DNA of 64,000 bases from Diplolepis rosae (Eukaryota; Arthropoda; Insecta; Hymenoptera; Diplolepididae): positions 326,762 through 390,761 of the forward strand of contig JAPYXD010000298.1 of the NCBI GenBank assembly GCA_030998225.1, given 5' to 3'. A model generated the notes under the pieces. The model was given only the letters and a program-made list of their open reading frames with translations. It made no database searches and was not told the origin of the DNA. The position numbers and the translations under genes are program-made. Below, one piece after another: positions 1-64,000 of the stretch; within the stretch, counting starts at the first letter, position 1, and every line of letters starts with the position of its first letter.

Positions 1-560
1 AGAATAAAGCTGCGCGCCAGAGGTGTCGCGCAGTTTTATTACATCAGCTGGAAAGGCCAGCGCACGCGCATGAAGCTCAGGTTTGCGCGGGCGACTCGTC
101 TTGTGAGGACGACGACGCCAGGCAACCAATGAGCTGAAGCGTCTATCGGTCAGCTTGCCCCATTGGCTTAAAACGTAGAGGGGTGCGTTTAAACTACGTT
201 GAGTTTGCACTGCACAACACAGCAGTTACAAATAGACAAGGCTAATTTAAAATGTATAATACAATTTCTAATTGTTCCAACCCGTCATGCCCTCTCTATA
301 TTAATTATAATAATAATGGTGCGACGGTGTTGGAAACCATGGGCTGCAGCACGTGGTCGTTTCAGATGCCATGCCTGCTGGGTGATGCCCTCTGTGGCTT
401 GCCTGTGAACCCCTCTGCGTGCGATGGTAACACAGCGATCTCTTTGGCGGCGCCTTTCAAACTGGTGTTTTTCAATGAAACAAAATAAAAAAGAAAACGG
501 CCAGAAAAACAGTAAAAAAATAAAAGAATTTTATAAGCAGCTCTCAGACTATCCCTGACA
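1..560. other. GC-rich promoter-like host segment, no gene recognised
   Basis: The first 180 bases are much richer in GC than the rest of the window and carry a CCAAT box at 126-130 and an inverted one at 162-166, about 36 bases apart, an arrangement common in insect and vertebrate promoters. Short open frames on the + strand (199-408 and 252-488) overlap each other and match no family I recognise. The segment may be a promoter or first exon of a host gene, but nothing here proves transcription. Confidence 0.2.
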
Positions 561-574
561 GTTTTGAGTTTTAA

Positions 575-1054
575 TTAAAAGGTGGCTTGGGCTCGATCCT
601 GTCGTTGCCGGTCGAGGTAAAAAAAGTTAACGTAATTTACCACGTTACACAGTACTAAAGTGAAATTAAAAAAAAACTGTAATTTCAATTTTATTAAAAG
701 AGTGAAAAGATAAGAGATAATAACCATCAAAGAATTTGGTGTGTCTGCCATTTCGATGGGAATCATAATAAGCTGCAATCCTTGATAAATAGCTAATTTT
801 TCTAAAAAAATTGTTCGCTTTTCTTGGCATGGGAATATTTTTTCAAGAATGGGATTCGTACTGAAACACTCGGTTTTTAAAAAACTGGCATGGTCTATTT
901 GTTGACCTACCCAGGAAACAAAAAACCATTCACTTGCGTTAAATTTGAATGGGCTTTGAGGTGTTCTGAATTGCGTATCTGTCACTGGAATTTCAGCATT
1001 AACAGATTGAAAACCAATATTTCCGATAGAAAATAATGTATTTAAAATGAACAA
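575..1054 (-). other. Unrecognised open stretch, possible exon remnant
   Basis: A 159-codon frame is open on the minus strand. It starts only at a TTG directly after an in-frame TGA, and its first ATG is far inside, so as it stands it is not a complete gene. The central part, around residues 40-110, has mixed composition with Trp, Cys and His, unlike the low-complexity flanks, so it could be an exon reached by splicing. The tail is hydrophobic and AT-driven. No domain is recognised. Chance openness in AT-rich DNA is the main alternative. Confidence 0.12.
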
Positions 1055-1562
1055 TCATTTACAATACAATTCGTATTCTGTTTTTATTGTATTTCTCTTA
1101 TTCAGAGTGACCTTTTAAGACTTCCATTTCATTTGGAATTTCAACCGATTCATGCGAACATCAATGAATCGTACATTGCCATTAGAAATTATTTGAGGTT
1201 AATCAGTCTTATTCAACCCTATACACATAACGATTTAACCAATGTCGAATGGCAGATTTAAAACATTGCGCACAAATGGCAGATTCCAAGTGTCACCATC
1301 CGATTGAATTTTTATTTCCTGAATATGCAAATGACAGATACACAATTCAAAGAGACGCGCGTTCTATCGGTTTTTTTTTCCTGGGTAAGGAAAAAAGTTA
1401 ATTTTAATATTTTGCTGTTTGAATAAGATTCATTCTTTTCTAATTTCTCACGATAATTTTAGCTACAAAGTAAAAATGTGTTGGAATTGTGCTAAGAAGT
1501 AATAAAAATTCACAAAGAAGTTAGGTTAGTTCGTGCAGTATAAAAGTATATATTTTACTTAC
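1055..1562. other. AT-rich host DNA, no gene seen
   Basis: No convincing coding frame is seen. A 20-base motif beginning TGACAGATAC occurs on the + strand at about 1331-1350 and in diverged form on the minus strand near 973-992, so part of this stretch may be one arm of an old inverted repeat. If the candidate exon at 1563-1631 is real, this would be its first intron. Confidence 0.2.
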
Positions 1563-1631
1563 GATAGAAAGCTGTGATAACATCCACAAACCCCACGATG
1601 CAAGGATCTCGCACACTTCTTTGTCGCACAT
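1563..1631 (-). CDS. Candidate first coding exon of a host gene (partial)
   Basis: On the minus strand an ATG at 1631 is followed by 23 codons and then immediately by a perfect GTAAGT donor (1562-1557), in phase 0. The short peptide contains Met-Cys-Asp-Lys at its start and an ILASWGL segment. A Ser-Trp-Gly-Leu run near the start is typical of the first helix of SAM domains, but 23 residues are too few for an assignment. GC-rich DNA lies just upstream at 1680-1760, including a CACGTG E-box at 1732-1737 inside the palindrome CGTGATCACG. I see no convincing second exon; the open stretch at 575-1054 is one possibility but the splice phase was not resolved. Confidence 0.3.
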
Positions 1632-1880
1632 TTTAACTATTTAACACGATTTAAATCTCTCTTGATTAGCACACAAAAAAAACAATCTCCATGTGGCCGC
1701 CCGGCTCCGCGTGTTCGTGAAAATTTGAGAGCACGTGATCACGAGAGGAATGCGTGTTTGAAAGGTGGCAACGTAAAATTAAGAAAATCTTTCTTTGATT
1801 CAAAGAAATAATTTCTTTGTTTCAAATTACTGACTGCAAAGAAATTTAATTTACTTAAGGCTCTATCAGCCTTAAGGAAC
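1632..1880. promoter_or_regulatory. Possible promoter upstream of the candidate exon
   Basis: A GC-rich island of about 80 bases (1690-1770) interrupts AT-rich DNA and contains a CACGTG E-box (1732-1737). It lies about 100 bases upstream of the candidate minus-strand ATG at 1631. Position and composition fit a small promoter; nothing else supports it. Confidence 0.2.
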
Positions 1881-2029
1881 ACATTCTCATCATGGCGCTC
1901 GCGCTTCGCGCTCGATTTTCTGTATACATTTCAGTAACTTTTTAATAAATTACATGATTAAAATAATTTATTTTCTTCCAATTCTCTCAAAAAGAAAAAA
2001 CAATCGTAGACTTTATTTAAGGAAACGAT

Positions 2030-2560
2030 TTTGCAGAACAACGCTTATTTCGTATCTCACATATTTTGGTGAAAAAAATCGAATTTTTTTAATATTCAAA
2101 ATCAAAACATAAAATATACCTCCTGTCCCGAAATGTCTTAATGAGAATTTGTAGACCTCATTTAGGCAAATAATTTTTTATCTGGACGATTTTTTTTTGT
2201 ATCTCACATATTTTATCTAAAAATGGAATTTTTGAATTTTAATCGTATTTTTTGGAATTGAAACGAAAAATATATGTTTTATCAGAAACTTTGTGAAATA
2301 AAATTTGTAGATATTTTTGAAACGAACAACTTTGTATTCTTACGTTTTTTTCGTATTTCGAATATTATTGTTAAAAAATTGAATTTTGGATTTTCAATAT
2401 TTTTTTTTTGAATTAAAAAGAAAAATATGCATCTTATGAAAAAATGTTACAATTCAAATTTGTAGGACTTTATGTAGAAAATAATATTGTATCATAACGT
2501 TTTTTCGTATCTCGTATAATTTAACAGAAAAATGGAATTTTAATATTGACTTTTTTCGAA
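2030..2560. repeat. Four diverged internal subrepeats, about 150 bp each
   Basis: Inside the inverted-repeat element, segments resembling TTTTCGTATCTCACATATTTT recur near 2046, 2196, 2345 and 2500, each followed by an A-rich tract and a stretch about free ends of ATTTGTAG type. Identity is moderate, so this is an old tandem expansion. No coding function is seen. Confidence 0.5.
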
Positions 2561-2838
2561 TTTGAATATATGCAGTAACATTTCTAATTTTGATTTAATG
2601 AAAAAATGTTATCAGGATAATTTTTAGAGATTTATGAGCACTATCAAAAACCAGTATTGAAATTTTTGATTTTTCCAGAGTTATTTTCAAAAACACAAAA
2701 GTAGTGCTCAATCCTTCAATTTTGATTGGATGTGGCTGGTTAACGAACTTGTCCTTACTTTTTCTGCTCTGATAAAGTCTACCAAAGCTCAATTCAATCT
2801 GATAATTCTATCGAGAGTTATGCCGCACACGACCTACT

Positions 2839-2866
2839 ACAGACAGACAGACAGGCAGACAGACAC
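2839..2866 (+). repeat. ACAG microsatellite
   Basis: Seven imperfect copies of the tetramer CAGA lie here with one G substitution. It sits near the right end of the inverted-repeat element and is probably part of its consensus. Confidence 0.7.
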
Positions 2867-3499
2867 TTTCGTAAAAACCATTTTTTCTGACTCAGGGGCT
2901 CTCAAAAACGTAAAGATTTGATGAAAATTTCGGGTCATTTTTCACATAAAACCAATATCTTCTCATCCATGATGAGAATGTAAAAAACTGAATGAATGAA
3001 TTTGGAAAATATTAGTCTGATTAGACACTGTTATAAGGGTTTTATTGTTATACTCGCCTAGCACAACTCAGCACGAGTTTCGAATTCTTGAAATTATTTT
3101 TTTATAAAATTCCGATTTTTTGATTCCGAATTTTTTAAAAATATTTTTAAAATGATGCTTTCGAAATTACAGCACAGCAATGAAATTTGTATTTGTTACT
3201 CAATAAAATGTTATTGACCTGAAAAATGCAGAAAAACATTTATTTTTGTAAATTCAACATTTTTTTGTTTTTTTCGAAAAGCGGGCAAAGGTAAGTAATT
3301 TTTGCTAGCAGCACAAAATTGGGTGCACTTAAGAGTACCTAGCCCAACTGTTAGTTTCATGTTACAGCAAAGTTGCGGTTGTAGCAAAAAAAAAGTTTTT
3401 CAAAATTTACAGACGTAATTTTTGATTTTTCAAAAAATCGTTTGCGGCACAAATCAGCATAACTCTAGCACAACCTAGCACAACTTTTATTTTTTGAAA

Positions 3500-4869
3500 A
3501 TATTATGTTTGCGTTTCTAACTTCCGGGACATCCATATCTGAAGATATGAAATTTTTGCTTTTTTCACAACGGACTGTACCTATTAATCCTGAGGTATCT
3601 TTTGACATCTTATCTTATCGTAATGCACTTCTGCATTATATCATGTATTTTAATTTACGAAAAAAGCTTGATTCTATAACTTCTTCATCTCCTTACTCTC
3701 ATATGCATGCAAACATGTTGTAACTTTTTTTTTTCAATGTTAGAAAGACGTTTTTTCCATGTTTGAAAATGATGTGCTTGTTTGAATCAATTAAAGCTTG
3801 TTTAAATCAAAAGAAAGAGACAAACGAGATTATTTGTACACATCTACCGGCAAACATGTCACGGTAACATTAAAGAGAACATGTTTTTTCCAAAATTTCT
3901 AAAGTTCGTTCGAAAAGAGACAAACAAGATTTTTTGTAGCATTTACCGGCAAACATGTCACGATAACATTAAAGAGAAAATATTTTTCGTAAAATCCCTA
4001 AAGTTCGTTCAAATCATTATTATGTTATCGAATTTTAGAAATCTGATTCCTTTACGTATATCAAATACGTTTTATTCACATATGAGCAGTCTTTCTTGTT
4101 AATTTTTTGATAATTCGAAAATGATAGAAATCTGATCGATTGCAAGGATTGCATAAGATTAATTTTTATTTTAAGCTATAGTGGAAGACCCTCGGTTTAT
4201 AGAGGTTTATTTTATTGCCTCTATTGCCTCGGTCATTTACCTGCTGCCGAGGATCGACTTCGAGTCGGCAGAAAAATAATGTGTGACGATTCGTCTCAAG
4301 TTTGAGCTTGGAAATTTCAATTTCTTGAAAGTGAGACGAATTTATGCACTCAGAAAAACAGCGAAATCTTAACCCATTATGCATTTCATGTTCTTTTTTA
4401 CATATGCAATAGAAAGTTGAGAATTCCCTCTATTACCTGGGCTAAGATTCAATTAATTTGGAATGTTTAGAAAGGCGTGTTAGAACTTTTAAGAAGAGAC
4501 AAATTTTCTCTATTGTTTTCGTTTAAAAAAGTAACTTCTTATTGAACGCGAGCGATCTACCAGGGTTTATTCGATTCCTTATATCACTCTCTAAACTATC
4601 CAGTTTTAAAAGTTTGAATAAAAGGGTTACATCACAGTCATTTCGACCGTCTAGTGAGTCAGTCCATATCTGAAGATATGAAATTTTCTCTTTTTTCACA
4701 ACGGACTGTACCTATTCATCCTGAGGTGTCTTTTGACATCTTATCTTATCGTAATGCATTTCTGCATTATGATATGAATTTTAATTTACGAAAAACGGTT
4801 GATTCTATCACTTCTTCATCTTCCTACTCTCATATGCATTAAAATATGTTATAACTTTATGTTTTCAGT
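3500..4869. repeat. Host dispersed repeat family, tandemly diverged copies
   Basis: The block at about 3531-3725 recurs at about 4665-4860 with high identity, and a third partial copy lies near 5895-5990. A second block, containing ATGATGTGCTTGTTTGAATC, is at about 3766 and again at about 5784. A third, starting CCCTCGGTTTATAGAGGT, is at 4190 and again at 6988. The copies keep roughly 60 open codons in one frame at 3505-3723 and 4654-4842, but with AT-driven composition and no recognised domain I do not call them genes. The family looks like a degenerate host repeat. Confidence 0.6.
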
Positions 4870-4874
4870 GTTAC
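4870..4874 (+). repeat. Target-site duplication GTTAC, left copy
   Basis: GTTAC stands directly before the TG of the solo LTR and again directly after its CA at 5753-5757. A 5-bp duplication is usual for Ty3/Gypsy-type and retroviral integration (4-6 bp). Confidence 0.85.
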
Positions 4875-5149
4875 TGTCACGTCCCGCGACTCTACCGCCA
4901 CAAGTAACAAGCAGATTAAGAAACCAATAAAGGGATCAAGACAGCATTACAGCGAGTGTGATTTTATCGACGCAAGTTATGGACAAATCTACAGATCAAT
5001 AGGATGATCAATATGAAATTACCATGTGTCGTTATAATACCCACACATGATAATAAATCGTCTGACCCAGAGAGAAAGTGAATGAAGCCCTACAGTACCA
5101 ACGCACTACTACATGCATTTATCACACACACTACAGTCACAAAATGTTA

Positions 5150-5234
5150 CTTGTAATAGCATGTAACTTGTAATAACATGCTACTGGTAATAACATGTGA
5201 TTGGTAATAACATGTGACTGGTCATTACATGTTA
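5150..5234 (+). repeat. Five 17-bp tandem repeats in the solo LTR (enhancer-like)
   Basis: Units of exactly 17 bases start at 5150, 5167, 5184, 5201 and 5218, with a consensus close to CTGGTAATAACATGTGA. Each carries an ACATG core. Short exact-period repeats about 30-110 bases upstream of a TATA box are typical of U3 enhancers. Which factor binds is unknown. Confidence 0.8.
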
Positions 5235-5261
5235 CTCGTCATAGTTGACCTTTCAAAGTTC

Positions 5262-5270
5262 TATAAAAAG
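5262..5270 (+). promoter_or_regulatory. TATA box of the solo LTR
   Basis: TATAAAAAG lies 27 bases after the 17-bp repeat block, with the polyadenylation signal AATAAA 350 bases downstream (5620-5625). This order fits a Pol II LTR promoter reading to the right. Confidence 0.6.
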
Positions 5271-5752
5271 CGAAAGTTCCAAGAGAAGTCTAGTCCAGCT
5301 TCACCAGATTTCTACCTCTACTCAACACAAATTCTAACTCGACGCTGAGTTCAACGACTCTTAAAAGCAAAGGGGAATCGCCTTCCAAAATTCTCTCGAG
5401 ACTGGGATCAAAGAATCAACTAGATCAACCATCTGGACTACGAATTTACTATGTAACAGAAACTATCTCAAGATTACAAGCAAGACTCAACTGACCACAT
5501 TCGCTTACTGGACTCAATTAATCATCAACCAATTCACAACTCAAGGTAACTACGAGGGTATTTAAATTTCGATTCTATTTACATTTCCATGGTGCTTACC
5601 CGATATAATTTTATTTGTCAATAAATATATTTTATATACCTAACCCTTCTCAATCATTGACTATTCCTCATCCCTTAGAGAGGATCCTTCCGATCCTTAC
5701 ATAAAACGAGGAGATCTTTTAAGAAGAGAAATGTTAAGTTTCTGACGTAACA

Positions 5753-7120
5753 GTTACAAAGACAAGTATTTTCCATGTTTGATAATGATGTGCTTGTTTG
5801 AATCAATTAAAGCTTGTTTTAACCAATAAAAAGAGACAAACAAGATTTTTTGTACACATTTACCGGAAAATATGTTATGGTAACATTAAAGGGAAAATGT
5901 CATGTATCTTTATTTACGAAAAAAGCTGCATTCTATCCTTTCTTCATCTGCCTATTGTCAGATGCGTACATACATGTTGTAATTTTTCGTTTTTAGTGTT
6001 ACCAAGTCATGTTTTGATTACATTAAAGAGAATATATTATTTTTAAAATCTCCATCGTTCATGCAGATTATCAACATGTTTTCACATCCCAAGAATCTGA
6101 ATCCTTTATGTATATTACATAATTAGTATCGACATATCAACGGAGTGTTCCCTACATCGAATTCTTTCTAAATTTGTTTCCACTATTTTATTGTTTTCGT
6201 TAAACATGTCGGTGATACTACATATTTTCCAATTTAGGGAACAAGGGTTATATCGAGTGGCTTTCCATTCATGAGTAGATTCCGAATGAAACTGTGTGTG
6301 AAGTATTTCCTCCCTTAATAATGAAAAATAAGGCCGAATAACGTTAAAACTGCATTCCAATAAATACTAACCGCGACTCTCTGCGACTTTCCGAGACTCG
6401 CTGGTACTCGTCATTTACAATTATAATTTATCGGGAGAATTCGCGCTGATCTGTCGACTCTCTCCGACTCGCTTGTATTTCATAACGCTATTCATCTCTT
6501 GCTACGAAATACTACCCATCTACTCCAATGTTCATATATAAACGTTGTAAATCTGTGTTTTCGTCATTACAATGTCATATTTTTAGTTGCGTGGTTAAGG
6601 CAATTTCTCTATCAGGCCACGTGATTGAATCATATGTGGACTTTTTTATGTTGAATAACGTTTTTCTATCGTCATCTACTGCATTTCTTGAATTTTTAGA
6701 AAAATATTTTGTAAAAATAAAATAGAGAAAAATTCTTTTGTAACGTTCACTTTTTTATAATTTTTGATCTGAATACCATATTAATATTATATTGATCATT
6801 TATATAGGCCGTCAATATTTTTTTAATAGTCGCGAATATGCACTCTTCGCGGACATTACATAAGTAGCGTTGACATATGAGCAGAGTTTTTTATGATAAT
6901 TTTGTGTCAACCTAAAAGTCATAAAATGCTGATCAGTGACAAGGGTTTCCTTTAGGTAAATTTCATCCCAAACTTCGGTATAAGAGTCCCTCGGTTTATA
7001 GAGGTAATGTTTATTGCTTCTATTGACTTCCTTCGCTACCTGATCTAGGGATAAATTTCCGTCTCATAGAAGAATTTTCTACCTAATAGTTCGTCTCACA
7101 ATTCGTCACAAGTTTGGGTT
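5753..7120. repeat. Host repeat family continued, up to the array insertion
   Basis: After the right GTTAC (5753-5757) the host repeat resumes with the block containing ATGATGTGCTTGTTTGAATC (about 5784) and ends with a copy of the CCCTCGGTTTATAGAGGT block (6988-7112). Comparison with the copy at 4190-4345 shows the host sequence is cut at about 7120, where the large LTR begins. A short stretch at 6361-6480 repeats CGACTC-like words. Small open frames at 5798-6046, 6115-6360 and 6528-6725 are AT-driven and unsupported. Confidence 0.5.
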
Positions 7121-7168
7121 TGAGACGTCTTAGACACATAAGAGAAAGATTTTTTTTAAAATAATTGT

Positions 7169-7465
7169 ATTATTATATTCTTGAAGAGAATATAATAATT
7201 TTATGTAATTTCGGGTCTGGAAAATTAATTCCAATAACCCGGGACTACTGTTCGTTAAATGAACTATTCTCGACCAAAATAAAGAAGTAGAAATATCACG
7301 TGAAATATAAAATGGGAAAAAACATGTCGAATGTAGGACAAAGTCGTACTATTCCCATAAAAGGGAGCACGCCACTTTGTCCTTGATTCTAAGGATTTGG
7401 AATTGAAGGAAACAAATATGTACAAATGTTAGTACTGGAGTATTACCAGCACCCAAACATTTGTA
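7169..7465 (-). other. Chain of perfect hairpins in the U5 end of the LTR
   Basis: Four separate inverted repeats follow one another. They are a 13-bp stem with a 5-base loop (7169-7181 with 7187-7199), a nested pair CGGGT/ACCCG and GGAA/TTCC (7212-7241), a 9-bp stem GGACAAAGT/ACTTTGTCC (7336-7344 with 7374-7382) and a 10-bp stem TACAAATGTT/AACATTTGTA (7421-7430 with 7456-7465) with an inner CTGG/CCAG. All recur in the other LTRs (22380-22680, 37597-37895, 52818-53115). As this part is transcribed into both ends of the genomic RNA, structured leader RNA is a reasonable reading. Confidence 0.65.
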
Positions 7466-7538
7466 GAAAAAAATATATATAATAATATAAAAGAGATAAG
7501 TTAGAAAGAAGTAGGGAGACACAGCGATTTTATGATTT

Positions 7539-7548
7539 ACTTACTTTT
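7539..7548 (-). promoter_or_regulatory. Candidate 5' splice donor in R-U5
   Basis: Read on the minus strand, AAAA is followed by GTAAGT (7544-7539) and then AAAT, a near-consensus donor. It lies downstream of the predicted transcription start and upstream of all coding regions, and is present in every LTR copy (for example 22755-22750). It could feed the acceptors before env and before the two leader reading frames. Other GTAAAT-type donors exist in the leader, so the choice is tentative. Confidence 0.3.
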
Positions 7549-7829
7549 ATTTATGATGGTGATTTTTATTAATCCTCAGTAGACGGCTGATCCTGGATAA
7601 AACTTGATTAATTTTGTTGAGAAATAATAGACTACAACCGACGAGGGAGTTTTACTTAAGGATTCGTTTTATTTTATGTTTTAATTTTCCGGATTGTATA
7701 ACTTCGAAAGAATTTCGTTTTTTTTTTTAGAAAGATTTGAATGCAGGGACAAGAACTGATGAAAATTTTGTCTGCAGTTAGTTTTATGTGCAGCACCCCG
7801 CTTCCCTCGCCATATTTCAAATTTAGGAA

Positions 7830-7896
7830 AAGTCTGGGGGTAGCTGTCCTGGCTTTCTATTGGCCTAGTTAGGCAAGCCTAGTTACGCCCAGACTT
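7830..7896 (-). other. GC-rich LTR hairpin domain
   Basis: AAGTCTGGG (7830-7838) pairs perfectly with CCCAGACTT (7888-7896). The enclosed loop holds the 12-base palindrome-like GCCTAGTTAGGC (7863-7874) and a second GCCTAGTTA copy directly after it. All LTRs keep these words. It lies in the GC-rich block at 7790-8000 that also contains an AAGATGGCGAC word resembling a YY1/Pho site. Confidence 0.5.
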
Positions 7897-9118
7897 CCCT
7901 TAGTGTGAAAATCTAGGGGCGTTGCAAGTTTTCTGGGCCTTGTGGGCCGTACCAAGTTTTCTCCAAGTTCAGTCACCTTCCAAAAGATGGCGACATTTGT
8001 ATATTCTTAAATAAAATGTGTTACAAATTAATTATTGAAATAATTATGTGTAAAGATTTCGTTAAATTTAAATAATTGAAAGGTTAAATTACAATATAAT
8101 TCATTTATATCCAAATTTAGCTTACAAACTAGTTAATTTACATTGAACTAAATATTCTTCTTTTCAAGATTCAAAAGAATCATTAATACATACGATTAAT
8201 GTTTATCCTGTAATTATTTTTATGAATAAACATAAACATCATAAAATCAAAACAAAACATCGAATATGTTGTTTAAATATACAAAATTAGTCATTTAAAA
8301 GGGTAAATTTAATATAAGTTTTCTTTTGTGAATTTATTTGATAAAATATAAAAAGTAATTCTGAAAGTTTGTGATTTTTCATTTTTATATAAACTTCTTA
8401 TTTATAAAAATAAATGTAAAGATTTACACATTCGAAGTTGAGTTTATTTGATTTGAAAACATACGCAAAGTTATTTATAAGATACATATTCGAATATGAA
8501 ATATTGTCGGTAAAACAGAACGTTTCATTATTTCAATTCTTTAATAACAATATTTCAATTAACTTAAATTGTTAATTTTTCTAGTGTTTAGCTTATGCTC
8601 ATATGTATTCTGACGTTATTTGAAAATTGAATTAAATCTTTTGCAAAATAAGTTTAGTTTTTAGAATTTATGAACTTAAAAATATGTTTATAAAGGTTGG
8701 AAATATATATTTTTGTGAAGGTAAAATAGTAATGTTTAAAAATTTACTGTTGAAATATGTTGTGTATAAATTCAAATACATATCATGTAAACTAATACTT
8801 TAACTTTTCTAGAATTGAATAAAAGAGTGTAAGAAAGTAAATTTTAATTAGTATTTTAACTTCAGAATTGAATTTTCATAAATTTATTCGTTGATAAGGT
8901 AGATTCCTAATTATTAAAATCTTCGATGAATTGTTATTGGTTTTTAGTTACAATCAAATGAGTTTGAACTATTGTTTCGAATAAAAATTAGATTAGAATT
9001 ACTGTTCCTATTATTAAATAATATAATAGTTTATTTTTTATTCATAATATACTGAAATAATATAAAAATAAATAATATTAATTTAAAACTAAATTCTTAA
9101 TATTTTAACATTCTTATT

Positions 9119-9150
9119 AATTGAGAATTTTTATTATCTATTATATATAT
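9119..9150 (-). promoter_or_regulatory. Predicted LTR promoter (TATA box and initiator)
   Basis: On the minus strand an alternating TATATATA run (9150-9142) is followed 28 bases downstream by TCAATT (9124-9119), which fits the arthropod initiator pattern TCA(N)T(Y), with the start expected at A9122. The GC-rich hairpin block lies directly upstream, where enhancers would be. The same spacing is kept at 24333-24364, 39551-39582 and 54769-54800. The LTR carries other AT-rich TATA look-alikes, so the assignment is by position and spacing only. Confidence 0.45.
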
Positions 9151-9173
9151 GGCCCATTCTATTTTCTAAGCGC

Positions 9174-9287
9174 AGTAAATACAATGTGCTTTGTTTGTAT
9201 TTACTTGGGCGTGGTACAAGCGCGGGCCCTTTTGACCATTAGCCTAAGCTATTTACGATATTTCCGGAAATGGCTAATCGCTAAGCT
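9174..9287 (-). other. U3 palindrome cluster upstream of the TATA box
   Basis: An 11-bp perfect stem AGTAAATACAA/TTGTATTTACT (9174-9184 with 9195-9205) is followed by ATTAGCC/GGCTAAT (9238-9244 with 9272-9278), which encloses the 12-base palindrome ATTTCCGGAAAT (9260-9271), and by a direct repeat CTAAGCT (9244-9250 and 9281-9287). The block is GC-richer than its surroundings and lies just upstream of the predicted TATA box, so paired transcription-factor sites are likely. Confidence 0.5.
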
Positions 9288-9651
9288 ATATACTGTTATG
9301 GCTCTATGCAGTTCTATGCATTTATTTACTAGAGGATTGCAAACAGAAATATCTGAAAGGAATACGATTGTGGGCTGTATCTTTTGGTCGAAGTTTCAAA
9401 GTGCAAGTTTTATTACTTTTACCGATTGCTAAGAAAATTTAAATCTTTATATTTACGCAGCTGCATATTTTCTAAAAAGGTTTTTTGAATTTATACAATC
9501 TTTAGAGAAGAGATTGCGTTTAAAATATTTACATTTTTATGTGTAAGACTTTGGAGAAAAATATGAAACGGAATATTATAAATTTACTTATTACAGGTTA
9601 ATAAAAATTAGTAATAATAATAAAAGTAAAAGACGGACGCAGGACGTTACA

Positions 9652-9660
9652 CCCCCACCG
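9652..9660 (-). other. Polypurine tract of unit 1
   Basis: CGGTGGGGG on the minus strand abuts the TGTAACGTC start of the 3' LTR. A short G-rich tract exactly at the U3 edge is where plus-strand DNA synthesis is primed in LTR retroelements. The tract is short and holds one T. Copies are at 24865-24873, 40083-40091 and 55300-55308. Confidence 0.75.
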
Positions 9661-9820
9661 TAAAATGGTTGCTAGTAGAGTGCAACTTTAGTAGCAAACA
9701 TATCCCTGTGTAGATCTTCTTTCTTGTGCTGTGGCTAGCTTTGAGAAGGTACAGGCATGTTTGTTGTGGGTGAATTTTCCACATAAATCAATGTGTGTTT
9801 GTTGTCTGGTAAGTTTATCT

Positions 9821-11749
9821 TTAGAAATATGGACGACTCTTTGAGGTCTTTTCTTCTTTTTCCCGCTGAGTTGATTTTTCTTGATTAGAGTTGTCCTGTT
9901 CAGTTGTCTGTATTTCTCCCAATTCTATGTCGTTTGAAGCTGTTGGTCTTTTAGCAATCTGTATGAGTAGGTAAGTAACTGAACTCCACAGAGCTCCTAA
10001 AAGGTGTATGGACCAACCATAGACGGCATGCAGTGTATAACCTTGAATTATGATGTCTATTATAGCTTTAATCAAGTGAATGATCATAAATATAGCTATT
10101 ATTCCGGCACTTGCAGTCCCGAAAGTGATGAAATGTGTCCAGAGTTTGTTCCATGTGTTGCTGGCTATTGTAGTAATCACTTCTTCATTAAGTAACTTTA
10201 AAAGACTTCCTTCATTGTCGCCCAAGGGATGTCCTCGCATTTCTCTAGCTAAATCATTGAGAACTGCTGGTCGTTCTACTGGAAACATAATTCTTCCCCT
10301 AATTTGGTCCAATTCTTGTTCTGTGTATATTCCGTTGGTCGCCAGTTCTGATGGATTGACGTATTCCCACGTAGGTGCTGTCATCGGCTTAATAATTGTA
10401 GGTTTCTCTGCTGTGGTAGGTAGTGGTAGTATTTTGTACCATTTGTTACCAACATAGTATTGGGAAGGTAACATTCTGTTGCAAGGTATCTGTGTTCCTT
10501 GAGTCTTGAGGATGTGAGTTCTAGGTGTAAGGAAGTACGTTTTGTTGTTTCGAGTTACTTGAAGTTCTCCATAACAGGATTCCCCATGCTCCATTTTTAT
10601 TTCCACTGGTACACATTTGATTATGTGTACTACTTCACCTGCAACAACTGCCATGTATCCTGGTCCCTTCATCAAGTCGTAGGCGAACTCGTCCGGCGAT
10701 TGTGTTGCTATTGAAAGTGAGTTTTTCAAAGTTTGCTTCTCTAATTTACATTTTTGGGTGAGCACGTCTTTATACAGTTGTTTCATTTGAGAGCGTAAAT
10801 GTTTTTCGACGTATACAAATTTGGAGTTAACATATGCAAAAATATCTAAATTCGTTACAGAGATTTTTTTATAATTTGCGAAGCTTTCACCTTTAGTTGT
10901 TTCAAATATTAACAATTTAGGATGTTCTGTTCTAATAACTACATAACCGCAAACGGTTTCTTTGCTTTTTGCTGTCAGGGCGAACGTTATATCTTGGGTG
11001 GAAAGAGAGTACATAATTTGCTTGTTATCAAAATCGTGATCTATTACTTTATTTGCTAATCCTTCATAAAGGATGCTATATTGCTGAAATTTACAATTAT
11101 CAACCGGTACTGTATTCCAAAAGGTATAACCTCACTCCTGACCAATGCAATGACCATCAGAAAGTGAACAAATAGTTCCTGAACGCAAATGAATAGAATT
11201 TGAATTTAACTTTATTTCTGCAGTTTGTTCACTTAGAGATATTTTTATTATACCTTGCACAACTACATTTTCCCATGTGCCAAACGGATCTGAGTAACCT
11301 ACTCCATTACATTTCCCTTCAGAATTAATATATCCCGCAAACATTAAACTGTGGGTTATAGTTTGATTAATTTTGATATCGCGTACAATATGTGATTCGG
11401 TAACCTTTAATATTCCTGTTTTGTGTACATCTTCGCATGCACTTCTACTAACGTCGTTTATATATTCATTTTCTCCGTTTAGAACAATAGAAATATGTGA
11501 GTGCATCCCACAATAGTACACTGTTCTATGTGTTTCGAACTTACATTGGATTATCTTCGTTTCACTATATTCGTTGATTTGCAGGAGCTGTACATATTTC
11601 TCAGATACATCGACATTTGTTTCTGGTAGCTCACATTCTCCTACTTCTAATAGTGAAAGTGTTGTAACGTTTAAGTTTCGGGACCCACAATCGTATCCAA
11701 TAAAAGCATTTGAATTACTTATTATTACACATAGTAATAACCAAAACAT
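9821..11749 (-). pseudogene. env: env of unit 1, chuvirus-like glycoprotein, one nonsense codon
   Basis: The frame matches the 642-aa env of units 2-4 over its whole length, but a single C-to-A change on the + strand turns a Gly codon into TGA at 11134-11132, after residue 205. The rest (397 codons from the next ATG at 11014) stays open in the same frame, so this is one recent nonsense mutation and not decay. A 15-residue signal peptide, a Cys-rich ectodomain and C-terminal membrane segments are described under the intact unit 2 copy. The start ATG at 11749 is directly preceded by a splice acceptor (TTTTATTTTCAG). Truncated product would be secreted and without its membrane anchor. Confidence 0.9.
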
Positions 11750-11765
11750 CTGAAAATAAAAGAAT
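11750..11765 (-). promoter_or_regulatory. Splice acceptor for env mRNA, unit 1
   Basis: Read on the minus strand, a pyrimidine-rich TTCTTTTATTTTCAG ends exactly at the env ATG (11749). Retroviral and errantiviral env genes are made from spliced RNA, so an acceptor touching the ATG is strong positional support. It recurs before env in units 2-4 (26964, 42181, 57398). Confidence 0.7.
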
Positions 11766-11810
11766 TATTAGTATTAAATTTCAGGGTTTACATCTTCCCA
11801 TCTTTGCATT

Positions 11811-11843
11811 ACTAGTGATGATTATTAATTAATCATTACTAGT
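11811..11843 (-). other. Inverted repeat spanning the pol stop codon
   Basis: ACTAGTGATGATTA (11811-11824) faces TAATCATTACTAGT (11830-11843), 14-base arms with one mismatch, and the pol stop TAA (11831-11829) sits at the tip. All units keep it (27025-27057, 42242-42274, 57463-57495). It could be an RNA hairpin at pol termination or part of the nearby env acceptor region. Its role is unknown. Confidence 0.6.
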
Positions 11844-14800
11844 GTCTCTGCGATTTTGTATTTTCTTTGGTTTCACAGTGTGATTTATGTGTGAAATTCT
11901 GAGTCTGTTTGCATGAACAATTTTGTTACCTTGATTGTATTGAATTTTAATATTGTTTTTATTAATAATCTCCAAAATCTTGTGTGGTCCTGAATAGTGA
12001 TCACCAAATTTATTTGGCTTAGGGCCTTTTAAAAGAAAAACATAGTCTCCTATTCTAAAATTACGCGGATTTATCGTTCTGTCATAGTATTTTTTCGAAC
12101 GATTTTTGGATCCAACTAAATTTTCATAAACTAAAGTTCTTATTCCGTTTAGTCTAGTTACTAAGTCTATAATATATCCTTTATAAGAAGGCAGTAAATC
12201 TGTTTCCCTTAAGGGGTCACCTGAGGGTAATCTAGCCAGTTTTCCAAATACTGCTTCGTATGTCGTATGCTTAGTACTTTCCGATACACACGTGTTAAAA
12301 TTTAGAATCGCGATTTCCAACCATTCATCCCATTCTTGATCCGCATTAGTGTATTGCTTTAAAAATTCACCCAAAGCATGGTGTGACCTTTCCAATGAGC
12401 CATTAGACTGAGGATGAAAAGCAGTAGTTCTAATTTTTTTAATTTTAAATCTTTTTGAAATTCGTTGCATAAGTTTGCTTAGAAAATTTTGACCCTGATC
12501 GGTGATTACAATCCTAGGGGCTCCAAATAAACAAATAAATTTCTTAACAATAACATCAGCTATTGTAGTGGCAAGAGTATCTTTTAATGGGACTGCTAGA
12601 CAGAATTTAGACAGTTGATCCTGCATTGTGAGGATGTACTCGAATCCATTTTTAGTTTTGGGTAAGGGTCCTACCACATCTAGGGCTATTTTATCGAACA
12701 CTGTTCCTGGTGTATCTGTAATCACCATTGGCTGTTTTGTTTTTAATCGTACTAATTTTTTTAGTTGACAATTTAAACATTGCTGGATCCTTCGCTGAAT
12801 ATCTTCCTTCAGATTCTCCCAGTAGTAGTTTTGTTTTATTCTGTTGTAAGTTTTGGAGACTCCTCTATGACCTCCAATTGGTGAACAGTGCAATTCTTCA
12901 AATATTTCGTTTCGTTTATCCTGTGGAACAAATTTCAATGTTCCCTTACAAATAAGAATTTTAATATTTATATTCTTAAATACTGTTTTAAAAGCTAACA
13001 GCACTTCGGACCATGGTAAATTTTCTACATGTTCGCTTCGTGCTACACTTACTATCTTTACATTAAGTTTATCTATTAAATTTCTTAACTGCTTTAATAC
13101 TATATACAAGTTTTCTCTAATATTTGAAATAGATTCTTGTTTTTCGCCTCTTATGCAAAGAGCGAAATGGTTCGTTTTGCTCCCTTTCTTTGTGTGGGTA
13201 GCACTTATTTCCTTTAATGTTTGATTTGTTTCGATTTTGTTAAATTCAATTAAATTCTTTGCACCTTTATCGCAGGGATTTCCGGTACTTGTGACAAAGT
13301 ATATTAAATTGTCCTTTCGAAATTGTATCATTTCTTTAGTTTCAATAATTTGACATCTTAGGTTAGGGTCGAATTCCCTAGTTTCTTGGTTAGAATTTGA
13401 AGAATCGTAGCTTGATGTGCTACTGACTTTTGAATTTTCTTTTTGTTGAATGAGGACTTGTGCCTCGAAGTTTGATTCGGTCATTTTGACCGTGTCTTCA
13501 ATATCATCTTCTATTTTTGATGATACTGATTTTGAGGAAATTTTGTCCGGCGGTAACGCCGTTTTCGCCTTTGGGTTAGTTGAGTAACTTGACTCACTTT
13601 CCGCATAATTAGGGGTTGGTTTTCCTATTATTCTTTTTGACCTGCGTTTTTCATCAGTTGATACGTCGTTTGCTTCTTCCGTTTTCTTCTGGTTCCTTGT
13701 GATGATGTTGCACGATTGCGTTGGCACTTGCTCCGTAGGATTTCTTGAAAGTGCATCCGCGTTAAGGTTTAATTTACCAGGTTTATAAATGACTTCATAA
13801 TCGAATTCAGAGAGTTTAAAACGCCATTTTTGTACTCTAGTATTCAATTCTGCTGTTTTGAACCATACTAAAGGTTGATGATCCGTAATTATTTTAATTT
13901 TCTTTCCATAGATATACGAACGAAAGATTTTAACTGCGTGAATCATCGCCAGAGCTTCTTTTTCATAGACTTCATAAGAAAGCTCGGGACCACGTAAAAC
14001 TCTTGAGGTATATGCCATAGGGAGGTCTTTTCCTATTTCTCCCTGAGAAAGAATTCCACCAATAGCATATCCAGATGCGTCAGTTGTGATATTGAAAGGT
14101 TTTGCAAAATTAGGGTACTGCAAAATTGGAGGATTGCAAAGATGTTCTTTTAGCGTAGAAAAAGCTTGCTCCTCCTTTTCTGTCCATTTAAATGCGATAT
14201 CCTTTTGAAGTAACTTACTTAATGGTTTTGCAATTTGAGCAAAGTTCTTGATAAAACGGCGATAAAATCCAGCCAAGCCCAAAAATTGGCGTATATTTTT
14301 GACATTTTTAGGTTTTGGAAATTCTCTAACTGCTTCTAATTTTCTTGGATCTGGGCTAACTCCTTTTATATTTAACATGTGTCCTAGGTAACATACTTTA
14401 TCTCTTAAAAATTCGCATTTATCGGGATTTAGTTGAAGATTAGATTTCCGTAATCTATCCATAATTAATTTCATTTTTTCATCATGCTCTTCTAAAGAAT
14501 CGGCAAATACTACTATGTCATCGATGAATGTGAATAGAATTTTTCCTTGTAGATTTTTAAATGTTTCGTCAATAAATCTTTGAAAAGTTGGAGGGGCATT
14601 TTTTAATCCAAAAGTCATTCTTACATACTCATAATGACCATGGGGAGTGCTAAATGCTGTTTTATGTGCATCTCGTGGATCCATTAAAATTTGTTGGAAT
14701 CCTTTTGCTAAATCAAGGGTTGTGTAATATTTATGTCCTCCTACTTGGTCGATAATTTGTGTAATATCTGGTAAAGGGTATCCATCGCTGATGGTTTTGT

Positions 14801-16481
14801 CATTTAATTGGCGAAAATCTGAAACAAGTCGCCATTTTTGTTTTCCTGAAGAATCCATTTTTTTGGGTACAATCCATAGAGGTGAATTGTATGGTGAATT
14901 TGATGGTTTTATTATTCCAGAGTCTAACATTTCCTGAACTTGCCTTTCTACCTCTTCCTTTAGTGAAATTGGAAATTTATATTGTTTAACATTGATTGGA
15001 ATATCATCTATGGTTGGAATTCGGTGCATGACTGTACTTGCTGCTTCTAGTTTCTGTCCTTCTCTAAAAAACCGATCTTTGTTTGAAGTTACAAATTTAA
15101 TTATATAATTCCTTTCATTTTCATTTAAATCATTTAATCTCAACTTATTAATTAATAAATCCTCTTCTGAGACTGCAGTTTTGTTTCCTATAGAGAAGTT
15201 TCCATAAATTTCCTCTTCGGAGAAATTTCCTTGAAAAGTTTCATAAGTTTCATAAATTTCAAATTCGGAGTAAGAATCCAGGTTAAGTTCAGATGAAATT
15301 TCATGTAAAGTTTCCTGAAATTTATCTTTTGTGCACCATGTAAGTTGTTCATGTTCTGGATAGATGGGGCTATCCAGTTCTTCAGAGTCGTTTATAGGGG
15401 TTTCTTGTTCGTATTCTTGAAGTAAGGTTGAATGACTTGATGACGCAATTGCATCCAGGCTCCATGATGAATCTGTCCTTTTAATTTCTTCTGGTATGCT
15501 GGGAATACAGTTTTTATTTTCCTCTATAGCAAATTGTCGATTTTTATCCTGTAAAAATTCGTTTCCCAATGTAAATTCAGAGATTTTATCTTTCGTTTCT
15601 ATTGATTGGTTTTCGTCGTCAATTACTGCATTAGTTTCCGTTAGATATGTGGCACCTAAAATTCCTTCGCATGGAATATCGAAATCGTCAGATACTACAT
15701 GAAATGTGGATGTATACTCGTATGTATATCCGTATACTGCAAGTTTTATTGTTCCCATAGTGCGATTTAATTTATCACCTACCCCTTTAAGAAAAACAGT
15801 TTTAAAATTATCCATATCTATTTCACTAGGTAATAAATGATTCTTGATGATATTTGCTTCTGACCCTGTATCAATCATAAATTGTCCCAGACTATTTGAA
15901 GGAGGGTTGAATACTTTAATGAAAGGCAAGTTATTTTTCTTTAAATTATTGGTCCATCTTGTTATTCCACTTATTCTTGTTTCGGTTTGTAACTCATGAT
16001 TTTGTTGAAATTTAATGAATTTTTCTCCTACAATAAGATGATTCGTAAGGAAGTTGATTTTTGCTTTTGCATTAGTATAATATTCGGAACCTAGGATTCC
16101 GTCAAAAGGTATAAAAAATTCATCGGGTACTATGTGGAATTTTACTGTATGACCCATTAGTGTATGTTCTATTGTACCGATTGATGGGATTATAACAGAA
16201 TCTATTCCTTTGAGAAATACTGTTTCCTCGAGATTGACTATTTGAAGAGGGCTTTTTTTTTTGATTTTTAGAATATTTAACTCCGATCCAGTATCGAGCA
16301 TTAGCTTAATTGTGTCATTCATTACTGGATGTCTGAAAGATATAAATGGAATTTTCGTTGAATCTTCTTCTATATCGATGGTAATAATTCGCTTTGGAAT
16401 TGTTCTATTGATGTTCTTTGATTCGAGCGCTGTTGATTTTGGTTCTCCTTCTCGGTTGCACTCGGTCCCGGAAGGTTCCAT
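11829..16481 (-). CDS. pol: Pol polyprotein, unit 1, intact (PR-PR-RT-RH-IN)
   Basis: This 1550-aa frame lies in the -1 frame relative to gag and overlaps its end by 112 bases; it is expected to be made as Gag-Pol by frameshifting at 16484-16490, so the ATG at 16481 is probably not used as a start. Two retropepsin-like domains stand in tandem, DTGS at 63-66 with GILG at 128-131, and DTGS at 204-207 with GILG at 273-276. After an acidic linker comes reverse transcriptase (about 500-720) with D590 and FIDD 652-655, then RNase H with D801, E842 and D867. A Ser/Glu-rich linker of about 280 residues precedes integrase: zinc ligands H1198, H1205, C1235, C1238; catalytic D1268, D1328, E1364 (D-X35-E); and a GPY/F-like segment near 1493-1502. 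Order RT-RH-IN and motifs place it in Ty3/Gypsy. All catalytic residues are present. Confidence 0.95.
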   Translation of the reverse strand: MEPSGTECNREGEPKSTALESKNINRTIPKRIITIDIEEDSTKIPFISFRHPVMNDTIKLMLDTGSELNILKIKKKSPLQIVNLEETVFLKGIDSVIIPSIGTIEHTLMGHTVKFHIVPDEFFIPFDGILGSEYYTNAKAKINFLTNHLIVGEKFIKFQQNHELQTETRISGITRWTNNLKKNNLPFIKVFNPPSNSLGQFMIDTGSEANIIKNHLLPSEIDMDNFKTVFLKGVGDKLNRTMGTIKLAVYGYTYEYTSTFHVVSDDFDIPCEGILGATYLTETNAVIDDENQSIETKDKISEFTLGNEFLQDKNRQFAIEENKNCIPSIPEEIKRTDSSWSLDAIASSSHSTLLQEYEQETPINDSEELDSPIYPEHEQLTWCTKDKFQETLHEISSELNLDSYSEFEIYETYETFQGNFSEEEIYGNFSIGNKTAVSEEDLLINKLRLNDLNENERNYIIKFVTSNKDRFFREGQKLEAASTVMHRIPTIDDIPINVKQYKFPISLKEEVERQVQEMLDSGIIKPSNSPYNSPLWIVPKKMDSSGKQKWRLVSDFRQLNDKTISDGYPLPDITQIIDQVGGHKYYTTLDLAKGFQQILMDPRDAHKTAFSTPHGHYEYVRMTFGLKNAPPTFQRFIDETFKNLQGKILFTFIDDIVVFADSLEEHDEKMKLIMDRLRKSNLQLNPDKCEFLRDKVCYLGHMLNIKGVSPDPRKLEAVREFPKPKNVKNIRQFLGLAGFYRRFIKNFAQIAKPLSKLLQKDIAFKWTEKEEQAFSTLKEHLCNPPILQYPNFAKPFNITTDASGYAIGGILSQGEIGKDLPMAYTSRVLRGPELSYEVYEKEALAMIHAVKIFRSYIYGKKIKIITDHQPLVWFKTAELNTRVQKWRFKLSEFDYEVIYKPGKLNLNADALSRNPTEQVPTQSCNIITRNQKKTEEANDVSTDEKRRSKRIIGKPTPNYAESESSYSTNPKAKTALPPDKISSKSVSSKIEDDIEDTVKMTESNFEAQVLIQQKENSKVSSTSSYDSSNSNQETREFDPNLRCQIIETKEMIQFRKDNLIYFVTSTGNPCDKGAKNLIEFNKIETNQTLKEISATHTKKGSKTNHFALCIRGEKQESISNIRENLYIVLKQLRNLIDKLNVKIVSVARSEHVENLPWSEVLLAFKTVFKNINIKILICKGTLKFVPQDKRNEIFEELHCSPIGGHRGVSKTYNRIKQNYYWENLKEDIQRRIQQCLNCQLKKLVRLKTKQPMVITDTPGTVFDKIALDVVGPLPKTKNGFEYILTMQDQLSKFCLAVPLKDTLATTIADVIVKKFICLFGAPRIVITDQGQNFLSKLMQRISKRFKIKKIRTTAFHPQSNGSLERSHHALGEFLKQYTNADQEWDEWLEIAILNFNTCVSESTKHTTYEAVFGKLARLPSGDPLRETDLLPSYKGYIIDLVTRLNGIRTLVYENLVGSKNRSKKYYDRTINPRNFRIGDYVFLLKGPKPNKFGDHYSGPHKILEIINKNNIKIQYNQGNKIVHANRLRISHINHTVKPKKIQNRRDTSND

Positions 16482-18034
16482 CCGTTTCCCGTCCGTCTTT
16501 CTTCATTATATTTTCTTTTATAGCATTCCTCTATCGTATGCCCTGGTGTTTTGCAATATTTGCATTCCTTTTGAGTGGACGCCATTCTACATTTCGCTGC
16601 TTCATGTCCATATCGATTGCAGATTTGGCATGTTAAAACCTTATTTATTTCGGTTGGTAAAGGTCTTATTGGTTTGTTTAATGAAAAGCATTTGTCTGCA
16701 CTGTGTCCTTGTTTATTACACAGTTGACATGTTATCCTAGTTGATAGTTTATTTAGGAAACAATCTTTAGCAGTGTGTCCCTGTTTTTTACATATTTGGC
16801 ATTCCTGGTTGCCAAAACATTGGGTAGCCGTGTGCCCTTGCTTATTGCATAGTTGGCACTTAATTTGATTAAGTGGTTCATATTTTAAATTTTTCTGAGC
16901 CTTAAAACATTTTTCTAAATTATGCCCATTTATTTTACAGTTGGTACACCAGAGTCTATTTCTGCATTGCTCTGCTTCGTGTCCTTCTCGATTACAAATT
17001 CGACATGGGAACATACGTCGAGTTCTTAAATGATTGTCTTCATTTCGGTTATTTACTGTTGTCCGTCTAAGATTTTTTTGAGCTTCTAATTTTCGCTCGA
17101 TGGTGATCGCATTTTTTATTAAGTTGTTGACATCTTCCACTTCCTCGTTTCCCAATCGTTGCTCCAGTTCGAATTTAAGTCCCCTTTTAAAAGAATCAAC
17201 CAATGTGTTTTCGATTTGCGCGCGGAAATTTGGGTCGATAAAACCTTGATTTTCTAAACTCCTAACCTCCAAAATCCTAGTTCCAATATCCCTGATTCTG
17301 TTAGCATAACTAATTACGTTTTCGTGATCTCTTTGAAATTCCTGTCCTAGCTCTCCTAGTAATTGAGGAATAGTCCTAGCTGGAGTATATATATTTTTAA
17401 GGAAAGTTTTAAGCTCGTCGATGTTTAAAAATACTTGACCAGAAATAGCTTGACGGGCTTCACCTGTTATTTTGCTCCTGATTAATTTTACTAAGTTAAT
17501 TTCTGATTCGGGTTCTATCATGCACTTAGCTTCATTACAACCTTCTATAAATTGTGCTAAAAGAATATTTCTACCATTAAATTCGGGTACTACCATTAGT
17601 GCGTCCCGTAAAGTAACAACCTGGATTGTAACCGGTTGCTGGTTAGCATTTACATTCTTATTAGGTTGCTCAGAAGAACTCGGTCTCCCGTAACCTGATT
17701 TTTCTGGCATACTCATTTTGATTTTAATATTGGGGTTTTTCTCTAAAGAATAGTTTAAATAAGATTCGCTTAGATCTACTAGTGTTTTAGTACTATTGTT
17801 TGATAGTACTGAAGTATCAAAAGGGTTTTCAAAAGAATAGTTTTCCTGAATTGATTCGCTAGTATCATTCAGGGGTTCTGTATCCTTACTTGAGGATGTT
17901 GAAAGATTTAAAGAATATTCCTCTTCACCACGTGGTAGCTCTTTTCTTGGAGCAAAAGGATTAAATTCATCAACTTCTTTTTGAAGGTCTGAATCTTTCG
18001 ATGCCTGTGTTCGGGTGATTCTTTTGTCCGACAT
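16370..18034 (-). CDS. gag: Gag polyprotein, unit 1, intact, seven zinc knuckles
   Basis: The 554-aa frame starts at a true ATG at 18034. Residues 1-120 are acidic and Ser-rich, 120-330 form a capsid-like helical region, and 344-504 hold seven CX2CX4HX4C knuckles (344-357, 363-376, 393-406, 412-425, 436-449, 469-482, 491-504). These bind nucleic acid in Gag proteins, where one or two are usual. The protein ends in a Gln/Asn/Ser-rich tail of 50 residues which overlaps pol in the -1 frame. Gag forms the particle and packages the genomic RNA. The knuckle repeats differ from one another, so they are an old expansion and not a recent slippage. Unit 2 differs by one residue (Asn to Lys in an NRIRDIG segment); unit 3 is identical as far as I compared. 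Confidence 0.95.
   Translation of the reverse strand: MSDKRITRTQASKDSDLQKEVDEFNPFAPRKELPRGEEEYSLNLSTSSSKDTEPLNDTSESIQENYSFENPFDTSVLSNNSTKTLVDLSESYLNYSLEKNPNIKIKMSMPEKSGYGRPSSSEQPNKNVNANQQPVTIQVVTLRDALMVVPEFNGRNILLAQFIEGCNEAKCMIEPESEINLVKLIRSKITGEARQAISGQVFLNIDELKTFLKNIYTPARTIPQLLGELGQEFQRDHENVISYANRIRDIGTRILEVRSLENQGFIDPNFRAQIENTLVDSFKRGLKFELEQRLGNEEVEDVNNLIKNAITIERKLEAQKNLRRTTVNNRNEDNHLRTRRMFPCRICNREGHEAEQCRNRLWCTNCKINGHNLEKCFKAQKNLKYEPLNQIKCQLCNKQGHTATQCFGNQECQICKKQGHTAKDCFLNKLSTRITCQLCNKQGHSADKCFSLNKPIRPLPTEINKVLTCQICNRYGHEAAKCRMASTQKECKYCKTPGHTIEECYKRKYNEERRTGNGWNLPGPSATEKENQNQQRSNQRTSIEQFQSELLPSI
16447..16490 (-). promoter_or_regulatory. Programmed -1 frameshift signal between gag and pol
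   Basis: On the minus strand GGGAAAC (16490-16484) is a canonical X XXY YYZ slippery heptamer and is read in the gag frame as G GGA AAC. After an 8-base spacer a stem begins, CCTTCCGG (16475-16468) with CCGAGAAGG (16455-16447), eight pairs with one bulged A. Sequence, frame and spacing all fit retroviral -1 frameshifting. The signal is identical in units 2 (31661-31704) and 3 (46880-46923) and also present in unit 4 (62111-62154). Confidence 0.85.
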
Positions 18035-18059
18035 ACGTAGGTTTATTTAAAATTTTGAT

Positions 18060-19320
18060 AATTTACATTTGAATTCTCGTGATCTTTTTGAAACGTTTGA
18101 AATTTAGGATTTTTAGAATCCTATTAAAAATTTGAAAATTTAGAAAAATTTATATTTGGACTCTTGTGTTCCATAGAAAATTTGTTTTAAAATTAGGATT
18201 CTTATGATCCCTTTGAAAATTTTGAAAATTAGGATTCTTATAATCCTATTAAAAATTTGGAAATTGAGACAAATTTAACATTTGGATTCTTGTGATCCAA
18301 TAAAATTTTGTTTTAAAATTAGGATTCTTTTTAATCCCTTTAAAAGTTCATAGATTTCGGATTTTTATAATCCTATTGAAAATTTTAAAATATTGAAAAT
18401 GTAGAATTTTGGATTCTTGTGATCCAATAAAATTTTGTTTTAAAATTAGGATTCTTTTGATCCCTTTGAAAATTTAGAAATTTAGGATTTTTGTAATCCT
18501 ATTTAGAATTTAGAAATATAAAATAATTTTGAATTTGGATTCTTTTGATCCATAGTAATTTTGTTTTATAATCAGGATTCTTTTGATCCCTTTGAAAATT
18601 TAGAAATTTAGGATTTTTGTAATCCTATTTAGAATTTAGAAATATAAAATAATTTTGAATTTGGATTCTTTTGATCCATTTTAATTTTGTTTTATAATCA
18701 GGATTCTTTTGATCCCTTTGAAAATTTATAAATTTAGGATTTTTGTAATCCTATTTAGAATTTTGAAATATAAAATAATTTTGAATTTGGATTCTTTTGA
18801 TCCATTTTAAGTTTTGAATAAAATTAGGATTCTTGTGATCCTTTTTGAAGATTTTTTAAAATTTTAGGATTTTTGGAATCCTATTAAAAATTTGAAATAT
18901 TAAGAATTTTAGAAATGTGGATTCTTGTGATTCATAGAAATTTTGTTTATAATCAGGATTCTTGTGATCCCTTTAAGAATTTTTAGATTTAGGATTTTTA
19001 TAATCCTATTGAAAATTTGGAAACAGAAAATTTAAAATTTGGATACTTTTAATCCATAGAGATTTGTTTAAACTTAGGATTCTTTTGATCCTTTTAAAAG
19101 TTTAGAAATTTAGGATTTTTATAATCCTATTAAAAATTTGAAAATTTATAAGAAAAATCGAAAATTGGATACTTTTGCTCCATAGAATTTTGTTTTTTTT
19201 TTTAAATTAGGATGCTTGCGAACTTTTTTTTAATAATTTGAAAATTTAGGATTTTTATAATCCTATTGAGGTTTGAAATTTAAGAATTTTGAAATTTGGA
19301 TTCTTCATATCTATATAATA
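18060..19320 (-). repeat. Leader array: ten 126-bp repeats made of small hairpins
   Basis: The word AGGATTTTTATAATCCT or a close variant recurs at 18116, 18231, 18358, 18484, 18610, 18736, 18865, 18991, 19112 and 19247, mostly 126 bases apart. Each is a perfect 6-bp inverted repeat (AGGATT/AATCCT). Between them each unit also has one or two GGATTCTTTTGATCC-type words (GGAT/ATCC). The flanks of these words vary while the paired ends are kept, and several changes are compensated or confined to loops. The array lies in the gag leader just upstream of the gag ATG and is transcribed, so a string of 20-30 RNA hairpins or multiple protein-binding sites is likely. No coding frame is supported. Confidence 0.85.
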
Positions 19321-19442
19321 AAAGAAATAAAAATAAGGTGGTTAAGATATCAATTGGGATTTTATTTACTTAACATATGTACATTAATATATAAACGAAG
19401 GGTGAAAAATTTACTTATAAATATATTTTATTTTCATTTTAA

Positions 19443-19796
19443 TTACAGGCTAAACTTTTTAGGTATTTTATATTTCATATTATTCTTTTGGAAACATTCA
19501 AAGCAACTCTCCCTAACACCATGAACCAAGCAGTTGTCGCAGAAACTGCCTCTAAATAATTTTATTTTTTCCTCTAATGTGAGGTCCTTTTTGAATGTTT
19601 GCGCACATTCATACTTTTCCTGAGGGGGTGGTGGTGGTGGTGGGTCCGATTTAGGTTCGTAGGCCGGTAGAGGTGGGTTTCCTTCAAGAGCCTTCTTAGC
19701 TGCTAATTTAGCTAATTTTACCCGTTTTCGCTGACGTTGAGCCTTGGTTGGCTTATTCCGCCGATGGGTTAAATAACCGTGATTTTCTCCGTTCAC
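19443..19796 (-). CDS. Small basic Cys4 accessory protein frame, unit 1 (no AUG)
   Basis: A 118-codon frame (117 aa) is open between the leader repeat array and the coiled-coil frame. It begins at GTG (19796) and has no ATG before residue 107. Residues 12-35 are rich in Arg and Lys (an RRNK and an RQRKRVK segment), like a nuclear or RNA-binding arginine-rich motif; 53-59 are seven prolines; and C86, C89, C98 and C101 form CX2CX8CX2C, fit to bind zinc. A 3' splice site (long pyrimidine tract ending ATTGTAG at 19798-19795) overlaps the GTG, so it is probably a second exon. Its mixed composition stands out in a very AT-rich leader. The layout recalls Tat/Rev-like regulators of complex retroviruses, but this is analogy, not homology. 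Confidence 0.55.
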   Translation of the reverse strand: MNGENHGYLTHRRNKPTKAQRQRKRVKLAKLAAKKALEGNPPLPAYEPKSDPPPPPPPQEKYECAQTFKKDLTLEEKIKLFRGSFCDNCLVHGVRESCFECFQKNNMKYKIPKKFSL

Positions 19797-19870
19797 TACA
19801 ATAGATAAGATTTGTGTTTCAAAAATAAGGTAAGGGTATATTAAAAAAGAAAGAGAGAAGAGAAAAAAAA
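19795..19870 (-). promoter_or_regulatory. Splice acceptor before the Cys4 frame
   Basis: Read on the minus strand, a tract of T9 then CTCTTCTCTCTTTC and T6 is followed about 45 bases later by CTATTGTAG, which ends inside the first GTG codon of the Cys4 frame. It is the longest pyrimidine tract in the leader. T-run lengths vary by one between units, while the AG is constant. Confidence 0.45.
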
Positions 19871-19872
19871 AT

Positions 19873-20176
19873 TTAAAGGTTCAATCTTTCAAAGACCTTG
19901 AAAAGATTACTTTGGGTCTCCAAAATGTTTTTAAGTTCATCATCAATTTCAATGTTTTTATTCAATAAAGTTTCATTTACTTTTTTCAAATCTTGATTAT
20001 CTTTTTCTAAATTTTTGATTACATTTTCTAGACCGGTTATTTTATCACATAAATAAGCGACAGTTGTCCACCGATCTTCGTCCAAATCTTCTAGATCATT
20101 GATTTTTTTTAGCTACTCTTTTCAAATTTTCGAAAATAATAACTTCAGATGTTGAGAATTCTTGGTCGTTTAACAT
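19873..20176 (-). CDS. Small coiled-coil accessory frame with A8 slip site, unit 1
   Basis: An ATG at 20176 opens 26 codons that end at TGA (20098-20096). Overlapping in the +1 frame is a longer frame, open from within the A-run and covering 19873-20085 at least (70 codons from a TTG), which has no ATG at its head. The switch point is a run of eight A (20110-20103) kept at exactly eight in units 1-3. The long part is Glu/Lys/Asn-rich with heptad-spaced Leu, Ile and Val over about 50 residues, a clear coiled coil. A +1 frameshift or transcript slippage on A8 would link the ATG to the coiled coil. An ancestral 1-base indel is the alternative, but it would have to predate all copies. Function unknown. 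Confidence 0.5.
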
Positions 20177-20191
20177 TTTAAAAAATAAAAA

Positions 20192-20216
20192 CTAAAAATA
20201 AGTAAAAAAAAGAAGT
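20192..20216 (-). promoter_or_regulatory. Splice acceptor before the coiled-coil frame
   Basis: On the minus strand CTTCTTTTTTTTACTTATTTTTAG ends at 20192, 16 bases before the ATG at 20176. Together with the acceptors before the Cys4 frame and env this gives one acceptor per non-gag-pol reading frame. Present in all units. Confidence 0.5.
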
Positions 20217-22296
20217 TTGTTAAAATTATAACATTTTGTTAAATTCGTTTCGATCGAAAAAAAAATTTTATTTTGAAAATTTATTAGTTCTCAGCATATA
20301 AAAATTTTGAACATTTTGAGAAAAGTTGGAAAATTCTGTCTAAATAACAAATGAAAACTTTGAAATTTTTAATAATTTGAAATGTTTTATAAAGTTGATA
20401 AAAATTATAAAAATATTGAAAATCATAAAATCTGAAAAATTCGTGAAATTAAAAAAAAAAATTGGGTTTAATTTATAAAATTCCTAAAATGACCTAAAGA
20501 AATTTTTAAAGAAAATTGCTAGAAGCTGGTTTTGCTCTAGCAATTTTTTTCTAGAATTTTAATTTGAGATTACTTTTTCTAAAAGTTAGTCTAATTGACT
20601 CATGTCAGTTGGAAAAATAGCTACCTTTTTCATTGCTAAAAAAAATTTTGGAGAATTTATAAAATTTGAACTATTTTGAATTTATGAAATTGGGTTTGAT
20701 AAAAAAAAAAATTTTTAAGTTAGTAAAATTTGTTAAATTTAAAAAAAAAATAGTAGTTTTTATAAAAGTCATTTTTTTTCAAATCTTTTCTGCTGACCAT
20801 GTCGATAACTAGCAGAGTGCATCACTCACAGAGTTCTCAAATTCTCGAAAATTTAAGTTGGTGGAATATAACCGAGAATATTACACAATTTAAAGAATAT
20901 AAGAGAATATAAAGAAAATTTGGAGAATTTATGTTTTTAAATATCAATTCATGTTTATTTATCGATTTTGAAGATATGTTTGTTATTAAATAAGAAGCAT
21001 TTGATTGTGTACATGTTTGAAATGAAAAAGAACCTTGAAATTGTTTTACTCTCAAGATATTAAAATTTTTCACCGCTGAAATTTTAAGTTATGTTCGCTT
21101 TGAATTTGATACTAAAGATATTGAATTAACATTATCTTCATAATTATAAAAATTTCAATGAATTATATTAATTTTTTCAGTATATTAGACGTCTTATTTG
21201 CATGAAATTCTTTAAATAATTTTTATTAGAACAAAAATAGAACATTATTATATTGTCATGCCAGAAAACCGGTCTCTGAAGAAAAAGTTCTTTTATGATT
21301 TTGAGACATGAAATGATATCATTGGTCGTTCCATATGGAATAGGAAAAATTATTTCTTATGGAAAAATTTTAAAAGTCACGAAAAATAATACTTTTAACA
21401 TTATTTGTTGTAATAAAATCTTTCCTTACTAAACTTTTTTATCAAATTTTTCAAAATAATTGAATTTACATAATTCATGGCCTATTTTACCAAGGAAAAT
21501 ATTCTCTATAACCCTACTGTTTCCCAGTTTGAAAATAAGTGAAAAATCTTCAAATATAGCTATTTTGAAAAAAAAATTCTTTTCTAAAAATTACTTCAAC
21601 GCTTATCATATACCATCAGAATATCAGAGAAATATTGAACTATAATTTTATACGCAGTAAATAATTGATTCCGATTGTTTAAAACATAACAAAAAAATCA
21701 AAATGAGAAAATTTTCATAAATTCTAAGAGAATTTATCTGTCGGTTATGTTCTCGGTAATATTCTCATTCTCGTTACCGTTCTCAATGTAATATAACCAA
21801 CTCAGAATTCTAATCACTCACTATGATAACCGAACTCTACCTTATCGACGATCTCTTCTTCTCACAAAAAAAATCTTTTAAATAGTAAAATCTTCGTAAA
21901 ATTTTGTTTAATTCGTAAAACCTAATTTAATTTAGAGAATTTTTGTAAAGTTTGAAAATTTTGTACAATAATATTTATAAAATTTAGTTTTGATTCAGAA
22001 AATTTTGGAAAGTATTAGTTGGGTAAAATTTTGAAAAATTATTGAAATTTCGTTTAATTTATTAAAAATCCGTAAAAGTCGTAAAAATTTTTAAAGTGTG
22101 TAAAACATTTGAAGATTTAGTTTAAAATTTTCCCCCAGAATACGTTTTCTTGAAAAATTTTATATATAATGGTAAAGGACTCAGAATAATCACACAAAAA
22201 TACACAGAAAATAATCATAAATAAGATAGAAGAAAGTAGAAAGAAAGTGAGGAAAATTGCACAAAATTTGGCAGAGAATAATTATCTTGAACAGAA
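20217..22296 (-). other. 5' leader between PBS and accessory frames, unit 1
   Basis: This 2.1-kb AT-rich stretch has no supported gene. It holds a perfect 12-bp stem AAAATTGCTAGA/TCTAGCAATTTT with a 12-base loop (20512-20523 with 20536-20547) and the insertion-like segment 20830-21812. The position between the primer-binding site and gag is where packaging and dimerisation signals usually lie. The rest is A/T homopolymer-rich, and runs differ by 1-2 bases between units. Confidence 0.6.
20830..21812. mobile_element. Possible inverted-terminus insertion inside the leader, unit 1
   Basis: The segment is flanked by the direct repeat ATCACTCAC (20821-20829 and 21813-21821). Its ends are imperfect inverted repeats: AGTTGGTGGAATATAACC and GAGAATATTAC near the left match, in reverse complement, segments around AATATAACCAACT and GTAATATTCTC near the right. 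GTCGATAA/TTATCGAC outside the 9-base repeat is also inverted, so the true border may be wider. A 9-base target duplication would fit a Mutator-like derivative. It has no transposase; the small frames inside (20837-21073 and 21460-21645) look incidental. It is in units 1-3 at the same place, so it was present before amplification. Confidence 0.45.
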
Positions 22297-22314
22297 ATCC
22301 CTCCGGGGCCTCCA
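22297..22314 (-). other. Primer-binding site of unit 1 (tRNA-Thr-like)
   Basis: TGGAGGCCCCGGAGGGAT on the minus strand would pair with a tRNA 3' end reading ...CGGGGCCU-CCA. A U discriminator base and a GGGGCC acceptor strand are typical of eukaryotic tRNA-Thr. It lies 17 bases inside the 5' LTR edge, a longer gap than usual. It is the only GC-rich patch in this part of the leader. The second unit has one change (37515-37532); unit 3 has the same sequence as unit 1 (52736-52753). Confidence 0.75.
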
Positions 22315-22325
22315 AAAATTAAAAA

Positions 22326-22355
22326 CTCTTATGTGACGTCTTAGACACATAAGAG
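22326..22355 (-). other. Inverted repeat across the LTR/leader junction
   Basis: CTCTTATGTG (22326-22335) pairs perfectly with CACATAAGAG (22346-22355) around a 10-base loop. The left arm is half spacer and half LTR end, so it exists only where a 5' LTR meets the leader; the outer left end at 7121 lacks it. It recurs at 37544-37573 and 52765-52794, close to the primer-binding site. Confidence 0.6.
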
Positions 22356-24864
22356 AAAGATTTTTTTTTATAATTGTATTATTATATTCTTGAAGAGAAT
22401 ATAATAATTTTATGTAATTTCGGGTCTGGAAAATTAATTCCAATAACCCGGGACTACTGTTCGTTAAATGAACTATTCTCGACCAAAATAAAGAAATAGA
22501 AATATCACGTGAAATATAAAATGGGAAAAAACATGTCGAATGTAGGACAAAGTCGTACTATTCCCATAAAAGGGAGCACGCCACTTTGTCCTTGATTCTA
22601 AGGATTTGGAATTGAAGGAAACAAATATGTACAAATGTTAGTACTGGAGTATTACCAGCACCCAAACATTTGTAGAAAAAAAAATATATAAAATAATATA
22701 AAAGAGATAAGTTAGAAAGAAGTAGGGAGACACAGCGATTTTATGATTTACTTACTTTTATTTATGATGGTGATTTTTATTAATCCTCAGTAGACGGCTG
22801 ATCCTGGATAAAACTTGGTTAATTTTGTTGAGAAATAATAGACTACAACCGACGAGGGAGTTTTACTTAAGGATTCGTTTTATTTTATGTTTTAATTTTC
22901 CGGATTGTATAACTTCGAAAGAATTTCGTTTTTTTTTTTTTTAGAAAGATTTGAATGCAGGGACAAGAACTGATGAAAATTTTGTCTGCAGTTAGTTTTA
23001 TGTGCAGCACCCCGCTTCCCTCACCATATTTCAAATTTAGGAAAAGTCTGGGGGTAGCTGTCCTGGCTTTCTATTGGCCTAGTTAGGCAAGCCTAGTTAC
23101 GCCCAGACTTCCCTTAGTGTGAAAATCTAGGGGCGTTGCAAGTTTTCCAGGCCCTGTGGGCCGTACCAAGTTTTCTCCAAGTTCAGTCACCTTCCAAAAG
23201 ATGGCGACATTTGTATATTCTTAAATAAAATGTGTTACAAATTAATTATTTAAATAATTATGTGTAAAGATTTCGTTAAATTTAAATAATTGAAAGGTTA
23301 AATTACAATATAATTCATTTATATCCAAATTTAGCTTACAAACTAGTTAATTTACATTGAACTAAATATTCTTCTTTTCAAGATTCAAAAGAATCATTAA
23401 TACATACGATTAATGTTTATCCTGTAATTATTTTTATGAATAAACATAAACATCATAAAATCAAAACAAAACATCGAATATGTTGTTTAAATATACAAAA
23501 TTAGTCATTTAAAAGGGTAAATTTAATATAAGTTTTCTTTTGTGAATTTATTTGATAAAATATAAAAAGTAATTCTGAAAGTTTGTGATTTTTCATTTTT
23601 ATATAAACTTCTTATTTATAAAAATAAATGTAAAGATTTACACATTCGAAGTTGAGTTTATTTGATTTGAAAACATACGCAAAGTTATTTATAAGATACA
23701 TATTCGAATATGAAATATTGTCGGTAAAACAGAACGTTTCATTATTTCAATTCTTTAATAACAATATTTCAATTAACTTAAATTGTTAATTTTTCTAGTG
23801 TTTAGCTTATGCTCATATGTATTCTGACGTTATTTGAAAATTGAATTAAATCTTTTGCAAAATAAGTTTAGTTTTTAGAATTTATGAACTTAAAAATATG
23901 TTTATAAAGGTTGGAAATATATATTTTTGTGAAGGTAAAATAGTAATGTTTAAAAATTTACTGTTGAAATATGTTGTGTATAAATTCAAATACATATCAT
24001 GTAAACTAATACTTTAACTTTTCTAGAATTGAATAAAAGAGTGTAAGAAAGTAAATTTTAATTAGTATTTTAACTTCAGAATTGAATTTTCATAAATTTA
24101 TTCGTTGATAAGGTAGATTCCTAATTATTAAAATCTTCGATGAATTGTTATTGGTTTTTAGTTACAATCAAATGAGTTTGAACTATTGTTTCGAATAAAA
24201 ATTAGATTAGAATTACTGTTCCTATTATTAAATAATATAATAGTTTATTTTTTATTCATAATATACTGAAATAATATAAAAATAAATAATATTAATTTAA
24301 AACTAAATTCTTAATATTTTAACATTCTTATTAATTGAGAATTTTTATTATCTATTATATATATGGCCCATTCTATTTTCTAAGCGCAGTAAATACAATG
24401 TGCTTTGTTTGTATTTACTTGGGCGTGGTACAAGCGCGGGCCCTTTTGACCATTAGCCTAAGCTATTTACGATATTTCCGGAAATGGCTAATCGCTAAGC
24501 TATATACTGTTATGGCTCTATGCAGTTCTATGCATTTATTTACTAGAGGATTGCAAACAGAAATATCTGAAAGGAATACGATTGTGGGCTGTATCTTTTG
24601 GTCGAAGTTTCAAAGTGCAAGTTTTATTACTTTTACCGATTGCTAAGAAAATTTAAATCTTTATATTTACGCAGCTGCATATTTTCTAAAAAGGCTTTTG
24701 AATTTATACAATCTTTAGAGAAGAGATTGCGTTTAAAATATTTACATTTTTATGAGTAAAACTTTGGAGAAAAATATGAAATGGAATATTATAAATTTAC
24801 TTATTACAGGTTAATAAAAATTAGTAATAATAATAAAAGTAAAAGACGGACGCAGGACGTTACA
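22332..24864 (-). repeat. LTR 2, shared by units 1 and 2, 2533 bp
   Basis: It serves as 5' LTR of unit 1 and 3' LTR of unit 2. Termini on the minus strand are TGTAACGTC and GACGTCACA. It differs from LTR 1 at only a few scattered positions and homopolymers, for example a CCAGGCCC instead of CTGGGCCT in the GC-rich block near 23147. Predicted TATA box is at 24356-24364 and initiator at 24333-24338. Confidence 0.93.
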
Positions 24865-25034
24865 CCCCCACCGTAAAATGGTTGCTAGGAGAGTGCAACT
24901 TGAATTAGCAAACATATCCCTGAGTAAATCGTCTTTCTTCTGTTGTTGGTGGCTTTGAAAAGTTACAGGCGTGTATGTTGTAAGTAAATTTCCCACATAA
25001 ATCAATGTGTGTTTGTTGTCTGGTAAGTTTATCT
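24865..25034 (-). other. Polypurine tract and env 3' untranslated segment, unit 2 (diverged)
   Basis: The tract GGTGGGGG abuts the LTR at 24865. The following 100 bases (about 24885-24995) differ from units 1, 3 and 4 at roughly one position in five, while both flanks are nearly identical across units. Such a patch indicates exchange with a diverged family member. Confidence 0.7.
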
Positions 25035-26963
25035 TTAGAAATATGGACGACTCTTTGAGGTCTTTTCTTCTTTTTCCCGCTGAGTTGATTTTTCTTGATT
25101 AGAGTTGTCCTGTTCAGTTGTCTGTATTTCTCCCAATTCTATGTCGTTTGAAGCTGTTGGTCTTTTAGCAATCTGTATGAGTAGGTAAGTAACTGAACTC
25201 CACAGAGCTCCTAAAAGGTGTATGGACCAACCATAGACGGCATGCAGTGTATAACCTTGAATTATGATGTCTATTATAGCTTTAATCAAGTGAATGATCA
25301 TAAATATAGCTATTATTCCGGCACTTGCAGTCCCGAAAGTGATGAAATGTGTCCAGAGTTTGTTCCATGTGTTGCTGGCTATTGTAGTAATCACTTCTTC
25401 ATTAAGTAACTTTAAAAGACTTCCTTCATTGTCGCCCAAGGGATGTCCTCGCATTTCTCTAGCTAAATCATTGAGAACTGCTGGTCGTTCTACTGGAAAC
25501 ATAATTCTTCCCCTAATTTGGTCCAATTCTTGTTCTGTGTATATTCCGTTGGTCGCCAGTTCTGATGGATTGACGTATTCCCACGTAGGTGCTGTCATCG
25601 GCTTAATAATTGTAGGTTTCTCTGCTGTGGTAGGTAGTGGTAGTATTTTGTACCATTTGTTACCAACATAGTATTGGGAAGGTAACATTCTGTTGCAAGG
25701 TATCTGTGTTCCTTGAGTCTTGAGGATGTGAGTTCTAGGTGTAAGGAAGTACGTTTTGTTGTTTCGAGTTACTTGAAGTTCTCCATAACAGGATTCCCCA
25801 TGCTCCATTTTTATTTCCACTGGTACACATTTGATTATGTGTACTACTTCACCTGCAACAACTGCCATGTATCCTGGTCCCTTCATCAAGTCGTAGGCGA
25901 ACTCGTCCGGCGATTGTGTTGCTATTGAAAGTGAGTTTTTCAAAGTTTGCTTCTCTAATTTACATTTTTGGGTGAGCACGTCTTTATACAGTTGTTTCAT
26001 TTGAGAGCGTAAATGTTTTTCGACGTATACAAATTTGGAGTTAACATATGCAAAAATATCTAAATTCGTTACAGAGATTTTTTTATAATTTGCGAAGCTT
26101 TCACCTTTAGTTGTTTCAAATATTAACAATTTAGGATGTTCTGTTCTAATAACTACATAACCGCAAACGGTTTCTTTGCTTTTTGCTGTCAGGGCGAACG
26201 TTATATCTTGGGTGGAAAGAGAGTACATAATTTGCTTGTTATCAAAATCGTGATCTATTACTTTATTTGCTAATCCTTCATAAAGGATGCTATATTGCTG
26301 AAATTTACAATTATCAACCGGTACTGTATTCCAAAAGGTATAACCTCCCTCCTGACCAATGCAATGACCATCAGAAAGTGAACAAATAGTTCCTGAACGC
26401 AAATGAATAGAATTTGAATTTAACTTTATTTCTGCAGTTTGTTCACTTAGAGATATTTTTATTATACCTTGCACAACTACATTTTCCCATGTGCCAAACG
26501 GATCTGAGTAACCTACTCCATTACATTTCCCTTCAGAATTAATATATCCCGCAAACATTAAACTGTGGGTTATAGTTTGATTAATTTTGATATCGCGTAC
26601 AATATGTGATTCAGTAACCTTTAATATTCCTGTTTTGTGTACATCTTCGCATGCACTTCTACTAACGTCGTTTATATATTCATTTTCTCCGTTTAGAACA
26701 ATAGAAATATGTGAGTGCATCCCACAATAGTACACTGTTCTATGTGTTTCGAACTTACATTGGATTATCTTCGTTTCACTATATTCGTTGATTTGCAGGA
26801 GCTGTACATATTTCTCAGATACATCGACATTTGTTTCTGGTAGCTCACATTCTCCTACTTCTAATAGTGAAAGTGTTGTAACGTTTAAGTTTCGGGACCC
26901 ACAATCGTATCCAATAAAAGCATTTGAATTACTTATTATTACACATAGTAATAACCAAAACAT
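25035..26963 (-). CDS. env: Env, unit 2, intact chuvirus-like membrane glycoprotein
   Basis: 642 aa from a true ATG at 26963 that touches a splice acceptor. Residues 1-15 are a hydrophobic signal peptide ending near Ser-Asn-Ala. The ectodomain is Cys-rich, begins with a GYDCGS segment and several N-X-S/T sites, and carries a conserved-looking IMFPVERPAVLN segment at 487-498. A hydrophobic segment at about 541-569 and a second at 578-600 are membrane segments, and 601-642 is a charged tail. The N-terminal Tyr-Asp-Cys, the MFP..RPAVLN block and the Gly-Trp-Ser-containing juxtamembrane helix recall glycoproteins of chuviruses (Jingchuvirales), which have been found captured in arthropod retroelements. 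No furin-type site was seen, unlike baculovirus-F-type errantiviral env. Its role would be receptor binding and membrane fusion. The assignment is by recalled family features, not by alignment. Confidence 0.85.
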   Translation of the reverse strand: MFWLLLCVIISNSNAFIGYDCGSRNLNVTTLSLLEVGECELPETNVDVSEKYVQLLQINEYSETKIIQCKFETHRTVYYCGMHSHISIVLNGENEYINDVSRSACEDVHKTGILKVTESHIVRDIKINQTITHSLMFAGYINSEGKCNGVGYSDPFGTWENVVVQGIIKISLSEQTAEIKLNSNSIHLRSGTICSLSDGHCIGQEGGYTFWNTVPVDNCKFQQYSILYEGLANKVIDHDFDNKQIMYSLSTQDITFALTAKSKETVCGYVVIRTEHPKLLIFETTKGESFANYKKISVTNLDIFAYVNSKFVYVEKHLRSQMKQLYKDVLTQKCKLEKQTLKNSLSIATQSPDEFAYDLMKGPGYMAVVAGEVVHIIKCVPVEIKMEHGESCYGELQVTRNNKTYFLTPRTHILKTQGTQIPCNRMLPSQYYVGNKWYKILPLPTTAEKPTIIKPMTAPTWEYVNPSELATNGIYTEQELDQIRGRIMFPVERPAVLNDLAREMRGHPLGDNEGSLLKLLNEEVITTIASNTWNKLWTHFITFGTASAGIIAIFMIIHLIKAIIDIIIQGYTLHAVYGWSIHLLGALWSSVTYLLIQIAKRPTASNDIELGEIQTTEQDNSNQEKSTQREKEEKTSKSRPYF

Positions 26964-27042
26964 CTGAAAATAAAAGAATTATTAGTATTAAATTTCAGGG
27001 TTTACATCTTCCCATCTTTGCATTACTAGTGATGATTATTAA

Positions 27043-30000
27043 TTAATCATTACTAGTGTCTCTGCGATTTTGTATTTTCTTTGGTTTCACAGTGTGATTT
27101 ATGTGTGAAATTCTGAGTCTGTTTGCATGAACAATTTTGTTACCTTGATTGTATTGAATTTTAATATTGTTTTTATTAATAATCTCCAAAATCTTGTGTG
27201 GTCCTGAATAGTGATCACCAAATTTATTTGGCTTAGGGCCTTTTAAAAGAAAAACATAGTCTCCTATTCTAAAATTACGCGGATTTATCGTTCTGTCATA
27301 GTATTTTTTCGAACGATTTTTGGATCCAACTAAATTTTCATAAACTAAAGTTCTTATTCCGTTTAGTCTAGTTACTAAGTCTATAATATATCCTTTATAA
27401 GAAGGCAGTAAATCTGTTTCCCTTAAGGGGTCACCTGAGGGTAATCTAGCCAGTTTTCCAAATACTGCTTCGTATGTCGTATGCTTAGTACTTTCCGATA
27501 CACACGTGTTAAAATTTAGAATCGCGATTTCCAACCATTCATCCCATTCTTGATCCGCATTAGTGTATTGCTTTAAAAATTCACCCAAAGCATGGTGTGA
27601 CCTTTCCAATGAGCCATTAGACTGAGGATGAAAAGCAGTAGTTCTAATTTTTTTAATTTTAAATCTTTTTGAAATTCGTTGCATAAGTTTGCTTAGAAAA
27701 TTTTGACCCTGATCGGTGATTACAATCCTAGGGGCTCCAAATAAACAAATAAATTTCTTAACTATAACATCATCTATTTTTGTGGCAAGAGTATCTTTTA
27801 ATGGGACTGCTAGACAGAATTTAGACAGTTGATCCTGCATTGTGAGGATGTACTCGAATCCATTTTTAGTTTTGGGTAAGGGTCCTACCACATCTAGGGC
27901 TATTTTATCGAACACTGTTCCTGGTGTATCTGTAATCACCATTGGCTGTTTTGTTTTTAATCGTACTAATTTTTTTAGTTGACAATTTAAACATTGCTGG
28001 ATCCTTCGCTGAATATCTTCCTTCAGATTCTCCCAGTAGTAGTTTTGTTTTATTCTGTTGTAAGTTTTGGAGACTCCTCTATGACCTCCAATTGGTGAAC
28101 AGTGCAATTCTTCAAATATTTCGTTTCGTTTATCCTGTGGAACAAATTTCAATGTTCCCTTACAAATAAGAATTTTAATATTTATATTCTTAAATACTGT
28201 TTTAAAAGCTAACAGCACTTCGGACCATGGTAAATTTTCTACATGTTCGCTTCGTGCTACACTTACTATCTTTACATTAAGTTTATCTATTAAATTTCTT
28301 AACTGCTTTAATACTATATACAAGTTTTCTCTAATATTTGAAATAGATTCTTGTTTTTCGCCTCTTATGCAAAGAGCGAAATGGTTCGTTTTGCTCCCTT
28401 TCTTTGTGTGGGTAGCACTTATTTCCTTTAATGTTTGATTTGTTTCGATTTTGTTAAATTCAATTAAATTCTTTGCACCTTTATCGCAGGGATTTCCGGT
28501 ACTTGTGACAAAGTATATTAAATTGTCCTTTCGAAATTGTATCATTTCTTTAGTTTCAATAATTTGACATCTTAGGTTAGGGTCGAATTCCCTAGTTTCT
28601 TGGTTAGAATTTGAAGAATCGTAGCTTGATGTGCTACTGACTTTTGAATTTTCTTTTTGTTGAATGAGGACTTGTGCCTCGAAGTTTGATTCGGTCATTT
28701 TGACCGTGTCTTCAATATCATCTTCTATTTTTGATGATACTGATTTTGAGGAAATTTTGTCCGGCGGTAACGCCGTTTTCGCCTTTGGGTTAGTTGAGTA
28801 ACTTGACTCACTTTCCGCATAATTAGGGGTTGGTTTTCCTATTATTCTTTTTGACCTGCGTTTTTCATCAGTTGATACGTCGTTTGCTTCTTCCGTTTTC
28901 TTCTGGTTCCTTGTGATGATGTTGCACGATTGCGTTGGCACTTGCTCCGTAGGATTTCTTGAAAGTGCATCCGCGTTAAGGTTTAATTTACCAGGTTTAT
29001 AAATGACTTCATAATCGAATTCAGAGAGTTTAAAACGCCATTTTTGTACTCTAGTATTCAATTCTGCTGTTTTGAACCATACTAAAGGTTGATGATCCGT
29101 AATTATTTTAATTTTCTTTCCATAGATATACGAACGAAAGATTTTAACTGCGTGAATCATCGCCAGAGCTTCTTTTTCATAGACTTCATAAGAAAGCTCG
29201 GGACCACGTAAAACTCTTGAGGTATATGCTATTGGGAGGTCTTTTCCTATTTCTCCCTGAGAAAGAATTCCACCAATAGCATATCCAGATGCGTCAGTTG
29301 TGATATTGAAAGGTTTTGCAAAATTAGGGTACTGCAAAATTGGAGGATTGCAAAGATGTTCTTTTAGCGTAGAAAAAGCTTGCTCCTCCTTTTCTGTCCA
29401 TTTAAATACGATATCCTTTTGAAGTAACTTACTTAATGGTTTTGCAATTTGAGCAAAGTTCTTGATAAAACGGCGATAAAATCCAGCCAAGCCCAAAAAT
29501 TGGCGTATATTTTTGACATTTTTAGGTTTTGGAAATTCTCTAACTGCTTCTAATTTTCTTGGATCTGGGCTAACTCCTTTTATATTTAACATGTGTCCTA
29601 GGTAACATACTTTATCTCTTAAAAATTCGCATTTATCGGGATTTAGTTGAAGATTAGATTTCCGTAATCTATCCATAATTAATTTCATTTTTTCATCATG
29701 CTCTTCTAAAGAATCGGCAAATACTACTATGTCATCGATGAATGTGAATAGAATTTTTCCTTGTAGATTTTTAAATGTTTCGTCAATAAATCTTTGAAAA
29801 GTTGGAGGGGCATTTTTTAATCCAAAAGTCATTCTTACATACTCATAATGACCATGGGGAGTGCTAAATGCTGTTTTATGTGCATCTCGTGGATCCATTA
29901 AAATTTGTTGGAATCCTTTTGCTAAATCAAGGGTTGTGTAATATTTATGTCCTCCTACTTGGTCGATAATTTGTGTAATATCTGGTAAAGGGTATCCATC

Positions 30001-31695
30001 GCTGATGGTTTTGTCATTTAATTGGCGAAAATCTGAAACAAGTCGCCATTTTTGTTTTCCTGAAGAATCCATTTTTTTGGGTACAATCCATAGAGGTGAA
30101 TTGTATGGTGAATTTGATGGTTTTATTATTCCAGAGTCTAACATTTCCTGAACTTGCCTTTCTACCTCTTCCTTTAGTGAAATTGGAAATTTATATTGTT
30201 TAACATTGATTGGAATATCATCTATGGTTGGAATTCGGTGCATGACTGTACTTGCTGCTTCTAGTTTCTGTCCTTCTCTAAAAAACCGATCTTTGTTTGA
30301 AGTTACAAATTTAATTATATAATTCCTTTCATTTTCATTTAAATCATTTAATCTCAACTTATTAATTAATAAATCCTCTTCTGAGACTGCAGTTTTGTTT
30401 CCTATAGAGAAGTTTCCATAAATTTCCTCTTCGGAGAAATTTCCTTGAAAAGTTTCATAAGTTTCATAAATTTCAAATTCGGAGTAAGAATCCAGGTTAA
30501 GTTCAGATGAAATTTCATGTAAAGTTTCCTGAAATTTATCTTTTGTGCACCATGTAAGTTGTTCATGTTCTGGATAGATGGGGCTATCCAGTTCTTCAGA
30601 GTCGTTTATAGGGGTTTCTTGTTCGTATTCTTGAAGTAAGGTTGAATGACTTGATGACGCAATTGCATCCAGGCTCCATGATGAATCTGTCCTTTTAATT
30701 TCTTCTGGTATGCTGGGAATACAGTTTTTATTTTCCTCTATAGCAAATTGTCGATTTTTATCCTGTAAAAATTCGTTTCCCAATGTAAATTCAGAGATTT
30801 TATCTTTCGTTTCTATTGATTGGTTTTCGTCGTCAATTACTGCATTAGTTTCCGTTAGATATGTGGCACCTAAAATTCCTTCGCATGGAATATCGAAATC
30901 GTCAGATACTACATGAAATGTGGATGTATACTCGTATGTATATCCGTATACTGCAAGTTTTATTGTTCCCATAGTGCGATTTAATTTATCACCTACCCCT
31001 TTAAGAAAAACAGTTTTAAAATTATCCATATCTATTTCACTAGGTAATAAATGATTCTTGATGATATTTGCTTCTGACCCTGTATCAATCATAAATTGTC
31101 CCAGACTATTTGAAGGAGGGTTGAATACTTTAATGACAGGCAAGTTATTTTTCTTTAAATTATTGGTCCATCTTGTTATTCCACTTATTCTTGTTTCGGT
31201 TTGTAACTCATGATTTTGTTGAAATTTAATGAATTTTTCTCCTACAATAAGATGATTCGTAAGGAAGTTGATTTTTGCTTTTGCATTAGTATAATATTCG
31301 GAACCTAGGATTCCGTCAAAAGGTATAAAAAATTCATCGGGTACTATGTGGAATTTTACTGTATGACCCATTAGTGTATGTTCTATTGTACCGATTGATG
31401 GGATTATAACAGAATCTATTCCTTTGAGAAATACTGTTTCCTCGAGATTGACTATTTGAAGAGGGCTAATTTTTTTGATTTTTAGAATATTTAACTCCGA
31501 TCCAGTATCGAGCATTAGCTTAATTGTGTCATTCATTACTGGATGTCTGAAAGATATAAATGGAATTTTCGTTGAATCTTCTTCTATATCGATGGTAATA
31601 ATTCGCTTTGGAATTGTTCTATTGATGTTCTTTGATTCGAGCGCTGTTGATTTTGGTTCTCCTTCTCGGTTGCACTCGGTCCCGGAAGGTTCCAT
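27043..31695 (-). CDS. pol: Pol polyprotein, unit 2, intact
   Basis: A 1550-aa frame of the same layout as unit 1: two DTGS protease domains, RT with FIDD, RNase H, long linker, HHCC zinc site and D-D-E integrase. Differences from unit 1 are few: Lys to Ile near residue 76, Phe to Val near 187, Ala to Val near 763, Met to Ile near 822, and a cluster in integrase where residues 1306 and 1308 become Lys and Asp (bases 27761-27785). With intact gag, pol and env this is the most complete unit. Frameshift signal at 31661-31704. Confidence 0.95.
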   Translation of the reverse strand: MEPSGTECNREGEPKSTALESKNINRTIPKRIITIDIEEDSTKIPFISFRHPVMNDTIKLMLDTGSELNILKIKKISPLQIVNLEETVFLKGIDSVIIPSIGTIEHTLMGHTVKFHIVPDEFFIPFDGILGSEYYTNAKAKINFLTNHLIVGEKFIKFQQNHELQTETRISGITRWTNNLKKNNLPVIKVFNPPSNSLGQFMIDTGSEANIIKNHLLPSEIDMDNFKTVFLKGVGDKLNRTMGTIKLAVYGYTYEYTSTFHVVSDDFDIPCEGILGATYLTETNAVIDDENQSIETKDKISEFTLGNEFLQDKNRQFAIEENKNCIPSIPEEIKRTDSSWSLDAIASSSHSTLLQEYEQETPINDSEELDSPIYPEHEQLTWCTKDKFQETLHEISSELNLDSYSEFEIYETYETFQGNFSEEEIYGNFSIGNKTAVSEEDLLINKLRLNDLNENERNYIIKFVTSNKDRFFREGQKLEAASTVMHRIPTIDDIPINVKQYKFPISLKEEVERQVQEMLDSGIIKPSNSPYNSPLWIVPKKMDSSGKQKWRLVSDFRQLNDKTISDGYPLPDITQIIDQVGGHKYYTTLDLAKGFQQILMDPRDAHKTAFSTPHGHYEYVRMTFGLKNAPPTFQRFIDETFKNLQGKILFTFIDDIVVFADSLEEHDEKMKLIMDRLRKSNLQLNPDKCEFLRDKVCYLGHMLNIKGVSPDPRKLEAVREFPKPKNVKNIRQFLGLAGFYRRFIKNFAQIAKPLSKLLQKDIVFKWTEKEEQAFSTLKEHLCNPPILQYPNFAKPFNITTDASGYAIGGILSQGEIGKDLPIAYTSRVLRGPELSYEVYEKEALAMIHAVKIFRSYIYGKKIKIITDHQPLVWFKTAELNTRVQKWRFKLSEFDYEVIYKPGKLNLNADALSRNPTEQVPTQSCNIITRNQKKTEEANDVSTDEKRRSKRIIGKPTPNYAESESSYSTNPKAKTALPPDKISSKSVSSKIEDDIEDTVKMTESNFEAQVLIQQKENSKVSSTSSYDSSNSNQETREFDPNLRCQIIETKEMIQFRKDNLIYFVTSTGNPCDKGAKNLIEFNKIETNQTLKEISATHTKKGSKTNHFALCIRGEKQESISNIRENLYIVLKQLRNLIDKLNVKIVSVARSEHVENLPWSEVLLAFKTVFKNINIKILICKGTLKFVPQDKRNEIFEELHCSPIGGHRGVSKTYNRIKQNYYWENLKEDIQRRIQQCLNCQLKKLVRLKTKQPMVITDTPGTVFDKIALDVVGPLPKTKNGFEYILTMQDQLSKFCLAVPLKDTLATKIDDVIVKKFICLFGAPRIVITDQGQNFLSKLMQRISKRFKIKKIRTTAFHPQSNGSLERSHHALGEFLKQYTNADQEWDEWLEIAILNFNTCVSESTKHTTYEAVFGKLARLPSGDPLRETDLLPSYKGYIIDLVTRLNGIRTLVYENLVGSKNRSKKYYDRTINPRNFRIGDYVFLLKGPKPNKFGDHYSGPHKILEIINKNNIKIQYNQGNKIVHANRLRISHINHTVKPKKIQNRRDTSND

Positions 31696-33248
31696 CCGTT
31701 TCCCGTCCGTCTTTCTTCATTATATTTTCTTTTATAGCATTCCTCTATCGTATGCCCTGGTGTTTTGCAATATTTGCATTCCTTTTGAGTGGACGCCATT
31801 CTACATTTCGCTGCTTCATGTCCATATCGATTGCAGATTTGGCATGTTAAAACCTTATTTATTTCGGTTGGTAAAGGTCTTATTGGTTTGTTTAATGAAA
31901 AGCATTTGTCTGCACTGTGTCCTTGTTTATTACACAGTTGACATGTTATCCTAGTTGATAGTTTATTTAGGAAACAATCTTTAGCAGTGTGTCCCTGTTT
32001 TTTACATATTTGGCATTCCTGGTTGCCAAAACATTGGGTAGCCGTGTGCCCTTGCTTATTGCATAGTTGGCACTTAATTTGATTAAGTGGTTCATATTTT
32101 AAATTTTTCTGAGCCTTAAAACATTTTTCTAAATTATGCCCATTTATTTTACAGTTGGTACACCAGAGTCTATTTCTGCATTGCTCTGCTTCGTGTCCTT
32201 CTCGATTACAAATTCGACATGGGAACATACGTCGAGTTCTTAAATGATTGTCTTCATTTCGGTTATTTACTGTTGTCCGTCTAAGATTTTTTTGAGCTTC
32301 TAATTTTCGCTCGATGGTGATCGCATTTTTTATTAAGTTGTTGACATCTTCCACTTCCTCGTTTCCCAATCGTTGCTCCAGTTCGAATTTAAGTCCCCTT
32401 TTAAAAGAATCAACCAATGTGTTTTCGATTTGCGCGCGGAAATTTGGGTCGATAAAACCTTGATTTTCTAAACTTCTAACCTCCAAAATCCTAGTTCCAA
32501 TATCCCTTATTCTCTTAGCATAACTAATTACGTTTTCGTGATCTCTTTGAAATTCCTGTCCTAGCTCTCCTAGTAATTGAGGAATAGTCCTAGCTGGAGT
32601 ATATATATTTTTAAGGAAAGTTTTAAGCTCGTCGATGTTTAAAAATACTTGACCAGAAATAGCTTGACGGGCTTCACCTGTTATTTTGCTCCTGATTAAT
32701 TTTACTAAGTTAATTTCTGATTCGGGTTCTATCATGCACTTAGCTTCATTACAACCTTCTATAAATTGTGCTAAAAGAATATTTCTACCATTAAATTCGG
32801 GTACTACCATTAGTGCGTCCCGTAAAGTAACAACCTGGATTGTAACCGGTTGCTGGTTAGCATTTACATTCTTATTAGGTTGCTCAGAAGAACTCGGTCT
32901 CCCGTAACCTGATTTTTCTGGCATACTCATTTTGATTTTAATATTGGGGTTTTTCTCTAAAGAATAGTTTAAATAAGATTCGCTTAGATCTACTAGTGTT
33001 TTAGTACTATTGTTTGATAGTACTGAAGTATCAAAAGGGTTTTCAAAAGAATAGTTTTCCTGAATTGATTCGCTAGTATCATTCAGGGGTTCTGTATCCT
33101 TACTTGAGGATGTTGAAAGATTTAAAGAATATTCCTCTTCACCACGTGGTAGCTCTTTTCTTGGAGCAAAAGGATTAAATTCATCAACTTCTTTTTGAAG
33201 GTCTGAATCTTTCGATGCCTGTGTTCGGGTGATTCTTTTGTCCGACAT
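31584..33248 (-). CDS. gag: Gag polyprotein, unit 2, intact
   Basis: 554 aa, seven CX2CX4HX4C knuckles in the same places as unit 1, overlapping pol by 112 bases with the GGGAAAC signal. One Asn-to-Lys change in the NRIRDIG segment of the capsid-like region sits within a small cluster of base changes at about 32500-32520 (CTTATTCTCTTAGC against CTGATTCTGTTAGC elsewhere). Confidence 0.95.
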   Translation of the reverse strand: MSDKRITRTQASKDSDLQKEVDEFNPFAPRKELPRGEEEYSLNLSTSSSKDTEPLNDTSESIQENYSFENPFDTSVLSNNSTKTLVDLSESYLNYSLEKNPNIKIKMSMPEKSGYGRPSSSEQPNKNVNANQQPVTIQVVTLRDALMVVPEFNGRNILLAQFIEGCNEAKCMIEPESEINLVKLIRSKITGEARQAISGQVFLNIDELKTFLKNIYTPARTIPQLLGELGQEFQRDHENVISYAKRIRDIGTRILEVRSLENQGFIDPNFRAQIENTLVDSFKRGLKFELEQRLGNEEVEDVNNLIKNAITIERKLEAQKNLRRTTVNNRNEDNHLRTRRMFPCRICNREGHEAEQCRNRLWCTNCKINGHNLEKCFKAQKNLKYEPLNQIKCQLCNKQGHTATQCFGNQECQICKKQGHTAKDCFLNKLSTRITCQLCNKQGHSADKCFSLNKPIRPLPTEINKVLTCQICNRYGHEAAKCRMASTQKECKYCKTPGHTIEECYKRKYNEERRTGNGWNLPGPSATEKENQNQQRSNQRTSIEQFQSELLPSI

Positions 33249-33269
33249 ACGTAGGTTTATTTAAAATTT

Positions 33270-34545
33270 TGATAATTTACATTTGAATTCTCGTGATCTT
33301 TTTGAAACGTTTGAAATTTAGGATTTTTAGAATCCTATTAAAAATTTGAAAATTTAGAAAAATTTATATTTGGACTCTTGTGTTCCATAGAAAATTTGTT
33401 TTAAAATTAGGATTCTTATGATCCCTTTGAAAATTTTGAAAATTAGGATTCTTATAATCCTATTAAAAATTTGGAAATTGAGAAAAATTTAACATTTGAA
33501 CTCTTGTGATCCATAGAAAATTTCTTTAAAAATTAGGATTCTTTTTAAGCCCTTTAAAAGTTCATAGATTTCGGATTTTTATAATCCTATTGAAAATTTT
33601 AAAATATTGAAAATGTAGAATTTTGAATTCTTGTGATCCAATAAAATTTTGTTTTAAAATTAGGATTCTTTTGATCCCTTTGAAAATTTAGAAATTTAGG
33701 ATTTATGTAATCCTATTTAGAATTTAGAAATATAAAATAATTTTGAATTTGGATTCTTTTGATCCATAGTAATTTTGTTTTATAATCAGGATTCTTTTGA
33801 TCCCTTTGAAAATTTAGAAATTTAGGATTTTTGTAATCCTATTTAGAATTTAGAAATATAAAATAATTTTGAATTTGGATTCTTTTTGATCCATTTTAAT
33901 TTTGTTTTATAATCAGGATTCTTTTGATCCCTTTGAAAATTTATAAATTTAGGATTTTTGTAATCCTATTTAGAATTTTGAAATATAAAATAATTTTGAA
34001 TTTGGATTCTTTTGATCCATTTTAAGTTTTGAATAAAATTAGGATTCTTGTGATCCTTTTTGAAGATTTTTTAAAATTTTAGGATTTTTGGAATCCTATT
34101 AAAAATTTGAAATATTAAGAATTTTAGAAATGTGGATTCTTGTGATTCATAGAAATTTTGTTTATAATCAGGATTCTTGTGATCCCTTTAAGAATTTTTA
34201 GATTTAGGATTTTTATAATCCTATTGAAAATTTGGAAACAGAAAATTTAAAATTTGGATACTTTTAATCCATAGAGATTTGTTTAAACTTAGGATTCTTT
34301 TGATCCTTTTAAAAGTTTAGAAATTTAGGATTTTTATAATCCTATTAAAAATTTGAAAATTTATAAGAAAAATTGAAAATTGGTTACTTTTGCTCCATAG
34401 AATTTTGTTTTTTTTTTAAATTAGGATGCTTGTGATCTCTTTTTTTAATAATTTGAAAATTTAGGATTTTTATAATCCTATTGAAGGTTTTAAATTTAAG
34501 AATTTTGAAATTTGGATTCTTCATATTTATGTAATAAAAGAAATA
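33270..34545 (-). repeat. Leader hairpin-repeat array, unit 2
   Basis: Ten repeats with the same spacing as unit 1. Several point changes fall in loops or in one arm, for instance a TTTTTAAGCCC variant near 33545 and GGATTTATGTAATCC near 33700. Repeat number has not changed between units, which argues for very recent duplication of the whole unit. Confidence 0.85.
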
Positions 34546-34658
34546 AAAATAAGGTGGTTAAGATATCAATTGGGATTTTATTTACTTAACATATGTACAT
34601 TAATATATAAACGAAGGGTGAAAAATTTACTTATAAATATATTTTATTTTCATTTTAA

Positions 34659-35012
34659 TTACAGGCTAAACTTTTTAGGTATTTTATATTTCATATTATT
34701 CTTTTGGAAACATTCAAAGCAACTCTCCCTAACACCATGAACCAAGCAGTTGTCGCAGAAACTGCCTCTAAATAATTTTATTTTTTCCTCTAATGTGAGG
34801 TCCTTTTTGAATGTTTGCGCACATTCATACTTTTCCTGAGGGGGTGGTGGTGGTGGTGGGTCCGATTTAGGTTCGTAGGCCGGTAGAGGTGGGTTTCCTT
34901 CGAGAGCCTTCTTAGCTGCTAATTTAGCTAATTTTACCCGTTTTCGCTGACGTTGAGCCTTGGTTGGCTTATTCCGCCGATGGGTTAAATAACCGTGATT
35001 TTCTCCGTTCAC
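34659..35012 (-). CDS. Small basic Cys4 accessory frame, unit 2
   Basis: Same 117-residue product as unit 1, again without an ATG and again overlapped at its start by the ATTGTAG acceptor. One silent change was seen (GAG for AAG-side strand at 34901, no residue change). The acidic, proline and Cys4 segments are unchanged. Confidence 0.55.
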   Translation of the reverse strand: MNGENHGYLTHRRNKPTKAQRQRKRVKLAKLAAKKALEGNPPLPAYEPKSDPPPPPPPQEKYECAQTFKKDLTLEEKIKLFRGSFCDNCLVHGVRESCFECFQKNNMKYKIPKKFSL

Positions 35013-35087
35013 TACAATAGATAAGATTTCTGTTTCAAAAATAAGGTAAGGGTATATTAAAAAAGAAAGAGAGAAGAGAAAAAAAAT

Positions 35088-35391
35088 TTAAAGGTTCAAT
35101 CTTTCAAAGACCTTGAAAAGATTACTTTGGGTCTCCAAAATGTTTTTAAGTTTATCATCAATTTCAATGTTTTTATTCAATAAAGTTTCATTTACTTTTT
35201 TCAAATCTTGATTATCTTTTTCTAAATTTTTGATTACATTTTCTAGACCGGTTATTTTATCACATAAATAAGCGACAGTTGTCCACCGATCTTCGTCCAA
35301 ATCTTCTAGATCATTGATTTTTTTTAGCTACTCTTTTCAAATTTTCGAAAATAATAACTTCAGATTTTGAGAATTCTTGGTCGTTTAACAT
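35088..35391 (-). CDS. Small coiled-coil accessory frame with A8 slip site, unit 2
   Basis: The ATG at 35391 opens 26 codons to a TGA ending at 35311. The coiled-coil frame (35088-35300 and upstream to the A-run) follows in the +1 frame. Compared with unit 1, Glu becomes Lys in the IDDELKN segment and Thr becomes Lys early in the ATG frame. The run of eight A is kept. Confidence 0.48.
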
Positions 35392-36046
35392 TTTAAAAAA
35401 TAAAAACTAAAAATAAGTAAAAAAAAGAAGTTTGTTAAAATTATAACATTTTGTTAAATTCGTTTCGATCGAAAAAAAAATTTTATTTTGAAAATTTATT
35501 AAAGTTCTCAGCATATAAAAATTTTGAACATTTTGAGAAAAGTTGGAAAATTCGGTCTACATAACCAATGAAAACTTTGAAATTTTTAATAATTTGAAAG
35601 GTTTGATAAAGTTGATAAAACTTATAAAAATATTGAAAATCATAAAATCTGAAAAATTCGTGAAATTAAAAAAAAAATTGGGTTTAATTTATAAAATTCC
35701 TAAAATGACCTAAAGAAATTTTTAAAGAAAATTGCTAGAAGCTGGTTTTTGCTCTAGCAATTTTTTTCTAGAATTTTAATTTGAGATTACTTTTTCTAAA
35801 AGTTAGTCTAATTGACTCATGTCAGTTGGAAAAATAGCTACCTTTTTCATTGCTAAAAAAAAAATTTTGGAGAATTTATAAAATTTGAACTATTTTGAAT
35901 TTATGAAATTGGGTTTGATAAAAAAAAAATTTTTAAGTTAGTAAAATTTGTAAAATTAAAAAAAAAATAGTAGTTTTTATAAAAGTCATTTTTTTTCAAA
36001 TCTTTTCTGCTGACCATGTCGATAACTAGCAGAGTGCATCACTCAC

Positions 36047-37030
36047 AGAGTTCTCAAATTCTCGAAAATTTAAGTTGGTGGAATATAACCGAGAATATTA
36101 CACAATTTAAAGAATATAAGAGAATATAAAGAAAATTTGGAGAATTTATGTTTTTAAATATCAATTCATGTTTATTTATCGATTTTGAAGATATGTTTGT
36201 TATTAAATAAGAAGCATTTGATTGTGTACATGTTTGAAATGAAAAAGAACCTTGAAATTGTTTTACTCTCAAGATATTAAAATTTTTCACCGCTGAAATT
36301 TTAAGTTATGTTCGCTTTGAATTTGATACTAAAGATATTGAATTAACATTATCTTCATAATTATAAAAATTTCAATGAATTATATTAATTTTTTTCAGTA
36401 TATTAGACGTCTTATTTGCATGAAATTCTTTAAATAATTTTTATTAGAACAAAAATAGAACATTATTATATTGTCATGCCAGAAAACCGGTCTCTGAAGA
36501 AAAAGTTCTTTTATGATTTTGAGACATGAAATGATATCATTGGTCGTTCCATATGGAATAGGAAAAATTATTTCTTATGGAAAAATTTTAAAAGTCACGA
36601 AAAATAATACTTTTAACATTATTTGTTGTAATAAAATCTTTCCTTACTAAACTTTTTTATCAAATTTTTCAAAATAATTGAATTTACATAATTCATGGCC
36701 TATTTTACCAAGGAAAATATTCTCTATAACCCTACTGTTTCCCAGTTTGAAAATAAGTGGAAAATCTTCAAATATAGCTATTTTGAAAAAAAAATTCTTT
36801 TCTAAAAATTACTTCAACGCTTATCATATACCATCAGAATATCAGAGAAATATTGAACTATAATTTTATACGCAGTAAATAATTGATTCCGATTGTTTAA
36901 AACATAACAAAAAAATCAAAATGAGAAAATTTTCATAAATTCTAAGAGAATTTATCTGTCGGTTATGTTCTCGGTAATATTCTCATTCTCGTTACCGTTC
37001 TCAATGTAATATAACCAACTCAGAATTCTA
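36047..37030. mobile_element. Inverted-terminus insertion in the leader, unit 2
   Basis: Same segment as 20830-21812, flanked by ATCACTCAC at 36038-36046 and 37031-37039. Only homopolymer-length and single-base differences separate it from unit 1. Confidence 0.42.
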
Positions 37031-37514
37031 ATCACTCACTATGATAACCGAACTCTACCTTATCGACGATCTCTTCTTCTCACAAAAAAAATCTTTTAAA
37101 TAGTAAAATCTTCGTAAAATTTTGTTTAATTCGTAAAACCTAATTTAATTTAGAGAATTTTTGTAAAGTTTGAAAATTTTGTACAATAATATTTATAAAA
37201 TTTAGTTTTGATTCAGAAAATTTTGGAAAGTATTAGTTGGGTAAAATTTTGAAAAATTATTGAAATTTCGTTTAATTTATTAAAAATCCGTAAAAGTCGT
37301 AAAAATTTTTAAAGTGTGTAAAACATTTGAAGATTTAGTTTAAAATTTTCCCCCAGAATACGTTTTCTTGAAAAATTTTATATATAATGGTAAAGGACTC
37401 AGAATAATCACACAAAAATACACAGAAAATAATCATAAATAAGATAGAAGAAAGTATAAAGAAAGTGAGGAAAATTGCACAAAATTTGGCAGAGAATAAT
37501 TATCTTGAACAGCT

Positions 37515-37532
37515 ATCCCCCCGGGGCCTCCA
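37515..37532 (-). other. Primer-binding site of unit 2
   Basis: TGGAGGCCCCGGGGGGAT on the minus strand, one base different from units 1 and 3 (position 37521). The change lies 12 bases from the TGG end, so primer pairing would be only slightly weakened. Confidence 0.72.
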
Positions 37533-37549
37533 AAAATTAAAAACTCTTA

Positions 37550-40082
37550 TGTGACGTCTTAGACACATAAGAGAAAGATTTTTTTTTATAATTGTATTAT
37601 TATATTCTTGAAGAGAATATAATAATTTTATGTAATTTCGGGTCTGGAAAATTAATTCCAATAACCCGGGACTACTGTTCGTTAAATGAACTATTCTCGA
37701 CCAAAATAAAGAAATAGAAATATCACGTGAAATATAAAATGGGAAAGAACATGTCGAATGTAGGACAAAGTCGTACTATTCCCATAAAAGGGAGCACGCC
37801 ACTTTGTCCTTGATTCTAAGGATTTGGAATTGAAGGAAACAAATATGTACAAATGTTAGTACTGGAGTATTACCAGCACCCAAACATTTGTAGAAAAAAA
37901 AATATATATAAAATAATATAAAAGAGATAAGTTAGAAAGAAGTAGGGAGACACAGCGATTTTATGATTTACTTACTTTTATTTATGATGGTGATTTTTAT
38001 TAATCCTCAGTAGACGGTTGATCCTGGATAAAACTTGATTAATGTTGTTGAGAAATAATAGACTACAACCGACGAGGGAGTTTTACTTAAGGATTCGTTT
38101 TATTTTATGTTTTAATTTTCCGGATTGTATAACTTCGAAAGAATTTCGCCTTTTCTTTTTAGAAAGATTTGAATGCAGGGACAAGAACTGATGAAAATTT
38201 TGTCTGCAGTTAGTTTTATGTGCAGCACCCCGCTTCCCTCACCATATTTCAAATTTAGGAAAAGTCTGGGGGTAGCTGTCCTGGCTTTCTATTGGCCTAG
38301 TTAGGCAAGCCTAGTTACGCCCAGACTTCCCTTAGTGTGAAAATCTAGGGGCGTTGCAAGTTTTCCAGGCCCTGTGGGCCGTACCAAGTTTTCTCCAAGT
38401 TCAGTCACCTTCCAAAAGATGGCGACATTTGTATATTCTTAAATAAAATGTGTTACAAATTAATTATTTAAATAATTATGTGTAAAGATTTCGTTAAATT
38501 TAAATAATTGAAAGGTTAAATTACAATATAATTCATTTATATCCAAATTTAGCTTACAAACTAGTTAATTTACATTGAACTAAATATTCTTCTTTTCAAG
38601 ATTCAAAAGAATCATTAATACATACGATTAATGTTTATCCTGTAATTATTTTTATGAATAAACATAAACATCATAAAATCAAAACAAAACATCGAATATG
38701 TTGTTTAAATATACAAAATTAGTCATTTAAAAGGGTAAATTTAATATAAGTTTTCTTTTGTGAATTTATTTGATAAAATATAAAAAGTAATTCTGAAAGT
38801 TTGTGATTTTTCATTTTTATATAAACTTCTTATTTATAAAAATAAATGTAAAGATTTACACATTCGAAGTTGAGTTTATTTGATTTGAAAACATACGCAA
38901 AGTTATTTATAAGATACATATTCGAATATGAAATATTGTCGGTAAAACAGAACGTTTCATTATTTCAATTCTTTAATAACAATATTTCAATTAACTTAAA
39001 TATTTTATTTTTCTATTTTTTATCTTAAGCTCATATGTATTCTGACGTTATTTGAAAATTGAATTAAATCTTTTGCAAAATAAGTTTAGTTTTTAGAATT
39101 TATGAACTTAAAAATATGTTTATAAAGGTTGGAAATATATATTTTTGTGAAGGTAAAATAGTAATGTTTAAAAATTTACTGTTGAAATATGTTGTGTATA
39201 AATTCAAATACATATCATGTAAACTAATACTTTAACTTTTCTAGAATTGAATAAAAGAGTGTAAGAAAGTAAATTTTAATTAGTATTTTAACTTCAGAAT
39301 TGAATTTTCATAAATTTATTCGTTGATAAGGTAGATTCCTAATTATTAAAATCTTCGATGAATTGTTATTGGTTTTTAGTTACAATCAAATGAGTTTGAA
39401 CTATTGTTTCGAATAAAAATTAGATTAGAATTACTGTTCCTATTATTAAATAATATAATAGTTTATTTTTTATTCATAATATACTGAAATAATATAAAAA
39501 TAAATAATATTAATTTAAAACTAAATTCTTAATATTTTAACATTCTTATTAATTGAGAATTTTTATTATCTATTATATATATGGCCCATTCTATTTTCTA
39601 AGCGCAGTAAATACAATGTGCTTTGTTTGTATTTACTTGGGCGTGGTACAAGCGCGGGCCCTTTTGACCATTAGCCTAAGCTATTTACGATATTTCCGGA
39701 AATGGCTAATCGCTAAGCTATATACTGTTATGGCTCTATGCAGTTCTATGCATTTATTTACTAGAGGATTGCAAACAGAAATATCTGAAAGGAATACGAT
39801 TGTGGGCTGTATCTTTTGGTCGAAGTTTCAAAGTGCAAGTTTTATTACTTTTACCGATTGCTAAGAAAATTTAAATCTTTATATTTACGCAGCTGCATAT
39901 TTTCTAAAAAGGCTTTTGAATTTATACAATCTTTAGAGAAGAGATTGCGTTTAAAATATTTACATTTTTATGAGTAAAACTTTGGAGAAAAATATGAAAT
40001 GGAATATTATAAATTTACTTATTACAGGTTAATAAAAATTAGTAATAATAATAAAAGTAAAAGACGGACGCAGGACGTTACA
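37550..40082 (-). repeat. LTR 3, shared by units 2 and 3, 2533 bp
   Basis: Same termini and internal hairpins as LTR 2. A patch at about 39000-39030 (TATTTTATTTTTCTATTTTTTATC) differs at about nine of 30 positions from the other three LTRs, and a CCTTTTCTTT replaces the T-run near 38149. TATA box 39574-39582, initiator 39551-39556. Confidence 0.93.
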
Positions 40083-40251
40083 CCCCCACCGTAAAATGGT
40101 TGCTAGTAGAGTGCAACTTTAGTAGCAAACATATCCCTGTGTAGATCTTCTTTCTTCTGCTGTTGCTAGCTTTGAAAGGGTCCCGGCATGTCTGTTGTGG
40201 GTGAATTTTCCACATAAATCAATGTGTGTTTGTTGTCTGGTAAGTTTATCT

Positions 40252-42180
40252 TTAGAAATATGGACGACTCTTTGAGGTCTTTTCTTCTTTTTCCCGCTGA
40301 GTTGATTTTTCTTGATTAGAGTTGTCCTGTTCAGTTGTCTGTATTTCTCCCAATTCTATGTCGTTTGAAGCTGTTGGTCTTTTAGCAATCTGTATGAGTA
40401 GGTAAGTAACTGAACTCCACAGAGCTCCTAAAAGGTGTATGGACCAACCATAGACGGCATGCAGTGTATAACCTTGAATTATGATGTCTATTATAGCTTT
40501 AATCAAGTGAATGATCATAAATATAGCTATTATTCCGGCACTTGCAGTCCCGAAAGTGATGAAATGTGTCCAGAGTTTGTTCCATGTGTTGCTGGCTATT
40601 GTAGTAATCACTTCTTCATTAAGTAACTTTAAAAGACTTCCTTCATTGTCGCCCAAGGGATGTCCTCGCATTTCTCTAGCTAAATCATTGAGAACTGCTG
40701 GTCGTTCTACTGGAAACATAATTCTTCCCCTAATTTGGTCCAATTCTTGTTCTGTGTATATTCCGTTGGTCGCCAGTTCTGATGGATTGACGTATTCCCA
40801 CGTAGGTGCTGTCATCGGCTTAATAATTGTAGGTTTCTCTGCTGTGGTAGGTAGTGGTAGTATTTTGTACCATTTGTTACCAACATAGTATTGGGAAGGT
40901 AACATTCTGTTGCAAGGTATCTGTGTTCCTTGAGTCTTGAGGATGTGAGTTCTAGGTGTAAGGAAGTACGTTTTGTTGTTTCGAGTTACTTGAAGTTCTC
41001 CATAACAGGATTCCCCATGCTCCATTTTTATTTCCACTGGTACACATTTGATTATGTGTACTACTTCACCTGCAACAACTGCCATGTATCCTGGTCCCTT
41101 CATCAAGTCGTAGGCGAACTCGTCCGGCGATTGTGTTGCTATTGAAAGTGAGTTTTTCAAAGTTTGCTTCTCTAATTTACATTTTTGGGTGAGCACGTCT
41201 TTATACAGTTGTTTCATTTGAGAGCGTAAATGTTTTTCGACGTATACAAATTTGGAGTTAACATATGCAAAAATATCTAAATTCGTTACAGAGATTTTTT
41301 TATAATTTGCGAAGCTTTCACCTTTAGTTGTTTCAAATATTAACAATTTAGGATGTTCTGTTCTAATAACTACATAACCGCAAACGGTTTCTTTGCTTTT
41401 TGCTGTCAGGGCGAACGTTATATCTTGGGTGGAAAGAGAGTACATAATTTGCTTGTTATCAAAATCGTGATCTATTACTTTATTTGCTAATCCTTCATAA
41501 AGGATGCTATATTGCTGAAATTTACAATTATCAACCGGTACTGTATTCCAAAAGGTATAACCTCCCTCCTGACCAATGCAATGACCATCAGAAAGTGAAC
41601 AAATAGTTCCTGAACGCAAATGAATAGAATTTGAATTTAACTTTATTTCTGCAGTTTGTTCACTTAGAGATATTTTTATTATACCTTGCACAACTACATT
41701 TTCCCATGTGCCAAACGGATCTGAGTAACCTACTCCATTACATTTCCCTTCAGAATTAATATATCCCGCAAACATTAAACTGTGGGTTATAGTTTGATTA
41801 ATTTTGATATCGCGTACAATATGTGATTCGGTAACCTTTAATATTCCTGTTTTGTGTACATCTTCGCATGCACTTCTACTAACGTCGTTTATATATTCAT
41901 TTTCTCCGTTTAGAACAATAGAAATATGTGAGTGCATCCCACAATAGTACACTGTTCTATGTGTTTCGAACTTACATTGGATTATCTTCGTTTCACTATA
42001 TTCGTTGATTTGCAGGAGCTGTACATATTTCTCAGATACATCGACATTTGTTTCTGGTAGCTCACATTCTCCTACTTCTAATAGTGAAAGTGTTGTAACG
42101 TTTAAGTTTCGGGACCCACAATCGTATCCAATAAAAGCATTTGAATTACTTATTATTACACATAGTAATAACCAAAACAT
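40252..42180 (-). CDS. env: Env, unit 3, intact
   Basis: 642 aa, identical to unit 2 as far as compared. ATG at 42180 touches the splice acceptor TTTTATTTTCAG. Signal peptide 1-15, membrane segments near 541-569 and 578-600. The unit keeps an intact env although its pol is broken. Confidence 0.85.
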   Translation of the reverse strand: MFWLLLCVIISNSNAFIGYDCGSRNLNVTTLSLLEVGECELPETNVDVSEKYVQLLQINEYSETKIIQCKFETHRTVYYCGMHSHISIVLNGENEYINDVSRSACEDVHKTGILKVTESHIVRDIKINQTITHSLMFAGYINSEGKCNGVGYSDPFGTWENVVVQGIIKISLSEQTAEIKLNSNSIHLRSGTICSLSDGHCIGQEGGYTFWNTVPVDNCKFQQYSILYEGLANKVIDHDFDNKQIMYSLSTQDITFALTAKSKETVCGYVVIRTEHPKLLIFETTKGESFANYKKISVTNLDIFAYVNSKFVYVEKHLRSQMKQLYKDVLTQKCKLEKQTLKNSLSIATQSPDEFAYDLMKGPGYMAVVAGEVVHIIKCVPVEIKMEHGESCYGELQVTRNNKTYFLTPRTHILKTQGTQIPCNRMLPSQYYVGNKWYKILPLPTTAEKPTIIKPMTAPTWEYVNPSELATNGIYTEQELDQIRGRIMFPVERPAVLNDLAREMRGHPLGDNEGSLLKLLNEEVITTIASNTWNKLWTHFITFGTASAGIIAIFMIIHLIKAIIDIIIQGYTLHAVYGWSIHLLGALWSSVTYLLIQIAKRPTASNDIELGEIQTTEQDNSNQEKSTQREKEEKTSKSRPYF

Positions 42181-42259
42181 CTGAAAATAAAAGAATTATT
42201 AGTATTAAATTTCAGGGTTTACATCTTCCCATCTTTGCATTACTAGTGATGATTATTAA

Positions 42260-45200
42260 TTAATCATTACTAGTGTCTCTGCGATTTTGTATTTTCTTTG
42301 GTTTCACAGTGTGATTTATGTGTGAAATTCTGAGTCTGTTTGCATGAACAATTTTGTTACCTTGATTGTATTGAATTTTAATATTGTTTTTATTAATAAT
42401 CTCCAAAATTTTGTGTGGTCCTGAATAGTGATCACCAAATTTATTTGGCTTAGGGCCTTTTAAAAGAAAAACATAGTCTCCTATTCTAAAATTACGCGGA
42501 TTTATCGTTCTGTCATAGTATTTTTTCGAACGATTTTTGGATCCAACTAAATTTTCATAAACTAAAGTTCTTATTCCGTTTAGTCTAGTTACTAAGTCTA
42601 TAATATATCCTTTATAAGAAGGCAGTAAATCTGTTTCCCTTAAGGGGTCACCTGAGGGTAATCTAGCCAGTTTTCCAAATACTGCTTCGTATGTCGTATG
42701 CTTAGTACTTTCCGATACACACGTGTTAAAATTTAGAATCGCGATTTCCAACCATTCATCCCATTCTTGATCCGCATTAGTGTATTGCTTTAAAAATTCA
42801 CCCAAAGCATGGTGTGACCTTTCCAATGAGCCATTAGACTGAGGATGAAAAGCAGTAGTTCTAATTTTTTTAATTTTAAATCTTTTTGAAATTCGTTGCA
42901 TAAGTTTGCTTAGAAAATTTTGACCCTGATCGGTGATTACAATCCTAGGGGCTCCAAATAAACAAATAAATTTCTTAACAATAACATCAGCTATTGTAGT
43001 GGCAAGAGTATCTTTTAATGGGACTGCTAGACAGAATTTAGACAGTTGATCCTGCATTGTGAGGATGTACTCGAATCCATTTTTAGTTTTGGGTAAGGGT
43101 CCTACCACATCTAGGGCTATTTTATCGAACACTGTTCCTGGTGTATCTGTAATCACCATTGGCTGTTTTGTTTTTAATCGTACTAATTTTTTTAGTTGAC
43201 AATTTAAACATTGCTGGATCCTTCGCTGAATATCTTCCTTCAGATTCTCCCAGTAGTAGTTTTGTTTTATTCTGTTGTAAGTTTTGGAGACTCCTCTATG
43301 ACCTCCAATTGGTGAACAGTGCAATTCTTCAAATATTTCGTTTCGTTTATCCTGTGGAACAAATTTCAATGTTCCCTTACAAATAAGAATTTTAATATTT
43401 ATATTCTTAAATACTGTTTTAAAAGCTAACAGCACTTCGGACCATGGTAAATTTTCTACATGTTCGCTTCGTGCTACACTTACTATCTTTACATTAAGTT
43501 TATCTATTAAATTTCTTAACTGCTTTAATACTATATACAAGTTTTCTCTAATATTTGAAATAGATTCTTGTTTTTCGCCTCTTATGCAAAGAGCGAAATG
43601 GTTCGTTTTGCTCCCTTTCTTTGTGTGGGTAGCACTTATTTCCTTTAATGTTTGATTTGTTTCGATTTTGTTAAATTCAATTAAATTCTTTGCACCTTTA
43701 TCGCAGGGATTTCCGGTACTTGTGACAAAGTATATTAAATTGTCCTTTCGAAATTGTATCATTTCTTTAGTTTCAATAATTTGACATCTTAGGTTAGGGT
43801 CGAATTCCCTAGTTTCTTGGTTAGAATTTGAAGAATCGTAGCTTGATGTGCTACTGACTTTTGAATTTTCTTTTTGTTGAATGAGGACTTGTGCCTCGAA
43901 GTTTGATTCGGTCATTTTGACCGTGTCTTCAATATCATCTTCTATTTTTGATGATACTGATTTTGAGGAAATTTTGTCCGGCGGTAACGCCGTTTTCGCC
44001 TTTGGGTTAGTTGAGTAACTTGACTCACTTTCCGCATAATTAGGGGTTGGTTTTCCTATTATTCTTTTTGACCTGCGTTTTGTCATCAGTTGATACGTCG
44101 TTTGCTTCTTCCGTTTTCTTCTGGTTCCTTGTGATGATGTTGCACGATTGCGTTGGCACTTGCTCCGTAGGATTTCTTGAAAGTGCATCCGCGTTAAGGT
44201 TTAATTTACCAGGTTTATAAATGACTTCATAATCGAATTCAGAGAGTTTAAAACGCCATTTTTGTACTCTAGTATTCAATTCTGCTGTTTTGAACCATAC
44301 TAAAGGTTGATGATCCGTAATTATTTTAATTTTCTTTCCATAGATATACGAACGAAAGATTTTAACTGCGTGAATCATCGCCAGAGCTTCTTTTTCATAG
44401 ACTTCATAAGAAAGCTCGGGACCACGTAAAACTCTTGAGGTATATGCTATTGGGAGGTCTTTTCCTATTTCTCCCTGAGAAAGAATTCCACCAATAGCAT
44501 ATCCAGATGCGTCAGTTGTGATATTGAAAGGTTTTGCAAAATTAGGGTACTGCAAAATTGGAGGATTGCAAAGATGTTCTTTTAGCGTAGAAAAAGCTTG
44601 CTCCTCCTTTTCTGTCCATTTAAATGCGATATCCTTTTGAAGTAACTTACTTAATGGTTTTGCAATTTGAGCAAAGTTCTTGATAAAACGGCGATAAAAT
44701 CCAGCCAAGCCCAAAAATTGGCGTATATTTTTGACATTTTTAGGTTTTGGAAATTCTCTAACTGCCTCTAATTTTTCTTGGATCTGGGCTAACTCCTTTT
44801 ATATTTAACATGTGTCCTAGGTAACATACTTTATCTCTTAAAAATTCGCATTTATCGGGATTTAGTTGAAGATTAGATTTCCGTAATCTATCCATAATTA
44901 ATTTCATTTTTTCATCATGCTCTTCTAAAGAATCGGCAAATACTACTATGTCATCGATGAATGTGAATAGAATTTTTCCTTGTAGATTTTTAAATGTTTC
45001 GTCAATAAATCTTTGAAAAGTTGGAGGGGCATTTTTTAATCCAAAAGTCATTCTTACATACTCATAATGACCATGGGGAGTGCTAAATGCTGTTTTATGT
45101 GCATCTCGTGGATCCATTAAAATTTGTTGGAATCCTTTTGCTAAATCAAGGGTTGTGTAATATTTATGTCCTCCTACTTGGTCGATAATTTGTGTAATAT

Positions 45201-46914
45201 CTGGTAAAGGGTATCCATCGCTGATGGTTTTGTCATTTAATTGGCGAAAATCTGAAACAAGTCGCCATTTTTGTTTTCCTGAAGAATCCATTTTTTTGGG
45301 TACAATCCATAGAGGTGAATTGTATGGTGAATTTGATGGTTTTATTATTCCAGAGTCTAACATTTCCTGAACTTGCCTTTCTACCTCTTCCTTTAGTGAA
45401 ATTGGAAATTTATATTGTTTAACATTGATTGGAATATCATCTATGGTTGGAATTCGGTGCATGACTGTACTTGCTGCTTCTAGTTTCTGTCCTTCTCTAA
45501 AAAACCGATCTTTGTTTGAAGTTACAAATTTAATTATATAATTCCTTTCATTTTCATTTAAATCATTTAATCTCAACTTATTAATTAATAAATCCTCTTC
45601 TGAGACTGCAGTTTTGTTTCCTATAGAGAAGTTTCCATAAATTTCCTCTTCGGAGAAATTTCCTTGAAAAGTTTCATAAGTTTCATAAATTTCAAATTCG
45701 GAGTAAGAATCCAGGTTAAGTTCAGATGAAATTTCATGTAAAGTTTCCTGAAATTTATCTTTTGTGCACCATGTAAGTTGTTCATGTTCTGGATAGATGG
45801 GGCTATCCAGTTCTTCAGAGTCGTTTATAGGGGTTTCTTGTTCGTATTCTTGAAGTAAGGTTGAATGACTTGATGACGCAATTGCATCCAGGCTCCATGA
45901 TGAATCTGTCCTTTTAATTTCTTCTGGTATGCTGGGAATACAGTTTTTATTTTCCTCTATAGCAAATTGTCGATTTTTATCCTGTAAAAATTCGTTTCCC
46001 AATGTAAATTCAGAGATTTTATCTTTCGTTTCTATTGATTGGTTTTCGTCGTCAATTACTGCATTAGTTTCCGTTAGATATGTGGCACCTAAAATTCCTT
46101 CGCATGGAATATCGAAATCGTCAGATACTACATGAAATGTGGATGTATACTCGTATGTAGGTCCGTATACTGCAAGTTTTATTGTTCCCATAGTGCGATT
46201 TAATTTATCACCTACCCCTTTAAGAAAAACAGTTTTAAAATTATCCATATCTATTTCACTAGGTAATAAATGATTCTTGATGATATTTGCTCCTGACCCT
46301 GTATCAATCATAAATTGTCCCAGACTATTTGAAGGAGGGTTAAATACTTTAATGAAAGGCAAGTTATTTTTCTTTAAATTATTGGTCCATCTTGTTATTC
46401 CACTTATTCTTGTTTCGGTTTGTAACTCATGATTTTGTTGAAATTTAATGAATTTTTCTCCTACAATAAGATGATTCGTAAGGAAGTTGATTTTTGCTTT
46501 TGCATTAGTATAATATTCGGAACCTAGGATTCCGTCAAAAGGTATAAAAAATTCATCGGGTACTATGTGGAATTTTACTGTATGACCCATTAGTGTATGT
46601 TCTATTGTACCGATTGATGGGATTATAACAGAATCTATTCCTTTGAGAAATACTGTTTCCTCGAGATTGACTATTTGAAGAGGGCTGATTTTTTTGATTT
46701 TTAGAATATTTAACTCCGATCCAGTATCGAGCATTAGCTTAATTGTGTCATTCATTACTGGATGTCTGAAAGATATAAATGGAATTTTCGTTGAATCTTC
46801 TTCTATATCGATGGTAATAATTCGCTTTGGAATTGTTCTATTGATGTTCTTTGATTCGAGCGCTGTTGATTTTGGTTCTCCTTCTCGGTTGCACTCGGTC
46901 CCGGAAGGTTCCAT
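42260..46914 (-). pseudogene. pol: Pol of unit 3, two 1-base insertions
   Basis: The frame runs from 46914 to about 44775, where a T-run has five instead of four T (44772-44776) and shifts the frame just after the RT domain. RNase H continues in another frame (44714-44040), and a second inserted base at about 44082 (GTTTTGTCATC for GTTTTTCATC) restores frame usage for the linker and integrase (to 42260). Protease 2 has DTGSG in place of DTGSE (residue 208), and residue 252 is Pro. Both frameshifts may be real or consensus errors; the first is in a homopolymer. Frameshift signal at 46880-46923. Confidence 0.9.
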
Positions 46915-48467
46915 CCGTTTCCCGTCCGTCTTTCTTCATTATATTTTCTTTTATAGCATTCCTCTATCGTATGCCCTGGTGTTTTGCAATATTTGCATTC
47001 CTTTTGAGTGGACGCCATTCTACATTTCGCTGCTTCATGTCCATATCGATTGCAGATTTGGCATGTTAAAACCTTATTTATTTCGGTTGGTAAAGGTCTT
47101 ATTGGTTTGTTTAATGAAAAGCATTTGTCTGCACTGTGTCCTTGTTTATTACACAGTTGACATGTTATCCTAGTTGATAGTTTATTTAGGAAACAATCTT
47201 TAGCAGTGTGTCCCTGTTTTTTACATATTTGGCATTCCTGGTTGCCAAAACATTGGGTAGCCGTGTGCCCTTGCTTATTGCATAGTTGGCACTTAATTTG
47301 ATTAAGTGGTTCATATTTTAAATTTTTCTGAGCCTTAAAACATTTTTCTAAATTATGCCCATTTATTTTACAGTTGGTACACCAGAGTCTATTTCTGCAT
47401 TGCTCTGCTTCGTGTCCTTCTCGATTACAAATTCGACATGGGAACATACGTCGAGTTCTTAAATGATTGTCTTCATTTCGGTTATTTACTGTTGTCCGTC
47501 TAAGATTTTTTTGAGCTTCTAATTTTCGCTCGATGGTGATCGCATTTTTTATTAAGTTGTTGACATCTTCCACTTCCTCGTTTCCCAATCGTTGCTCCAG
47601 TTCGAATTTAAGTCCCCTTTTAAAAGAATCAACCAATGTGTTTTCGATTTGCGCGCGGAAATTTGGGTCGATAAAACCTTGATTTTCTAAACTCCTAACC
47701 TCCAAAATCCTAGTTCCAATATCCCTGATTCTGTTAGCATAACTAATTACGTTTTCGTGATCTCTTTGAAATTCCTGTCCTAGCTCTCCTAGTAATTGAG
47801 GAATAGTCCTAGCTGGAGTATATATATTTTTAAGGAAAGTTTTAAGCTCGTCGATGTTTAAAAATACTTGACCAGAAATAGCTTGACGGGCTTCACCTGT
47901 TATTTTGCTCCTGATTAATTTTACTAAGTTAATTTCTGATTCGGGTTCTATCATGCACTTAGCTTCATTACAACCTTCTATAAATTGTGCTAAAAGAATA
48001 TTTCTACCATTAAATTCGGGTACTACCATTAGTGCGTCCCGTAAAGTAACAACCTGGATTGTAACCGGTTGCTGGTTAGCATTTACATTCTTATTAGGTT
48101 GCTCAGAAGAACTCGGTCTCCCGTAACCTGATTTTTCTGGCATACTCATTTTGATTTTAATATTGGGGTTTTTCTCTAAAGAATAGTTTAAATAAGATTC
48201 GCTTAGATCTACTAGTGTTTTAGTACTATTGTTTGATAGTACTGAAGTATCAAAAGGGTTTTCAAAAGAATAGTTTTCCTGAATTGATTCGCTAGTATCA
48301 TTCAGGGGTTCTGTATCCTTACTTGAGGATGTTGAAAGATTTAAAGAATATTCCTCTTCACCACGTGGTAGCTCTTTTCTTGGAGCAAAAGGATTAAATT
48401 CATCAACTTCTTTTTGAAGGTCTGAATCTTTCGATGCCTGTGTTCGGGTGATTCTTTTGTCCGACAT
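46803..48467 (-). CDS. gag: Gag polyprotein, unit 3, intact
   Basis: 554 aa with the same seven knuckles as unit 1 and no residue change found. ATG at 48467; overlaps the broken pol by 112 bases. Confidence 0.95.
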   Translation of the reverse strand: MSDKRITRTQASKDSDLQKEVDEFNPFAPRKELPRGEEEYSLNLSTSSSKDTEPLNDTSESIQENYSFENPFDTSVLSNNSTKTLVDLSESYLNYSLEKNPNIKIKMSMPEKSGYGRPSSSEQPNKNVNANQQPVTIQVVTLRDALMVVPEFNGRNILLAQFIEGCNEAKCMIEPESEINLVKLIRSKITGEARQAISGQVFLNIDELKTFLKNIYTPARTIPQLLGELGQEFQRDHENVISYANRIRDIGTRILEVRSLENQGFIDPNFRAQIENTLVDSFKRGLKFELEQRLGNEEVEDVNNLIKNAITIERKLEAQKNLRRTTVNNRNEDNHLRTRRMFPCRICNREGHEAEQCRNRLWCTNCKINGHNLEKCFKAQKNLKYEPLNQIKCQLCNKQGHTATQCFGNQECQICKKQGHTAKDCFLNKLSTRITCQLCNKQGHSADKCFSLNKPIRPLPTEINKVLTCQICNRYGHEAAKCRMASTQKECKYCKTPGHTIEECYKRKYNEERRTGNGWNLPGPSATEKENQNQQRSNQRTSIEQFQSELLPSI

Positions 48468-48489
48468 ACGTAGGTTTATTTAAAATTTT

Positions 48490-49765
48490 GATAATTTACA
48501 TTTTGAATTCTCGTGATCTTTTTGAAACGTTTGAAATTTAGGATTTTTAGAATCCTATTAAAAATTTGAAAATTTAGAAAAATTTATATTTGGACTCTTG
48601 TGTTCCATAGAAAATTTGTTTTAAAATTAGGATTCTTATGATCCCTTTGAAAATTTTGAAAATTAGGATTCTTATAATCCTATTAAAAATTTGGAAATTG
48701 AGACAAATTTAACATTTGGATTCTTGTGATCCAATAAAATTTTGTTTTAAAATTAGGATTCTTTTTAATCCCTTTAAAAGTTCATAGATTTCGGATTTTT
48801 ATAATCCTATTGAAAATTTTAAAATATTGAAAATGTAGAATTTTGGATTCTTGTGATCCAATAAAATTTTGTTTTAAAATTAGGATTCTTTTGATCCCTT
48901 TGAAAATTTAGAAATTTAGGATTTTTGTAATCCTATTTAGAATTTAGAAATATAAAATAATTTTGAATTTGGATTCTTTTGATCCATAGTAATTTTGTTT
49001 TATAATCAGGATTCTTTTGATCCCTTTGAAAATTTAGAAATTTAGGATTTTTGTAATCCTATTTAGAATTTAGAAATATAAAATAATTTTGAATTTGGAT
49101 TCTTTTGATCCATTTTAATTTTGTTTTATAATCAGGATTCTTTTGATCCCTTTGAAAATTTATAAATTTAGGATTTTTTGTAATCCTATTTAGAATTTTG
49201 AAATATAAAATAATTTTGAATTTGGATTCTTTTGATCCATTTTAAGTTTTGAATAAAATTAGGATTCTTGTGATCCTTTTTGAAGATTTTTAAAATTTTA
49301 GGATTTTTGGAATCCTATTAAAAATTTGAAATATTAAGAATTTTAGAAATGTGGATTCTTGTGATTCATAGAAATTTTGTTTATAATCAGGATTCTTGTG
49401 ATCCCTTTAAGAATTTTTAGATTTAGGATTTTTATAATCCTATTGAAAATTTGGAAACAGAAAATTTAAAATTTGGATACTTTTAATCCATAGAGATTTG
49501 TTTAAACTTAGGATTCTTTTGATCCTTTTAAAAGTTTAGAAATTTAGGATTTTTATAATCCTATTAAAAATTTGAAAATTTATAAGAAAAATCGAAAATT
49601 GGTTACTTTTTGCTCCATAGAATTTTGTTTTTTTTTTTAAATTAGGATGCTTGTGATCTCTATTTTTTTTAATAATTTGAAAATTTAGGATTTTTATAAT
49701 CCTATTGAAGGTTTTAAATTTAAGAATTTTGAAATTTGGATTCTTCATATTTATGTAATAAAAGA
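48490..49765 (-). repeat. Leader hairpin-repeat array, unit 3
   Basis: Ten repeats, closest to the unit 1 version in its first half and sharing GGTTACTTT near 49603 with unit 2 in its last part. This mixture suggests exchange between units. Confidence 0.85.
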
Positions 49766-49882
49766 AATAAAAATAAGGTGGTTAAGATATCAATTGGGAT
49801 TTTATTTACTTAACATATGTACATTAATATATAAACGAAGGGTGAAAAATTTACTTATAAATATATTTTATTTTCATTTTAA

Positions 49883-50236
49883 TTACAGGCTAAACTTTTT
49901 AGTTATTTTATATTTCATATTATTCTTTTGGAAACATTCAAAGCAACTCTCCCTAACACCATGAACCAAGCAGTTGTCGCAGAAACTGCCTCTAAATAAT
50001 TTTATTTTTTCCTCTAATGTGAGGTCCTTTTTGAATGTTTGCGCACATTCATACTTTTCCTGAGGGGGTGGTGGTGGTGGTGGGTCCGATTTAGGTTCGT
50101 AGGCCGGTAGAGGTGGGTTTCCTTCAAGAGCCTTCTTAGCTGCTAATTTAGCTAATTTTACCCGTTTTCGCTGACGTTGAGCCTTGGTTGGCTTATTCCG
50201 CCGATGGGTTAAATAACCGTGATTTTCTCCGTTCAC
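49883..50236 (-). CDS. Small basic Cys4 accessory frame, unit 3
   Basis: 117 residues, one change from units 1 and 2 (Pro to Thr at about residue 112, in the basic tail). C86, C89, C98, C101 and the Arg/Lys block are kept. GTG at its head, no ATG. Confidence 0.55.
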   Translation of the reverse strand: MNGENHGYLTHRRNKPTKAQRQRKRVKLAKLAAKKALEGNPPLPAYEPKSDPPPPPPPQEKYECAQTFKKDLTLEEKIKLFRGSFCDNCLVHGVRESCFECFQKNNMKYKITKKFSL

Positions 50237-50312
50237 TACAATAGATAAGATTTGTGTTTCAAAAATAAGGTAAGGGTATATTAAAAAAGAAAGAGAGAAG
50301 AGAAAAAAAAAT

Positions 50313-50616
50313 TTAAAGGTTCAATCTTTCAAAGACCTTGAAAAGATTACTTTGGGTCTCCAAAATGTTTTTAAGTTCATCATCAATTTCAATGTTTTTA
50401 TTCAATAAAGTTTCATTTACTTTTTTCAAATCTTGATTATCTTTTTCTAAATTTTTGATTACATTTTCTAGACCGGTTATTTTATCACATAAATAAGCGA
50501 CAGTTGTCCACCGATCTTCGTCCAAATCTTCTAGATCATTGATTTTTTTTAGCTACTCTTTTCAAATTTTCGAAAATAATAACTTCAGATTTTGAGAATT
50601 CTTGGTCGTTTAACAT
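50313..50616 (-). CDS. Small coiled-coil accessory frame with A8 slip site, unit 3
   Basis: ATG at 50616, TGA ending at 50536, then the coiled-coil frame to 50313 in the +1 frame. The A8 run is kept, and the coiled coil matches unit 1. Confidence 0.48.
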
Positions 50617-51268
50617 TTTAAAAAATAAAAACTAAAAATAAGTAAAAAAAGAAGTTTGTTAAAATTATAAGATTTTGTTAAATTTGTTTCGATCGAAAAA
50701 AAAAATTTTATTTTGAAAATTTATTAAAGTTCTCAGCATATAAAAATTTTGAACATTTTGAGAAAAGTTGGAAAATTCGGTCTACATAACCAATGAAAAC
50801 TTTGAAATTTTTAATAATTTGAAAGGTTTGATAAAGTTGATAAAACTTATAAAAATATTGAAAATCATAAAATCTGAAAAATTCGTGAAATTAAAAAAAA
50901 AATTGGGTTTAATTTATAAAATTCCTAAAATGACCTAAAGAAATTTTTAAAGAAAATTGCTAGAAGCTGGTTTTGCTCTAGCAATTTTTTTCTAGAATTT
51001 TAATTTGAGATTACTTTTTCTAAAAGTTAGTCTAATTGACTCATGTCAGTTGGAAAAATAGCTACCTTTTTCTTTGCTAAAAAAAAATTTTGGAGAATTT
51101 ATAAAATTTGAACTATTTTGAATTTATGAAATTGGATTTGATAAAAAAAAATTTTAAAGTTAGTAAAATTTGTAAAATTAAAAAAAAAATAGTAGTTTTT
51201 ATAAAAGTCATTTTTTTTCAAATCTTTTCTGCTGACCATGTCGATAACTAGCAGAGTGCATCACTCAC

Positions 51269-52251
51269 AGAGTTCTCAAATTCTCGAAAATTTAAGTTGG
51301 TGGAATATAACCGAGAATATTACACAATTTAAAGAATATAAGAGAATATAAAGTTTATTTGGAGAATTTATGTTTTTAAATATCAATTCATGTTTATTTA
51401 TCGATTTTGAAGATATGTTTGTTATTAAATAAGAAGCATTTGATTGTGTACATGTTTGAAATGAAAAAGAACCTTGAAATTGTTTTACTCTCAAGATATT
51501 AAAATTTTTCACCGCTGAAATTTTAAGTTATGTTCGCTTTGAATTTGATACTAAAGATATTGAATTAACATTATCTTCATAATTATAAAAATTTCAATGA
51601 ATTATACTAATTTTTTCAGTATATTAGACGTCTTATTTGCATGAAATTCTTTAAATAATTTTTATTAGAACAAAAATAGAACATTATTATATTGTCATGC
51701 CAGAAAACCGGTCTCTGAAGAAAAAGTTCTTTTATGATTTTGAGACATGAAATGATATCATTGGTCGTTCCATATGGAATAGGAAAAATTATTTCTTATG
51801 GAAAAAATTTTAAAAGTCACGAAAAATAATACTTTTAACATTATTTGTTGTAATAAAATCTTTCCTTACTAAACTTTTTTATCAAATTTTTCAAAATAAT
51901 TGAATTTACATAATTCATGGCCTATTTTACCAAGGAAAATATTCTCTATAACCCTACTGTTTCCCAGTTTGAAAATAAGTGGAAAATCTTCAAATATAGC
52001 TATTTTGAAAAAAAAATTCTTTTCTAAAAATTACTTCAACGCTTATCATATACCATCAGAATATCAGAGAAATATTGAACTATAATTTTATACGCAGTAA
52101 ATAATTGATTCCGATTGTTTAAAACATAAAAAAAAATCAAAATGAGAAAATTTTCATAAATTCTAAGAGAATTTATCTGTCGGTTATGTTCTCGGTAATA
52201 TTCTCATTCTCGTTACCGTTCTCAATGTAATATAACCAACTCAGAATTCTA
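51269..52251. mobile_element. Inverted-terminus insertion in the leader, unit 3
   Basis: Flanked by ATCACTCAC at 51260-51268 and 52252-52260. Differs from units 1 and 2 by a few bases, for example AAGTTTATTT near 51352. Confidence 0.42.
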
Positions 52252-52735
52252 ATCACTCACTATGATAACCGAACTCTACCTTATCGACGATCTCTTCTTC
52301 TCACAAAAAAAATCTTTTAAATAGTAAAATCTTCGTAAAATTTTGTTTAATTCGTAAAACCTAATTTAATTTAGAGAATTTTTGTAAAGTTTGAAAATTT
52401 TGTACAATAATATTTATAAAATTTAGTTTTGATTCAGAAAATTTTGGAAAGTATTAGTTGGGTAAAATTTTGAAAAATTATTGAAATTTCGTTTAATTTA
52501 TTAAAAATCCGTAAAAGTCGTAAAAATTTTTAAAGTGTGTAAAACATTTGAAGATTTAGTTTAAAATTTTCCCCCAGAATACGTTTTCTTGAAAAATTTT
52601 ATATATAATGGTAAAGGACTCAGAATAATCACACAAAAATACACAGAAAATAATCATAAATAAGATAGAAGAAAGTATAAAGAAAGTGAGGAAAATTGCA
52701 CAAAATTTGGCAGAGAATAATTATCTTGAACAGCT

Positions 52736-52753
52736 ATCCCTCCGGGGCCTCCA
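52736..52753 (-). other. Primer-binding site of unit 3
   Basis: TGGAGGCCCCGGAGGGAT on the minus strand, as in unit 1, 17 bases from the LTR edge. Confidence 0.75.
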
Positions 52754-52770
52754 AAAATTAAAAACTCTTA

Positions 52771-55299
52771 TGTGACGTCTTAGACACATAAGAGAAAGAT
52801 TTTTTTTTATAATTGTATTATTATATTCTTGAAGAGAATATAATAATTTTATGTAATTTCGGGTCTGGAAAATTAATTCCAATAACCCGGGACTACTGTT
52901 CGTTAAATGAACTATTCTCGACCAAAATAAAGAACTAGAAATATCACGTGAAATATAAAATGGGAAAGAACATGTCGAATGTAGGACAAAGTCGTACTAT
53001 TCCCATAAAAGGGAGCACGCCACTTTGTCCTTGATTCTAAGGATTTGGAATTGAAGGAAACAAATAAGTACAAATGTTAGTACTGGAGTATTACCAGCAC
53101 CCAAACATTTGTAGAAAAAAATATATATAATAATATAAAAGAGATAAGTTAGAAAGAAGTAGGGAGACACAGCGATTTTATGATTTACTTACTTTTATTT
53201 ATGATGGTGATTTTTATTAATCCTCAGTAGACGGCTGATCCTGGATAAAACTTGATTAATTTTGTTGAGAAATAATAGACTACAACCGACGAGGGAGTTT
53301 TACTTAAGGATTCGTTTTATTTTATGTTTTAATTTTCCGGATTGTATAACTTCGAAAGAATTTCGTTTTTTTTTTTTTAGAAAGATTTGAATGCAGGGAC
53401 AAGAACTGATGAAAATTTTGTCTGCAGTTAGTTTTATGTGCAGCACCCCGCTTCCCTCACCATATTTCAAATTTAGGAAAAGTCTGGGGGTAGCTGTCCT
53501 GGCTTTCTATTGGCCTAGTTAGGCAAGCCTAGTTACGCCCAGACTTCCCTTAGTGTGAAAATCTAGGGGCGTTGCAAGTTTTCCAGGCCCTGTGGGCCGT
53601 ACCAAGTTTTCTCCAAGTTCAGTCACCTTCCAAAAGATGGCGACATTTGTATATTCTTAAATAAAATGTGTTACAAATTAATTATTTAAATAATTATGTG
53701 TAAAGATTTCGTTAAATTTAAATAATTGAAAGGTTAAATTACAATATAATTCATTTATATCCAAATTTAGCTTACAAACTAGTTAATTTACATTGAACTA
53801 AATATTCTTCTTTTCAAGATTCAAAAGAATCATTAATACATACGATTAATGTTTATCCTGTAATTATTTTTATGAATAAACATAAACATCATAAAATCAA
53901 AACAAAACATCGAATATGTTGTTTAAATATACAAAATTAGTCATTTAAAAGGGTAAATTTAATATAAGTTTTCTTTTGTGAATTTATTTGATAAAATATA
54001 AAAAGTAATTCTGAAAGTTTGTGATTTTTCATTTTTATATAAACTTCTTATTTATAAAAATAAATGTAAAGATTTACACATTCGAAGTTGAGTTTATTTG
54101 ATTTGAAAACATACGCAAAGTTATTTATAAGATACATATTCGAATATGAAATATTGTCGGTAAAACAGAACGTTTCATTATTTCAATTCTTTAATAACAA
54201 TATTTCAATTAACTTAAATTGTTAATTTTTCTAGTGTTTAGCTTATGCTCATATGTATTCTGACGTTATTTGAAAATTGAATTAAATCTTTTGCAAAATA
54301 AGTTTAGTTTTTAGAATTTATGAACTTAAAAATATGTTTATAAAGGTTGGAAATATATATTTTTGTGAAGGTAAAATAGTAATGTTTAAAAATTTACTGT
54401 TGAAATATGTTGTGTATAAATTCAAATACATATCATGTAAACTAATACTTTAACTTTTCTAGAATTGAATAAAAGAGTGTAAGAAAGTAAATTTTAATTA
54501 GTATTTTAACTTCAGAATTGAATTTTCATAAATTTATTCGTTGATAAGGTAGATTCCTAATTATTAAAATCTTCGATGAATTGTTATTGGTTTTTAGTTA
54601 CAATCAAATGAGTTTGAACTATTGTTTCGAATAAAAATTAGATTAGAATTACTGTTCCTATTATTAAATAATATAATAGTTTATTTTTTATTCATAATAT
54701 ACTGAAATAATATAAAAATAAATAATATTAATTTAAAACTAAATTCTTAATATTTTAACATTCTTATTAATTGAGAATTTTTATTATCTATTATATATAT
54801 GGCCCATTCTATTTTCTAAGCGCAGTAAATACAATGTGCTTTGTTTGTATTTACTTGGGCGTGGTACAAGCGCGGGCCCTTTTGACCATTAGTCTAAGCT
54901 ATTTACGATATTTCCGGAAATGGCTAATCGCTAAGCTATATACTGTTATGGCTCTATGCAGTTCTATGCATTTATTTACTAGAGGATTGCAAACAGAAAT
55001 ATCTAAAAGGAATACGATTGTGGGCTGTATCTTTTGGTCAAAGTTTCAAAGTGCAAGTTTTATTACTTTTACCGATTGCTAAGAAAATTTAAATCTTTAT
55101 ATTTACGCAGCTGCATATTTTCTAAAAGGCTTTTGAATTTATACAATCTTTAGAGAAGAGATTGCGTTTAAAATATTTACATTTTTATGAGTAAAACTTT
55201 GGAGAAAAATATGAAATGGAATATTATAAATTTACTTATTACAGGTTAATAAAAATTAGTAATAATAATAAAAGTAAAAGACGGACGCAGGACGTTACA
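52771..55299 (-). repeat. LTR 4, shared by units 3 and 4, 2529 bp
   Basis: Same termini and hairpins. It shares AAAGAACTAG near 52930 as a private change. TATA box 54792-54800, initiator 54769-54774. Polypurine tract of unit 4 follows at 55300-55308. Confidence 0.93.
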
Positions 55300-55468
55300 C
55301 CCCCACCGTAAAATGGTTGCTAGTAGAGTGCAACTTTAGTAGCAAACATATCCCTGTGTAGATCTGCTTTCTTCTGCTGTTGCTAGCTTTGAAAAGGTAC
55401 AGGCATGTTTGTTGTGGGTGAATTTTCCACATAAATCAATGTGTGTTTGTTGTCTGGTAAGTTTATCT

Positions 55469-57397
55469 TTAGAAATATGGACGACTCTTTGAGGTCTTTT
55501 CTTCTTTTTCCCGCTGAGTTGATTTTTCTTGATTAGAGTTGTCCTGTTCAGTTGTCTGTATTTCTCCCAATTCTATGTCGTTTGAAGCTGTTGGTCTTTT
55601 AGCAATCTGTATGAGTAGGTAAGTAACTGAACTCCACAGAGCTCCTAAAAGGTGTATGGACCAACCATAGACGGCATGCAGTGTATAACCTTGAATTATG
55701 ATGTCTATTATAACTTTAGTCAAGTGAATGATCATAAATATAGCTATTATTCCGGCACTTGCAGTCCCGAAAGTGATGAAATGTGTCCAGAGTTTGTTCC
55801 ATGTGTTGCTGGCTATTGTAGTAATCACTTCTTCATTAAGTAACTTTAAAAGACTTCCTTCATTGTCGCCCAAGGGATGTCCTCGCATTTCTCTAGCTAA
55901 ATCATTGAGAACTGCTGGTCGTTCTACTGGAAACATAATTCTTCCCCTAATTTGGTCCAATTCTTGTTCTGTGTATATTCCGTTGGTCGCCAGTTCTGAT
56001 GGATTGACGTATTCCCACGTAGGTGCTGTCATCGGCTTAATAATTGTAGGTTTCTCTGCTGTGGTAGGTAGTGGTAGTATTTTGTACCATTTGTTACCAA
56101 CATAGTATTGGGAAGGTAACATTCTGTTGCAAGGTATCTGTGTTCCTTGAGTCTTGAGGATGTGAGTTCTAGGTGTAAGGAAGTACGTTTTGTTGTTTCG
56201 AGTTACTTGAAGTTCTCCATAACAGGATTCCCCATGCTCCATTTTTATTTCCACTGGTACACATTTGATTATGTGTACTACTTCACCTGCAACAACTGCC
56301 ATGTATCCTGGTCCCTTCATCAAGTCGTAGGCGAACTCGTCCGGCGATTGTGTTGCTATTGAAAGTGAGTTTTTCAAAGTTTGCTTCTCTAATTTACATT
56401 TTTGGGTGAGCACGTCTTTATACAGTTGTTTCATTTGAGAGCGTAAATGTTTTTCGACGTATACAAATTTGGAGTTAACATATGCAAAAATATCTAAATT
56501 CGTTACAGAGATTTTTTTATAATTTGCGAAGCTTTCACCTTTAGTTGTTTCAAATATTAACAATTTAGGATGTTCTGTTCTAATAACTACATAACCGCAA
56601 ACGGTTTCTTTGCTTTTTGCTGTCAGGGCGAACGTTATATCTTGGGTGGAAAGAGAGTACATAATTTGCTTGTTATCAAAATCGTGATCTATTACTTTAT
56701 TTGCTAATCCTTCATAAAGGATGCTATATTGCTGAAATTTACAATTATCAACCGGTACTGTATTCCAAAAGGTATAACCTCCCTCCTGATCAATGCAATG
56801 GCCATCAGAAAGTGAACAAATAGTTCCTGAACGCAAATGAATAGAATTTGAATTTAACTTTATTTCTGCAGTTTGTTCACTTAGAGATATTTTTATTGTA
56901 CCTTGCACAACTACATTTTCCCATGTGCCAAACGGATCTGAGTAACCTACTCCATTACATTTCCCTTCAGAATTAATATATCCCGCAAACATTAAACTGT
57001 GGGTTATAGTTTGATTAATTTTGATATCGCGTACAATATGTGATTCGGTAACCTTTAATATTCCTGTTTTGTGTACATCTTCGCATGCACTTCTACTAAC
57101 GTCGTTTATATATTCATTTTCTCCGTTTAGAACAATAGAAATATGTGAGTGCATCCCACAATAGTACACTGTTCTATGTGTTTCGAACTTACATTGGATT
57201 ATCTTCGTTTCACTATATTCGTTGATTTGCAGGAGCTGTACATATTTCTCAGATACATCGACATTTGTTTCTGGTAGCTCACATTCTCCTACTTCTAATA
57301 GTGAAAGTGTTGTAACGTTTAAGTTTCGGGACCCACAATCGTATCCAATAAAAGCATTTGAATTACTTATTATTACACATAGTAATAACCAAAACAT
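55469..57397 (-). CDS. env: Env, unit 4, intact
   Basis: 642 aa from the ATG at 57397, with a few changes against unit 2: Ile to Thr near 167, Gly to Asp near 204, and two in the first membrane segment region (Ile to Thr, Ala to Val near 560). Signal peptide, Cys pattern and both membrane segments are kept. Confidence 0.85.
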   Translation of the reverse strand: MFWLLLCVIISNSNAFIGYDCGSRNLNVTTLSLLEVGECELPETNVDVSEKYVQLLQINEYSETKIIQCKFETHRTVYYCGMHSHISIVLNGENEYINDVSRSACEDVHKTGILKVTESHIVRDIKINQTITHSLMFAGYINSEGKCNGVGYSDPFGTWENVVVQGTIKISLSEQTAEIKLNSNSIHLRSGTICSLSDGHCIDQEGGYTFWNTVPVDNCKFQQYSILYEGLANKVIDHDFDNKQIMYSLSTQDITFALTAKSKETVCGYVVIRTEHPKLLIFETTKGESFANYKKISVTNLDIFAYVNSKFVYVEKHLRSQMKQLYKDVLTQKCKLEKQTLKNSLSIATQSPDEFAYDLMKGPGYMAVVAGEVVHIIKCVPVEIKMEHGESCYGELQVTRNNKTYFLTPRTHILKTQGTQIPCNRMLPSQYYVGNKWYKILPLPTTAEKPTIIKPMTAPTWEYVNPSELATNGIYTEQELDQIRGRIMFPVERPAVLNDLAREMRGHPLGDNEGSLLKLLNEEVITTIASNTWNKLWTHFITFGTASAGIIAIFMIIHLTKVIIDIIIQGYTLHAVYGWSIHLLGALWSSVTYLLIQIAKRPTASNDIELGEIQTTEQDNSNQEKSTQREKEEKTSKSRPYF

Positions 57398-57476
57398 CTG
57401 AAAATAAAAGAATTATTAGTATTAAATTTCAGGGTTTACATCTTCCCATCTTTGCATTACTAGTGATGATTATTAA

Positions 57477-60400
57477 TTAATCATTACTAGTGTCTCTGCG
57501 ATTTTGTATTTTCTTTGGTTTCACAGTGTGATTTATGTGTGAAATTCTGAGTCTGTTTTGCATGAACAATTTTGTTACCTTGATTGTATTGAATTTTAAT
57601 ATTGTTTTTATTAATAATCTCCAAAATCTTGTGTGGTCCTGAATAGTGATCACCAAATTTATTTGGCTTAGGGCCTTTTAAAAGAAAAACATAGTCTCCT
57701 ATTCTAAAATTACGCGGATTTATCGTTCTGTCATAGTATTTTTTCGAACGATTTTTGGATCCAACTAAATTTTCATAAACTAAAGTTCTTATTCCGTTTA
57801 GTCTAGTTACTAAGTCTATAATATATCCTTTATAAGAAGGCAGTAAATCTGTTTCCCTTAAGGGGTCACCTGAGGGTAATCTAGCCAGTTTTCCAAATAC
57901 TGCTTCGTATGTCGTATGCTTAGTACTTTCCGATACACACGTGTTAAAATTTAGAATCGCGATTTCCAACCATTCATCCCATTCTTGATCCGCATTAGTG
58001 TATTGCTTTAAAAATTCACCCAAAGCATGGTGTGACCTTTCCAATGAGCCATTAGACTGAGGATGAAAAGCAGTAGTTCTAATTTTTTTAATTTTAAATC
58101 TTTTTGAAATTCGTTGCATAAGTTTGCTTAGAAAATTTTGACCCTGATCGGTGATTACAATCCTAGGGGCTCCAAATAAACAAATAAATTTCTTAACAAA
58201 AACATCAGCTATTGTAGTGGCAAGAGTATCTTTTAATGGGACTGCTAGACAGAATTTAGACAGTTGATCCTGCATTGTTAGGATGTACTCGAATCCATTT
58301 TTAGTTTTGGGTAAGGGTCCTACCACATCTAGGGCTATTTTATCGAACACTGTTCCTGGTGTATCTGTAATCACCATTGGCTGTTTTGTTTTTAATCGTA
58401 CTAATTTTTTTAGTTGACAATTTAAACATTGCTGGATCCTTCGCTGAATATCTTCCTTCAGATTCTCCCAGTAGTAGTTTTGTTTTATTCTGTTGTAAGT
58501 TTTGGAGACTCCTCTATGACCTCCAATTGGTGAACAGTGCAATTCTTCAAATATTTCGTTTCGTTTATCCTGTGGAACAAATTTCAATGTTCCCTTACAA
58601 ATAAGAATTTTAATATTTATATTCTTAAATACTGTTTTAAAAGCTAACAGCACTTCGGACCATGGTAAATTTTCTACATGTTCGCTTCGTGCTACACTTA
58701 CTATCTTTACATTAAGTTTATCTATTAAATTTCTTAACTGCTTTAATACTATATACAAGTTTTCTCTAATATTTGAAATAGATTCTTGTTTTTCGCCTCT
58801 TATGCAAAGAGCGAAATGGTTCGTTTTGCTCCCTTTCTTTGTGTGGGTAGCACTTATTTCCTTTAATGTTTGATTTGTTTCGATTTTGTTAAATTCAATT
58901 AAATTCTTTGCACCTTTATCGCAGGGATTTCCGGTACTTGTGACAAAGTATATTAAATTGTCCTTTCGAAATTGTATCATTTCTTTAGTTTCAATAATTT
59001 GACATCTTAGGTTAGGGTCGAATTCCCTAGTTTCTTGGTTAGAATTTGAAGAATCGTAGCTTGATGTGCTACTGACTTTTGAATTTTCTTTTTGTTGAAT
59101 GAGGACTTGTGCCTCGAAGTTTGATTCGGTCATTTTGACCGTGTCTTCAATATCATCTTCTATTTTTTGATGATACTGATTTTGAGGAAATTTTGTCCGG
59201 CGGTAACGCCGTTTTCGCCTTTGGGTTAGTTGAGTAACTTGACTCACTTTCCGCATAATTAGGGGTTGGTTTTCCTATTATTCTTTTTGACCTGCGTTTT
59301 TCATCAGTTGATACGTCGTTTGCTTCTTCCGTTTTCTTCTGGTTCCTTGTGATGATGTTGCACGATTGCGTTGGCACTTGCTCCGTAGGATTTCTTGAAA
59401 GTGCATCCGCGTTAAGGTTTAATTTACCAGGTTTATAAATGACTTCATAATCGAATTCAGAGAGTTTAAAACGCAATTTTTGTACTCTAGTATTCAATTC
59501 TGCTGTTTTGAACCATACTAAAGGTTGATGATCCGTAATTATTTTAATTTTCTTTCCATAGATATACGAACGAAAGATTTTAACTGCGTGAATCATCGCC
59601 AGAGCTTCTTTTTCATAGACTTCATAAGAAAGCTCGGGACCACGTAAAACTCTTGAGGTATATGCTATTGGGAGGTCTTTTCCTATTTCTCCCTGAGAAA
59701 GAATTCCACCAATAGCATATCCAGATGCGTCAGTTGTGATATTGAAAGGTTTTGCAAAATTAGGGTACTGCAAAATTGGAGGATTGCAAAGATGTTCTTT
59801 TAGCGTAGAAAAAGCTTGCTCCTCCTTTTCTGTCCATTTAAATACGATATCCTTTTGAAGTAACTTACTTAATGGTTTTGCAATTTGAGCAAAGTTCTTG
59901 ATAAAACGGCGATAAAATCCAGCCAAGCCCAAAAATTGGCGTATATTTTTGACATTTTTAGGTTTTGGAAATTCTCTAACTGCTTCTAATTTTCTTGGAT
60001 CTGGGCTAACTCCTTTTATATTTAACATGTGTCCTAGGTAACATACTTTATCTCTTAAAAATTCGCATTTATCGGGATTTAGTTGAAGATTAGATTTCCG
60101 TAATCTATCCATAATTAATTTCATTTTTTCATCATGCTCTTCTAAAGAATCGGCAAATACTACTATGTCATCGATGAATGTGAATAGAATTTTTCCTTGT
60201 AGATTTTTAAATGTTTCGTCAATAAATCTTTGAAAAGTTGGAGGGGCATTTTTTAATCCAAAAGTCATTCTTACATACTCATAATGACCATGGGGAGTGC
60301 TAAATGCTGTTTTATGTGCATCTCGTGGATCCATTAAAATTTGTTGGAATCCTTTTGCTAAATCAAGGGTTGTGTAATATTTATGTCCTCCTACTTGGTC

Positions 60401-62145
60401 GATAATTTGTGTAATATCTGGTAAAGGGTATCCATCGCTGATGGTTTTGTCATTTAATTGGCGAAAATCTGAAACAAGTCGCCATTTTTGTTTTTCCTGA
60501 AGAATCCATTTTTTTGGGTACAATCCATAGAGGTGAATTGTATGGTGAATTTGATGGTTTTATTATTCCAGAGTCTAACATTTCCTGAACTTGCCTTTCT
60601 ACCTCTTCCTTTAGTGAAATTGGAAATTTATATTGTTTAACATTGATTGGAATATCATCTATGGTTGGAATTCGGTGCATGACTGTACTTGCTGCTTCTA
60701 GTTTCTGTCCTTCTCTAAAAAACCGATCTTTGTTTGAAGTTACAAATTTAATTATATAATTCCTTTCATTTTCATTTAAATCATTTAATCTCAACTTATT
60801 AATTAATAAATCCTCTTCTGAGACTGCAGTTTTGTTTCCTATAGAGAAGTTTCCATAAATTTCCTCTTCGGAGAAATTTCCTTGAAAAGTTTCATAAGTT
60901 TCATAAATTTCAAATTCGGAGTAAGAATCCAGGTTAAGTTCAGATGAAATTTCATGTAAAGTTTCCTGAAATTTATCTTTTGTGCACCATGTAAGTTGTT
61001 CATGTTCTGGATAGATGGGGCTATCCAGTTCTTCAGAGTCGTTTATAGGGGTTTCTTGTTCGTATTCTTGAAGTAAGGTTGAATGACTTGATGACGCAAT
61101 TGCATCCAGGCTCCATGATGAATCTGTCCTTTTAATTTCTTCTGGTATGCTGGGAATACAGTTTTATTTTCCTCTATAGCAAATTGTCGATTTTTATCCT
61201 GTAAAAATTCGTTTCCCAATGTAAATTCAGAGATTTTATCTTTCGTTTCTATTGATTGGTTTTCGTCGTCAATTACTGCATTAGTTTCCGTTAGATATGT
61301 GGCACCTAAAATTCCTTCGCATGGAATATCGAAATCGTCAGATACTACATGAAATGTGGATGTATACTCGTATGTATGTCCGTATACTGCAAGTTTTATT
61401 GTTCCCATAGTGCGATTTAATTTATCACCTACCCCTTTAAGAAAAACAGTTTTAAAATTATCCATATCTATTTCACTAGGTAATAAATGATTCTTGATGA
61501 TATTTGCTTCTGACCCTGTATCAATCATAAATTGTCCCAGACTATTTGAAGGAGGGTTAAATACTTTAATGAAAGGCAAGTTATTTTTCTTTAAATTATT
61601 GGTCCATCTTGTTATTCCACTTATTCTTGTTTCCCGGTTTGTAACTCACTTGATTTTGTTGAAATTTAATGAATTTTTCTCCTACAATAAGATGATTCGT
61701 AAGGAAGTTGATTTTTGCTTTTGCATTAGTATAATATTCGGAACCTAGGATTCCGTCAAAAGGTATAAAAAATTCATCGGGTACTATGTGGAATTTTACT
61801 GTATGACTTCCATTAGTGTATGTTCTATTGTACCGATTGATGGGATTATAACAGAATCTATTCCTTTGAGAAATACTGTTTCCTCGAGATTGACTATTTG
61901 AAGAGGGCTAATTTTTTTGATTTTTAGAATATTTAACTCTACGATCCAGTATCGAGCATTAAGCTTAATTGTGTCATTTCATTACTGGATGTCTGAAAGA
62001 GATATAAATGGAATTTTCGTTGAATCTTCTTCTCTATATCGATGGTAATAATTCGCTTTGGAATTGTTCTATTGATGTTCTTTGATTCGAGCGCTGTTGA
62101 TTTTGGTTCTCCTTCTCGGTTGCACTCGGTCCCGGAAGGTTCCAT
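57477..62145 (-). pseudogene. pol: Pol of unit 4, multiple frameshifts
   Basis: Open pieces match pol at 61939-62145, 61043-61579, 60450-60794, 59153-60523 and 57487-59256. The four breaks below 61.2 kb are each a one-base change in a T-run: 57555-57558 (+1), 59163-59168 (+1), 60491-60495 (+1) and 61162-61165 (-1). Above about 61.6 kb many extra 1-2 base insertions follow. Residue 886 is Leu instead of Trp. All domains of the intact pol are recognisable. The homopolymer nature of the breaks makes consensus error at least as likely as decay. Confidence 0.88.
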
Positions 62146-63725
62146 CCGTTTCCCGTCCGTCTTTCTTCATTATATTTTCTTTTATAGCATTCCTCTATCG
62201 TATGCCCTGGTGTTTTGCAATATTTGCATTCCTTTTGAGTGGACACGCCATTCTACATTTCGCTGCTTCATGTCCATATCGATTGCAGATTTGGCATGTT
62301 AAAACCTTATTTATTTCGGTTGGTAAAGGTCTTATTGGTTTGTTTTAATGAAAAGCATTTGTCTGCACTGTGTCCTTGTTTATTACACAGTTGGGACATG
62401 TTATCCTAGTTGACTAGTTTATTTAGGAAACAATCTTTAGCAGTGTGTCCCTGTTTTTTACATATTTGGCATTCCTGGTTGCCAAAACATTGGGCTAAGC
62501 CGTGTGCCCTTGCTTATTGCATAGTTGGCACTTAATTTGATTAAGTGGTTCATATTTTAAATTTTTCTTGAGCCTTAAAACATTTTTCTAAATTATGCCC
62601 ATTTATTTTACAGTTGGTACACCAGGAGTCTATTTCTCCGCATTGCTCTGCTTCGTGTCCTTCTCGATTACAAATTCGACATGGGAACATACGTCGAGTT
62701 CTTAAATGATTGTCTTCATTTCGGTTATTTACACCTGTTGTCCGTCTAAGATTTTTTGAGCTTGCTACAATTTTCGCTCGATGGTGATCGCATTTTTTAT
62801 TAAGTTGTTGACATCTTCCACTTCCTCGTTTCCCAATCGTTGCTCCAGTTCGAATTTAAGTCCCCTTTTAAAAGAATCAACCAATGTGTTTTTCGATTTG
62901 CGCGCGGAAATTTGGGTCGATAAAACCTTGATTTTCTAAACTCCCAACCTCCAAAAATCCTAGTTCCAATATCCACTGATTCTGTTAGCATAACTAATTG
63001 ACGTTTTCGTGAATCTCTTTGAAATTCCTGTCCTAGCTCTCCTAGTAATTGAGGAATAGTCCTAGCTGGAGTATATATATTTTTAAGGAAAGTTTTAAGC
63101 TCGTCGATGTTTAAAAATACTTGACCAGAAATAGCTTGACGGGCTTCACCTGTTATTTTTGCTCCTGATTAATTTTTCTAAGTTAATTTCTGATTCGGGT
63201 TCTATCATGCACTTAGCTTCATTACAACCTTCTATAAATTGTGCTAAAAGAATATTTCTACCATTAAATTCGGGTACTACCATTAGTGCGTCCCGTAAAG
63301 TAACAACCTGGATTGTAACCGGTTGCTGGTTAGCATTTACATTCTTATTAGGTTGCTCAGAAGAACCTTCGGTCTCCCGTAACCTGATTTTTCTGGCATA
63401 CTCATTTTGATTTTAATATTGGGGTTTTTCTCTAAAGAATAGTTTAAATAAGATTCGCTTAGATCTACTAGTGTTTTAGTACTATTGTTTGATAGTACTG
63501 AAGTATCAAAAGGGTTTTCAAAAGAATAGTTTTCCTGAATTGATTCGCTAGTATCATTCAGGGGTTCTGTATCCTTACTTGAGGATGCGTTGATAGATTT
63601 AAAGAATATTCCTCTTCACCACGTGGTAGCTCTTTTCTTGGAGCAAAAGGATTAAATTCATCAACTTCTTTTTGAAGGTCTGAATCTTTCGATGCCTGTG
63701 TTCGGGTGATTCTTTTGTCCGACAT
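62034..63725 (-). pseudogene. gag: Gag of unit 4, broken by many small insertions
   Basis: The ATG at 63725 and the stop at 62034 are in place but the region carries about twenty small insertions, mostly 1-2 bases, for example at 62243 (ACACGCC for ACGCC), 62390, 62413, 62493, 62733, 62764 and 63593. The longest open pieces are 62034-62246 and part of the capsid-like region. The six or seven knuckle motifs can be traced across frames. Frameshift signal 62111-62154 is intact. Confidence 0.88.
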
Positions 63726-64000
63726 ACGTAGGTTTATTTAAAATTTTGATAATTTACATTTGAATTCTCGGTAGTAGATCTTTTTGAAACGTTTGAAATT
63801 TAGGATTTTTAGAATCCTACTGTGTAAAAATTCTGAAAATTTAGAAAGATTTATATTTGGACTCTTGTGTTCCATAGAAAATTTGTTTTAAAATTAGGAT
63901 TCTTATGATCCCTTTGAAAATTTTGAAAATTAGGACTTCTTATAATCCCTATTAAAAATTTGGAAATTGAGAAAAATTTAACATTTGGACTCTTGTGATC
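63726..64000 (-). repeat. Start of the leader array, unit 4, cut by the window edge
   Basis: The first two hairpin words of the array are present with extra bases, for example GGTAGTAGATC near 63770 and CCTACTGTGTAAAAATTC near 63818. The rest of unit 4, including its 5' LTR, lies outside the window. Confidence 0.75.

Follow-up and report, generated by a model that had tools for sequence, protein, structure and literature searches.

The window (the whole 64,000-nt stretch of Diplolepis rosae DNA analysed here) contains a head-to-tail, minus-strand array of proviral units of about 15.2 kb, in which neighbouring units have LTRs in common. The units (nt 7121–64000) are about 99% identical and each carries gag, pol (PR-RT-RNaseH-INT) and env, with the frames broken in some units. 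The LTR of unit 1 (TGTAACGTC...GACGTCACA) is found at nt 22332–24864 (minus strand, as are all the features below); its 3' end was placed from the repeat boundary 7121/22332 and its terminal inverted repeats were judged by eye. LTR ends in other lineages are similar to those of the window. The primer-binding site TGGAGGCCCCGGAGGGATT (nt 22296–22314) is conserved: 10 further copies outside the window match it with 0–2 mismatches, where up to four were allowed.

The gag gene (nt 16370–18034; PF00098) specifies seven CCHC knuckles (CX2CX4HX4C), as read from the translation, which is well above the one or two usual for retroviruses. Pfam domains and a comparison of the protease domains show that pol (nt 11829–16502) is arranged PR-PR-RT-RNaseH-INT. 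Its two tandem retropepsin-like domains (nt 15573–16355) share 40% identity over 106 positions, both with DTGSE, and possibly form a single-chain dimeric protease. The families PF00077, PF00078, PF17917, PF17921 and PF00665 follow each other in this order along pol and, judged by its gag, pol domain order, LTRs and tRNA primer site, the carrier is a Ty3/Gypsy-type LTR retroelement. The env gene (nt 25035–26963), preceded by an acceptor, AG|ATG, at nt 26964, encodes a fusion glycoprotein of the Monjiviricetes/chuvirus type (E 2.9e-245 to PF24664, the sole Pfam family returned at E <= 1). An errantivirus or other insect endogenous retrovirus with a baculovirus F-type env was considered and rejected on the basis of this PF24664 assignment. 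The genome holds at least 133 matches to the chuvirus-type env.

As gag starts at nt 18034, the leader is about 4.3 kb long. It is AT-rich, as an earlier note made from the letters alone had remarked, and carries two genes and a repeat array. The first gene (nt 19873–20176) starts at an ATG of its own and encodes about 100 residues with a predicted coiled coil; it is frameshifted in unit 1, and intact copies occur elsewhere. It lies upstream of the second gene, Cys4, in lineages A, C and D. Among copies with intact frames, omega was 0.257 (15 sequences) and 0.201 (seven sequences), with 2dlnL of 101 and 109, values which indicate that the coiled-coil gene is conserved under selection. Lineage B has a weakly similar frame downstream of Cys4 (27.9–28.8% identity, E 1e-6 to 3.5e-6 in L031, L032 and L039), the homology of which is uncertain because coiled coils resemble one another, and lineage E (L050) gave no match.

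The Cys4 gene and its family

The coding exon of the Cys4 accessory gene runs from a TG dinucleotide to the stop codon (nt 19443–19795) and predicts a protein of 117 aa. The reading frame (minus 19796–19443) has 117 codons and a stop, within a stop-to-stop frame of 145 codons, and specifies a basic N-terminus, a PPPPPPP run and a CX2CX8CX2C motif. Three copies occur in the window (nt 19446–19796, 34662–35012 and 49886–50236). The earlier note had described just such a frame, with these three protein features, in units 1–3, and its proposed search for homologues proved productive: the protein returned 127 matches at E <= 0.001 in the same genome (757.7 Mb), ranging from 100% down to 34% identity and including cases of one copy split in two pieces. 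Loci L001–L055 represent 55 of the matched places, whole or in part.

An alignment of 25 open-frame copies has nine invariant positions, among them three of the four cysteines. The C-terminal module, CX2C/CXH...CX2C, closes with YKIPKK or a near variant. In lineage E (L050, L051), the most distant in this genome, histidine takes the place of the second cysteine, in CXH spacing; CXH...CXXC is also seen in P0017 and P0019–P0021, which are distant relatives. Such a swap fits metal binding, and from its sequence the protein is probably zinc-binding. The module is CX2CX8CX2C or CXHX6CX2C and not the CX2CX4HX4C of the retroviral nucleocapsid knuckle. Fusion of Cys4 to gag or env was excluded, since in most aligned members a stop follows 0 to about 11 residues from the IPK stretch. 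In L019 a truncated Cys4 continues in frame into a different reading frame; P0010, which would seem to be this same fusion, bears DDE transposase Pfam domains. The family has no significant match in Pfam (window protein and 15 members), PDB profiles (best E values 1.5 and 0.051, both unconvincing) or the viral contigs of IMG/VR (two scans).

Maximum-likelihood codon models gave omega values of 0.170 for seven clade A sequences, 0.114 for eight lineage representatives and 0.159 for 23 sequences, and omega = 1 was rejected in each case (2dlnL 161, 304 and 426, respectively, at matched kappa). By the NG86 method, dN and dS were 0.124 and 1.457 for the window against L017, and 0.166 and 2.992 for L025 against L046, while saturation left 21 of 28 pairs with no dS. 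The dN/dS comparison, which the earlier note had suggested making against related elements, thus reveals strong purifying selection (omega 0.11–0.17) across the Cys4 copies of this one genome, and the frame is preserved at about 40% identity, that is, in diverged family members, where the earlier note would have taken its loss as refutation. Long frames can arise from a less AT-rich patch within AT-rich DNA, but a neutral relic or antisense artefact left open by chance is next to inconceivable given the codon models and the retention of the frame at such divergence. On this evidence Cys4 is almost certainly a coding gene.

The predicted acceptor, LTR donor and start codon

No in-frame ATG precedes Cys4 in the window or in 53 of 54 rows of the start-context comparison (53 distinct copies, WIN1 being L003); the exception is the fused frame of L019, and L052 and L055 were left unplaced, their starts being too broken. 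The frame opens instead at a predicted 3' splice site (TATTGTAG|TG; nt 19796–19797) that is kept by copies from every lineage. As the acceptor AG is nt 19797–19796, the exon holds just the TG of the first GTG. TG stands immediately past the acceptor position in 42 of the 53 distinct copies, one of which (L045) reads AC in place of AG. Three further copies keep the AG and continue with TA, TC or TT (L024, L038, L054), and the remaining eight are rearranged or out of register, although L021 among them still reads TAG|TG. The residues after TG differ between lineages (NGEN, DGIN, ESGA, HGEA, DPGT, ENNG), so that the constraint is apparently on the TG itself. An in-frame upstream extension was rejected, as six lineage B copies (L031, L037, L039, L041, L044, L045) have a stop 3–4 codons upstream. 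Both the missing ATG and the acceptor overlapping the first codon had been pointed out in the earlier note; the former extends to the family and the latter, as TAG|TG, to every lineage.

A matching donor is predicted within the LTR, AAA|GTAAGT (nt 22750–22758), from which exon 1 would end at nt 22756. The 700 nt before the primer-binding site and the leader were scanned in 10 copies with a weight matrix biased towards G as the last exon base. AAA|GTAAGT was returned in nine, the site being at a larger distance in the tenth, L040, and it is present in each of the 10 copies for which a primer-binding site was located upstream of the gene: 278–441 nt before that site in nine and 1442 nt before it in L040. 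Other donors exceeded the cut in four of the 10; in L032 and L034, an AAG|GTAAGC located 522 nt after the start of the primer site outscores AAA|GTAAGT and would yield GUG. AAA|GTAAGT is also present in L033 and L037, where a primer-binding site was not detected. Counted over the long loci, AAAGTAAGT is seen upstream of Cys4 in 11 of 20, plus the window, and was not seen within about 4.5 kb upstream in the other nine (L036, L038, L041, L043, L044, L045, L047, L048, L049), so that the donor is represented in lineages A, B, C, D2 and E and unseen in D1. In the window, AAAGTAAGT occurs four times, always on the coding strand and at the equivalent place in the LTR, against 1.48 expected; six of 100 shuffles reach four. 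As the string is not rare, the case for the donor rests on its conservation. Its core is identical at 9/9 positions between five lineages, while the flanks (30 bases each side) agree at 4–15 of 30, near background. The last exon base is A in 12 of 12 copies, an uncommon exon end among donors. L035 does not count independently, as its lineage C-like LTR stands ahead of a lineage B gene, perhaps through recombination or nesting.

Joining the donor (...AAA) to the acceptor (TG) would create an AUG in AAA-AUG context. Exon 1 would comprise the 5' end of the transcript within the LTR, up to AAA|GTAAGT; the stretch ahead of the donor is AUG-free over 190–378 nt in 11 of 12 copies and over 58 nt in L046. 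Splicing would take out an intron of 1.5–3.7 kb together with the primer-binding site and the 7–51 upstream AUGs that it contains. Exon 2 would open with TG, and the one RNA junction that the model predicts, 22756|19795, would form the start codon. The same exon 1 could also serve env, given the AG|ATG acceptor at nt 26964. The alternative is that Cys4 is made from unspliced RNA, by initiation at GUG or through an internal entry site. Of 53 distinct copies, 41 do begin with GTG (L045 has CTG), but there is no conserved purine at -3 upstream, 4–48 ATGs lie between the primer-binding site and the gene (10 copies), and what is conserved is a pyrimidine-rich stretch with TAG, matching an LTR donor that has A as its last exon base. 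Unspliced expression is therefore quite improbable, and the Cys4 start codon is very probably created by splicing, with translation from the spliced mRNA only. Within 40 nt ahead of the donor (nt 22756–22795), an AATAAA is found in 9 of 12 copies, and polyadenylation within the 5' LTR might be inhibited by U1 bound to this donor.

The hairpin array and the presence of Cys4 among copies

Between Cys4 and gag lies an array of short inverted repeats, GGAT-N7-ATCC, with a period of about 126 nt (nt 18073–19305; 24 hairpins against 0.4 expected). Counts of GGAT-N3-9-ATCC around the gene were high in lineage B (L032, 20; L031, 14) and lineage D1 (L036, 14; L025, 12; L027, 11), and 0–2 in lineages C, D2 and E (L042, L033, L028, L046, L047, L050); some lineage A copies are also low (L024, one; L016, three). 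The array is downstream of Cys4 in lineage A and upstream in B and D1. A 311-nt piece of it is no more stable than its shuffles (z -0.85). Both fetched copies without Cys4 retain the array (L056, 30 hairpins; L057, 24), a pattern that a cis target supplied in trans would produce, as would any other cis function. The suggestion of the earlier note that the protein acts on the adjacent array fares unevenly. Retention of the array in L056 and L057 agrees with it, but as a general mechanism it is weakened, since representatives of C, D2 and E keep the protein with 0–2 hairpins and the array of B and D1 is upstream. On present sequences the array is a recurrent feature; its status as an obligatory partner of Cys4 is not supported.

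The frequency of Cys4 was assessed next to 82 gag N-termini (query start 1–4) among the listed matches, the best 127 of 3548 candidates; lineage E, the gag N-terminus of which did not match, falls outside this sample. A Cys4 match was found within 4 kb upstream in 44 of the 82 and none in 38, and thus the gene is not needed in cis for amplification. L056 is a lineage A copy without Cys4. In L057, a lineage B leader with 92.8% identity to L032 jumps to gag, so that both leader genes are missing, while the gag and env frames are open. Copies of this kind, lacking Cys4 but with open gag and env, would fit a product that is trans-acting or dispensable. One contig (G000:C31, nt 1980605–1998820) carries three gag copies at 8.64-kb spacing that are 99–100% identical to those of the window, and no Cys4 match was found on that contig.

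The predicted protein and its possible role

Two AlphaFold models of the Cys4 protein (pLDDT 69.9 and 71.0; pTM 0.30 each) consist of a basic helix and a short helical cysteine module, with a low-confidence proline-rich linker between them. The helix (18–39), which falls in a basic region conserved across the alignment, is predicted confidently, the pLDDT of the block reaching 94–95. Foldseek returned no useful match for the first model in the PDB, nor was one obtained for the second against one PDB chain and BFVD, and known RNA regulators gave no significant match in the Pfam, PDB sequence, Foldseek and BFVD comparisons. Inspection by eye revealed no canonical CRM1 export signal; a conserved LxLxxxIxLF-like stretch is present in the alignment, the spacing of which departs from that of standard leucine-rich CRM1 export signals.

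Its predicted spliced origin, its basic and cysteine-rich composition and its absence from certain copies in which gag and env are open make it most likely that the product acts in trans on the RNA of the element. We regard as evenly poised the proposal that a complex endogenous retrovirus of the Ty3/Gypsy type has in Cys4 an accessory gene, spliced and trans-acting on the element's RNA. The narrower proposal, that its product is a trans-acting RNA regulator made from a spliced mRNA, Rev/Tat-like in role and not homologous, falls slightly short of that. Such a protein would contact RNA via the basic helix and would favour unspliced genomic/gag RNA over splicing. HIV-1 Tat and Rev and HTLV Rex are small basic regulators made from the spliced mRNAs of complex retroviruses, and the Cys4 protein, small and Cys-rich with a basic helix and a predicted spliced leader mRNA, resembles them in architecture only. 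The reading of the earlier note, a possible Tat/Rev-like regulator, is partly supported: a selected protein behind a conserved 3' splice site agrees with it, and for the activity itself the resemblance is one of architecture. The window protein and 15 family members gave no Pfam match to lentiviral Tat, nor to Rev or Rex. The order basic-then-Cys (Cys-then-basic in Tat), the position of the gene ahead of gag and the lack by eye of a canonical export signal set Cys4 apart.

Two other products of the same spliced gene were weighed, and we consider each of them unlikely. One is a suppressor of siRNA/piRNA silencing, with small or double-stranded RNA as its ligand. Small RNA-binding suppressors are common among insect viruses, and a small basic protein from a predicted spliced mRNA, lost in many copies, is compatible with this role, but neither a dsRNA-binding domain nor a match to a known suppressor was found, and we know of no silencing suppressors that feature CX2C/CXH-CX2C and PPLP. 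The other is a protein of the virion or its assembly, similar to a nucleoprotein or matrix protein, that serves an infectious enveloped phase. A basic protein with a Cys module resembles nucleocapsids, and env (from the best 131 of 1702 candidates) lies 4–12 kb downstream in 30 of the 44 gag copies with Cys4 compared with 19 of the 38 without; this association is, however, not significant (30/14/19/19, Fisher p 0.12), and gag already supplies seven CCHC knuckles.

For the RNA regulator, a possible partner is suggested by the linker, in which the window protein has PPLP and, a few residues on, PPPPPPP. PPLP is found in 17 of the 25 aligned members and absent from eight, and it recurs in four of seven distant relatives (P0015, P0020, P0021 and P0022; not P0016, P0017 or P0019). 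In PRPF40A, PPLP is the ligand of the first WW domain and polyproline that of the second (PMC11079029). Through PPLP, the Cys4 protein could possibly engage a PRPF40-type splicing factor at its WW domains, but the motif sits in an already proline-rich linker, and the connection is taken as a lead only; actual contact with such a factor would appear doubtful, more so than either of the two alternative products above. The same grade of doubt attaches to the complete scheme, that of a complex Metaviridae provirus with two leader genes, the Cys4 regulator of which binds both the element's RNA and, via PPLP, a PRPF40-type WW factor and so restrains its own splice. If it were true, regulator output would report use of the LTR donor, so that the change from spliced to genomic RNA would time itself, and copies without Cys4 would be parasites served in trans.

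Additional frames outside gag-pol-env near the 5' end are familiar from WDSV orfC, plant Ogre ORF1 and Retrosat2 ORF0, all located 5' of gag, to which Cys4 is likened by description alone; none of them, to our knowledge, has a basic helix with a Cys4 module or a splice-made AUG. A literature search, in which subscription journals were thinly covered and which is weak evidence, found no description of an insect Gypsy element with such a leader gene. The presence of conserved regulatory genes is commonly seen as a hallmark of complex vertebrate retroviruses; two leader genes under selection in a Gypsy-type element, with splicing apparently supplying the start of one, would mean an independent origin of such regulation. 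Splice-made start codons have a precedent among the springer-subclade endogenous retroviruses of Drosophila, which are also Ty3/Gypsy and in which env is reported to be spliced and the upstream exon supplies an AU dinucleotide (EMBO J 2025, PMC12992720), where A alone is predicted for Cys4. Those viruses have a baculovirus F-type Env, whereas here a basic Cys protein is encoded in the leader, the predicted donor is in the LTR and env is of the chuvirus type. In its captured chuvirus-type glycoprotein, the element resembles Anakin, described in PMC10084718 as a mosquito BEL/Pao element with a chuvirus glycoprotein, but it differs in being Gypsy-type and in having two leader genes. That study reportedly sought capture of chuvirus glycoproteins by Gypsy elements and obtained no clear evidence of it; the chuvirus-type env in the present Gypsy-type element would be a case of this kind.
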